43,680 nucleotides of DNA from Candidatus Erginobacter occultus. Its GTDB lineage: Bacteria; Auribacterota; Erginobacteria; Erginobacterales; Erginobacteraceae. The stretch spans positions 1-43,680 of the forward strand of contig JAVCCZ010000178.1 of the NCBI GenBank assembly GCA_030765265.1, given 5' to 3'. The notes beneath the pieces are model-generated. The model was not told the origin of the DNA, did not search any database, and saw nothing but the letters and a program-made list of their open reading frames with translations. Position numbers and translations under genes: made by a program. Below, piece after piece: positions 1 through 43,680 of this stretch. Position 1 is the first letter of the stretch; every line of letters starts with the position of its first letter.

Positions 1-599
1 GCCTTTTTCAGCCGGGTGGTGATCTCGATATCGTCGTCGCTCGGACGCATCGAACCGGCCGGGTGGTTGTGGGCGAAGATCACCCGGCTGGCGTTGTGCT
101 TCAAGGCGGCGGCGATCACTTCCCGGGGATGGATGGCCGCCCGGTTGACCGTCCCCTCGGCGACCTGCTCGACCTCGATGATCTTGTTGGCGGTATTGAG
201 AAAGACCGCCGAGAAGACTTCCCGGTGCAGACCCCCCAAATCCTGGCGGAGATAGTCGAAAACCGCCCGGGGCGAGCCGGCCAGCGGCCGCTCCCGGAGC
301 CGGTCCTTCAGGTAGCGGGCCGCGACCTCCTTGACCAGACGCAGGGCGATGATATTCTTCGGACCCACCCCCGGAACCTCGGTCAGCCTTCCCGGCGGCG
401 CGTCGAGAACGTCTTTCAGGGACCCGAATTTAGCCAGGGCCGCCCGGGCCGGTCCCTTGGTGTCCTTCCGCGGGGTGCCCAGCGCAAGGAGCAGTTCCAC
501 TATCTCGTGGTCGTGGAATCCCTTCAGACCGGAGCGGGCAAACCGCTCCCGCAGCCGTCGGCGATGCCCGGAACCGTCAGCCTGCTTCCTGTTTGCCAT
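1..599 (-). CDS. radC: RadC family JAB-domain protein (3' end cut by window edge)
   Basis: The minus strand reads from an ATG at 597-599 to the window edge, giving about 199 residues and missing the extreme C-terminus. The N-terminal part has the UPF0758 helix-hairpin-helix region (HRRRLRERFARSG near residue 12, then EVPGVGPKNI). The C-terminal part has the JAB/MPN metal-binding signature HNHPAG followed by a Ser and Asp (PSDDD), the canonical HxH...D zinc site of RadC. RadC proteins were first linked to DNA repair, but their biochemical role remains unsettled, and many are associated with recombination or mobile DNA. The gene is divergent from the STAS gene. Family assignment is firm; cellular function is not. 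Confidence 0.93.
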   Translation of the reverse strand, partial: MANRKQADGSGHRRRLRERFARSGLKGFHDHEIVELLLALGTPRKDTKGPARAALAKFGSLKDVLDAPPGRLTEVPGVGPKNIIALRLVKEVAARYLKDRLRERPLAGSPRAVFDYLRQDLGGLHREVFSAVFLNTANKIIEVEQVAEGTVNRAAIHPREVIAAALKHNASRVIFAHNHPAGSMRPSDDDIEITTRLKK

Positions 600-642
600 A
601 GCCTCTATACCCCCATCAGGACGAACCGGAAAAATATCTTTC

Positions 643-671
643 TTGTTTTGCCGCCGCTATACTACTATATT
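643..671 (+). promoter_or_regulatory. sigma70-like promoter for the STAS gene
   Basis: TTGTTT (643-648), a 17-base spacer, then TATATT (666-671). This gives a leader of about 90 nt before the ATG at 766. The call rests on sequence match only. Confidence 0.45.
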
Positions 672-696
672 CATCTCCGGTTTTCAGCAGGTAATT

Positions 697-720
697 CCCG
701 CCGGACAGGAAAACGGCGGG
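697..720 (+). promoter_or_regulatory. leader hairpin upstream of the STAS gene
   Basis: CCCGCCG and CGGCGGG form a perfect 7-bp GC stem with a 10-base loop, inside the predicted leader. It has no U-tract, so it is not an obvious terminator. Its function is unknown. Confidence 0.35.
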
Positions 721-765
721 AGCGAACGGATATCGTTAGCTAATTAAACTTTTAAGGAGAACCAG

Positions 766-1095
766 ATGAAGACAAACAAGATCGACGGGGTCCTGGTCGT
801 GGAGATGGTACCCCGGTTCGACGCTTATTCCGCCAAGGAAGTTGAGGCTTTCCTCCAGGAAGAGGTCTCTTCCGGGACGGACAAGCTTGTCTGCGATTTT
901 TCCCCGACCGAGTATATCTCCTCGGCCGGGCTGCGGGTCCTGCTCGCGGTGGCCAAGGCCCTGAAGAAGGCGGGGGGGACGATCGCCCTCTGCTCTCTCG
1001 GTTCCCCGGTCCGGGAAGTCTTTGAAACCGCCGGTTTCACCCCGCTCTTCCCCATCTACGGGGACGAAAAAGAAGCGGTCGCCGCGATCAAGTAA
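766..1095 (+). CDS. STAS-domain anti-sigma factor antagonist (SpoIIAA-like)
   Basis: A 109-residue protein that is a single STAS domain of normal family length. The conserved loop YISSAGLRVLL lies at about residues 50-60; Ser53, just before Ala-Gly-Leu, is the expected phosphorylation site, and Asp44 sits in the strand before it. Proteins of this type bind an anti-sigma factor or a serine kinase when unphosphorylated and so release a partner. The start is supported by AAGGAG eight bases upstream of the ATG. No kinase, phosphatase or sigma factor lies in the window, so the partner must be encoded elsewhere. The next gene is convergent, 23 bases away. Confidence 0.9.
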   Translation: MKTNKIDGVLVVEMVPRFDAYSAKEVEAFLQEEVSSGTDKLVCDFSPTEYISSAGLRVLLAVAKALKKAGGTIALCSLGSPVREVFETAGFTPLFPIYGDEKEAVAAIK

Positions 1096-1118
1096 CCCCC
1101 CGCGCGGATCGTCGCCGA

Positions 1119-2147
1119 TTACTTTTTCGCGGCCGCGCGGTCCAGCCGGAAGACGGCGGCCTCGACCAGATCGGAGAGGAGCCGATTGATCTCCGGATCG
1201 TCGGGGTTGTAACCCCGGAAGGCCGCCAGGTCCCGGGCGATGGCCATCGCCCGGGATTTTGTTCTCTCCCCGCTCTCCGGAAGTTCCGGCCCGCCGCCGG
1301 ACCCCAGGGGCCGGCGGGACGCCTGCTCGACCGAATCCACCGCGGTTTCGGCCAGGCTCTTGAGCACCTCGTAGGCGAAGTCCCTCCCCTTGATATCCTG
1401 AATCAGGCGGGTCCAGATCAGGGTAAACCAGCGCTGGTATCTTTTCCCCAGCCAGGGGACCCGGGCGAGGAGAAAGTGGAGAACGAGCAGGAGCAGGGCC
1501 GAGGCGGCATACGTGCTGACGGTGAGAAAGTGGTTGAAGAGATCCCCACGGAACCGGCTGGCGAAACCGCTCCAGAGATCGACCGCCGAGCCGTGCCGGG
1601 GCTGGTCGAGTTCAGCCTTCAGCTCCCCGAGCCGCTTGGCCTCCGGGACCGGCCCCCGAAAAAACAAACTGGCTCCGGCGCCGGGGGGAAAGAGCAGGAG
1701 CTGCTCCGGTTTTAACTCCAGCCCGGCCGCCCGGGCAAGGGCGAGCAGCTGATTCCGCATCGAGGGTCCGCTGAGATGCCCGAGCGGGATCGCGGAGAGG
1801 GTGACCGGGTCGATCGGGTCCGGATAAAACCGGTCCATCTCTTCGGCGATCCGGGCGGCCTGGGCGACCTCCTCCTGCCTCCCCCGGAGGTAGAGCAGCT
1901 CTACCCCGCCCTCCCCAACCGGCAGATCCAGGTACTGCAGGGTCGGGAAAATTCCCCAGTTCCGGTTGAGAAGAGCCAGGTTTTCCCGGATCCACTCCGG
2001 CCCGGCGCGGCGGAGCGCGACCAACATCACCGTCCGGTCGTAGGCGGTTTCCGGGAACTCGATTTGGGCAGGGGCCTCTTCAACCGCCGGGGAAAACCCC
2101 GCGGAGAGGGAAAGCAGCAGGGGTATCAGGAAGAAATATTTTTTCAT
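1119..2147 (-). CDS. secreted/membrane protein with two secretin-N-like segments, function unknown
   Basis: A 342-residue protein starting at MKKYFFLIP. The ATG at 2147 follows GGAGAATAAAAAT, and a signal peptide of about 21 residues comes next; longer upstream starts would read through the preceding gene. Two segments, near residues 82-106 and 157-181, share the pattern strand-xRGx-acidic helix-(M/L)D (LYLRGRQEEV... and LFFRGPVPEA...). This resembles the end of a secretin N1-type subdomain, but that comparison is by eye. A hydrophobic helix at about 205-228 (LTVSTYAASALLLLVLHFLL) should be a membrane anchor, followed by a charged cytoplasm-like tail ending RAAAKK. The gene begins 4 bases after the stop of the gene at 2152-2910, so the two are probably co-transcribed. 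I do not recognise a named family. Confidence 0.75.
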   Translation of the reverse strand: MKKYFFLIPLLLSLSAGFSPAVEEAPAQIEFPETAYDRTVMLVALRRAGPEWIRENLALLNRNWGIFPTLQYLDLPVGEGGVELLYLRGRQEEVAQAARIAEEMDRFYPDPIDPVTLSAIPLGHLSGPSMRNQLLALARAAGLELKPEQLLLFPPGAGASLFFRGPVPEAKRLGELKAELDQPRHGSAVDLWSGFASRFRGDLFNHFLTVSTYAASALLLLVLHFLLARVPWLGKRYQRWFTLIWTRLIQDIKGRDFAYEVLKSLAETAVDSVEQASRRPLGSGGGPELPESGERTKSRAMAIARDLAAFRGYNPDDPEINRLLSDLVEAAVFRLDRAAAKK

Positions 2148-2151
2148 ATTT

Positions 2152-2910
2152 TTATTCTCCCGGTCCGGCTCCCGGCCCGGAAGGAATTCGGCCGGCCCGG
2201 ACTTCCGCGTTATCGTGATAGACCTTGCCCCCCTTCCCCGAAAGGTGTCCAAGCAGGAGGGGAAGCTGCGAGTACCCGAAGGAGATCCGCTTCCGGGAGT
2301 AATAGACCAGTTCGCCGTCAAGACGGAACTCGACGAAGCCGCTCTGAAGAATCGTGATCTCGAAGTTATGCCAGCTTCCCAGCCAGCGGGTGAGATAGGG
2401 GCGGCGGCTGATCTCCAGCCCTCCGTCCTCGTCGATCAGCGAGCAGGTCAGGATCCCCCCTTCCGGTATCGCCCCCCGGGACCAGTCGGTCCGCCCGATG
2501 TAATCGTAGCTCATCCCCACCAGCCATTCCGGCCACCGGCCGCGGATAAAGGCTTCCGGATCGCGGGGCAGGCCGAGCGAACCGCCGAAGACGGCGTCTC
2601 CCCCGCCTCCGGAGATCAGGATATCGGCCTTCAGGATCAACCCCGGCTCGAGCTGGAAAAGCCGCTTGCTGATCACCCCGCCGCGCCGGTTGGCGGCGGA
2701 ACCGTTATCCAGGCCCGGGGGAGGGTTGCCCCGAACCCGGGTGATCCGGGGTCCGGGAAAGGAAAAGGGTATCCAGCGGTCGGCCAGGTCGCCGCTGAAG
2801 TCATCGAAAAAGAGGCGGAAATCGGCCGGGCGGCCGGCGGGGGGAAGTAACACCGCAAGGGCGCCGAGAAAGGCGAGAACGGGAAGGATGGCCGGCACGG
2901 ACCTGCTCAT
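2152..2910 (-). CDS. secreted concanavalin-A-like (LamG/jelly-roll) domain protein
   Basis: A 252-residue protein with an N-terminal hydrophobic signal (residues 6-23). The body looks like a lectin/glucanase beta-sandwich of the domain-of-unknown-function type: DDFSGDLADRW near residue 36, an LKADILISG strand, SWHNFEITIL and GFVEFRLDGELVYYS. The 'H-N-F-E-I ... V-E-F-R-L-D-G' pair is typical of proteins that describe a line-shaped ligand-binding sandwich. No catalytic residues of glycosidases are evident, so binding or adhesion is more likely than hydrolysis. It is the first gene of a two-gene unit with the secretin-like protein downstream. Fold assignment is moderate and the ligand is unknown. 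Confidence 0.65.
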   Translation of the reverse strand: MSRSVPAILPVLAFLGALAVLLPPAGRPADFRLFFDDFSGDLADRWIPFSFPGPRITRVRGNPPPGLDNGSAANRRGGVISKRLFQLEPGLILKADILISGGGGDAVFGGSLGLPRDPEAFIRGRWPEWLVGMSYDYIGRTDWSRGAIPEGGILTCSLIDEDGGLEISRRPYLTRWLGSWHNFEITILQSGFVEFRLDGELVYYSRKRISFGYSQLPLLLGHLSGKGGKVYHDNAEVRAGRIPSGPGAGPGE

Positions 2911-2925
2911 CGTTCCTCCAGAGAT

Positions 2926-2968
2926 TATCCTGTCAATCCTGTTATCCTGTCGAAATTTATCCTGTTAT
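2926..2968. repeat. phrase repeat 'ATCCTGTTATCCTGTC'
   Basis: Three or four degenerate tandem copies of ATCCTGTTATCCTGTC lie between two minus-strand genes and provide the final codons and stop (TAA, 2965-2967) of the gene at 2965-3615. A reverse-oriented relative (GGGATAAC, GACAGGATAAT) lies near 25368-25400. Confidence 0.6.
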
Positions 2969-3615
2969 CCCGTCAGCTCGTCCTCAACCCGGGAGATCAG
3001 GTTTTTCAGGGCCTCGAGACCGGGGGCGGGGAGGAGATGAGAGAGTTCGACGGTGTTTCTGATCGTCCGCAGGGAACCGAGGACCCGCTTCAGAGCCTCC
3101 TTCCGCTTCCTCAGGTAGGCTTCCTCGGGGTCAAGCGCGGCTTCGCGGGCGGTTTGGAGCAACCCCCGGTACTGCTGCCCCACCTCTTTGGCCGGAACCT
3201 CGTCTTCAAAGACCGCCGAGCGGAGGCGGGCGTAGTCTTCCCCGGTAATCGCTTTCTTCGCCCGGGCCTGGCGGAGAATATTTACCGACTCGTAATCGGG
3301 GAGCGGGGGTTTCTCCCCCGCCGAAAGGGCGGTGGAGAGGAATTCCGGTTCCTCTTTCTTCAGGAAACGGAAGGAGTTGAGGAGCTTGACCACCGTCGGC
3401 CGTTTCAGCTTCAGTTCCCGGGTGCAGTAGCTGTCGAAGGTGGCGAACCCCCAATCCCGGAAGACCCCCTGCTTCTCGACCGCGCTGACGAAACGCCCCA
3501 GCTCCAGCCAGTTCCCCTTGAACCGCTTGACGGCGTCAAGGACGTGGAACCGGAGGCTCTCCGGCTCCAGGTCTTCCATCAGGGAGTCGATCTCGGTAAG
3601 AGTTTTGCTGGTCAT
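2965..3615 (-). CDS. conserved hypothetical protein with a possible helix-turn-helix
   Basis: A 216-residue protein when started at MTSKTLTEID (ATG 3613-3615); the in-frame ATG 11 codons further upstream has no better context. The protein is soluble, charged and mostly helical. A segment near residues 50-80 (WGFATFDSYCTRELKLKR followed by TVVKLLNSFRFL) resembles a DNA-binding helix-turn-helix. The C-terminal half is rich in Lys, Arg and Glu and likely a coiled coil (LRKRKEALKRVLGSLRTIRN). I do not recognise a named family; a regulatory or nucleoid role is a guess. It lies downstream of the Cys-rich peptide gene on the same strand after a 124-base gap. Confidence 0.65.
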   Translation of the reverse strand: MTSKTLTEIDSLMEDLEPESLRFHVLDAVKRFKGNWLELGRFVSAVEKQGVFRDWGFATFDSYCTRELKLKRPTVVKLLNSFRFLKKEEPEFLSTALSAGEKPPLPDYESVNILRQARAKKAITGEDYARLRSAVFEDEVPAKEVGQQYRGLLQTAREAALDPEEAYLRKRKEALKRVLGSLRTIRNTVELSHLLPAPGLEALKNLISRVEDELTG

Positions 3616-3739
3616 CGGATGGGGAAAGCGGCTGAGGTTAACGGGCAAATCAGTGACGGTACGACACGGTAAAATAGCGGACGACTCCAGCGAGCCCCCC
3701 GGAGGGTTATATTCCCCGGCATCAAACTGCCGGCGATCT

Positions 3740-3988
3740 TCAGGTCTGCAGTTCGCCGGTATAATCGGTGGCGCAGAAGAAACCGCTCAGGCAGTTGAAG
3801 CCGCCGTCCGGGCAGGAAAAATTCCCCTGGTCGCCGCATCCGTAACCGGCGGAACAGTTGTAGCCGTCGAAACAGGAAAAGGCCTCGGGGCTGCTGAAGG
3901 CGCCGCACCCGGCCCGGAGAGTCGAGCCGGCCTGGCTGAAAGATCCGGCCACGCTGCCGGCGATCTTTTCGATATCCTGGGGACGCAT
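3740..3988 (-). CDS. small Cys-rich hexapeptide-repeat protein, RiPP-precursor-like
   Basis: An 82-residue protein with a strong ribosome site (AGGAGG seven bases before the ATG), which makes it a real gene. Residues 1-26 are leader-like, with no Cys and no hydrophobic signal core (MRPQDIEKIAGSVAGSFSQA). Residues 28-72 hold seven Cys in an almost regular unit (F/Y)-x-Cys-x-x-Gly: FSCFDG, YNCSAG, YGCGDQG, FSCPDGG, FNCLSG, FFC. The spacing is C-10-C-5-C-5-C-7-C-6-C-5-C. A Cys-free leader followed by an aromatic/Cys/Gly core is what precursors of radical-SAM thioether peptides look like, but no maturase, PqqD-like chaperone or exporter is adjacent. Alternatives are a small disulfide-rich beta-solenoid or a metal-binding protein. 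Confidence 0.8.
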   Translation of the reverse strand: MRPQDIEKIAGSVAGSFSQAGSTLRAGCGAFSSPEAFSCFDGYNCSAGYGCGDQGNFSCPDGGFNCLSGFFCATDYTGELQT

Positions 3989-4086
3989 CTTACACCTCCT
4001 AAAAGGGGTCAGTCATTTCCTTTTGACATTTTTCTTCGATATCAGATTTCCGCGGGGCCCCCCGCCACGCTTTATATACCTGGCTT

Positions 4087-6081
4087 TTACCAGGAGACCG
4101 GGACATAGTCCCCGCCGCCCCAGTATATCCGGGTCAGACCCCGCACCGCCCACAAGCCCGTGACCGGACGGTAGACCGTCGGGGATTCGGTCCCGGTGCC
4201 CGAGTAATCTCCCGGCTGGGGAAAGCCCAGCCCGGCTCCATAGTAAAACCGGGTCACCCCACGGATCGCCCAGAGACCGGTCGTCGAGCGGAAGATCGCC
4301 GGGGCGGGGAGACCATCTCCACTGTAGTCGGCCGGGACCGGGTAATCCCCCTCGACCCCGTAATAAAACCGGGTCAACCCCCGCACCGCCCACAAGCCGG
4401 TCGCCGGGCGGAAGAGGCTGATCCGAGCGGTCCCCGTCCCCGCGTAATCCCCGGGAACCGGCAGGTCGCGGAGGCGGCCAAAGTAAGCCCGGGTTATCCC
4501 CCGTACCGCCCACAGACCCGTGGCCGGCCGGAAGATCCCCGGATCGGTGAACCCGTCTCCGCTGTAATCGGCCGGGACCGGGATATCGCCCGCCCCGCCG
4601 AAGTAGAAGCGGGTCACCCCCGCAGCCGCCCAGAGGCCGTTAGCCGGACGAAATACGGCCGGGTCGGTCACCCCGTCGCCGTCATAGTCTCCGGAGGCGG
4701 GAACGTCGCCCGAGCGACCGAAGTAAAGAACCTCGGGGGTGAAGGGGGCGCCGAAGTCGATGATCCATCTGCCGCTGGCCGGGCGCCAGACCGCGGTATC
4801 ATCCCGCCCATCGCCGTTGTAGTCCTTGCCGTCAACCACCAGGCGGAAAGGGGTGGGCGCGGGAATCGGGGTGGGGGAAGGCAGGGTATAGGAAAAGATC
4901 ACCCCGTAGTCGTAATCCCCTCCGGAATTGGTCATCCCGTAGAGGGTGTTGTCGAGCAGGAGCAGGCCGGTGAAGAAGAGGGAGTAGCCCTGGTCGGTCT
5001 GGAGGCTGAAGTCGTGGAGGATGGTATAGTCCGATCCGTCCTTATTCAGGGCGAAGATCGTTCCCCCGTAATAATATCCGGCCGCCCCGCCGTAAGTGGC
5101 GGTCCCGTAAAGACGGGTAGCGTCGGAGACCAGCCCGGCCGAGGGTATTACCCCGTCGCCGGTGAAGAGGGCAAAGCTGTGGAGAACGGCGTAGTCGGAG
5201 CCGTCGGGGTTGAGGGAGAAGACCGTCCCGTACCCGGCCGCCCCTCCGTATCCGGTGGTCCCGTAGATCCGGGTCCCGTCGGAGAGCAACCCCCCGAACG
5301 GACCATCCCCGTCGTCGGTCTGGGAACCGAAAGTATGGAGGATGGCGTAAGAGCTTCCGTCGGTCTGCAGGGAGTAGAGCACACCGGCATCCGCGCCAGG
5401 GGGAACGGGAGTCCCGACGGGCTCGGGGCCCTGCGCCGTGGTCCCGTAAAGGACGCCGGAGGCGAGAATCGGGGCGGCGTAGGGCAGTATTCCATCCTCC
5501 GGGAAGTCGGGGAAACTGTGGAGAACGGACGCCGAGGAGGGATTAGGATCGACAGCGAAGACCGTCCCGCCAAAGAGGTAATCTCCCCCCCACATCGTCG
5601 TTCCGTAGAGCATCGTCCCGTCGCCGGAAACTCCACCTTGAGGCCTTACTCCGTCGCCGGGATAAGCGGCGAAGTCGTGAAGTTCGGTGTATCCGGTCCC
5701 ATCGGTCTGAAGAGAGAAGACCACCCCGAAGTAATTAGAGCCGCCGTAACTGGCGGTCCCGTAGAGGACGCTCCCGTCCGAGACCAGGACCCCGGAGGGT
5801 CCGGCAACCGGATCGGTCTGGTCGCCGAAGTGGTGGAGCACCCGGTAATCGGAGCCGTCGGGGAGGAGGGAGAAGAGGGTGCCGTAGTCGAAGTATCCCC
5901 CGTAGTAGGTGGTGCCATAGAGACGGCTGCCGTCGGAAACCAGGGTGCACTGCGGTTCGGATCCGTCGTTCCCGGTCTGGCCGGCAAAGCTGTGAAGCAC
6001 TTGAAACCCGGTCTGGGAAGACGCGCAGAGGGGAAAGGAAACCGCCAGGACAATCGCCGCCGCCACCAACCACATCTTCAT
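4087..6081 (-). CDS. secreted seven-blade propeller plus FG-GAP-like repeat protein
   Basis: A 664-residue protein starting at MKMWLVAAAIVLAVSF, with GGGAGG upstream of ATG 6079-6081 and a signal peptide cleaved near Ala-Ser-Ser. Residues ~25-400 hold seven units of ~52 residues with the pattern (V/I)LHxF...DG..P...L.SDG..LYGTT..GG...YG.(V/L)F, the family described as TIGR03803 and well suited to a seven-bladed propeller. A Pro-rich linker (PSPTPIPAPTP) follows. Six ~40-residue FG-GAP/VCBS-like units then run to the C-terminus, each with DYSGDG followed by a (I/V)FRP.TGLWAVRG.TR.Y(F/Y)G segment. Some units keep a calcium-type DxDxDG loop (DYDGDGVTD) while others have lost it (DYAGTGTAR). The likely role is an exported cell-surface or adhesion protein; the ligand is unknown. 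Confidence 0.9.
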   Translation of the reverse strand: MKMWLVAAAIVLAVSFPLCASSQTGFQVLHSFAGQTGNDGSEPQCTLVSDGSRLYGTTYYGGYFDYGTLFSLLPDGSDYRVLHHFGDQTDPVAGPSGVLVSDGSVLYGTASYGGSNYFGVVFSLQTDGTGYTELHDFAAYPGDGVRPQGGVSGDGTMLYGTTMWGGDYLFGGTVFAVDPNPSSASVLHSFPDFPEDGILPYAAPILASGVLYGTTAQGPEPVGTPVPPGADAGVLYSLQTDGSSYAILHTFGSQTDDGDGPFGGLLSDGTRIYGTTGYGGAAGYGTVFSLNPDGSDYAVLHSFALFTGDGVIPSAGLVSDATRLYGTATYGGAAGYYYGGTIFALNKDGSDYTILHDFSLQTDQGYSLFFTGLLLLDNTLYGMTNSGGDYDYGVIFSYTLPSPTPIPAPTPFRLVVDGKDYNGDGRDDTAVWRPASGRWIIDFGAPFTPEVLYFGRSGDVPASGDYDGDGVTDPAVFRPANGLWAAAGVTRFYFGGAGDIPVPADYSGDGFTDPGIFRPATGLWAVRGITRAYFGRLRDLPVPGDYAGTGTARISLFRPATGLWAVRGLTRFYYGVEGDYPVPADYSGDGLPAPAIFRSTTGLWAIRGVTRFYYGAGLGFPQPGDYSGTGTESPTVYRPVTGLWAVRGLTRIYWGGGDYVPVSW

Positions 6082-6153
6082 TTCGTACCTCCCGGTTGTG
6101 AGCATCACACTGTTGTCTGGAAGCGACCGATTCCATTTCCCGATCGTGGGATA

Positions 6154-6183
6154 ATATTAGAATATTGTCCGTTGTGGGGTCAA
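6154..6183 (-). promoter_or_regulatory. sigma70-like promoter for the propeller protein
   Basis: On the minus strand, TTGACC (6178-6183), an 18-base spacer and TAATAT (6154-6159), about 75 bases upstream of the ATG at 6081. The 190-base divergent spacer (6082-6271) shows no other clear element. Confidence 0.45.
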
Positions 6184-6271
6184 GTTTATTCCCGGATTTT
6201 TAGGGATTTTTTTGAAAAGATTCCGGGAGATTTTTCCGGATTTGCCGCCGGTTTCGTGATATTCTTGGTTT

Positions 6272-8278
6272 ATGAGAAAGCGGATCTGGATATATCTCGT
6301 CCCGGCCGTTTTCCTCGCCGCCGGGGCGGCCTGGCTGCTGCTGCAGGGAGGCAGGGTGGACCGGACCAACCTGCTTCTGATCACCCTCGATACCACCCGG
6401 GCCGACCATCTCGGCGTCTATGGTTACGGCCGGGCGCAAACCCCGGTCCTCGACTCGCTGGCCGGCCGGGGGACGGTCTTCACCCGCTTCTTCACCAACG
6501 TCCCCCTCACCCTCCCCGCCCACGCCACCATCCTGACCGGACGACTTCCGCCCGAACACGGTCTGCGGGTCAACGCGTCGGGACAGCTCCCCGGACAGAT
6601 CCCGACCCTGGCTGAATTCTTTTCCGGCGAGGACTACCGGACCGGAGCGTTCGTGGCCGCCTTCGTCCTCGACCGGAAGTTCGGCCTCAACCGCGGCTTC
6701 GAGGTTTACGACGACTACGGAGTTCCCGACAGTGACGAGATTTACGACGATTCGGCGATGTACCGCTACCGGCGGGGGAACGAAGTGGCCGACGCCGCCC
6801 TGGCCTGGCTGGAAGAGGACGACGGCCGGCCCTTCTTCTGCTGGGTCCACTTCTTCGACCCCCACCACCCCTACTACTTCCCTCCCCCGCCCGGGGAGGG
6901 GGTGGAGGGGGCCTATGACCGGGAGATCGCCTTTATGGACTCCCAGGTCGGAAGACTGCTCGACTTTCTCCGGCAGCGGGGACTGGAGGAGGAGACAGTC
7001 GTGATCGCTCTCGGCGACCACGGGGAGGGGTTGGGCGACCACGGGGAGGACGAACACGGGCTGCTCCTCTACAGCCCGGTGACGCGGGTGCCGTTGATTG
7101 CGGCCCTCCCCCGCCGGGAGAGCGGTCCCGAGAAGGTCGAAACCCTCCTCTCCACCGCCGACCTCTTCCCCACCGTCATCGAACTTTTCGGCAAAAAGCC
7201 CCCGGCCGGGATCTCCGGACGGTCCTTCGCTCCCGCCCTGGCCGGAAAGCCGATGGAAGACGGCGAAATCTACCTGGAGACCGAGTTCCCCTTCACCGAG
7301 TACGGCTGGAGTCCCCTGGCCGGATTGGTTTCCGGAGAGTGGAAATACATCCGGGGACCGAACAAGGAGCTCTACAACCTGGCCGACGATCCCGGCGAGA
7401 CCGTCAACCTGGCCGGCCGGGAACCCGGCCGGGTGGGGCGGATGGAGGCCGGGCTGGCCGCGGTCGAAACCTCGATGGATATCCGGGAAGCCGGGGAGGC
7501 CGAACTGGGGGAACGGGAACGGGCGCTTTTAGAGAGCCTCGGCTACCTGGGCACCGGCGGGACCGCGGTCCGCAAGGAGAACGGCCTCCGAAACCCGGCC
7601 GAGGCCATTGGACTGCGGACGGAGTTCATCGCCGCGATGGACCTCTTCCACCGGGGAAAGAGCGCGGAAGCTGAGCGTAGACTGAAACGGCTGATCGATC
7701 AGAGCCCGGAGAGCTACATCTTCCGCTTCCGCCTGGCCCGGCTCTACTATGATGAGGAACGGCTGGAAGAGGCGGCGGCCGCCTTCCGGGGACTCGCCGT
7801 AAGCTTCCCCGGGGAGTTTCGGACTCACTACAACCTGGGCAAGACCCTCAATCGCCTCGGCCGTTACCGGGAGGCGATCGCCGAACTGGAACTGTCCCTG
7901 GAGATCGACCCCGAAGAGACGGCGGGCTGGAACAACCTGGGGATCGCGTTTCTCAAAACAGGGAGGTTGGAGGAAGCGATCTCGACCTTCCAGCGGTCGA
8001 TCGGGATCGACGAGCGCCAGCTCGATCCTCATAACAACCTCGGCAACGCCCTGCTGGCCCTCGGCCGGGTCCGGCCGGCGGCAGCCTCCTTCGCCCGGGC
8101 GGTGGAGATCGATCCCGAATTCTTCGAGGGACGATTCAACCTCGGCCTGACCCTGGTCCGGCTGGGGCGAAACCGGGAAGCGGCGGCGCAGTTCGAGCAA
8201 GCGGTCAAACTCCGGCCGGACTTCCTCCCCGCCCGCCGGCAGCGCGACGAGGCCCTCCGCCGGGCCGGGGAAGGCTGA
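6272..8278 (+). CDS. membrane-anchored sulfatase-fold (alkaline phosphatase superfamily) protein with TPR tail
   Basis: A 668-residue protein. Residues 5-24 form an N-terminal signal anchor. Residues ~30-420 form a sulfatase/alkaline-phosphatase-superfamily domain: the metal-binding start LLLITLDTTRADHLG (Asp40), the nucleophile region PLTLPAHATILTG (80-90), and the late metal site ALGDHGEGLGDHG. At the position of the sulfatase formylglycine Cys/Ser there is Thr80, and the CxPSR motif reads TLPAH, so this is probably not a formylglycine sulfatase; a phosphatase or phosphotransferase using Thr is possible. Residues ~440-668 contain at least four TPR units (GEFRTHYNLGKTLNRLGRY, GWNNLGIAFLKTGRLEEA, PHNNLGNALLALGR). 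Relatives often sit in surface-glycan or sorting loci. The start has no good ribosome site. The substrate cannot be inferred. Confidence 0.88.
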   Translation: MRKRIWIYLVPAVFLAAGAAWLLLQGGRVDRTNLLLITLDTTRADHLGVYGYGRAQTPVLDSLAGRGTVFTRFFTNVPLTLPAHATILTGRLPPEHGLRVNASGQLPGQIPTLAEFFSGEDYRTGAFVAAFVLDRKFGLNRGFEVYDDYGVPDSDEIYDDSAMYRYRRGNEVADAALAWLEEDDGRPFFCWVHFFDPHHPYYFPPPPGEGVEGAYDREIAFMDSQVGRLLDFLRQRGLEEETVVIALGDHGEGLGDHGEDEHGLLLYSPVTRVPLIAALPRRESGPEKVETLLSTADLFPTVIELFGKKPPAGISGRSFAPALAGKPMEDGEIYLETEFPFTEYGWSPLAGLVSGEWKYIRGPNKELYNLADDPGETVNLAGREPGRVGRMEAGLAAVETSMDIREAGEAELGERERALLESLGYLGTGGTAVRKENGLRNPAEAIGLRTEFIAAMDLFHRGKSAEAERRLKRLIDQSPESYIFRFRLARLYYDEERLEEAAAAFRGLAVSFPGEFRTHYNLGKTLNRLGRYREAIAELELSLEIDPEETAGWNNLGIAFLKTGRLEEAISTFQRSIGIDERQLDPHNNLGNALLALGRVRPAAASFARAVEIDPEFFEGRFNLGLTLVRLGRNREAAAQFEQAVKLRPDFLPARRQRDEALRRAGEG

Positions 8279-8294
8279 CGGCGCGGAACGGGGC

Positions 8295-9566
8295 TTAACC
8301 GGCCAGGCGGATGAAGAGGAGATAGTATAACCCGGTCAGCAGGAGGGTGAGCCCAACCAGCGGAAGGAGAAGCCGGTAACAAGGGGAGAGACCGGCCTCG
8401 AAGTAATCCCGGGAGAAGAGGAGGCAGAGGTGGACCGGGGAGAGCATCATCCCCATATAGCCGCAACCGAAGGCCAGGACCCCGTGAGCGAGGAAGAGAG
8501 CCGGGGAAAGGCCGGCCAGGAGGGGCAGGATGACCGGGAATGACGCCCCGACAAAACCAATCGCGATCCCGGAAACCAGCCCGGAGATGAAGGGGAGAAA
8601 GACGACCACCAGCAGAACCGGGATCCGGTAATCCAGCATCTCCTCCTTGACCCGGTTAACGATCCCGCTCTCGGCCAGGACCCCCCGGAAGACCATTATC
8701 GCCGCCACCAGAAGCACGTAGTTCAGGTACTTCCCGCCTTTCAGCGCCCCGAGCCAGTCTTCCCGCCCCAACCGGTCGCGGAGACTGACCAGGACAACCC
8801 CGAAAGCCACCCCGGCCAAAATCCCAAGCTCCGGAGGAACCGTCCCGGCCGCGGACCGTCGGAAGAATAGATTGAAGAAAAAGATAACGGCCAGGACGCC
8901 GAAAACCGGAGAGGCTTCCCGGAAGAGAATCTTCAGGGAAGCCTTCCGATCCGTCGGGGTGGCGGCGGGAGAGGGCTCCTTCAGGGGCCGCAGGAGGAGA
9001 AGCCAGCCGGCGAGGGCGGCGAAGGCCGCCAGCGGAAACTGGAAGAGCATCAGCCGGACGGCGGAGACCCCGAGAAGACCGGCGGCGAGAATAAAACCGG
9101 GATAGAGCGGCCACCAGTACTCCCAGACGTGGCGGAACCAGTAATTGATCACCGTCTTGCGGTCGGGGGAGATACCCGACTCCTTGACCGTTGTCCCGAC
9201 CAGGGGGGCGGAGAAGAGCGCCCCGCCGGGAAGGGGAAAGATCCCGACCAGCGCCGGAATCAGGGCGGAGAGGGCCCGACGCCCCCGGACCACCCGGGAG
9301 AAAGCCTCGACGATCCGGTTGAGATTTCCCGACCGCTCCATCAATCGGCTGAGAAAGAGGATCAGGACCAGGATCGCCGCCAGCAGGAGGGTGGAGCGAT
9401 CGAGAAGACTTCGGGCGACGATCCCGGACAGCGAGGCGAATGACTGGCCGGACCAGAAACCGAGGGTCAGGGACCCGAGCAGGAGCGAAAACCCGAGGTG
9501 AAGACGACTCCGGCTGAGGAGAAGGATCAGGCCGAAGACGGCGATAATTTTTACCAGGGCCGGCAA
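8295..9566 (-). CDS. DUF401 family integral membrane protein
   Basis: A 423-residue polytopic membrane protein with about ten or more hydrophobic helices. It matches the DUF401 (TIGR00529-type) family by segments such as ALIPALVGIFPLPGGALFSA, SRLMERSGNL, and the C-terminal GLVSGIAIGFVGASFPVI followed by FGCGYMGMMLSPVHLCLL. Proteins of this family resemble ion-transporter-superfamily carriers and gluconate/citrate-type permeases, but the substrate is unknown. The start codon is TTG (9564-9566), supported by AGAGGT five bases upstream. The gene converges with the phosphatase/TPR gene (16-base gap) and is divergent from the primase-like pair. Confidence 0.85.
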   Translation of the reverse strand: MPALVKIIAVFGLILLLSRSRLHLGFSLLLGSLTLGFWSGQSFASLSGIVARSLLDRSTLLLAAILVLILFLSRLMERSGNLNRIVEAFSRVVRGRRALSALIPALVGIFPLPGGALFSAPLVGTTVKESGISPDRKTVINYWFRHVWEYWWPLYPGFILAAGLLGVSAVRLMLFQFPLAAFAALAGWLLLLRPLKEPSPAATPTDRKASLKILFREASPVFGVLAVIFFFNLFFRRSAAGTVPPELGILAGVAFGVVLVSLRDRLGREDWLGALKGGKYLNYVLLVAAIMVFRGVLAESGIVNRVKEEMLDYRIPVLLVVVFLPFISGLVSGIAIGFVGASFPVILPLLAGLSPALFLAHGVLAFGCGYMGMMLSPVHLCLLFSRDYFEAGLSPCYRLLLPLVGLTLLLTGLYYLLFIRLAG

Positions 9567-9689
9567 TTGATACCTCTTTACTTTTAATCCTGAATCGGCA
9601 TACTACTGCCTTCGCGGAATAATTAAAGGGAAAATCCGCGCCGCCGGAACGGCTTCCTTCCCGGCTCAAGCTTTAAAGAGGATAACCGT

Positions 9690-11105
9690 ATGCTCACCGC
9701 CGCCCAATTTTATCAAGACCCGGAGGTCCAGGAAAGAATCGCCGAGTACTGCGGAGGGACCGCCCGGGAACCCGAACTCTGTACCGCCGAGTACATCGTC
9801 GGTTACGGGGAGTCCCTCCTGGGGATCCCGGCCCCCGAACCCTACGTCTCCACCCCGCCGGAAGGCTTTAACTCCATCCTGGAAAGAGGGCTCGACATCT
9901 TCCGGTCGCTCTGGGATAAATCCCACGTCCTCGGGGTGCTCGACATCGAATACTTCAACCTCGACTACCCGGGCGAGGTTTACTACGACCAGGTCAAGAC
10001 TTTCGAAAAGCTGGAACCAATTTACGGTTCGATTATGGAGATCTTCCGCGGTTACGGGATCGTGCCGCTGACCATTATGACCGGACAGGGGTACCACTTT
10101 TCCTTCCAGGTCCAGTCCGGAACCCGGGCGTCCCTGATGCTGGAAGATGTCGGCTGCCTTAACGGCTCGCTGGAGGAAAAGTACCGGGGAAAAATAAGCA
10201 AGCGGCACCGCCCGGTCTCGCCCCGTTACGGGCGTGCCTTCGACGGGATGGGCCGGGTGATGGAGCACCTGGTCCACCGGATTATCCGGGAGACCTCCGA
10301 CCGGACCGATCTCCCCCTGGTGATCACCGACGTGGCGATCGGCTCCCGGAAACACGGGCGGGAAGGCGTCTCCCTCGACCTCTCCTGCTTTGGCGACCCG
10401 GTCTATATGCGCGACTGCCGCTGCGCTTTTTCCACCCATCAGAAACACAAGGTCCAGCGCTGGAAGGTCGGCGACGCCATCGCCGACGGGACCCCGGTCC
10501 AGATCGCCGTCCCCCGGAAGAACCTCTCCCTGGCTGAGACCATCTCGCTGCGCCGCCACTTCCGCCGCGCCGCCGAGTACGCCCGGACCGTCCACTGCCT
10601 GATCCCCGACTTTTCCGTGAATTTCAAGAAAGTGATCAATGACTACCTCGGCTCCGATCTTTACCGCTTTCACCGGTGGTTCGACGGCGAAAAACCCCAC
10701 CCCCGGGGCGAATGGGAGGAGACTTACGACCGGATGAACTACCGCGACGTGCCCCCCTGCGTCCGGCGGCCGCTGGAGACCCCCAACGACCTGCTGCTGA
10801 AACCGACCAATCTCCAGACCCTGACCCGCTGTCTGCTGGCCCTCGGCTGGCACCCCAAGCATATCGCCGGCCTGGTCACCTCCCGCTGGATCGAAGGCCC
10901 GAACTGGCCGCCGGACCAGTGGAAGCATTTCGACGCCGAGTCACGGGCGACATTTTACGTCCGGACCTTCGCCGGGCTCCTGGCGGACGGGCTCGACGAC
11001 CTGCGTGATCACAACTGCGTCTCCCACCAGGAGAAGGGCTACTGTGTCGAACCCTTCTGCGGCTACAACCTGGCCGACTACCGGTGGGAGGGAGGAATGA
11101 GTTAA
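9690..11105 (+). CDS. archaeo-eukaryotic-type primase with PriL-like Fe-S domain, copy 1
   Basis: A 471-residue protein, start supported by AGAGG ten bases upstream. I read it as an archaeo-eukaryotic primase (AEP) core joined to a PriL C-terminal-like domain. Motif I: VLDIEYFN (Asp85, Glu87). Motif II: MTGQGYHFSF (Gly132-His136), matching the SGxGxH consensus. Motif III: SLDLSCFGDP (Asp230), followed by RDCRCAFSTHQKHKV, which fits the (R)..(P).SxHxKT segment of PriS. The C-terminal part has PPC (Cys357), a helical block with LLALGWHPKHIAGL, then Cys443, Cys452 and Cys457 (HNCVSHQEKGYC...C). This order, C-85-C-8-C-4-C, resembles the iron-sulfur ligands of PriL. The expected role is RNA or DNA primer synthesis or polymerase activity. 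It is followed at once by a paralog with identical architecture. Motif assignment is by eye, without a profile search. Confidence 0.7.
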   Translation: MLTAAQFYQDPEVQERIAEYCGGTAREPELCTAEYIVGYGESLLGIPAPEPYVSTPPEGFNSILERGLDIFRSLWDKSHVLGVLDIEYFNLDYPGEVYYDQVKTFEKLEPIYGSIMEIFRGYGIVPLTIMTGQGYHFSFQVQSGTRASLMLEDVGCLNGSLEEKYRGKISKRHRPVSPRYGRAFDGMGRVMEHLVHRIIRETSDRTDLPLVITDVAIGSRKHGREGVSLDLSCFGDPVYMRDCRCAFSTHQKHKVQRWKVGDAIADGTPVQIAVPRKNLSLAETISLRRHFRRAAEYARTVHCLIPDFSVNFKKVINDYLGSDLYRFHRWFDGEKPHPRGEWEETYDRMNYRDVPPCVRRPLETPNDLLLKPTNLQTLTRCLLALGWHPKHIAGLVTSRWIEGPNWPPDQWKHFDAESRATFYVRTFAGLLADGLDDLRDHNCVSHQEKGYCVEPFCGYNLADYRWEGGMS

Positions 11106-11131
11106 AAGTTAAAAGTTCAAAGTTCGAAGTG
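11101..11131 (+). repeat. phrase repeat GTTAAAAGTTAAAAGTTCAAAGTT
   Basis: Degenerate tandem copies of AAAAGTT/CAAAGTT begin in the stop codon of the first primase-like gene. If translated in frame they would give an artificial N-terminus (NELKVKSSKFEV) to the second. A similar array lies at 30812-30850. Confidence 0.6.
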
Positions 11132-11188
11132 ACCAAGACAGCTAAGATAATCAAAGCAAAGCCCGAGTGGCCGGCGTCTTCCCCGGTG

Positions 11189-12616
11189 ATGTCGAGGGAA
11201 CAGTTTGAGGCAATCCGGGAATTTTACCGGACTAAGGCGGTCCGGAAGCGGATCGCCGAGTTCTGCGGGGGAGAGACTTTCACCTGCGAGTACCTGGTCG
11301 GCTTCGGCGAGTACCTGGCCCGCAACGGCTATCACCGGCCCCTGAGGCTGACCAACCGGCCGGAGGAACTGGGCGGTCTGATGGAGGACGGACTCGACCT
11401 TTTCCGCGCGGTCTGGGACCGGAAATCGACCCTGGCGGTCTGGGACATCGAGTACTTCAACCTCGATACCTGGCAGGGTCTCTATTCCAACCAGCTGACT
11501 TACTTCGAGCTGATGGAGCCGGTCCACCGGGCGATCGACTCCCTGCTGAAGGGTTACGGGATCCCCCACCTCAACGACTGCACCTCTTCGGGGTACCATT
11601 ACATATCCCGGATCCCCTTCGCTTCTCCCGTCCACCGGAAGCTGGAACGGATCGGGACCCTGGAAGAGACCCTGAAGACTAAATACGCCCTGGTCCCGGG
11701 GGGCGACCAGAAGCGGACCCGCCCCCTCCCCCTGCGGGCGGGCCGGGGTTATAGCGGGATCGGGCGGCTCCACGAATTCTTATCCCACCTGGTCATCGAG
11801 AAAACCCGGAACAATTCCCCCCTCCCGGTCACCATCTCCGACACCGCGGTCTTGAGAAACGGGCGCGGCCGGGAAGGATTGAGCCTGGATATCACCCAGT
11901 ACGCCGACCCCCTTTATATGCGGGACATCCGGACCACCTTCTCCACCCACCAAAAACACAAGGTCTACATCGGCCAGGTCGGGGAAGAACTGGCCCGGAG
12001 GCTGCCGGTTTTCGCCACCGTCCCCCGAAACGACCTCTCCTACCGGGAACTCTTCCGGATCCGGAAAGACCTGAAACGGGCCGCCGGCTACGCCGCCGAA
12101 TGTTCGGGGGTCATCCCCGACGCCGCCGCCGGCTGGGAGAAAGTGATCGCCGACTACCGCCGTTCGAAACTCTTCGCCTTCCACCGGGAATTCGACCGGG
12201 TCTCCCCAGAACCGCCGGAGACCTGGCCCAAAACCTACTGGCAACTGGACCTCGACTCCCTCCCCCCCTGCGCCGCCCACTCGATCCGGAATTTCTCCTG
12301 GGGTATGCTCAACCCGACCAGTATCCGCAACCTCTGCCGGGTCCTCTTCGCCCTCGGCTGGAACCCCAAGCACATCGCCGGACTGATCTCTTCCTACTAC
12401 CAGTCCCGGCCGGGGTGGAATACCGACTGGATGAAGTACCATAGCGAGACCCGGGCCAACTTCTGGTGCCGGGTTTACTGCGGCCTGATCGTGACCGGCA
12501 ACGACGATCTCTCCGACTTCAACTGCCGCTCCCACCAGGAAAAGGGATACTGCCCCGCCCACTGGTGCGGGTGCCGGCTGGAAAAACTCCGGGAAAAGAT
12601 TCTCGAGCGGATATGA
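11189..12616 (+). CDS. archaeo-eukaryotic-type primase with PriL-like Fe-S domain, copy 2
   Basis: A 475-residue paralog of the preceding gene. I chose ATG 11189 (MSREQFEAIREFYR) because alignment with copy 1 begins there (FYxx...RIAEFCGG against FYxx...RIAEYCGG); an in-frame GTG at 11084 would translate the repeat and overlap copy 1. Catalytic motifs are intact: VWDIEYFN (motif I), CTSSGYHYI (motif II), SLDITQYADP (motif III) and DIRTTFSTHQKHKV. The PriL-like block has PPC, LFALGWNPKHIAGL and FNC...GYC....C with spacing C-84-C-8-C-4-C, plus one extra Cys (WCGC). Motif II has SSG where copy 1 has GQG. Because both copies keep all catalytic residues, both are probably active. The gap from copy 1 is only 83 bases, so they are probably co-transcribed. 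No helicase, integrase or other replication gene flanks them. Confidence 0.68.
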   Translation: MSREQFEAIREFYRTKAVRKRIAEFCGGETFTCEYLVGFGEYLARNGYHRPLRLTNRPEELGGLMEDGLDLFRAVWDRKSTLAVWDIEYFNLDTWQGLYSNQLTYFELMEPVHRAIDSLLKGYGIPHLNDCTSSGYHYISRIPFASPVHRKLERIGTLEETLKTKYALVPGGDQKRTRPLPLRAGRGYSGIGRLHEFLSHLVIEKTRNNSPLPVTISDTAVLRNGRGREGLSLDITQYADPLYMRDIRTTFSTHQKHKVYIGQVGEELARRLPVFATVPRNDLSYRELFRIRKDLKRAAGYAAECSGVIPDAAAGWEKVIADYRRSKLFAFHREFDRVSPEPPETWPKTYWQLDLDSLPPCAAHSIRNFSWGMLNPTSIRNLCRVLFALGWNPKHIAGLISSYYQSRPGWNTDWMKYHSETRANFWCRVYCGLIVTGNDDLSDFNCRSHQEKGYCPAHWCGCRLEKLREKILERI

Positions 12617-12653
12617 CCACTCCGGCCGAAACACGGGGAATCCCTGATCCCCG

Positions 12654-13166
12654 ATGAAAAGTTGGAGAGAAATCATCCTGGTCGCCCTGCTGATCCTCCT
12701 TGCATCGGCCAGGCCGGCGGCGGGCAGGCTACTCGAGGTGGAAGATTTTACCTGGGGCTTACCCCTGCTCGAGGTCGAGCGACGGGCGGAGGAACGCGGC
12801 TGGCGGTTGCGGGCGAAGGATATTTCCCTCCCCGAACCTCGGCTCGAGTACCGGGCGTTTTTCCAGGGAGGAGAATGCCTTATGCATTTTTCCTTCACCC
12901 CACTGTCCGGTAAGCTGTATTCCGTCACCGCCACCTGGAAATTCGCCGGATGGGGGAATCAACTTCGGCAGAGACTGATAAAGGATTTCGGCGAGCCCCG
13001 GGAGGAGATCCCCGGGGCGGGAATTTCGATCTGGACCCGGAGAAACACGGAACTGACCCTCCGGGTCGGCCGCCGGGAGTCCCGGCTGACCTACATCCAC
13101 CTCCTCCTCGGCCAGGAGGCCCGGGACGAAAAGAAACTTCTCCGGAAGAAGGAGAATGGGGGATGA
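12654..13166 (+). CDS. small secreted protein, function unknown
   Basis: A 170-residue protein with a Sec signal (MKSWREIILVALLILLASARPA, cleaved near Ala-Ala-Gly). The mature part starts FTWGLPLLEVERRAEERGW, a motif seen in many small periplasmic proteins ('FxWG...evk..') that carry a stress- or regulator-like fold. It is mostly beta-strand, with FRLRA/TLRVGRRES-like strands and a Lys-rich tail (EKKLLRKKENGG). I do not recognise a named family. It starts 37 bases after the primase pair on the same strand and ends before a strong terminator at 13253, so it may be the last gene of that transcript. Confidence 0.65.
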   Translation: MKSWREIILVALLILLASARPAAGRLLEVEDFTWGLPLLEVERRAEERGWRLRAKDISLPEPRLEYRAFFQGGECLMHFSFTPLSGKLYSVTATWKFAGWGNQLRQRLIKDFGEPREEIPGAGISIWTRRNTELTLRVGRRESRLTYIHLLLGQEARDEKKLLRKKENGG

Positions 13167-13252
13167 CCGGGATATTCCGGGAGGTATACTATTCAACCCC
13201 GGTTAAACCCGGTACCGTGGATTAGACCTTCGGGTGGGCTGAAAATTATTCC

Positions 13253-13298
13253 AAAAAAAATCCCCCCCTTCTCCGGAGAGAAGGGGGGGATTTTTTTT
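13253..13298. terminator. bidirectional rho-independent terminator
   Basis: A perfect 21-bp stem, A8-TCCCCCCCTTCTC pairing with GAGAAGGGGGGGA-T8, with a 4-base loop CGGA. It has a U-tract in both directions, so it serves the rightward secreted-protein transcript and the leftward TRL gene. Confidence 0.93.
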
Positions 13299-13300
13299 GC

Positions 13301-13621
13301 TTACTGCCCGTAAACCGTGGTGGTCACCTCGCCGTAGACGCCGAGGATGCTCATATACTCGACATCAACGTGATGGATCTTGGTGATCCCTACCGACTTG
13401 GCGGCGGTATTGATGCTGGCATCACCGGTGGCGACAAAGATAATCCCGGTGGCTTTCGCCTGGCCGACCTTGGAGAAACCGGCCGTCAGGTCGTTAACAG
13501 CACCAGGGCCCATCACATCGGTGTAGATGGCGCCCATAATCGGGGCGCCGACCGGGGAGACACAACCGGTCAGCGCGACCAGCAGCACCGCCAGCGTTCC
13601 AACAACAACTAATCCTTTCAT
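13301..13621 (-). CDS. TRL-like family lipoprotein
   Basis: A 106-residue protein starting at MKGLVVVGTLAVLLVAL with a lipobox LTGC, so it is exported and lipidated. The start has GGAGGT upstream of ATG 13619-13621. The mature protein has the TRL-like family pattern: a short linker PVGAPIMGAIYTDVM, then GKAKATGI-like strand, GDASINTAAK, and the closing GITKIHHVDVEYMSILGVYGE. Function is not established; relatives were noted beside tRNA genes in other bacteria, which is not the case here. The gene has its own promoter and terminator, so it is probably monocistronic and well expressed. Confidence 0.88.
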   Translation of the reverse strand: MKGLVVVGTLAVLLVALTGCVSPVGAPIMGAIYTDVMGPGAVNDLTAGFSKVGQAKATGIIFVATGDASINTAAKSVGITKIHHVDVEYMSILGVYGEVTTTVYGQ

Positions 13622-13635
13622 TCCAACCTCCGTGG

Positions 13636-13661
13636 TAAAATTTTCCTGACGGAAAATTTTA
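13636..13661 (-). promoter_or_regulatory. perfect AT-rich hairpin in the TRL leader
   Basis: TAAAATTTTCC and GGAAAATTTTA form a perfect 11-bp stem with a 4-base loop (TGAC), ending 14 bases before the TRL start codon and just upstream of its ribosome site. It could control translation or be an operator. Confidence 0.5.
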
Positions 13662-13704
13662 GTTGAGAAGCGGACCGTCCGCTCCAGTTGATGATCGGAT
13701 ACCA

Positions 13705-13732
13705 ATACTACTCCTTCCGGCGACTTTGTCAA
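13705..13732 (-). promoter_or_regulatory. sigma70-like promoter for the TRL gene
   Basis: On the minus strand, a consensus TTGACA (13727-13732), a 16-base spacer and TAGTAT (13705-13710), giving a leader of about 75 nt that contains the hairpin at 13636-13661. Confidence 0.6.
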
Positions 13733-13794
13733 AAATAATTTTCCTAAAACCGGAACCTCGGTTCAGCTTATCCTCCCATCCGGCGAGGACGAAA

Positions 13795-15585
13795 TTACGG
13801 CTGCTCTTCTCCCCGGGGGACGGTGAGTCCGATGTGGAGATCTTTGAGCTGGCGGGGCGAGACCTCGGAGGGGGAGCCGGTGGTGAGGCAGATCGCCTTC
13901 TGGGTCTTGGGGAAGGTGATCACGTCCCGGATCGAACTCAACCCCCCCATCAGCATCAGGAGCCGGTCGAGGCCGAGGGCAATCCCGCCGTGGGGGGGCG
14001 CGCCGTAATGGAGCGCCTCGAGGAGGAAGCCGAAACGGGACCGGGCCTCCTCCCGTTTGATGTTGAGGAGGGCGAAGACCTGCTCCTGGACCTCCTCCCG
14101 GTGAATCCTGATCGAACCGCCGCCCAGTTCGGTCCCGTTGAGGACCAGGTCGTAGGCCCGGGAACGGACTTTCCCCGGATCGGTCTTTAACAGTTCCAGG
14201 TCCTCCGGATGGGGGCTGGTGAAGGGGTGGTGGACCGCCTCGAACCGTTTCTCCTCCGGGTTATAGGCCAACAACGGAAAATCCACCACCCAGAGAAACT
14301 CAAAACGGTCCCGCGGGATCAGCTTCAGATCGGCGGCCAGTTTCAGCCGCAGGCGTCCCAGCACCTCGGCGGCGGTCGGGGCCTGGTCGGCGATCAGCAT
14401 CAGGCAGTCCCCCTCGGAGCAGTCGAAGAGTTCTCTCAAGTGGGCAACTTCCCCTTCGGAGAGGTATTTTTTCATCGGGGATTTCAGGGCTCCGCCTTCC
14501 TTGAAGAGGATCCAGAGCAATCCCCCGGCCCCGGCCTCTTGGCAGAACCCGGTCAGGTCGTCGAGCTGTTTCAGGGAGAGGGCCGCCCCCCCGGGGACGG
14601 CCAGTCCCCGGACCACCCCGCCGGAGTCGAGGGCCTGCCGGATAACCCGGAACTCGTTTTCCCGGAAGATATCGCCGACCTCGCGGATCTTGAGCCCGAA
14701 TCTGAGGTCGGGCTTGTCGCTGCCGTAGGTGAGCATCGCCTCGGCGTAAGTCATCCGCCTCAGCGGGCGGGCCATCTCGAATCCGAGAAATTCCGAGAAG
14801 AGGGTCCCCACCATCCCTTCGATCACCTCGAAGATATCTTCCGGCTCGACGAAGGACATCTCGAGGTCGATCTGGGTATGCTCGGGCTGGCGGTCGGCCC
14901 GCAGGTCCTCGTCGCGCAGGCAGCGGGCAATCTGGAAATACTTGTCCACCCCGGCCACCATCAGCATCTGCTTGAAGAGCTGGGGGGACTGGGGGAGAGC
15001 GTAAAACTTTCCCGGGTGAACCCGGCTGGGGACCAGGTAGTCCCGGGCCCCTTCCGGCGTCGATTTCGTCAGCAACGGGGTCTCGATCTCCCAGAAACCC
15101 TGTTCGTCGAGAATCCGCCTCACCCGCCCGGTCACCCGGTGTCGGAGGTGGAGGTTGCGGAGCATCGAGGGACGGCGGAGATCGAGGTAGCGGTAGCGGA
15201 GGCGGATCTCTTCCTGGAGGTCTTCCTCGTCCTCGATCGGGAAGGGCGGGGTCAGGCTGGGGTTGATTATCTGGAGTCCGTCGGCGAAGACCTCGATCTC
15301 CCCGGTGGGAAGTTTCGGGTTAACCGTCCCTTCCGGCCGGGAGCGGACCTCGCCCCGGATGGCGACCACAAACTCCGAACGGAGATCCTGGGCCGTCCGG
15401 TGAGCTTCCGGGGAGGCAGCCGGGCTGAAGACGACCTGGGTCAGGCCGGTCCGGTCGCAGAGATCGATAAAGATAACCCCGCCGTGGTCGCGACGGCGCC
15501 GGACCCAGCCGGAGAGGGTGACCCGGCTGGAATCGTCGGCTAATCGCAAATCACCGCAGAGATGACTTCTCTTCCAGAATTGCAT
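13795..15585 (-). CDS. aspS: aspartyl-tRNA synthetase
   Basis: A 596-residue protein of normal bacterial length; ATG 15583-15585 follows GGAGCGAAATAT. The N-terminal OB-fold anticodon-binding domain carries LSGWVRRRRDHGG and FIDLCDRTGLTQVV. The catalytic domain has motif 1 (QGFWEIETPLL), motif 2 (FQIARCLRDEDLRADRQ) and motif 3 (GIALGLDRLLMLMGG). A bacterial GAD insertion lies between them, and the C-terminus has SIRDVITFPKTQKA. It charges tRNA with aspartate in the cytoplasm. No GatCAB gene lies in the window, so I cannot say whether it is a discriminating or non-discriminating enzyme. hisS ends 46 bases upstream on the same strand, so the two are probably co-transcribed. Confidence 0.98.
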   Translation of the reverse strand: MQFWKRSHLCGDLRLADDSSRVTLSGWVRRRRDHGGVIFIDLCDRTGLTQVVFSPAASPEAHRTAQDLRSEFVVAIRGEVRSRPEGTVNPKLPTGEIEVFADGLQIINPSLTPPFPIEDEEDLQEEIRLRYRYLDLRRPSMLRNLHLRHRVTGRVRRILDEQGFWEIETPLLTKSTPEGARDYLVPSRVHPGKFYALPQSPQLFKQMLMVAGVDKYFQIARCLRDEDLRADRQPEHTQIDLEMSFVEPEDIFEVIEGMVGTLFSEFLGFEMARPLRRMTYAEAMLTYGSDKPDLRFGLKIREVGDIFRENEFRVIRQALDSGGVVRGLAVPGGAALSLKQLDDLTGFCQEAGAGGLLWILFKEGGALKSPMKKYLSEGEVAHLRELFDCSEGDCLMLIADQAPTAAEVLGRLRLKLAADLKLIPRDRFEFLWVVDFPLLAYNPEEKRFEAVHHPFTSPHPEDLELLKTDPGKVRSRAYDLVLNGTELGGGSIRIHREEVQEQVFALLNIKREEARSRFGFLLEALHYGAPPHGGIALGLDRLLMLMGGLSSIRDVITFPKTQKAICLTTGSPSEVSPRQLKDLHIGLTVPRGEEQP

Positions 15586-15631
15586 ATATTTCGCTCCAAT
15601 AATAATTCGGGTTAAGTAATATTTATTGAAC

Positions 15632-16909
15632 TCAAGAAGAAATGCACCGGGTCAGGGAAGTGATTGTCTCATTCTCGGGGACCGTGGTCTCTTTTCCGCT
15701 TTCCATATCCTTGATCTTCACCGTCCCGGCGGAGAGTTCTTCCGGGCCCCGGATCACGACCCGATCGACCCCCAGTTTGTTGGCCTCCCGCATCTGGGCT
15801 TTCAGGGATCGCTTCCCGTAGTCTGTCAGCGCCGTAAAACCCCGCCGCCGCAGCCGGGAAAGGAGATTGAACTGGGACCGGAAGGACTCCGGACCAACGG
15901 CGGCCAGGTAGAGACGGCCGGCCGGGGCGGGGACCGGGGGGATCTCCTTCCCGGCCAGGCCGAGCAGGAGCCGCTCCAGCCCGACCGAGAAACCGGCGGC
16001 GCCGAGATCGGGACCGCCCAGTTCGCCGACCAGGTTGTCGTAACGCCCCCCGCCGGCGACCGCGTCCTGGGCGCCGAGGGCGGGGCCGGTGACCTCGAAG
16101 ACCAGGGAGGTATAATAATCGAGACCCCGAACCATCAGCGGGTCGAGGGAGAAGGGGAGATCAAGCCCGGTCAAAAGTTCCCGGACCGCGGCCAGATGAG
16201 AAGAACAATCCGGACAGAGGGAATCCAGCGGCTTCGGGCCCGCGGCCGCCAGCTTTCGGCAGCCGGGGTTCTTGCAGTCAAGCGCCCGGAGGGGGTTGGT
16301 CTCCCGCCGGCGGCGGCAGTTGTCGCAGAGTTTCTCTTCGACCTCCTCCAGGTATCGGCCCAGCCGTTCCCGGTAGGCGGGGCGGCACTCCGGGCAGCCG
16401 ACGCTGTTGACCGCCAGCGTCCAGCCGGTCAGCCCGCACTCCTCCAAAAAGAGGAGGAGCAGATCGATCAGCTCGGCGTCGAGGGCCGGGTGACGGCTGC
16501 CCAGGGCCTCGGCCCCGAACTGGTGGAACTGCCGGCGGCGGCCGGCCTGGGGACGCTCCCGGCGGAACATCGGGCCCAGGTAAAAGTAGCGGGCCAGGGG
16601 ATTGGAGGCGAAGACATTTCCCTCCAGGCAGGCCCGGACCACCCCGGCCGTCCCTTCCGGCCGGAGGGAGAAACTCTTGTTCCCGGAACCGGGGAAGGTG
16701 AACATCTCCTTCTCCACGATATCGGTCTCCTCCCCGATCGAGCGGACAAAGAGCTCGGTCGGCTCGACCAGCGGGGTCCGGATCTCCCCGTAGCCGAAAC
16801 GCCCGGCGACGGAACAGGCCCAATTTTCCAGAGCCCGCCAGCGGCCAGACTCTTCGGGGAAGCTGTCGCCCATCCCCTTGACCGCCTGGTATTTTCCTAT
16901 CCTGGCCAT
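15632..16909 (-). CDS. hisS: histidyl-tRNA synthetase
   Basis: A 425-residue protein when started at MARIGKYQAVKGMGD (ATG 16907-16909); the longer in-frame start would run into the repeat at 16955. Class II motifs are present: motif 2 YFYLGPMFRRERPQAGRRR, the histidine-specific RGLDYYTSLVFE, and motif 3 GFSVGLERLLL. The C-terminal HGTP anticodon domain (YLAAVGPESFRSQFNLLSRL) is complete. The middle has four Cys pairs (CPEC, CDNC, CKNPGC, CPDC), the zinc-ribbon-like insertion found in many bacterial HisRS. It lies upstream of aspS and downstream of an HU-family gene. Confidence 0.97.
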   Translation of the reverse strand: MARIGKYQAVKGMGDSFPEESGRWRALENWACSVAGRFGYGEIRTPLVEPTELFVRSIGEETDIVEKEMFTFPGSGNKSFSLRPEGTAGVVRACLEGNVFASNPLARYFYLGPMFRRERPQAGRRRQFHQFGAEALGSRHPALDAELIDLLLLFLEECGLTGWTLAVNSVGCPECRPAYRERLGRYLEEVEEKLCDNCRRRRETNPLRALDCKNPGCRKLAAAGPKPLDSLCPDCSSHLAAVRELLTGLDLPFSLDPLMVRGLDYYTSLVFEVTGPALGAQDAVAGGGRYDNLVGELGGPDLGAAGFSVGLERLLLGLAGKEIPPVPAPAGRLYLAAVGPESFRSQFNLLSRLRRRGFTALTDYGKRSLKAQMREANKLGVDRVVIRGPEELSAGTVKIKDMESGKETTVPENETITSLTRCISS

Positions 16910-16954
16910 AACCAACCATCCCGCCCCGCCCGGGGCGGCTGAAGAGATCATTTT

Positions 16955-17042
16955 CGATAACGATAGCAATCCCGATAGCAATGGCGGTTCCGGCGCGCCG
17001 CCGGCTGGGGCGGGGGCGGGTTCGCTATCGCTATCGGGATCG
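16955..17042. repeat. hexamer-built inverted repeat, copy A
   Basis: Arms made of CGATAG and CGATCC-type hexamers (left CGATAACGATAG..., right TTCGCTATCGCTATCGGG) flank a GC-rich loop containing GGCGCGCC. It lies between hisS and the HU-family gene. Other copies are at 28679, 34720 and 35809. Confidence 0.7.
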
Positions 17043-17071
17043 AGAGTGGATTCGGCGAGCCGGAAGCGAAC

Positions 17072-17353
17072 TTACTTCTTCTTCAGCCGGGCCTTCATCT
17101 CCTTGCCCGGTTTGAACCGGACCACCCAGCGCCCCGGTATCTGGACGGTCTCCTCGGGCCGGCGGGGATTCCTCCCGATCCGGGGTTTGCGGTAGACGCA
17201 CTGGAAGACGCCGAAATTCCGGAACTCGACGTTCTCTCCCTCGGCCAGTTCATCAAGCACCTTGTCGAGAAACTTCTGGATTACCTCTTTGACCGCCAGC
17301 TGGGTCAGGCCGGTCTCGCCGGCAATCTTCACCACCAGGTCCCGCTTTGTCAT
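17072..17353 (-). CDS. HU/IHF family DNA-binding protein
   Basis: A 93-residue protein of normal HU length; ATG follows GGAGCGGGGAG. The N-terminal helices (MTKRDLVVKIAGETGLTQ) and the dimer core are followed by the DNA-binding arm RKPRIGRNPRRPEETVQI and a PGR/FKPGKEMKARLKK tail. It binds and bends DNA as a dimer and compacts the nucleoid. I cannot separate HU from IHF by sequence alone, though the arm is HU-like. The upstream spacer (17354-17537, 184 bases) is AT-rich, but I see no convincing promoter in it. Confidence 0.95.
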   Translation of the reverse strand: MTKRDLVVKIAGETGLTQLAVKEVIQKFLDKVLDELAEGENVEFRNFGVFQCVYRKPRIGRNPRRPEETVQIPGRWVVRFKPGKEMKARLKKK

Positions 17354-17537
17354 CTCCCCGCTCCTTTTTCGCTCCGCGCCGCGAAGGCCACCGTTTCCTG
17401 AAACCGGTGTGCCAGGGCGCCGTTGGTAAAATAAATATTATTCAACCGCCGACCGAAATCCGGCGTTTCCCCAATACGATAATCCGCATCCTACCAAGGG
17501 CTAACAACTTAAGCAACCATAATTATCAAAATGATTA

Positions 17538-20500
17538 TCAGGCCTTGATGAAGACCGTGTTTTCTCCCAGGAGCCGCTTCAGTTCGCCGAGCAGCCGGGC
17601 GCTGCAGCTGACCCGGCAGCCGTCCCCGGCCTCGATCAGGACTTTCTCCCCGGTGGGGAAATCGAAGCTCAGGTAAACCGGGCATTTCCCCGGGGATTCG
17701 GCCAGGGCCCGTCGAACCGCCTCCAGCCGCTCCCCGTCGAGCGCCACCAGGTGGAGGCTGAGATGCAACGACCGGGAGAGGGTTTCCCGGGCCTGGTCGA
17801 GGGGATAGACCCGGGTGATCGAGACGTTGCTACCCCGGTCCCGGGACCGGACCTTGCCCTCGACAAAGACGATATTTCCCGGCTGCAGGAGCCCGCCGAA
17901 AGCGGCGTACTCGTCGCTCCAGGCGGTCACCTCGACCACCCCGGTCAGGTCCTCGAGCTGGCAGAAGGCGAAGGTCCGCCCGGTCTTCTGCGAGGTCTGC
18001 TCCTTGATCTGTTCGATAATCCCCCCCACCCGGACCTGGGCCCCGTCCTTGAGTTCCTTGAGCCGGTTGATCGGGTGGGAGGCGAACGTCCGCAGGGTCT
18101 CGGCGTGGGGGGTCAGGGGATGGCCGGAGATATACATCCCCATCAGCTCCTTCTCCATCTCCAGGCACTGGTTCTGGTGCCACTCGTCCATCTCGGGGAA
18201 TTCCGAGACCCCGTTCTGCTTGTTCTCCTCCTCGAAACGGCCGAAGAGGGTGGACTGGCCGCAAAGACGGTCCTGAAGATTCCGGTGGGCCCGCTGGAGC
18301 GCGCCCTCCAGCACCTCCATCTTCTGCGACCGGTAACCGGGGAGGGAGTCGAGCGCCCCGCACTTGATCAAAGCTTCCAGGGCCTTCTTGTTGACCGCCG
18401 AGAGATCGATCCGCTCGAGAAAGGTAAAGAAGGAATGGAACGGTCCGCCCTCTTCACGGGCGGCGAGGACCGCCTCCACCGCCCCGGTACCGATATTCTT
18501 GATCGCGTTGAGACCGAACCGGATATTCTCCCCGACCACGGTGAAGGTCCCGTAGCTTTCGTTGACGTCCGGCGGAAGGACGTCGATCCCCATCTCCCGG
18601 CATTCGGCGACGTAGGACATCAGCTTGTCCATATTGTTGATTTCGCTGGTCAGCAGGGACGCCATAAACTCCCGGGGATAGTGGGTCTTGAGATAGGCGG
18701 TCCGGTAGGCGATCAGGGCGTAGGCGGCGGAGTGGGACTTGTTGAAACCGTAAGCGGCGAAGCGGGCCATATCCTTGAAGATCGACTCCGCGGCCGGCTT
18801 CTCGATCCCCCGCTCCCCGGCCCCCTTGACGAAGGCTTCCCCCAGCTGGGCCATCTTCTCGGCTTTCTTCTTGGCCATCGCCTGGCGGAGGGTATCGGCC
18901 TTGGCCAGGGTGAAACCGGCCAGCCGGTTGGCGATCAGCATCACCTGTTCCTGGTAGAGCATCACCCCGTAGGTTTCCTTGAGAACCGGCTCCAGGGAAG
19001 GGTGGGCGTAGGAGATCCGGCCCTTGCCGTGCTTGCGGGCGATGTAGTCTTCGAGCATATGCATCGGCCCGGGGCGGTAGAGGGCGACCAGGTCAAGGAT
19101 ATCGTCGAATCTCTTCAGCCCGATCCGGGTCGAGAGGTCGCGCATCCCCGAACCTTCCAGCTGGAAGACCCCCATCGTGTTGGCCCGGGAGAGCAGGTCG
19201 AAAGTCCGGGGATCGTCGAGCGGGATCCGGGCCAAATCGATCGTCTCGCCCCGGGCCTTCTCCACGATATCGATCGTCCCCTGGATCACCGAGAGGGTCC
19301 GCAAGCCGAGAAAGTCCATCTTTAACAGCCCCACCTCCTCGGAGTCGTGCATATCGAACTGGGTAATCACCTCGTCATCTTTTCCCCGCCTCAGGGGGAC
19401 GTCCTCGGTCAGGGGACGACGGGAGATCAACACCCCGGCGGCGTGGGTGCCGGCGTGGCGGGAGATGCCCTCCAGGCGGAAACTGATGTCGAAGAGGGTC
19501 TTCAGCCGCTCCTCCTTATCGTAGAGTTTCTGGAGCCGCGGCTCGGCGGAGAGAGCTTTCTTCAGGGTCACCTTGGGACCGGGGGGTACCAGCTTGGCGA
19601 TCTTGTCCACATCCCCGTAGGGGATACCCATCACCCGGCCGACGTCGCGCAGCACCGCCCGGGCCTTCAGGGAACCGAAGGTGATGATCTGGGCCACCCG
19701 GTCGGAACCGTACTTTTCGCTGGTATAGCGGATCAGTTCCCCCCGGCCCACGTCGGAGATATCCATATCGATATCCGGCATCGTGGTCCGGCTGGGGTTG
19801 AGGAACCGCTCGAAGAGAAGGTCGTGCCGAAAGGGGTTGATGTCGGTGATCCCGAGCAGGTAGGAGACCAGGCTCCCGGCCGCCGAACCCCGGCCGGGTC
19901 CGACCGGGATCTTCCGGCTCTTGGCATAGCGGATCAGGTCCCAGACAATCAGGAAATAACTGACGAAGTGCTTGTCCTCGATCACTTTCAGTTCGTGTTC
20001 GAGCCGCTCGGCGATCGCCTCGGTCTTCTCCCCAAAACGTTCCGGGATCCCGGCCTCGCAGAGTTCCCTCAGGTAATCCCGGTTCTTCTTCCCCGGCGGC
20101 GGGGTGAAGGCGGGGAGGAGGTCGTTATGCAGCTCCAGCTCGAGGAGGCAGCGGTCGGCGATCTCCCGGCTCCGGGTGAGCGCCCCGGGCACTTCCCCGA
20201 AGAGGGCCGCCATCTCCTCGGCCGACTTGAGATAAAATTCTTCCGATTCCAGCTTCATCCGCCCGGTATCGGCCAGCTGGCGGCCGGTCTGGATGCAGAG
20301 GAGAACTTCCTGGGAATAGGCGTCCTCCCGGCGGACGTAGTGGATGTCGTTGGTAGCCACGGTCCCGACCCCGGTCTTCCGGGCGAGTTCGAGGAGGAGG
20401 GGTGTCACCCGTTTCTGATCGGCAAGCCCGTGATCCATCAACTCGAGGTAGAAATTTTCGGGGCCGAACAGCTCGCGGTAAAAGGCAAGATTCTCCTCCG

Positions 20501-20969
20501 CCCGGGAGTGATCACCGGCCAGGAGGGCCTGGGGGATCTCTCCCTTCAGGCAGCCGCTGAGCGCGATCAGTCCCTCGTGATGGCCGGCCAGCAGTTCCCG
20601 GTCGATCCGGGGCTTGTAGTAAAACCCTTCCAGGTGGGCTTTCGAGGACAGTTTCAGAAGGTTATGGTAACCGGTCCGGTCCCGGGCCAGCAGCACCAGG
20701 TGGGAAGCGGACGCGCGCGGACCGGAGTTCTTTTCCCGCCGGCTCCCGGGGGCGAGGTAAAATTCGCTCCCGATGATCGGCTTGATCCCCGCCTCCCGGG
20801 CGGCCTTGTAAAACTTGATCACCCCGGACATCGATCCGTGATCGGTGATCGCCAGGGCCGGCATCTTCAGCCGGGAGGCCCGCTCCATCAGGTCGGGGAT
20901 CCGGGCCGCCCCGTCGAGAAGGCTGTACTCGGTGTGGACGTGAAGGTGGACAAAGTCGGAGGCGTTCAT
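17538..20969 (-). CDS. dnaE: DNA polymerase III alpha subunit
   Basis: A 1143-residue replicative polymerase of normal DnaE length. An N-terminal PHP domain (DFVHLHVHTEYSLLDGAAR, with ALAITDHGSMSGV) is followed by the catalytic core. The two-Asp catalytic motif is MPDIDMDIS, and ITFGSLKARAVLRDVGR and KMDFLGLRTLSVI supply the third Asp region. The C-terminal helix-hairpin-helix (HPREFMASLLTSEINN precedes it) and OB-fold (GGIIEQIKEQTSQKTGRTFA) are present. It is the chromosomal replicase polymerase subunit, so the primase-like pair at 9.7-12.6 kb is not the only replication-related gene here. The start has no clear ribosome site. The ATG at 20969 is kept because the PHP domain begins at once. 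Confidence 0.97.
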   Translation of the reverse strand: MNASDFVHLHVHTEYSLLDGAARIPDLMERASRLKMPALAITDHGSMSGVIKFYKAAREAGIKPIIGSEFYLAPGSRREKNSGPRASASHLVLLARDRTGYHNLLKLSSKAHLEGFYYKPRIDRELLAGHHEGLIALSGCLKGEIPQALLAGDHSRAEENLAFYRELFGPENFYLELMDHGLADQKRVTPLLLELARKTGVGTVATNDIHYVRREDAYSQEVLLCIQTGRQLADTGRMKLESEEFYLKSAEEMAALFGEVPGALTRSREIADRCLLELELHNDLLPAFTPPPGKKNRDYLRELCEAGIPERFGEKTEAIAERLEHELKVIEDKHFVSYFLIVWDLIRYAKSRKIPVGPGRGSAAGSLVSYLLGITDINPFRHDLLFERFLNPSRTTMPDIDMDISDVGRGELIRYTSEKYGSDRVAQIITFGSLKARAVLRDVGRVMGIPYGDVDKIAKLVPPGPKVTLKKALSAEPRLQKLYDKEERLKTLFDISFRLEGISRHAGTHAAGVLISRRPLTEDVPLRRGKDDEVITQFDMHDSEEVGLLKMDFLGLRTLSVIQGTIDIVEKARGETIDLARIPLDDPRTFDLLSRANTMGVFQLEGSGMRDLSTRIGLKRFDDILDLVALYRPGPMHMLEDYIARKHGKGRISYAHPSLEPVLKETYGVMLYQEQVMLIANRLAGFTLAKADTLRQAMAKKKAEKMAQLGEAFVKGAGERGIEKPAAESIFKDMARFAAYGFNKSHSAAYALIAYRTAYLKTHYPREFMASLLTSEINNMDKLMSYVAECREMGIDVLPPDVNESYGTFTVVGENIRFGLNAIKNIGTGAVEAVLAAREEGGPFHSFFTFLERIDLSAVNKKALEALIKCGALDSLPGYRSQKMEVLEGALQRAHRNLQDRLCGQSTLFGRFEEENKQNGVSEFPEMDEWHQNQCLEMEKELMGMYISGHPLTPHAETLRTFASHPINRLKELKDGAQVRVGGIIEQIKEQTSQKTGRTFAFCQLEDLTGVVEVTAWSDEYAAFGGLLQPGNIVFVEGKVRSRDRGSNVSITRVYPLDQARETLSRSLHLSLHLVALDGERLEAVRRALAESPGKCPVYLSFDFPTGEKVLIEAGDGCRVSCSARLLGELKRLLGENTVFIKA

Positions 20970-21011
20970 CGAGTGAGAATACCACGAAAAACTCGGGGAA
21001 AAAAGGGAATT

Positions 21012-21090
21012 TCTCCCCCCGCCTCTCCCCCTTATTTCAACCGCGGATTAAGCGGATTGGGCGGATTTACCCCCGCCTCTCCCCCCTCTT
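21012..21090. repeat. two reverse copies of the G-rich motif plus a CGGATT phrase repeat
   Basis: CCCCCGCCTCTCCCCC-type blocks at 21012-21037 and 21066-21090 flank AACCGCGGATTAAGCGGATT phrases. They are reverse complements of the motif seen at 25507, 25559, 37966, 38020 and 39227. The 171-base spacer between dnaE and exbD holds nothing else I recognise. Confidence 0.6.
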
Positions 21091-21140
21091 AAGTCCACTT
21101 ATTACACCGGTTGGTTACCACTCCCTGCTTCCCAAACTTC

Positions 21141-21563
21141 CTATTCCCCATTCCCCATTCCCTGATCCGGCTGGGCGGCGATGGCCATCTTCTCCCAGCC
21201 CAGTTCCCGGGCCTGGGACATCACCCGGACCACGGTCCCGTGGCGGGAGCCGCGGTCGGCTTCCAGGATCAGGGTCCGCCCGGGAAAGGCGGCCAGGGAA
21301 GCGGCCAGCCGGTCCCGGAGAGCTTCCGGGGAGACCGGCCGATCCTCGATGAAGAACTCCCCCTCCTCGGAGATGGCGACCGTCAGGTGGTCCCGCTCCT
21401 GGGGCTCGATCGCCGAGGCGGCGGGGAGATCGACCCGCAGACCCGAGGGGGTGATGAAGCTGGAGGTGAGCATAAAGAAGATCAGCAGCAGCAGGACCAC
21501 GTCCACCAGGGGGGCGATATCCAGCCGCCCCTTCTCCAGCGAGGTTTTCCGTTTAAATTTCAT
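21141..21563 (-). CDS. exbD: ExbD/TolR-type biopolymer transport protein
   Basis: A 140-residue protein. A short basic N-terminus is followed by one membrane helix with the essential Asp (IAPLVDVVLLLLIFFMLTSS; the Asp lies in the PLVD motif) and a periplasmic domain starting FITPSGLRVDLPAA. Together with ExbB it forms the proton-driven motor that energises outer-membrane processes. The final residues (GMGNGE) and the TAG stop are encoded by a CCCATTCCCC phrase repeat on the plus strand, so the true C-terminus may have been rewritten. The gene starts six bases after the ExbB stop. Confidence 0.94.
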   Translation of the reverse strand: MKFKRKTSLEKGRLDIAPLVDVVLLLLIFFMLTSSFITPSGLRVDLPAASAIEPQERDHLTVAISEEGEFFIEDRPVSPEALRDRLAASLAAFPGRTLILEADRGSRHGTVVRVMSQARELGWEKMAIAAQPDQGMGNGE

Positions 21564-21569
21564 CCCCGC

Positions 21570-22190
21570 TCAAGTACCCGCTTCTTCCCCGGCCAGCAGG
21601 TTGACCACCCCGGTGGCGCTGGACTCCATATCCAGGACCATCTTCCCCACCCGGGCGACCAGGTAATTGTAGGCCACGTAGGCCCCGATCGCCACCAGGA
21701 GCCCGAAGGCGGTGGTCAGGAGCGCCTCCCAGATCCCCCCGGCCAGGTCGGAAGGGTTGACCACTCCCTGCATCTCCTCGATGGTCATAAAAGCCCGGAT
21801 CATCCCGAAAACCGTCCCCAGCAAACCGAGCAGGGGGGAGATATGAGCCAGGGTGGCCAGGACCACCAGGTTCTTCTCCAGCCGGGGAACCTCGTGGACC
21901 CCGGCGTCCTCGATCGCCTCCCGGATCTCCGCCCGGGGACGGGAGTGGCTGGCCAGTCCGGCGTTGACGATGTGGGCGACCGGACCCGGGGTCCGGTGGC
22001 AGAGTTCGATCGCTTCCTTGATCCGGCTTTCTCGGACCAGGGAACGGATTGACTCCATAAACCGTTCGGTGTTGATCCGGGCCCGGTGGAGGTGGTAGAG
22101 CCGCTCGAGAAAGACCCCGAACCCGATCACCGACCCGGCCAGGATCAGGTACATCAACGGCCCGCCCTGGTTAAAGATGGCAAATGACAT
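21570..22190 (-). CDS. exbB: MotA/TolQ/ExbB-type proton channel protein
   Basis: A 206-residue inner-membrane protein with three hydrophobic helices (PLMYLILAGSVIGFGVFLERL; VVLATLAHISPLLGLLGTV; GGIWEALLTTAFGLLVAIGA). The TolQ/ExbB signature PLLGLLGTVFGMI is followed by the GIWEALLTTAFGL pore-helix segment. ATG 22188-22190 follows AAAGGT. With the adjacent ExbD-type gene it forms a proton channel; no TonB or TolA is nearby, so the energised receptor is unknown. The pair could be ExbBD or TolQR; without TolA/B the assignment stays open. Confidence 0.93.
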   Translation of the reverse strand: MSFAIFNQGGPLMYLILAGSVIGFGVFLERLYHLHRARINTERFMESIRSLVRESRIKEAIELCHRTPGPVAHIVNAGLASHSRPRAEIREAIEDAGVHEVPRLEKNLVVLATLAHISPLLGLLGTVFGMIRAFMTIEEMQGVVNPSDLAGGIWEALLTTAFGLLVAIGAYVAYNYLVARVGKMVLDMESSATGVVNLLAGEEAGT

Positions 22191-22254
22191 TACCTTTCTC
22201 CTGTCGTAACACTTTAGCTCTATAAAAGTTTCAAATCATTCCCAAGTTTCCATC

Positions 22255-22355
22255 TGTCATTGCGAGGAGCCGAAGGCGACGAAGCAATCTCTTTACCCGA
22301 AACAGGTTGAGATTGCTTCGGCTTCCTCACTTCGTTCGGAATCCTCGCAATGACA
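22255..22355. repeat. ~100-bp imperfect palindrome bounded by TGTCATTGCGAGGA
   Basis: Ends TGTCATTGCGAGGA and TCCTCGCAATGACA are exact inverses, and inner arms CGAAGCAATCTC and GAGATTGCTTCG are also inverses. A truncated half (29981-30011, 26 of 31 bases matching) lies between the MFS and tatD genes. It resembles a MITE-like or REP-like element. Confidence 0.75.
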
Positions 22356-22429
22356 ATCAATGGTGGTACAAATAGCAGCGGATATTTTAAAGCGCTAAAG
22401 AGTTACCTCCTGTCAATTAATCGTATGAG

Positions 22430-25288
<2,859 letters not shown>

Positions 25289-25452
25289 CGGATTGGAAAA
25301 AACAGTATGCCCGATCCCGCCGCAATTTTCCATCGACAAAAGTCGGGGGGACGTTACAATAGTGACGGGATAACCGGATGATCTCAGACAGGATAATAGG
25401 ATCTACGGGATAGTTTCCGAAAAAGGGGTTGGGTGATAAGTAAGGCTAGCAA

Positions 25453-25582
25453 AGCGCATAGCGTCAGGGGAATGATTAGCGGAGATTTGCGAGATTCGTG
25501 GTTAATAAAAGGGGGCGAGGCGAGGGGAAATTAGAGTAAATTCGTGGAATTAGTGGATAAAAAGGGGCCGAGGCGGGGGATA
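25453..25582 (+). repeat. 52-bp dispersed block plus two G-rich motifs
   Basis: Positions 25453-25504 match 37913-37964 in 50 of 52 bases. Two G-rich motifs (GGGGGCGAGGCGAGGGGA and GGGGCCGAGGCGGGGGA) follow, separated by TTCGTGGAATTAGTGGATAA phrases. The block fills most of the 323-base spacer between uvrA and the phosphohexomutase; the rest (25289-25452) holds a GACAGGATAAT phrase repeat. Confidence 0.75.
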
Positions 25583-25611
25583 ATTCTTGTAACTATAATT
25601 AGTGGATAAAA

Positions 25612-26952
25612 ATGAAAGAGATATTCAAAGCCTACGATATCCGGGGGATCTACCCGGAAGAACTGAATGAAGGACTGGCCTACCGGATCGGGAGGGAGGC
25701 GAAAACCGTCTTCCCGGAAGGCCCGGTCGGGGTCAGCCGGGATATGCGCCAGGCGGCCCCGGCGATCAAGGAGGCTTTGATCAAGGGGATGCGAGAAGCC
25801 GGGATCGATCTCGTCGATCTCGGTTTTCTCTCCACCTGTATGCACTACTTCGCCGTCGGCCGTTACGGCTACCTCGGCGGGATCCAGGTCACCGCCTCCC
25901 ATAACCCGGCCGAGTACATCGGGATGAAGTTCGTCGGCCGGGACGCCGTCCCGATTGCCGGGGAGAGCGGCCTCGACCGGCTGGGGGAGACGGTCGGCGG
26001 CTCCTCCCCTTCCCCGCCGGCGGAGAAACCCGGCCGCCTGACCGTCGAGGAGAGAACCGGGAAAGATTACCCCGACCGGATCCGCTCCCTGATCGGGGAA
26101 CTCTCCCCCCTGAAGGTGGTGATCGACTGCTCGAGCGGGATGGCCGGGGTGGAAGTTCCCCCGGTCTTCGCGGGCCTCCCGCCCCGGATCGAGCTCCTCA
26201 ACGCCGCCCCGGACGGCACCTTCCCCATCCACGGTCCCAACCCCCTGCTGGCGGAAAACCAGGCCGAATCAGTCCGGCGGGTCAAAGAAACCGGGGCGGC
26301 GGCCGGGTTCATCTTCGACGGCGACGGCGACCGGATGGTAGTGGTCGACGAGACCGGGGAGGTGATCCCCAACGACTTCGTCACCGCGCTCCTGGCCGGG
26401 TGGTACCTGAAGCAGTACCCGGGCTCGACGATCGTCGCCGACTTCCGCTCCAGCTGGGCGGCCGAGGAGTACATCGCCGAGCGCTCCGGGGTGATGATCC
26501 GGGACCGGGTCGGCCATTCCTACCTCAAGGGGAAGATGCGGGAGACGGGGGCGGTCTTTGGCGGGGACATCGCCGGGCACTACTACTACCGGGAGAATTA
26601 TTACTCCGAATCCTCCGCCCTCACCGCCGCCAGGATCCTGGAGCTGCTGACCGCCGAGAAGACCCCGCTCTCCCGCCTCTGGCGGCCGCTGCGCAAATAC
26701 TTCTCCACCGGGGAACTCAACTACCCGGTCGCCGACCGGGAGGCCGCCCTGGCCGCGGTGGAGAAGGATTTTCAATCCGACGGGCTCGAACCCGACCGCC
26801 TCGACGGGGTGACCTTCCGGGGAGACGACTTCTGGCTCAACCTCCGCCCCTCCCACACCGAGCCCCTGGTCCGCTTTATGGCCGAGGCGAAAACTCCCGA
26901 GTGCCTGGCGGAGATCCGAACCCGGGTCGAGACTGCCCTCGCTCTTCCCTGA
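25612..26952 (+). CDS. phosphomannomutase/phosphoglucomutase (alpha-D-phosphohexomutase)
   Basis: A 446-residue enzyme with all four family domains. The phosphoserine loop is TASHNP (Ser96), the magnesium loop DGDGDR (Asp236, Asp238, Asp240), and the C-terminal phosphate-binding loop RPSHTEPLVRF. The sugar-specificity loop reads GGDIAGH, with Asp319 where GEMSGH-type enzymes have Glu. It interconverts 1- and 6-phosphohexoses for cell-wall or exopolysaccharide precursors. The start follows GGATAAAA and the repeat block, and the same YDIRGIYPEELNE N-terminus is seen in ManB-type proteins. Mannose versus glucose preference cannot be told from sequence alone. Confidence 0.93.
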   Translation: MKEIFKAYDIRGIYPEELNEGLAYRIGREAKTVFPEGPVGVSRDMRQAAPAIKEALIKGMREAGIDLVDLGFLSTCMHYFAVGRYGYLGGIQVTASHNPAEYIGMKFVGRDAVPIAGESGLDRLGETVGGSSPSPPAEKPGRLTVEERTGKDYPDRIRSLIGELSPLKVVIDCSSGMAGVEVPPVFAGLPPRIELLNAAPDGTFPIHGPNPLLAENQAESVRRVKETGAAAGFIFDGDGDRMVVVDETGEVIPNDFVTALLAGWYLKQYPGSTIVADFRSSWAAEEYIAERSGVMIRDRVGHSYLKGKMRETGAVFGGDIAGHYYYRENYYSESSALTAARILELLTAEKTPLSRLWRPLRKYFSTGELNYPVADREAALAAVEKDFQSDGLEPDRLDGVTFRGDDFWLNLRPSHTEPLVRFMAEAKTPECLAEIRTRVETALALP

Positions 26953-26995
26953 AATGAAACGGGAGGACCGGTAATACCAATCCTCCCGCTTCATT
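26953..26995 (+). terminator. possible terminator after the phosphohexomutase
   Basis: AATGAAACGGGAGGA and TCCTCCCGCTTCATT pair over 15 bases with one mismatch and a 13-base loop, right after the TGA at 26950-26952. The U-tract is weak (ATTGATTCCTT). Confidence 0.5.
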
Positions 26996-27058
26996 GATTC
27001 CTTGGGGCTGTACCCGGCCCCGGGCAAGTAACCCGGATGTCAAGTTTATTGCCCGCAG

Positions 27059-27078
27059 GCGGCTTAAAAGCCGCTTTT
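27059..27078 (+). terminator. small hairpin with T-run
   Basis: GCGGCTT and AAGCCGC form a 7-bp stem with a 2-base loop followed by TTTT. It lies in a 279-base spacer (26953-27231) between convergent genes and may serve as a second terminator; I see nothing else there. Confidence 0.45.
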
Positions 27079-27231
27079 CACCCCCAAAAACGCGGTTTTA
27101 AGGCCTTTAATGCCCGGTGTCTAAATCGCCAGGCACTGCGCGGTATTAACTTACGCAGGTCCGACCCCGGTTAACTTAATTTCCGGATTAAGCTGAAATT
27201 CGAATTGGGGACGGGGGTAAGGCAGAACCAC

Positions 27232-28638
27232 TTACCACCAGTCGGGATCAGGGGGGACACGGCGGAGGCGGAGGTGGAGGTCGCGGACGACCCGGAGGAG
27301 GAACTTGATCGCCCGCCAGTTGAGGGCCGGGAGGTGGCGGCGGAGGAAGTAGAGGATGGTGCCGGGGTCGCGCTGGATTTTTCGGACGATTCTTCTCGAG
27401 GCGGCCTGCAGGTCCGCATAGGTATCGGTCCAGGGGAGCTTGATCCAGGGCCAGGGACCTTTGATGTCCCAGTCTCCCCGGAGGGCGCCGTCCTTCTTCG
27501 CCTCCTCGTAGACCGCGGTCCCGGGGAGGGGGTAGAGGACGGGGACGAAGCCGATGATCGGTTTCGCCCGCCTCAGAAAGGCGATCGTCTCCTCCACCGT
27601 CTCCGGGGTCTCGCCGGGGAAACCGACCATAATCTCCCCGTAGCAGCCGATCCCGGCCGCCTTGGTCAGTTCCGCCGCCCGGAGGTTCTGGGCGACCGTG
27701 GTCCCCTTCCCCATCGCCTCCAGGACCCGGTCGGAGCCGGACTCGAAGCCGTAAACGATCTGCTTCACCCCGGCCGCCTTTAACTTCCGCAGCAGTTCCC
27801 CATCGACGGCATCGACCCGGGAGCGGATCTTCAGGTCGAATCGGTACCGGCCCCGGATCAGGTTCTCGGCTACCTCCAGGCAGCGGGACCGGTGAGCGGT
27901 GAAGGCGTCGTCCTGGATGTGGATCGATTTCACCCCCCGCCGCCGCAGTTCCTCGAACTCCGCCATCAGGTTCTCGACGGACCGGAATCGGCACTCCTTC
28001 TCCACTTTGAAACAGAAACGGCAGTTATGGGGGCAACCCCGGCTGCTGATCAGCATATCCAGCTTCCCCCGTCCGGCCAGGTTCTAGTAGATCCCTTCCC
28101 GGTAATAGGGGTCGAGGTAGCTCCGGTCGAGCGGGGGGAGGGCGTCGAGATCTTCGACCCGGACCGGGGGGTTGGACTCGATCCCCGATGGGGTCCGGTA
28201 AACCAGCCCGGGCACTTCCCGGGGTTCAACCTTCCCGGAGAGCAGACCGGCCAGGGCGGGAAGGGCGTGGTCGGCCTCCCCCCGGAGGGCGTAGTCGAGG
28301 TGATCGAGCTTCTCCAGGGTCCACCGGGGCCGGACGGTCGGGTGGGGTCCACCGGCGACCATTGCCGCCCGGGGGAGGTAAGTCCGCAGCCGCCGGGTGA
28401 TCCGGTCAAAGGGGACCAGGTAGGGGGTGTAGCAGGTGAGACCGACCAGGTCGGGATCGTAGTCCCGGATCCGGGCGAAGTAGGCGTCCATCCCGGAAAA
28501 CTCCCCGGCGTAGTCGAAGATCCGCGCCTCCTCCCCCGCTTCTCCGAGCTGGGTGGCCAGGCGGCAGAGGTGGAGCGGAGGGTAATACCCGGTCGACCTC
28601 CCCTGGAAGACGTCGTAAGAGACTAAAGCGATCTTCAT
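27232..28638 (-). pseudogene. B12-binding radical SAM protein interrupted by an in-frame amber codon
   Basis: One 468-codon frame runs through a TAG at 28084-28086. The first part (185 codons) is the cobalamin-binding domain: GRSTGYYPPLHLCRLATQLG, the DPDLVGLTCYT strand, GEADHALPALAGLL, and the usual linker VEDLDALPPLDRSYLDPYY. After the TAG (Tyr-TAG-Asn) the same frame continues NLAGRGKLDM, then the radical SAM cluster motif SRGCPHNCRFC (CxxxCxxC) and a complete TIM barrel (GFESGSDRVLEAMGKG; EIMVGFPGETPETVEETIAF; PVLYPLPGTAVYEEA). A single-base change in a Trp codon (TGG to TAG) would explain it. An ATG at 28056 with GGGGGA upstream could restart translation but would leave the cobalamin domain as a separate protein. 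Three other genes here end in TAG, so TAG is an ordinary stop. Substrate unknown. Confidence 0.85.
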
Positions 28639-28678
28639 ATTACTACTCCCGCCCCGAACCTCGGCGACGGTTATTATT

Positions 28679-28764
28679 AATCGCTATCGGGATCGGGATC
28701 GCTATCGTCTTTTCAACCGGTAAATCTGCCGCTTTCGATCCCGATAGCGATCCCGATAGCGATT
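28679..28764. repeat. hexamer-built inverted repeat, copy B
   Basis: A 29-base left arm (AATCGCTATCGGGATCGGG...) and a 29-base right arm (...GATCCCGATAGCGATT) pair at the outer 16 bases. Inside, the same hexamers CGATAG and CGATCC occur in a different order. It lies between the MFS stop and the start of the radical SAM gene. Confidence 0.8.
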
Positions 28765-29945
28765 CAATCCCCCCCATCCGAGCGGCGCCGGGGGCGGGCG
28801 AAGAAGAGGCCGAGGAGCGCGGTCGCCCCGGCCAGGAGATAGATCAACCGGTAGCTGCCGAACTGGGCGGCGGCGCCCCAGATCAGGGAACCGGCCCCGA
28901 TCCCGATATCGAAACTGTTGATGAAAACCCCGGTCGCCGTGCCCCGGCTGCAGGAATGGACCCGCTCGATCACCAGGGCGTTGAGGACCGGGTAAAGGAA
29001 GCAGTGCCCCAGGCCGCAGAGAAAGGCCGCCAGGATGAATACCGGCCAGGTGCCGCTGAACGCGATCAGGGCGATCCCGGCCCCGAAGACCACCAGGGCC
29101 GGGCCCAGCACCCGGACCCGGCCCAGCCGGTCGGGCAGGTGCCCGACCGTGAACCGGAAGAAGATCGTGGTCGCGGAGTAGATGGCTGAGAAAAGACCCA
29201 TCGAACCGATCCCCCGGATCCGGGAATAATCGGCAAAGAAACTGGCAAAGGCGGAGCGGCTGATGGCGAATATGATCGTCACCAGGAGTACGGCGGCCAC
29301 CCCGTGCCTCATCAGGTCACGGTAGGAAGCGCCGACCGGGGGACATTCGACCGAGGGCCGGCTCTCTCGCAGGCGAACGGCTAAGACCAGGGCAAGCAGG
29401 GAAAGAAGGCCGGCAAAGAAGAATACCCCCTGGAATCCGTCCCGCAACGGGGTGAAATACTTCATTATCATCTCCCCCGCCACGGGACCGACGGCCAGGG
29501 CGATCATCCCGGCGGTCCCGAAGATGCCGAGCGACTGGGCGAGCCGTTCCGGGGGACTGATATCGGCGGTGATCGTCCAAACCGCGGTGATGTTCCCGCC
29601 GAGGGCGATCCCCTGGAGAAGCCGCAAAAAGATCAGCCAGGGGCCGGCGGACCGCACGGTAAGAAAGGCGAAGATGGCGGCGGTATTGAGGAGGGTGGAG
29701 AAGATCAGAACTTTTTTCCTTCCCCCCCGGTCCATCGCGCGGCCCCAGAAAAACCGGCTGGCCACCGACCCGAGCGGGACCGCGCCCATCGCCAGGCCGA
29801 TCATCATCGCCCCCCCGCCCAGCTCGTCGATCAGGATCGGGAGCACCAGGAAGATGGTCATCGTGGTCATCACCAGGAAGAAGATCACGGTGACCAGGAA
29901 AAAATCCCCGGTGAAGAAAGACTGGTTGGAAGCTCGGGGGGACAT
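28764..29945 (-). CDS. MFS family transporter
   Basis: A 393-residue protein with about 12 membrane helices and the MFS layout: a first-half motif A-like loop (RFFWGRAMDRGGRKKVLI) and the matching second-half loop (TVGHLPDRLGRVRVLG). Helix 4 has RLLQGIALGGNITAV, as in drug or sugar exporters. The substrate cannot be inferred; neighbours give no hint. ATG 29943-29945. Its stop lies at the edge of the hexamer repeat copy B, and the upstream spacer (29946-30016) carries a remnant of the palindrome family. Confidence 0.9.
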   Translation of the reverse strand: MSPRASNQSFFTGDFFLVTVIFFLVMTTMTIFLVLPILIDELGGGAMMIGLAMGAVPLGSVASRFFWGRAMDRGGRKKVLIFSTLLNTAAIFAFLTVRSAGPWLIFLRLLQGIALGGNITAVWTITADISPPERLAQSLGIFGTAGMIALAVGPVAGEMIMKYFTPLRDGFQGVFFFAGLLSLLALVLAVRLRESRPSVECPPVGASYRDLMRHGVAAVLLVTIIFAISRSAFASFFADYSRIRGIGSMGLFSAIYSATTIFFRFTVGHLPDRLGRVRVLGPALVVFGAGIALIAFSGTWPVFILAAFLCGLGHCFLYPVLNALVIERVHSCSRGTATGVFINSFDIGIGAGSLIWGAAAQFGSYRLIYLLAGATALLGLFFARPRRRSDGGD

Positions 29946-29980
29946 AGTATGGTATTGAATAATTAAGATCGCGCCGTCCC

Positions 29981-30011
29981 CCTCATTCCGTTCGGGGTCC
30001 TCGCGATGACA
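29981..30011. repeat. truncated half of the TGTCATTGCGAGGA palindrome
   Basis: Thirty-one bases match the right arm of the element at 22325-22355 at 26 positions, including TTCGTTCGG-like and TCCTCGCGATGACA. The left arm is absent, so this is a decayed or partial copy. Confidence 0.55.
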
Positions 30012-30016
30012 GTTCT

Positions 30017-30808
30017 CTAAAGCCCGCGGCCGGGGGGGAAGAAGAGTCTCCGGGCGTTTTCACCGGTGACCCGGGCCACCTCTTCTTCGGAAACGTCTTT
30101 CAGGGAGGCCAGGGACCGGAGGGAATAAACCACGTCGGCCGGCTCGGTCGGGATCCGTTCCCCGCCCACCCGCCGGGGGACCGGGCAGTCGGTCTCCAGG
30201 ACGATCCGTTCCAGGGGGGCGGCGGCCAGGACCGCCCGCAGTTCCGGGCTGCCGGCGGCGGCCGGGGTGGCAGAGATGTAATGCCCGGCGGCGATGATCC
30301 CGTCCAGGACCTCCAGCGGCCCGGTGTACCAGTGAAAGAGCGCCCGGCCCACCCCCTCCTCCTCGACCAGCCGAAGGGCGTCGGCCCAGGCCCCCCGGCT
30401 GTGAACGATCGGGACCAGGGAATACTGATTGGCCTTTCTCAACTGGAGCCGGAAGGCTTCCTGCTGGAGGGTCTTGACCCGCTCCCGGCCGGGGGCCTTC
30501 TTCCGCAGTTCCCGGACCCAGTAGTCGAGACCGATCTCGCCCAGGGCGGCCAGTGCGGAATGATTCTCGTCGATCAGTTCCAGGATCGAGGCGATCTCCG
30601 CCTCGGTCACCTCGTCGGGGTAGAGCCCGACCGCGGGGACGATCTCCGGGGAAGAATACTGCCGGGCGATCTCAAGGATCCGGCGGCTGGTGGCGGTATT
30701 AATCCCCACCCCGACGATCCCCGAAACGCCGGCCGCCACCGCCCGCTCCAGGACCGGTCCCGGGTCATCAAACTCGTCGAGATGGGCGTGGCAGTCAATC
30801 AGGTTCAT
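30017..30808 (-). CDS. TatD family metal-dependent hydrolase
   Basis: A 263-residue TIM-barrel protein of normal TatD length. The metal ligands are in place: His7 and His9 (DCHAHLDEF), Glu91 (GEIGLDYW), His136 (VPIVHSRG), His159 (FHWYTG) and Asp207 (LETDCPVPR). TatD proteins are divalent-metal DNases or related hydrolases linked to DNA repair and quality control. ATG 30806-30808. It lies 41 bases downstream of recJ on the same strand, with a phrase repeat between, so it may belong to the pyk-recJ transcript. Confidence 0.92.
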   Translation of the reverse strand: MNLIDCHAHLDEFDDPGPVLERAVAAGVSGIVGVGINTATSRRILEIARQYSSPEIVPAVGLYPDEVTEAEIASILELIDENHSALAALGEIGLDYWVRELRKKAPGRERVKTLQQEAFRLQLRKANQYSLVPIVHSRGAWADALRLVEEEGVGRALFHWYTGPLEVLDGIIAAGHYISATPAAAGSPELRAVLAAAPLERIVLETDCPVPRRVGGERIPTEPADVVYSLRSLASLKDVSEEEVARVTGENARRLFFPPGRGL

Positions 30809-30811
30809 ACT

Positions 30812-30850
30812 GTAAAGTGTCTAAAGTTTGAAGTGCCTAAAGTTCAAAGT
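30812..30850. repeat. AAAGTGTCTAAAGTTTGAAGT phrase repeat between recJ and tatD
   Basis: Degenerate copies of (T/C)TAAAGT(T/G)(T/C)AAAGT fill the 41-base spacer. The array resembles the one at 11101-11131 between the two primase-like genes. Confidence 0.5.
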
Positions 30851-32571
30851 TATTGCCGGGCACCGCCGGGCGGGCGGGACAAACCGGAATGGAAGTCTTT
30901 CAGGATCAACTGGACCCGGCGGCGGCCGCGGAAGTTATCGGCCTTGAGCTGGAAGGCAAGATCGAGCGGGCCGGCGTCCAGTTCCTCCGCCCGGTCAGCC
31001 ATCCCCCAACCGAGGCAGTCCCATTCTTCCGGGGAGGCGGGGAGGTTGAACTTAAGGTGGCTTTTCGTCTTCCCGATCACCCGCGGCGGCGAGATCAACT
31101 TCTCTATCGTGGTCGTAAAGACCGGCCGGGGGTTCCCCGCCCCGCAGGGTTCAAGGCGGGCGAGTTCTTCGAAAAGCTCGAGGCCGATCTCTTCCGGCTC
31201 GAGGACGGCGTCGACTTCCAGCTCCGGGACCGGTTCTTTTCCCCCCAGATCCTCACTGGCGGCGGCCTGGAAGGCCCGGCGGAATTCGTCGATCCGGGGA
31301 GCCTCGATCCTTAAACCCGCGGCGGCCCGGTGGCCGCCGAAAGAGAGGAGGTGCTCCCGGCAGCGGCTGATCGCGGCGAAGAGGTTGAAGCCGGGGATCG
31401 AGCGCGCGGAACCGGAGCCCGCCTCCCCTTCCAATCCGATCACCACCGTCGGGCGGTAGTATTTCTCCTGGATCTTCGAGGCGACGATTCCCACGATCCC
31501 CTTGTTCCAACCCTGCCCCGCGACCACGATCCCCAGCCCCAGGTGGCGGGGACGGTCGGCCTCGATCATCGTCTCGGCCTCCCGGAAGATCGCGGCCTGC
31601 TCGGCCCGCCGCTCCCGGTTGAGCCGGTCGAGCCGGGCCGCCAGTCCGGCCAGCTCCACTCCGTCGGAGGAGGTGAGCAGCCGCCGGGCCAGTTCGACTT
31701 CTCCCATCCGGCCGGCGGCGTTGAGACGGGGAGCGATCTGGAAGGCGAGGTTATAGGCGGTCATTGGACCCGGCTCGACCCCGGCCGCGTCGAGCAGGGC
31801 CCGCAGCCCGGGGTGGGGCCGCCGGGCGAGGAAGTGGAGCCCGACGGCGGCCAGAACCCGGTTCTCGTCGACCAAAGGCGTGACATCGGCCACCGTGCCC
31901 AGGGCGGCCAGCTGGTAGAGTTTCTCCCAGTCCAGCTTCACCCGCCATTGGTCCTTCCCGCCGTGGAGGAACTTGAAGACCACCCCGGCCGCGGCCAACC
32001 CCTTGAAGGGGTAATCACAGTCCTCCCGGCTGGGGTTGAGGACGGCGAAAGCTTTCGGGAGCGGCCCGGTGGGACGGTGATGGTCGATCACGATCACGTC
32101 GAGACCGCGGCTTTGGGCGTATTCGATCTCGGCGGCGGCCTCGGTCCCGCAGTCCAGGGTGAGCAGAAGCCCGGCCCCGAATTCCAGGGCCCGCTCCACC
32201 CCCGCCCGGTTGAGGCCGTATCCTTCCCGGAGCCGGTGGGGCTGGCCGACCCGGTAGGAAACCCCGGCCGCTTCCAGCAAGGCGACGATCTGGGCGATCG
32301 AGGTCAGGCCGTCGACGTCGTAATCGCCAAAGACATAGACCCGTTCGTTTTCGGCCAGGGCTTTCCCCATCCGCTCCACCGCCCGGTCCATATCTTTCAG
32401 GAGATAGGGGTTTCTCAACTGGTCCGGGTGGGGGAATAGAAACCGGCGGGCGGATTCCTCGTCTCCGTAACCCCGGGCGACCAGGAGGCGGGCCAGGGGA
32501 AGGGAGACCCCGAGGGCGGAAACCAGGGAGCGGGCCGCGGGATCGTCGGGGGATTGGTAACGCCAGATCAT
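30850..32571 (-). CDS. recJ: single-stranded-DNA-specific exonuclease RecJ
   Basis: A 573-residue protein of normal RecJ length. The DHH phosphoesterase core has motif I GDYDVDGLTS (Asp83, Asp85, Asp87) and motif III VIDHHRPTG (Asp163, His164, His165). The DHHA1 and OB-fold-like C-terminal parts carry GWNKGIVGIVASKI and FGGHRAAAGLRIE. RecJ degrades single-stranded DNA 5' to 3' in recombination and repair. ATG 32569-32571 follows GGCGGT and lies 14 bases after the site-2 protease stop, so co-transcription with pyk and the protease is likely. Confidence 0.96.
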   Translation of the reverse strand: MIWRYQSPDDPAARSLVSALGVSLPLARLLVARGYGDEESARRFLFPHPDQLRNPYLLKDMDRAVERMGKALAENERVYVFGDYDVDGLTSIAQIVALLEAAGVSYRVGQPHRLREGYGLNRAGVERALEFGAGLLLTLDCGTEAAAEIEYAQSRGLDVIVIDHHRPTGPLPKAFAVLNPSREDCDYPFKGLAAAGVVFKFLHGGKDQWRVKLDWEKLYQLAALGTVADVTPLVDENRVLAAVGLHFLARRPHPGLRALLDAAGVEPGPMTAYNLAFQIAPRLNAAGRMGEVELARRLLTSSDGVELAGLAARLDRLNRERRAEQAAIFREAETMIEADRPRHLGLGIVVAGQGWNKGIVGIVASKIQEKYYRPTVVIGLEGEAGSGSARSIPGFNLFAAISRCREHLLSFGGHRAAAGLRIEAPRIDEFRRAFQAAASEDLGGKEPVPELEVDAVLEPEEIGLELFEELARLEPCGAGNPRPVFTTTIEKLISPPRVIGKTKSHLKFNLPASPEEWDCLGWGMADRAEELDAGPLDLAFQLKADNFRGRRRVQLILKDFHSGLSRPPGGARQ

Positions 32572-32585
32572 ACCGCCGTCAGCCC

Positions 32586-33260
32586 TCAGACCAGAAACCC
32601 GACCTGGATCCGGAACAAAATATCCCGGACCGCGAAGGTGGGAGCAAAGAGAAGAGAGAAGAGACCGCCCGGGATGGGGAGGAGATCGCCGAGAAATATG
32701 ACCCCGATCAGGACCATAAAACCGTAACGGGAGAACCGGAGATAGGCGGCCTTGGCCTCACCCCTGAGGAAGTAAGCCAGGATATGGGAACCGTCAAGCG
32801 GGGGTATGGGGAGGAGGTTGAAATTAGCCAGCAGGAGGTTGATGAAGATCACGATATTGAGCAATTCCAGCAGCTTGATGACCGCCGCCGTCCCGGTCGC
32901 CCGGTAGATCCCGATTAAAACCAGGGAGAGGAGGAAGGCGGCCAGGGCCAGCAGGAGGTTGGCGGCGGCCCCGGCGGCGGAGACCAGGACGTTGTCCCGC
33001 TCCCCGCCCCGGAAGAGGTAGGGGTTGACCGGGACCGGTTTGGCTCCCCCGAAGACCGGGCCGCCGGAGACGATCAGGAGCAGGGGGAGGATGATCGTCA
33101 TAAAGGGGTCGATATGGGGGATCGGGTTAAAGGTCAGGCGGCCGGCGTCCCGGGCGGTGGGGTCGCCGCAGCGGAGCGCCGTCCAGCCGTGGGCGATCTC
33201 GTGGACGATCACCGAGAAGAGCAGGATCGGCAGGACTATGATGATCTGGGAGAAGTCCAT
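32586..33260 (-). CDS. site-2 protease family (M50) membrane peptidase
   Basis: A 224-residue membrane protein of the short M50 type common beside recJ, pyk or trpS in bacteria. The zinc motif HEIAH lies in the first helix (His20, Glu21, His24), and the third ligand is in NLLPIPPLDGS (Asp156). There are six or so membrane helices. It cleaves membrane-bound substrates within the bilayer; the substrate is unknown. Its ATG (33258-33260) overlaps the pyk stop by one base (TGATG), so translation is coupled. Confidence 0.93.
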   Translation of the reverse strand: MDFSQIIIVLPILLFSVIVHEIAHGWTALRCGDPTARDAGRLTFNPIPHIDPFMTIILPLLLIVSGGPVFGGAKPVPVNPYLFRGGERDNVLVSAAGAAANLLLALAAFLLSLVLIGIYRATGTAAVIKLLELLNIVIFINLLLANFNLLPIPPLDGSHILAYFLRGEAKAAYLRFSRYGFMVLIGVIFLGDLLPIPGGLFSLLFAPTFAVRDILFRIQVGFLV

Positions 33261-34708
33261 CAGAAGGTCTTATCCGGCTGGCCGATCGTCACCACCCGGA
33301 TCACGTTGGTATGGCCGGGGTGGTTGATCGGGACCCCGGCGGTGACCACCGCCCGGTCGCCTTTTTTCAGTTGTCCGGATTTCAACCCGGCGGCCGTGGC
33401 CCGCGCGATCATCTCCTCGAAATTTTTCGGGGCCGGGATCAGGATCGCCTCGGTACCCCAGGTCAGGGCGAGCGAACGGTAAACCTCCTCGCTCGAGGTC
33501 ACGGCCAGGATCGGGGCGGCCGGTCGGTACTTGGCCACCCGCCGGGCGGCGGAACCGCTGGCGGTGTGGACGATGATCCGGTCGGCGTTGATCCCGGCGG
33601 CGAGGAAGCAGGCCGAGCGGGCCACCGACTCCTCGACCGGGAGCATCTCCTGCTCTTCGAGCATCCGGCCGATCCAGTCCCGGATCCACTTCCGGTAAAC
33701 CGGGTCGGCTTCCACCTCGCCCGCGATCGAAGCCATCGCCTCCACCGCCCGGACCGGGTATTTCCCGGCCGCGGTCTCTTCCGAGAGCATCACGGCGTCG
33801 GTCCCGTCGAAGATCGCCCCGGCCACGTCAGAGACCTCGGCCCGGGTCGGGCGGGGGCTGGAGACCATCGACATCATCATCTGGGTGGCGGTGATCACCG
33901 GCTTGCCCGCCCGATGAGCCTGGAAGATGATCTTTTTCTGGATGATCGGGACCTCGGCGAAGGGGATCTCCACCCCCAGGTCGCCCCGGGCGACCATAAC
34001 CCCGTCGGCGGCGGCGATGATCTCCCCGATATTTTCCACGGCCTGGGGTTTTTCGATCTTGGCGATCAGGGGGGTCGAACAGCGCCGCCGCTTCAGCCAG
34101 TTTCGGACCTCGGCGACCTCGGCCCCGGTCCGGACAAAGGAGAGCCCGATAAAATCCAGCCCCTGGCGGGCGATGAACTTCAGGTCTTGCTTGTCCTTTT
34201 CGGTCAGGATCGGGATCCCCGACGACCGGGTGGGGAGGTTGATCCCCTTGCGGGAACTGAGGGTACCGCCGATGGTCACCCGGCAGTTGATCCGATCGGG
34301 CGAGATGGAGAGAACCTCCAGCTCCAGCGATCCGTCGGAGAGGAGGATGATGTCGCCTTTCTTCACCAGCCGGGGAAGATCCAGGTAACTGACCGAGACC
34401 GCCTCGGCATCGCCGGGGACATCACGGCTGGTGAGGACGAATTTCCGCCCGGTCTCCAGTTCCACCGCCCCCCCGGCGATCTCGCCGATCCGGATCTTGG
34501 GTCCGGCGATATCGGCCAGGATCGCCACCGGTCGGGCAAGGCGATTGGCCGTCTCCCGAATCAGCCTGATCCGGGCTGAGTGATCCCGCTCGGTGCCGTG
34601 GGAGAAGTTGAGGCGGGCCACGTCCATCCCCGCTTTGATCAGCTTCTCGATAACTTCCGGGGAACTCGACGCCGGCCCGAGCGTGCAGACAATCCTGGTC
34701 TTTTTCAT
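33260..34708 (-). CDS. pyk: pyruvate kinase
   Basis: A 482-residue enzyme of normal length. The N-terminus MKKTRIVCTLGPASSSPEV and the ARLNFSHG segment are typical; the active-site signature is IAKIEKPQAVENIGEII followed by GVMVARGDLGVEIP, with the B-domain and a complete C-terminal domain (TASGSAARRVAKYRPAAPIL). It converts phosphoenolpyruvate and ADP to pyruvate and ATP. ATG follows AGGAATACAAG. A 28-bp hairpin (copy C) ends at the position just upstream of the ribosome site, which may affect expression. First gene of the series with the site-2 protease and recJ. Confidence 0.97.
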   Translation of the reverse strand: MKKTRIVCTLGPASSSPEVIEKLIKAGMDVARLNFSHGTERDHSARIRLIRETANRLARPVAILADIAGPKIRIGEIAGGAVELETGRKFVLTSRDVPGDAEAVSVSYLDLPRLVKKGDIILLSDGSLELEVLSISPDRINCRVTIGGTLSSRKGINLPTRSSGIPILTEKDKQDLKFIARQGLDFIGLSFVRTGAEVAEVRNWLKRRRCSTPLIAKIEKPQAVENIGEIIAAADGVMVARGDLGVEIPFAEVPIIQKKIIFQAHRAGKPVITATQMMMSMVSSPRPTRAEVSDVAGAIFDGTDAVMLSEETAAGKYPVRAVEAMASIAGEVEADPVYRKWIRDWIGRMLEEQEMLPVEESVARSACFLAAGINADRIIVHTASGSAARRVAKYRPAAPILAVTSSEEVYRSLALTWGTEAILIPAPKNFEEMIARATAAGLKSGQLKKGDRAVVTAGVPINHPGHTNVIRVVTIGQPDKTF

Positions 34709-34719
34709 CTTGTATTCCT

Positions 34720-34797
34720 AATCGCTATCGGGATCGCTATCGCTATCGGCTTTTAAATGACTATCGATCCCGATAGCGATAGCGATCCCGATAGCGA
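34720..34797. repeat. hexamer-built inverted repeat, copy C, perfect 28-bp stem
   Basis: TCGCTATCGGGATCGCTATC... at 34722-34749 pairs perfectly over 28 bases with 34770-34797; the loop is 20 bases. It lies in the divergent spacer between pyk and the ion channel gene, where no terminator is needed. Confidence 0.9.
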
Positions 34798-34872
34798 ACT
34801 TCCAATAAATATATGGAATTTTTGTTATGATATCGGTATATCTGATTATTGGAAGAAAAAACCTTCGCGCCG

Positions 34873-35691
34873 ATGAACCAGAATACCGCCAAGACCCGGT
34901 CCTACCTCGAACTCCTGATCGTCCTTCTGGCGATTATGGTGGTCCTGCCCCTGCTCGAAGTTAAGAGCGACATCATCAACAACATCATCCTCTCAGGGTT
35001 CTTCCTGCTCTTTTTGCTGGCCGCGATGAAGATGACAGTCACCAAGGGGGTGGCGCCGCGCAAGCCGTTTTTCAAGTGGCTGATCCGGGGGGCGATCATC
35101 CTCTCCTTCACGGCGGACGTCGCCCAATCGGTCATCTATTCCCTGCTGGGGGGGAGAAAGGATAACTCCTTTTACCTGGAGCCGATTTCCCGGCTCTCGG
35201 GATGGGATTTCTGGCTCCAGTTCCTCAGCCTGGTCACTCTGATCGGCTACGCTTTCCTGACCATTTTCCTGATCATAATGATCATCCGGGACCTCTTTTC
35301 CGGAAACCGGGTTCAGGTCAACAAGATCTTCGGGGCGATCGTGGCCTATCTCCTTTTGGGGATTTTCTGGTCTTTTCTCTACAGCATCTTCGTGCTGATC
35401 GAGCCCGGATCCATCGTCCACGGCGACGGCAGCCCCATCCTCAGTTACGCCGAGGCGACCTATTTCAGCTTCGTCACCCTCTGCACGGTCGGCTACGGCG
35501 ATATCGTGCCCAAGGCCCACCTGGCGATGGTCTTCGCCAACCTGGAGTCGGTCGCCGGCCAGCTCTACCTGGCGATCCTGGTCGCCCGCCTGGTCTCGCT
35601 CTACGCTTCCCACGGCGGCGGGAACAAGCCCGGTGGTGACGCGGCGGAAGAGATCGCCGGCGCGGGCAAAACCTGGTACCCGAATCAGTAA
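34873..35691 (+). CDS. potassium-type ion channel protein
   Basis: A 272-residue protein when started at the ATG (MNQNTAKTRSYLEL); an in-frame TTG at 34849 would add eight residues and has no better ribosome site. Five or six hydrophobic segments precede a pore loop with the selectivity filter TLCTVGYGD (after SYAEATYFSFV), followed by the inner helix ANLESVAGQLYLAILVARLVSL. This is the two-helix-plus-pore ion channel family (PF07885). No RCK/TrkA-N regulatory domain is fused, and the tail is short and charged. It probably forms a tetrameric potassium channel in the inner membrane; gating is unknown. Confidence 0.9.
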   Translation: MNQNTAKTRSYLELLIVLLAIMVVLPLLEVKSDIINNIILSGFFLLFLLAAMKMTVTKGVAPRKPFFKWLIRGAIILSFTADVAQSVIYSLLGGRKDNSFYLEPISRLSGWDFWLQFLSLVTLIGYAFLTIFLIIMIIRDLFSGNRVQVNKIFGAIVAYLLLGIFWSFLYSIFVLIEPGSIVHGDGSPILSYAEATYFSFVTLCTVGYGDIVPKAHLAMVFANLESVAGQLYLAILVARLVSLYASHGGGNKPGGDAAEEIAGAGKTWYPNQ

Positions 35692-35808
35692 CCCCCGGAC
35701 CGCCGGCCAAAGCCCCCGGCCGGTTTATCCGGCCGGAGCGAAAGTTCAATCGCTACCGGCATTCTTCCTCCCCCCGTCCGCTGATACCTTACGGGGCTTT
35801 TTATTCTT

Positions 35809-35884
35809 AATCGCTATCGCTATCGGGATCGGGATCGCTATCGGCTTTTTATATCAGAGTTCGATCCCGATACCGATAGCGATT
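35809..35884. repeat. hexamer-built inverted repeat, copy D
   Basis: Left arm AATCGCTATCGCTATCGGGA... (35809-35844) and right arm CGATCCCGATACCGATAGCG (35862-35884) use the same hexamers. It sits between the ion channel and the efflux operon. The spacer 35692-35808 also holds a small CCGGCCGG hairpin (35716-35736); nothing else is evident there. Confidence 0.75.
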
Positions 35885-35928
35885 CATCTTTGTACCGGCC
35901 TCACGGAAAAAATATTCCTGAAAGTTAT

Positions 35929-35971
35929 TTGACCGGATCGGAGAAGGGTGGTATACCTACCGGTAGGTATA
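35929..35971 (+). promoter_or_regulatory. TetR-type operator over the -10 box of the efflux promoter
   Basis: TTGACC (35929-35934), a 17-base spacer, then TATACC (35952-35957) as the -10. TATACCTACCGGTAGGTATA (35952-35971) is a perfect 20-bp palindrome typical of AcrR/TetR operators. It covers the -10 and the expected start of transcription and ends four bases before the repressor ATG, so bound repressor should block its own operon. Confidence 0.85.
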
Positions 35972-35975
35972 GATA

Positions 35976-36554
35976 ATGAAAGATTCCGATACCAAACAAA
36001 GACTGCTGGCGGCGGGGCTGGAACTCTTCACCGGGAAGGGCTTCGCCGGGGCTTCCACCCGGGAGATCGTCGAGCGGGCCGGGGTGACCAAACCGGTTCT
36101 TTACTACCACTTCTCCTCCAAGGAAGACCTCTACCGGGTTTTGATCGAGGAGGACTTCGCCCGTTTCAACCGGGCGCTGGAAGAGATTGCCGCCGGGCCG
36201 GGGACGCCCCCGGAGAAACTGATTCGGGTGGCGGACTATAACTTCGAGCATTGCCGGAAGCATCCCGAAGAAGTCAAGCTGACCCTGATGGCCTTATACC
36301 GCGGGGACACCTTCGCCCCCGAGGTGGATATTGTCCCCCCGGCCTACTCCAGCATCGAGATTATCGCCGGGATCTTCCGGGAAGGGATAGTCGCCGGGAT
36401 CTTCCGGGAGGCGGACCCGATGAAATTGAGCCTTTTCCTTATGAGCGTCCTCCACGGCCAGATGATGGTGATCATCAAGGGCGCGAAAGGGATGCCGGTA
36501 GCCCGCCCGGAGGAGATCATCCGGGTTTTCCTCGAGGGGATCGCGGAGAGATGA
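35976..36554 (+). CDS. TetR/AcrR family transcriptional repressor
   Basis: A 192-residue protein of normal TetR length. The N-terminal DNA-binding domain has KQRLLAAGLELFTGKGFAG, ASTREIVERAGVTKPVLYYHF and SSKEDLYRVLIEEDFARFN. The ligand-binding half is helical. A 9-residue tandem duplication, AGIFREGIV-AGIFREADP, is visible near residues 131-146. It probably represses its own promoter at the palindrome just upstream and responds to a pump substrate. Its stop overlaps the start of the TolC gene by four bases (ATGA), so the whole efflux operon is one transcript. Confidence 0.94.
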   Translation: MKDSDTKQRLLAAGLELFTGKGFAGASTREIVERAGVTKPVLYYHFSSKEDLYRVLIEEDFARFNRALEEIAAGPGTPPEKLIRVADYNFEHCRKHPEEVKLTLMALYRGDTFAPEVDIVPPAYSSIEIIAGIFREGIVAGIFREADPMKLSLFLMSVLHGQMMVIIKGAKGMPVARPEEIIRVFLEGIAER

Positions 36555-37891
36555 GGATTCTTTTCATTGCCATCGCGGCGCTGCTGCTCGCCCCGCCGGC
36601 CCGGGCCGAAGGAGAGATGGAAGCTTCCCGGATCCTGACCCTCAACGACTGCCTGGAGGCGGCCTCCCACCGGAACCCGATCGTCCTCAAAGCCCTCCAG
36701 GAGATCGAGGCCGCCGGGGGGTTGCGGCTCCAGGCCCTCTCCGATGCCCTCCCCCACCTCTCCGGGGAGGCCGACTACCTCTACCTCGACCGGATCGAGT
36801 ACTTTGAATCCGAAGGGGAAATACTCCCCCTCGGGCAGCACGATAACTACTCGCTCGGTCTGACCGTCGAACAGAACCTCTACCAGGGCGGCAAGGTCCT
36901 GGCCGGGATCAAGGCCGCCTCCCTCTACAACCGGTACGCCGACGTTTACTTCCGGGAGGCCCTGGGGGAGGTTTCCTTCCGGGTCAAGGAGTTCTTCTAC
37001 CTCCTCCTCCTCCAGGAAGGGATCGTCTCGGTCCGGGGCGACACCGTCAAGCATATGGAGGACTACCTGAAGATCACCGAAGACCGCCACCGGGAGGGGA
37101 CGGCCTCGGAATTCGACCTGATCACCGCCCGGGTCCGCCTGGCCAACTCCCGCCCCCCGCTGATCGAGGCTGAAAACCGGGTCGATATCCTCAAGACCTC
37201 GCTCCTGCGGGAGATCGGGAGCGAGGCGGAGGATTTCGCCGTCCGGGGCGAGCTGGAATACCGCCCTTTCGCCGCCGAACTGGAAGAACTCAACCGCCTG
37301 GCCCTCGATTCCCGGCCGCTGCTGCGGCAGATGGCGCTGGAGGAGGAGATCCAGGAGCAGAATCTGAGGGCCGCCCGGTCGGGCTACCAGCCCCATCTCT
37401 CGATCTTTGCCACCTACCAGGGCGACCGTCCTCAGGGCGGACTCCCCCCCGAGGACAAGTTCGAGTTTGAATGGCTGGCCGGGGCCCGGGTCCGCTGGAG
37501 TCTCTTCGACGGCCTGATGACCCCGGGCCGAGTCCGGGAGGAGCGGGCCCGGCTCAACCAGGCCCGGATCACCACCGAAGATACCACCCGGACCGTTCTC
37601 TTGAGTGTCAAGCAGGCCCGCCTCGATATCGAGGCGGCCCGCCGGGCCTATCTCTCCCAGCAGGAGACGGTCGAACATGCCCGGGCGGCCTACCGGATCG
37701 CCCGGGTCCGCTGGGAAAACGGGATCAGCACCTCGCTGGAGCTGACCGACGCCGAACTCAACCTCTCCGAGGCTCGGGTGATGCTCGATCAATCCCTGGC
37801 CGCCTACCGGATCTCTCTGGCCGGATTGGAACAAGCCGTCGGGCTTCCTCTCGACGAGATCGAAGGGAAGATAGTAAGCAGTGAACAGTGA
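36551..37891 (+). CDS. TolC-family outer-membrane efflux channel
   Basis: A 446-residue protein starting at MRILFIAIAALLLAPPARA (ATG 36551, overlapping the TetR stop) with a clear Sec signal. The body has the TolC double repeat: a helical pair with LTLNDCLEAASHRNP and LRLQALSDALPHLSGEAD, the outer beta strands SLGLTVEQNLYQGGKVLAGI and WLAGARVRWSLFDGLMTPGR, and long coiled helices. It forms the trimeric exit duct of the tripartite pump with the adaptor and the RND gene downstream. The last residues (KIVSSEQ) are encoded by an AGTGAACAGTGA phrase repeat. The gap to the adaptor gene is 186 bases. Confidence 0.93.
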   Translation: MRILFIAIAALLLAPPARAEGEMEASRILTLNDCLEAASHRNPIVLKALQEIEAAGGLRLQALSDALPHLSGEADYLYLDRIEYFESEGEILPLGQHDNYSLGLTVEQNLYQGGKVLAGIKAASLYNRYADVYFREALGEVSFRVKEFFYLLLLQEGIVSVRGDTVKHMEDYLKITEDRHREGTASEFDLITARVRLANSRPPLIEAENRVDILKTSLLREIGSEAEDFAVRGELEYRPFAAELEELNRLALDSRPLLRQMALEEEIQEQNLRAARSGYQPHLSIFATYQGDRPQGGLPPEDKFEFEWLAGARVRWSLFDGLMTPGRVREERARLNQARITTEDTTRTVLLSVKQARLDIEAARRAYLSQQETVEHARAAYRIARVRWENGISTSLELTDAELNLSEARVMLDQSLAAYRISLAGLEQAVGLPLDEIEGKIVSSEQ

Positions 37892-38044
37892 GCGGCAAAG
37901 CGCATAGAGCATAGCGCATAGCGTCAGGGGAACGATTAGCGGAGATTTGCGAGATTCGCGGTTATAAAAAGGGGGAGAGGCGGGGGATAAATTCGAGTAA
38001 ATTAGTGTAATTCGTGGATAAAAAAGGGGCCGAGGCGGGGGATA
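37873..38044 (+). repeat. phrase repeats, 52-bp block copy 2 and two G-rich motifs
   Basis: An AGTGAACAGTGA and GCATAGAGCATAGCGCATA array is followed by the 52-bp block (37913-37964), then G-rich motifs at 37966-37990 and 38020-38044 separated by AATTCGTGG phrases. It fills the spacer before the adaptor gene. Confidence 0.75.
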
Positions 38045-38077
38045 GTTAGCGGTTAAGTATTTAGCGGAGATCAATGG

Positions 38078-39172
38078 ATGAAGAAGAAGAAAATAATATT
38101 CCTGGCGGCGGTCGCCGCGGCCGGGGTCCTGCTGGCGGCGGTCGTCATTCTGAAAATCCGCTCCCGGCAGGCGATTGAACGCCCCCCGACCATTGCCGCC
38201 ATCCAGGAAGAGGAAGGAATCCCGATTACCGCGGTCTCTCCCTCCCGCCGGGATATGCCGGCGGCCCTCATTCTCGACGGGACCGTCGAACCGGACCGGC
38301 AGGCGGTGCTCGTCTCCCGGATCAACCGGAGGATCGAGAAGATAACCGTCGACGAGGGAGACCGGATCGGGGAAGGAGAGACGGCAGTTTTCCTGGAGCA
38401 GGAGTCTCTAGAAAGCGCGCTCCAAGCGGCCCAAACCGCCCTCGAGGAAGCGCGGCGCGACTACCGGCGGGCGGAAGTCCTCTTCGAGTCGGGAGCGGTG
38501 GCCCAGCAGGCCCTCGACCAGGCCCGGGTCAACCGCGACGGGGCCGAGGCCCGTTATCTCCAGGCCCGGGAAACCCTGGGGGATACCGAGATCGCCTCGC
38601 CCCTGACCGGACTGGTTTCCCGGCGCCGGATGGAGCCGGGGGAATTCTCCGACGCCGGCAAACCGATTCTGGAGATCGTCGATATCTCCTCGGTCGAGAT
38701 CCATTCCCCGGTCAGCGAGATGCTGATCGGCTCCATCCGGCTCGGCCAGCCCGCCCGGGTATATCCCGACGCCTATCCCGACCGGTTTTGGGAGTCCTCC
38801 GTCACCACCATCAGCCCGACCACCCGGGAAGCCAGCCGTCTCTTCACGGTCAAGATCAAGATCCCCAACCCCGACGAACTGCTCCGGCCGGGGATGTACT
38901 GCCGGGTGGAGATCGTGACCGAGCGCCGGCCCGGGGCCCTGGTCCTCCCCCAGGAGGCGATCGCCCGGGACGGACAGGGACGGGAAGGGGTTTACCTGAT
39001 TGACGAGGTCAACGAAACCGTCACCTTCCAAAAGGTGGAGACCGGGATCTTTCGGGAAGGGATGGTTGAAATCGTCTCCGGCCTCGACCCCGATTCCGCC
39101 GTCGCCGCCGGCGATGGGGGACGATTGACGGATGGCAGCAAGGTCATAGTGGTCGGTGACCGTGAGGAGTGA
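38078..39172 (+). CDS. RND efflux periplasmic adaptor (HlyD/MFP family)
   Basis: A 364-residue protein; ATG at 38078 with GGAG eight bases upstream. Residues 5-27 are a membrane anchor or signal. The barrel-sandwich (lipoyl-like) halves are VLVSRINRRIEKITVDEGDR and LGDTEIASPLTGLVSRRRME, separated by a short helical hairpin (EESALQ... LEEARRDYRRAEVLF). The beta-barrel and membrane-proximal domains follow (HSPVSEMLIGSIRL; RPGMYCRVEIVTER). It bridges the RND pump and the TolC channel. The hairpin is short, suggesting that the channel reaches far into the periplasm. The last codons lie beside a GAGGAGTGAGCAGT phrase. Confidence 0.93.
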   Translation: MKKKKIIFLAAVAAAGVLLAAVVILKIRSRQAIERPPTIAAIQEEEGIPITAVSPSRRDMPAALILDGTVEPDRQAVLVSRINRRIEKITVDEGDRIGEGETAVFLEQESLESALQAAQTALEEARRDYRRAEVLFESGAVAQQALDQARVNRDGAEARYLQARETLGDTEIASPLTGLVSRRRMEPGEFSDAGKPILEIVDISSVEIHSPVSEMLIGSIRLGQPARVYPDAYPDRFWESSVTTISPTTREASRLFTVKIKIPNPDELLRPGMYCRVEIVTERRPGALVLPQEAIARDGQGREGVYLIDEVNETVTFQKVETGIFREGMVEIVSGLDPDSAVAAGDGGRLTDGSKVIVVGDREE

Positions 39173-39199
39173 GCAGTAAGCCATACTACTCAATAAAAT

Positions 39200-39295
39200 T
39201 CGTGGTAATTCGTGTAATTCGTGGTTAAAAAAGGGGCCGAGGCGGGGGGCAAAGACAGTAATCAGTAATCGGTAACCAGTAATCGGTAATTAAAA
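39200..39295 (+). repeat. AATTCGTG and AGTAATCGG phrase repeats plus a G-rich motif
   Basis: AATTCGTGGTAATTCGTG phrases, the G-rich motif (39227-39250), then CAGTAATCAGTAATCGGTAA phrases lie in the 126-base spacer between adaptor and pump genes. Nothing else is present. Confidence 0.65.
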
Positions 39296-39298
39296 ATT

Positions 39299-42200
39299 AT
39301 GTTCCTCTCCGATCTTTCAATCAAACGCCGGGTCTTGATGACCGTGATCATCCTGATGATGGCCCTGCTCGGCCTGGTGGCCTACCTCCAGCTCCCGGTC
39401 AACCTCTTTCCCCAGGTCGAATTCCCCTTCATCACCGTTTCCACCGTATACCCGGGGGCCGGGCCGCGGGAGATCGAGACTCTGCTCAGCAAGCCCCTGG
39501 AAGAGGAACTGAGCACCACCGAAGGACTCAAGCACGTCAGGTCGGTCTCCCGGGAGGGGGTCTCCCTGGTGATGCTCGAGTTCGAACTCGACCAGGACGT
39601 GGATGTGGCGGCGGCCGACGTCCGGGACAAGGTGGCCCTGGTCGAACCGGACCTCCCCGACGGCGCGGAGAAACCCCTGATCCAGAAGTTCGACATCAAC
39701 GCCGAACCGATTATGCAGCTGGCGGTGACCGGCGATCTCTCGTCCCGGGACCTCTACCTGCTGGCCGAGAACACGATTATCCCCGCTCTGGCCCGGATCC
39801 GCGGGGTGGCCAACTCCGAGATCGTGGGTGGAGAAGAGAGGGAGATCCTGGTCTCCCTCGACCGCCAGAGGCTCCGGGCCCAGCGCCTCACCCCGGGGGA
39901 TATCTCCCGGGCGATCGCCGCCGCCAACCTGGAACTCCCTTCCGGCCACATCACCCAGCTCCAGACCGAGTACACCGTCCGGCTGCTGGGAAAGATCGAA
40001 CTGGTCAATGAGCTGCCGGACCTGAAAATCCTCGGACCGGGGGGAGAAGAAATCCGACTGGGAGACCTGGGCCGGGTCACCGACACGGTCAAGGAAATCC
40101 GGGAATTGGCCCGGTTCCAGGGCGAAACCAGCCTGGGACTGATCATCCGGAAACGGGCCGACGCCAGCGCGGTCGCGGTCGCCGACGGGGTCTACCGGGC
40201 GATCGAAAACCTGGAAGAGAGACTGGGGGGAACTATCCAGATCGAGATCGCCGAGGACAGCTCGGAGTTTATCCGGGGCTCGCTCAAGGAAGTCTGGAAC
40301 AATATGATCGTCGGAATCATCCTGACCGCGATCTGCCTCTTTCTCTTTCTCCACGATCTCCGCAGCACCCTGATCATCACGGTGGCGATGCCGACCTCGA
40401 TCGTCTCCACCTTTATGCTCCTCTTCTTCTTCGGCTACTCGATCAACATTATGTCGATGCTCGGCCTGGCCCTCTCGGTCGGGATCCTGGTCAACAATTC
40501 GATCCTGGTTCTGGAGAATATCCACCGTTACCGGGACCTGGGGAAGAACCGCCGGGAGGCGGCCGCCGTCGGGACCTCGGAGATCGCCTCCGCCGTCGCC
40601 TCGACCACCCTGACCAATATCGTGGTCTTCGTTCCGATCGCCTTTATGTCCAGCATCGTCGGACAGTTCTTCCGCCAGTTCGCGATGACCGTGGTCTTCT
40701 CGACCATCTTCTCCCTCTTTGTCTCCTATACCCTGACCCCGATGCTGGCGGCTCGCTTTCTCCAGGAGAAAAAGCGCAAGCGGCGGATCTTCGAGCACTG
40801 GGACAGCTTTTACACCCGCCTCTCCCACCGCTACGGAGACCTGGTGAGAAAATTGATCCGTTTCCGCTGGCCGGTGGTCATCGGCGCGATCGCGATCTTT
40901 CTGGCGGTAACTTTCCTGGTCCTGCCCCATATCGGAGCCGAATTTTTCCCCCGGGCCGACGAGGGTTTCTTTCAGGTCACGATCGAGACCCCGGTCAGCG
41001 CCACCCTGGAAACCACCGACGCCGTCGTCCGCCGGGTGGAGGAGATGCTGGCGGAAATCCCCGAAAAGGAAATGATCTTCACCACCGTGGGGAAATTGAG
41101 CCAGATGCTGGGCGGGAGCAACCAGGGGGTCAACCTGGCCGAAATCACCGTCGGCCTGGTCGACCAGGATCTCCGCGAGCGCTCGACGGCGGAGGTGATG
41201 AACTCGATCCGGCCCCGGCTGGCCGCCATCCCCGGCGCCGCTTTCACCCTCCTGGAAACCCAGCAGGGCGGGGGCGGCAACGAGAAACCGATCCAGCTCG
41301 AGATCCGGGGGGAGGAGATCGGGACCCTGAACCGCCTGGCCGGCGAGGTCGTCCTCCTGGCCGCCGGCATCCCGGGGGCGGCCGATGTCGATACCGACTG
41401 GCGAACCGGAAAACCGGAGATCTGGATCACCCCCCACCGGGAACGGGCCTCCGAGCACGGGGTGACCGTGGCCGCGATCGGCGCCGCCCTGAGGGACTCC
41501 CTGACCGGGGAGACCAGTTCCACCTTCCGGGAGCGGGGCGACGAATTCGATATCCGGGTCAAGCTGGACGAAAAAGACCGGAACTTCCGGGAACAGATCA
41601 AGCGGATCTCGGTGATCGACCGCCACGGAGACCCGGTCTCCCTGGCCTCCCTCTCCCGGATCGAGTTCAGCGACGGGCCGACCACGATCACCCGGAAGGA
41701 CCGGGAGCGGATCGTCACCGTCTCGGCCAACGTCATCGGCACCTCGAGCGGGGAGGTGGCCGGGGCGCTGGACGACCTCCTGGAGACCGAGGTCGATTTC
41801 CCTCCCGGATATTCCTTTTACTTCGGGGGGGAGATCGAGCGGATGAAGGAAAATTTCGCCGATATCTTCCTCGCCCTCGGCCTGGCCATTATCCTGACCT
41901 TCCTGATGCTCTCCGGGATCCTGGAATCGTACCGCTACCCGGTGATGATTATGCTCTCCCTGCCCCTGGCGATGGCCGCGGTCTTCATCACCTTGCTGCT
42001 GACCGATACCACCCTGAACATCTTCTCCCTGATGGCGATGGTGATGCTGGTCGGCCTGGTCATCAACAATACCATCGTGATCGTCGACTACAGCAACCTG
42101 CTGAGACGCCAGGGAAAATCGATCGAGGACGCCATCGTCACCGCCTGCGCCATCCGCCTGAGGCCGATTTTGATGGCCAACATCACCACCTCGGTGGCAA

Positions 42201-42358
42201 TGATCCCCCTGGCCCTGGGGATCGGCTGGGGGGCGGGCTTCCGGGCCCCGATGGCGATCGTCTCCATCGGAGGGATGATCGGCGGGGGAGCGCTGGCCCT
42301 GATCGTGATGCCCGCCTTCTATGTCATCTTTTCCAGTACTCGCCAGCGGCTGGAATAG
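39299..42358 (+). CDS. RND-family (HAE1-type) efflux pump with NN in place of the proton-relay Asp pair
   Basis: A 1019-residue inner-membrane protein with two homologous halves, each with a periplasmic loop and six membrane helices: MFLSDLSIKRRVLMTVIILM at the start, and porter domain segments PVNLFPQVEFPFITV and GAGPREIE. In TM4 the segment VGILVNNSILVLENI replaces the AcrB-type VGLLVDDAIVVVENV; Asn399 and Asn400 sit at the positions of Asp407 and Asp408. In TM10 VGLVINNTIVIVDY has Asn923 at the Lys940 position. The TM11 Arg (RLRPILMANI) is kept. Other RND segments, such as LDDLLETEVDFPPGYSF and the 10-turn TM blocks, are normal. It probably exports hydrophobic compounds together with the adaptor and TolC proteins; the coupling ion is uncertain. 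TAG stop. Confidence 0.95.
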   Translation: MFLSDLSIKRRVLMTVIILMMALLGLVAYLQLPVNLFPQVEFPFITVSTVYPGAGPREIETLLSKPLEEELSTTEGLKHVRSVSREGVSLVMLEFELDQDVDVAAADVRDKVALVEPDLPDGAEKPLIQKFDINAEPIMQLAVTGDLSSRDLYLLAENTIIPALARIRGVANSEIVGGEEREILVSLDRQRLRAQRLTPGDISRAIAAANLELPSGHITQLQTEYTVRLLGKIELVNELPDLKILGPGGEEIRLGDLGRVTDTVKEIRELARFQGETSLGLIIRKRADASAVAVADGVYRAIENLEERLGGTIQIEIAEDSSEFIRGSLKEVWNNMIVGIILTAICLFLFLHDLRSTLIITVAMPTSIVSTFMLLFFFGYSINIMSMLGLALSVGILVNNSILVLENIHRYRDLGKNRREAAAVGTSEIASAVASTTLTNIVVFVPIAFMSSIVGQFFRQFAMTVVFSTIFSLFVSYTLTPMLAARFLQEKKRKRRIFEHWDSFYTRLSHRYGDLVRKLIRFRWPVVIGAIAIFLAVTFLVLPHIGAEFFPRADEGFFQVTIETPVSATLETTDAVVRRVEEMLAEIPEKEMIFTTVGKLSQMLGGSNQGVNLAEITVGLVDQDLRERSTAEVMNSIRPRLAAIPGAAFTLLETQQGGGGNEKPIQLEIRGEEIGTLNRLAGEVVLLAAGIPGAADVDTDWRTGKPEIWITPHRERASEHGVTVAAIGAALRDSLTGETSSTFRERGDEFDIRVKLDEKDRNFREQIKRISVIDRHGDPVSLASLSRIEFSDGPTTITRKDRERIVTVSANVIGTSSGEVAGALDDLLETEVDFPPGYSFYFGGEIERMKENFADIFLALGLAIILTFLMLSGILESYRYPVMIMLSLPLAMAAVFITLLLTDTTLNIFSLMAMVMLVGLVINNTIVIVDYSNLLRRQGKSIEDAIVTACAIRLRPILMANITTSVAMIPLALGIGWGAGFRAPMAIVSIGGMIGGGALALIVMPAFYVIFSSTRQRLE

Positions 42359-42379
42359 CCCGACCGGCCACCGCTTCAT

Positions 42380-43252
42380 TCAGGCCCGGGGATGGGTCCG
42401 GTCGTAGACTTTCTTCAGCCGCTCCTTCGAGACGTGAGTGTAGATCTGGGTGGTGCTGAGGGATTCGTGGCCGAGGAGTTCCTGGACCGAGCGGAGATCG
42501 GCGCCGGCGTTGAGAAGATGGGTGGCGAAGGAATGACGCAGGGCGTGGGGGGTGACTTTCTTCTCGATCGCCGCCCGCTTGATGTATTTCTCGAGCAGTT
42601 TCCGTATCGAGGCGGCGGTCAGCCGCCGCCGGGAGCGGTTGACGAAAAGCGGATCGGAACCCCCGCCCGCCGGGAAAGCCTTCAGGTAGTCGCGCAGCGC
42701 CCGAACCGCGTAGCTGCCCAGGGGGCAGAGCCGCTCCTTCTTCCCCTTTTCCTTCACCCGGGCCAGGTCGCCGAGCAGGTCGATATCCCCGCGGTTCATC
42801 CCCACCAGCGCCCCGACCCGGATCCCGGTGGTATAGAGAGTCTCCAGGATGGCCCGGTCCCGCAGGCCGAGCAGGGTCGAGGGGTCGGGGGCGGCGAGGA
42901 GGGACTGGATCTCTTCCCGGCTCAGGAATGAAGGTAGTTTCTTGTCCTGGCGGGGGAGCCAGACCTGGCGGGCGGGGTTGGAGTCGATCACCCCTTCCCG
43001 GCGGAGGAACCGGAAGAAGGAACGGAGCGCCGAGATCTTCCGGGAGAGGGAACGCTTCCCCACCCCCCGTTCCTGGAGCGCGGCCATATAGCCCCGGATG
43101 ACGAGCCGGTCGATATCTTTCAACCGGACCGGGGCGCCGCTCCGGTCCGAACGGAGAAATTCGTGAAACTGGTCCAGGTCCGACCGGTAATTGCGCAGGG
43201 TATGGGGGGAGGCGTCCCGCTCCAGGCGAAGGTAGCGGATGAAAGCGTCAAT
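42380..43252 (-). CDS. XerC/XerD-type tyrosine recombinase with no ordinary start codon at its N-terminus
   Basis: The catalytic domain is complete: TTGIRVGALVGM (Arg), KGKKERLCPLG (Lys), HALRHSFATHLL (His-x-x-Arg), GHESLSTTQIYTH (His) with the Tyr in QIYTH. The N-terminal SAM-like core domain continues in frame upstream of a TTG at 43121-43123: AFIRYLRLERDASPHTLRN then YRSDLDQFHEFLRSD, which matches the XerC N-terminus. The frame is open to 43279 but offers no ATG, GTG or TTG upstream of 43123; ATT (43250-43252) or ATA (43274-43276) would be needed. XerC-type proteins resolve chromosome dimers. Convergent with the RND gene (21-base gap). Starting at TTG 43123 would delete about 43 residues of the core domain. 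Confidence 0.85.
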   Translation of the reverse strand: MDAFIRYLRLERDASPHTLRNYRSDLDQFHEFLRSDRSGAPVRLKDIDRLVIRGYMAALQERGVGKRSLSRKISALRSFFRFLRREGVIDSNPARQVWLPRQDKKLPSFLSREEIQSLLAAPDPSTLLGLRDRAILETLYTTGIRVGALVGMNRGDIDLLGDLARVKEKGKKERLCPLGSYAVRALRDYLKAFPAGGGSDPLFVNRSRRRLTAASIRKLLEKYIKRAAIEKKVTPHALRHSFATHLLNAGADLRSVQELLGHESLSTTQIYTHVSKERLKKVYDRTHPRA

Positions 43253-43289
43253 ATACTGTTCGAATTTCTCGACTATATTTCAATATATT

Positions 43290-43442
43290 TTCTACCACCG
43301 AGACACAGAGAACACAGAGGGTATTGAGATTTTAGGCTATATCCGGATTTCCCAAAGCCCGTTGGTTGATTTCATCAATTATGGTGGGGCGTTGAAGACA
43401 GTTATTAAAGTGCAAAATCAGAGGGAAATTTGCTCAAGGTAA
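43290..43442 (+). repeat. degenerate CACCGAGACACAGAG repeat with a possible coding remnant
   Basis: ACCACCGAGACACAGAGAAC phrases begin upstream of the XerC start. The following frame (HRDTENTEG ... LVDFINYGGALKTVIK) has no ribosome site and is probably not a gene; its ends faintly resemble GxxExxY-type proteins, which often carry such flanking phrases. I treat it as decayed sequence. Confidence 0.4.
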
Positions 43443-43494
43443 TCTTTTCCCTGCCCATAGAGAAATTTCTCATCATTCGTCTGGAGATTGTGTC

Positions 43495-43660
43495 GCCCCC
43501 TGCGGGGGCTCTGAGTTATTTTTCCTGATCCAGTACCACGGGCTGACGCCCGTGGCTAGTAAGAAGTTTCGCCCCCTGCGGGGGCTGCTTATCTCGGTCT
43601 CGCATAGCTTTCATATCTGTAGCCCGCGCAGCGGGCGATACATTATTAGCCACGGGCGTC
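43495..43660. repeat. cluster of short palindromes
   Basis: GCCCCCTGCGGGGGC occurs twice (43495-43509 and 43571-43585), CCACGGGCTGACGCCCGTGG at 43536-43555, GCCCGCGCAGCGGGC at 43622-43636, and a half copy CCACGGGCGTC near 43650. No CRISPR-like spacing and no gene are present. The rest of the 401-base end of the window (43280-43680) shows nothing else I recognise. Confidence 0.7.
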
Positions 43661-43680
43661 TCGAAGATCCGGCTTCAGAC

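Follow-up and report, generated by a model that had tools for sequence, protein, structure and literature searches.

A tandem pair of archaeo-eukaryotic-type primase-polymerases with a likely PriL-like four-cysteine domain in bacterial chromosomes

RESULTS

Gene pair and conserved motifs

The window analyzed here, a 43,680-nt stretch of contig JAVCCZ010000178.1 from Candidatus Erginobacter occultus (Auribacterota), contains two neighboring genes, A and B, whose open reading frames (ORFs) were confirmed at the given location (Table 1). A encodes 471 amino acids, B probably 475, and the two proteins are 43% identical. The B ORF had been listed from a GTG at 11084, overlapping A and adding 35 residues relative to the ATG at 11189. 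This longer reading is probably wrong, because its residues 1-28 have pLDDT < 50 in the AlphaFold2 model, the homologue alignment starts ~40 residues into it, and the ATG gives a normal A-B gap (83 nt, without gene overlap; 6-30 nt in most relatives by start comparison). We therefore place the true start of B, with good probability, at ATG 11189, leaving the 35 extra residues untranslated.

Table 1. Positions of the gene pair, its motifs and linked features (window coordinates unless a locus is named).
Feature	Location	Strand	Basis
Weak match to a sigma-70-like promoter, upstream of A	9595..9623	+	Consensus scan alone, 9/12, near chance level
Gene A, AEP primase-polymerase with C-terminal four-Cys domain	9690..11105	+	ORF, homologues, AlphaFold2, PDB folds
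A motif I, DIE 85-87 (D85, E87)	9942..9950	+	Invariant among homologues
A motif II, TGQGYH 131-136	10080..10097	+	T131, G134 near-invariant
A motif III, SLD 228-230 (D230)	10371..10379	+	D230 invariant
A R-x2-R-x3-S-x-H-x-K segment, R241-K252 (S-x-H-x-K 248-252)	10410..10445	+	Conserved
A putative PriL-CTD-like domain; Cys codons 10758, 11016, 11043, 11058	10752..11072	+	DNA_primase_lrg below cut-off, Cys spacing
Gene B, A paralogue downstream, same strand (probable start)	11189..12616	+	ORF, start comparison, AEP fold
B motif I, DIE 121-123 (numbering from 11084)	11444..11452	+	Homologue alignment
B motif II, TSSGYH 167-172 (numbering from 11084)	11582..11599	+	Homologue alignment
B motif III, SLD 267-269 (numbering from 11084)	11882..11890	+	Homologue alignment
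B R-x2-R-x3-S-x-H-x-K; S-x-H-x-K 287-291 (numbering from 11084)	11921..11956	+	Homologue alignment
B four-Cys domain; Cys codons 12269, 12524, 12551, 12566	12263..12568	+	Conserved in Auribacterota and UBP18 B
Endonuclease-IV-like gene downstream of A in relatives	L043:4115-4957, L044:10402-11244, L045:3664-4506, L046:8054-8908, L084:4640-5482

The three archaeo-eukaryotic primase (AEP) motifs and the S-x-H-x-K segment are present in both proteins as the initial annotation had described. D85, E87, D214, D230, S248 and K252 are identical in 58/58 aligned homologues from several phyla, R241/R244 are kept in all 58 except the very diverged L059 row, and the motif II histidine H136 is found in 33/35 A and 22/22 B sequences, with Asn in L051 and L053. 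The catalytic residues are intact in the A and B clades of this 58-row alignment, and the invariance of the catalytic acids confirms the earlier description of two catalytically intact copies; dN/dS of ~0.10-0.22 indicates purifying selection on both. A pattern of AEP motifs to which human PriS also conforms was matched by 56 of 75 family members, and by none of 692 other proteins and 4,234 other ORFs of the same loci. This conservation and specificity speak against a chance resemblance. Human PriS has YSGRRGVH as the counterpart of motif II, where A has TGQGYH, and HLLKSPFSVHPKTG, comparable to the R-x2-R-x3-S-x-H-x-K segment that follows motif III in A and B.

Fold assignment

Searches of Pfam, NCBIfam, PHROGs and PADLOC returned no family match for A or B. 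AlphaFold2 models were computed from alignments of 49 (A) and 38 (B) sequences, with mean pLDDT of 94.1 and 90.2, respectively, and were used as queries for a PDB fold search. The top matches of both models were AEPs, the leaders at probability 1.00: the M. tuberculosis LigD polymerase domain, M. smegmatis Prim-PolC, CAPP, the pRN1 primase, human PriS and PrimPol were recovered, at modest E-values (4e-3 for A; 9.4e-4 at best for B, to Prim-PolC). The AEP identity proposed from the sequence is thus borne out at the level of predicted structure, including the suggested comparison of the N-terminus with PriS. An RRM-like catalytic fold is accompanied by the DxD/E of motif I, the His of motif II and the Asp of motif III. 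No primase was recovered when a profile of the entire family was searched against the PDB, and hhalign against human PriS as a single sequence performed no better than controls, so that no PriS match was significant by sequence (the fragments of human PriL and PriS used as queries matched PDB chains exactly). We consider the membership of A and B in the AEP superfamily fairly firm.

C-terminal four-cysteine domain

The four-Cys block occurs with exactly the spacings first noted, at residues 357/443/452/457 of A (gaps of 85, 8 and 4) and 396/481/490/495 of B (numbering from 11084; gaps of 84, 8 and 4). All four Cys are present in every A copy (one A row ends at a contig end); they are kept in the B copies of Auribacterota and UBP18 and are all absent in the Elusimicrobia/Hydrogenedentes B clade, the B copy of KR13 being the single case of partial loss. 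Their order and spacing fit archaeal PriL: in Sulfolobus PriL, PPC...C-x8-C-x3-C precedes NPL, and the A/B family shows PPC...C-x8-C-x4-C-G-x-N-L. The ligands of yeast PriL are C336, C417, C434 and C474 (PMC2852410).

Profile comparisons gave sub-threshold matches in the same direction. DNA_primase_lrg (PF04104) was the best of two Pfam matches to the family consensus (residues 336-416, E 0.23; 11.2 bits against a Pfam cut-off of 22.4) and was matched in two family members (best E 0.02); it had no match among the proteins of the window's own genome. Sulfolobus PriL ranked second when the C-terminal profile was searched against PDB (E 0.38). Such whole-library E-values understate the support, because PriL had been named beforehand in the initial annotation. 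Comparisons by hhalign with single human and Sulfolobus PriL and PolpTN2 were no better than controls, as expected with single sequences as templates, and no PriL match was significant by sequence alone. What stands of the proposed PriL-like Fe-S domain is the Cys spacing together with these matches; they lie below the Pfam cut-off, and only the CTD-like part is present, the PriL N-terminal domain not being seen in A or B. We regard a PriL-type Fe-S assignment, made from sequence patterns, as likely and moderately supported.

Distribution and duplication

Relatives were found in 11 of 44 genomes of Auribacterota, as a tandem A-B pair in 11/11 of these. Relatives occur at 31 loci of a species-representative genome collection, labeled Auribacterota, Euphemobacter, Tritonobacter, Elusimicrobia, Hydrogenedentes, Lindowbacteria, Schekmanbacteria, Wallbacteria, Thermodesulfobacteriota and others, and the tandem recurs in UBP18-like genomes and some Elusimicrobia. 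In a maximum-likelihood tree of 58 rows, which largely tracks host groups, the 22 second copies form one clade (support 96/100) apart from the first copies, spanning Auribacterota, UBP18-like genomes, Elusimicrobia and Hydrogenedentes; some rows have long branches, and the order inside the second-copy clade is unsure. Read in this way, the sequences indicate that A and B stem from one ancient duplication.

Linkage differs between groups. Six genomes of one phylum have both A and B, unlinked. In another phylum, B accompanies A in 10 of 15 A-bearing genomes (side by side in seven) and is missing from 5/15, and six further genomes hold only a diverged Cys-less member. Part of the Elusimicrobia have a B that is unlinked and without Cys.

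Several loci showed individual peculiarities. The B copy of genome G062 (L049:3279-4616) contains an in-frame TAA and those of G409 and G410 were flagged with one stop each, which may reflect pseudogenes or sequencing errors. One Hydrogenedentes genome has, in addition to its A copy (L033), two very diverged members without Cys arranged in tandem (L059:1587-4472), and lone diverged Cys-less members (L075-L080) occur in larger Elusimicrobiota-group genomes without A. The gene upstream of the L076 member was considered as a further paralogue and rejected, having no match to the family.

Genomic context

In the window, the pair has as neighbors a DUF401/GntP-like permease gene and a small ORF that matched no family; a sulfatase domain fused to TPR repeats (6272-8278) and a TRL-like family protein (Pfam PF13146; 13301-13732) were also seen. 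Flanks in Auribacterota vary and consist of unrelated genes, and the neighbors of relatives are housekeeping genes, e.g. ClpC, PhoH, thiamine and cell-wall genes. In several Elusimicrobia, the gene immediately upstream of A encodes a CRP-like regulator (L044:8269-8949, L086:8631-9296, L087:2741-3439, L088:247-600); a redox link via FNR-type regulators was discarded, as these neighbors show no obvious N-terminal Cys set.

Directly downstream of A in an Endomicrobiia-like group (five loci, Table 1) is an endonuclease-IV-superfamily protein that keeps the nine zinc ligands of E. coli Nfo (eight by alignment and the ninth, HxPY, by eye). In Schekmanbacteria, Wallbacteria and two Thermodesulfobacteriota/Proteobacteria-labeled genomes (L047, L048, L051, L053), the gene immediately upstream of A encodes a different member of this superfamily, with D229 replaced by T. 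The Auribacterota loci have no endonuclease-IV-like neighbor. DnaG was found in 42/44 genomes of Auribacterota and Ku in 0/44.

DISCUSSION

Proposed function and alternatives

Our main reading, to which we give a probability of roughly 0.55, is that this chromosomal two-gene operon encodes paired Fe-S AEP primase-polymerases, likely acting as a heterodimer in repair or damage tolerance. Each chain would combine an N-terminal PriS/LigD-like catalytic domain with a C-terminal helical domain resembling the PriL Fe-S domain. D85, E87 and D230 would form a two-metal site, with H136 and the R-R-S-H-K segment contacting nucleotides, and the four Cys would most likely bind a [4Fe-4S] cluster that helps to place the initiating nucleotide or the primer 5' end. 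Since DnaG is present in nearly all Auribacterota genomes, the pair probably does not serve as the replicative primase; with replicative priming left to DnaG, it would most likely re-prime or fill short gaps. A role in DNA repair or lesion tolerance is preferred by analogy, because DnaG is present, Ku is absent, some relatives have an endonuclease-IV-like neighbor, and there is precedent in mycobacterial Prim-PolC, which works in excision repair with ligase C (PMC10345425), and in archaeal PriSL, which participates in break repair (PMC12019639).

The heterodimer suggested in the initial annotation draws indirect support from the ancient duplication, the operon layout and the co-occurrence of A and B, while the genomes with A alone count against it. 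These last, with the unlinked, Cys-less B of part of the Elusimicrobia, would suit separate enzymes that divide their tasks without forming a complex (priming versus extending, or one per lesion type); we hold this possible, yet the tandem operon in distant lineages and the co-occurrence speak for cooperation. Somewhat more doubtful is that the same AEP core carries, in place of a PriL-type [4Fe-4S] domain, a helical domain that resembles PriCT and holds zinc in a structural role. A relationship between PriCT-1/2 domains and the Fe-S domain of PriL has been proposed (PMC5862659), and zinc and Fe-S sites are indistinguishable by sequence. In hhalign comparisons, the C-terminal profile found its best match outside the family in PolpTN2 residues 327-388 (probability 5%), a stretch that separates the AEP region of that protein from its PriL-like region and in which PMC5862659 puts PriCT-1. 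Against this stand the PPC...C-x8-C-x4-C order and the DNA_primase_lrg match, which fit PriL, and the conservation and loss of the four Cys together, with one partial exception.

Two further readings concern mobility and conflict. Most of the bacterial AEPs described with a PriCT or PriL-like domain belong to mobile elements (PMC5862659), which would suit a domesticated or resident mobile-element replication protein. We consider this improbable: searches of 50,697 phage records, 72,556 plasmids and the viral contigs of IMG/VR turned up no relatives, integrase, helicase and relaxase genes were absent among the neighbors examined, and the tandem is conserved across genera of one phylum, which upholds the chromosomal, non-mobile setting first proposed. 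An antiphage or conflict system using an AEP, also raised at the outset, has a parallel in CRISPR-linked AEPs (PMC8211822) and is less probable still, a slim chance at best, as PADLOC matched neither the proteins nor the tested neighbors, the surroundings are stable and housekeeping in nature, and the tree largely follows host groups.

Returning to the paired repair enzyme, we tentatively offer a broader proposal that we hold to be rather less likely than its simpler form: A and B may be a vertically kept bacterial counterpart of the two-subunit archaeal/eukaryotic primase, in which active Fe-S AEP paralogues act as one enzyme, one partner being Cys-less in some lineages, and which is elsewhere coupled to an endonuclease-IV-like phosphodiesterase as a dedicated excision/re-priming repair pathway.

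Novelty

Most of the bacterial AEPs described to date are repair polymerases of the LigD/Prim-PolC type, enzymes linked to CRISPR or proteins of mobile elements. PriL has been called nearly exclusive to the chromosomal primases of archaea and eukaryotes (PMC5862659). A family like that of A and B is not mentioned in the sections of the AEP literature considered, including those of PMC5862659 and PMC10345425, and a search of one open-access library, which is not proof, found no paper linking AEPs with Elusimicrobia or Auribacterota. The catalytic fold is known, as probably is the type of C-terminal domain; the combination, host range and pairing are new. Taken together, these genes would represent an AEP family of bacterial chromosomes that carries a PriL-like domain, has been retained as an ancient pair and has escaped the protein family libraries. 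The family is relevant to how the PriS-PriL primase originated, and its members are short single-chain proteins for probing the role of the primase Fe-S cluster.

Comparison with known systems

Mycobacterial Prim-PolC and the LigD polymerase domain, which scored best in the PDB fold searches with A and B, are likewise bacterial and chromosomal. To our knowledge they lack a four-Cys domain; both partner with ligases, and LigD also with Ku, the component of Ku-LigD end joining that is missing from the Auribacterota genomes. PolpTN2 of the Thermococcus plasmid pTN2 (PrimPol-PV1) resembles A and B in joining an AEP and a PriL-like four-Cys domain on one chain, and the purified protein is brownish (PMC3973330). 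It is an archaeal plasmid protein of about twice the length that also contains PriCT-1 and winged-helix regions and has Gln in its motif II, whereas A and B are bacterial, shorter, paired, carry His in motif II and lie on chromosomes rather than on mobile elements. A PriS-PriL fusion has been reported in Nanoarchaeum equitans (PMC3973330); compared by description only, it is archaeal and not reported as a pair. With archaeal/eukaryotic PriS-PriL, A and B share the AEP motifs and a PriL-CTD-like Cys block, but carry both parts on one chain, and they are two catalytically intact paralogues where PriS-PriL consists of one catalytic and one regulatory subunit.
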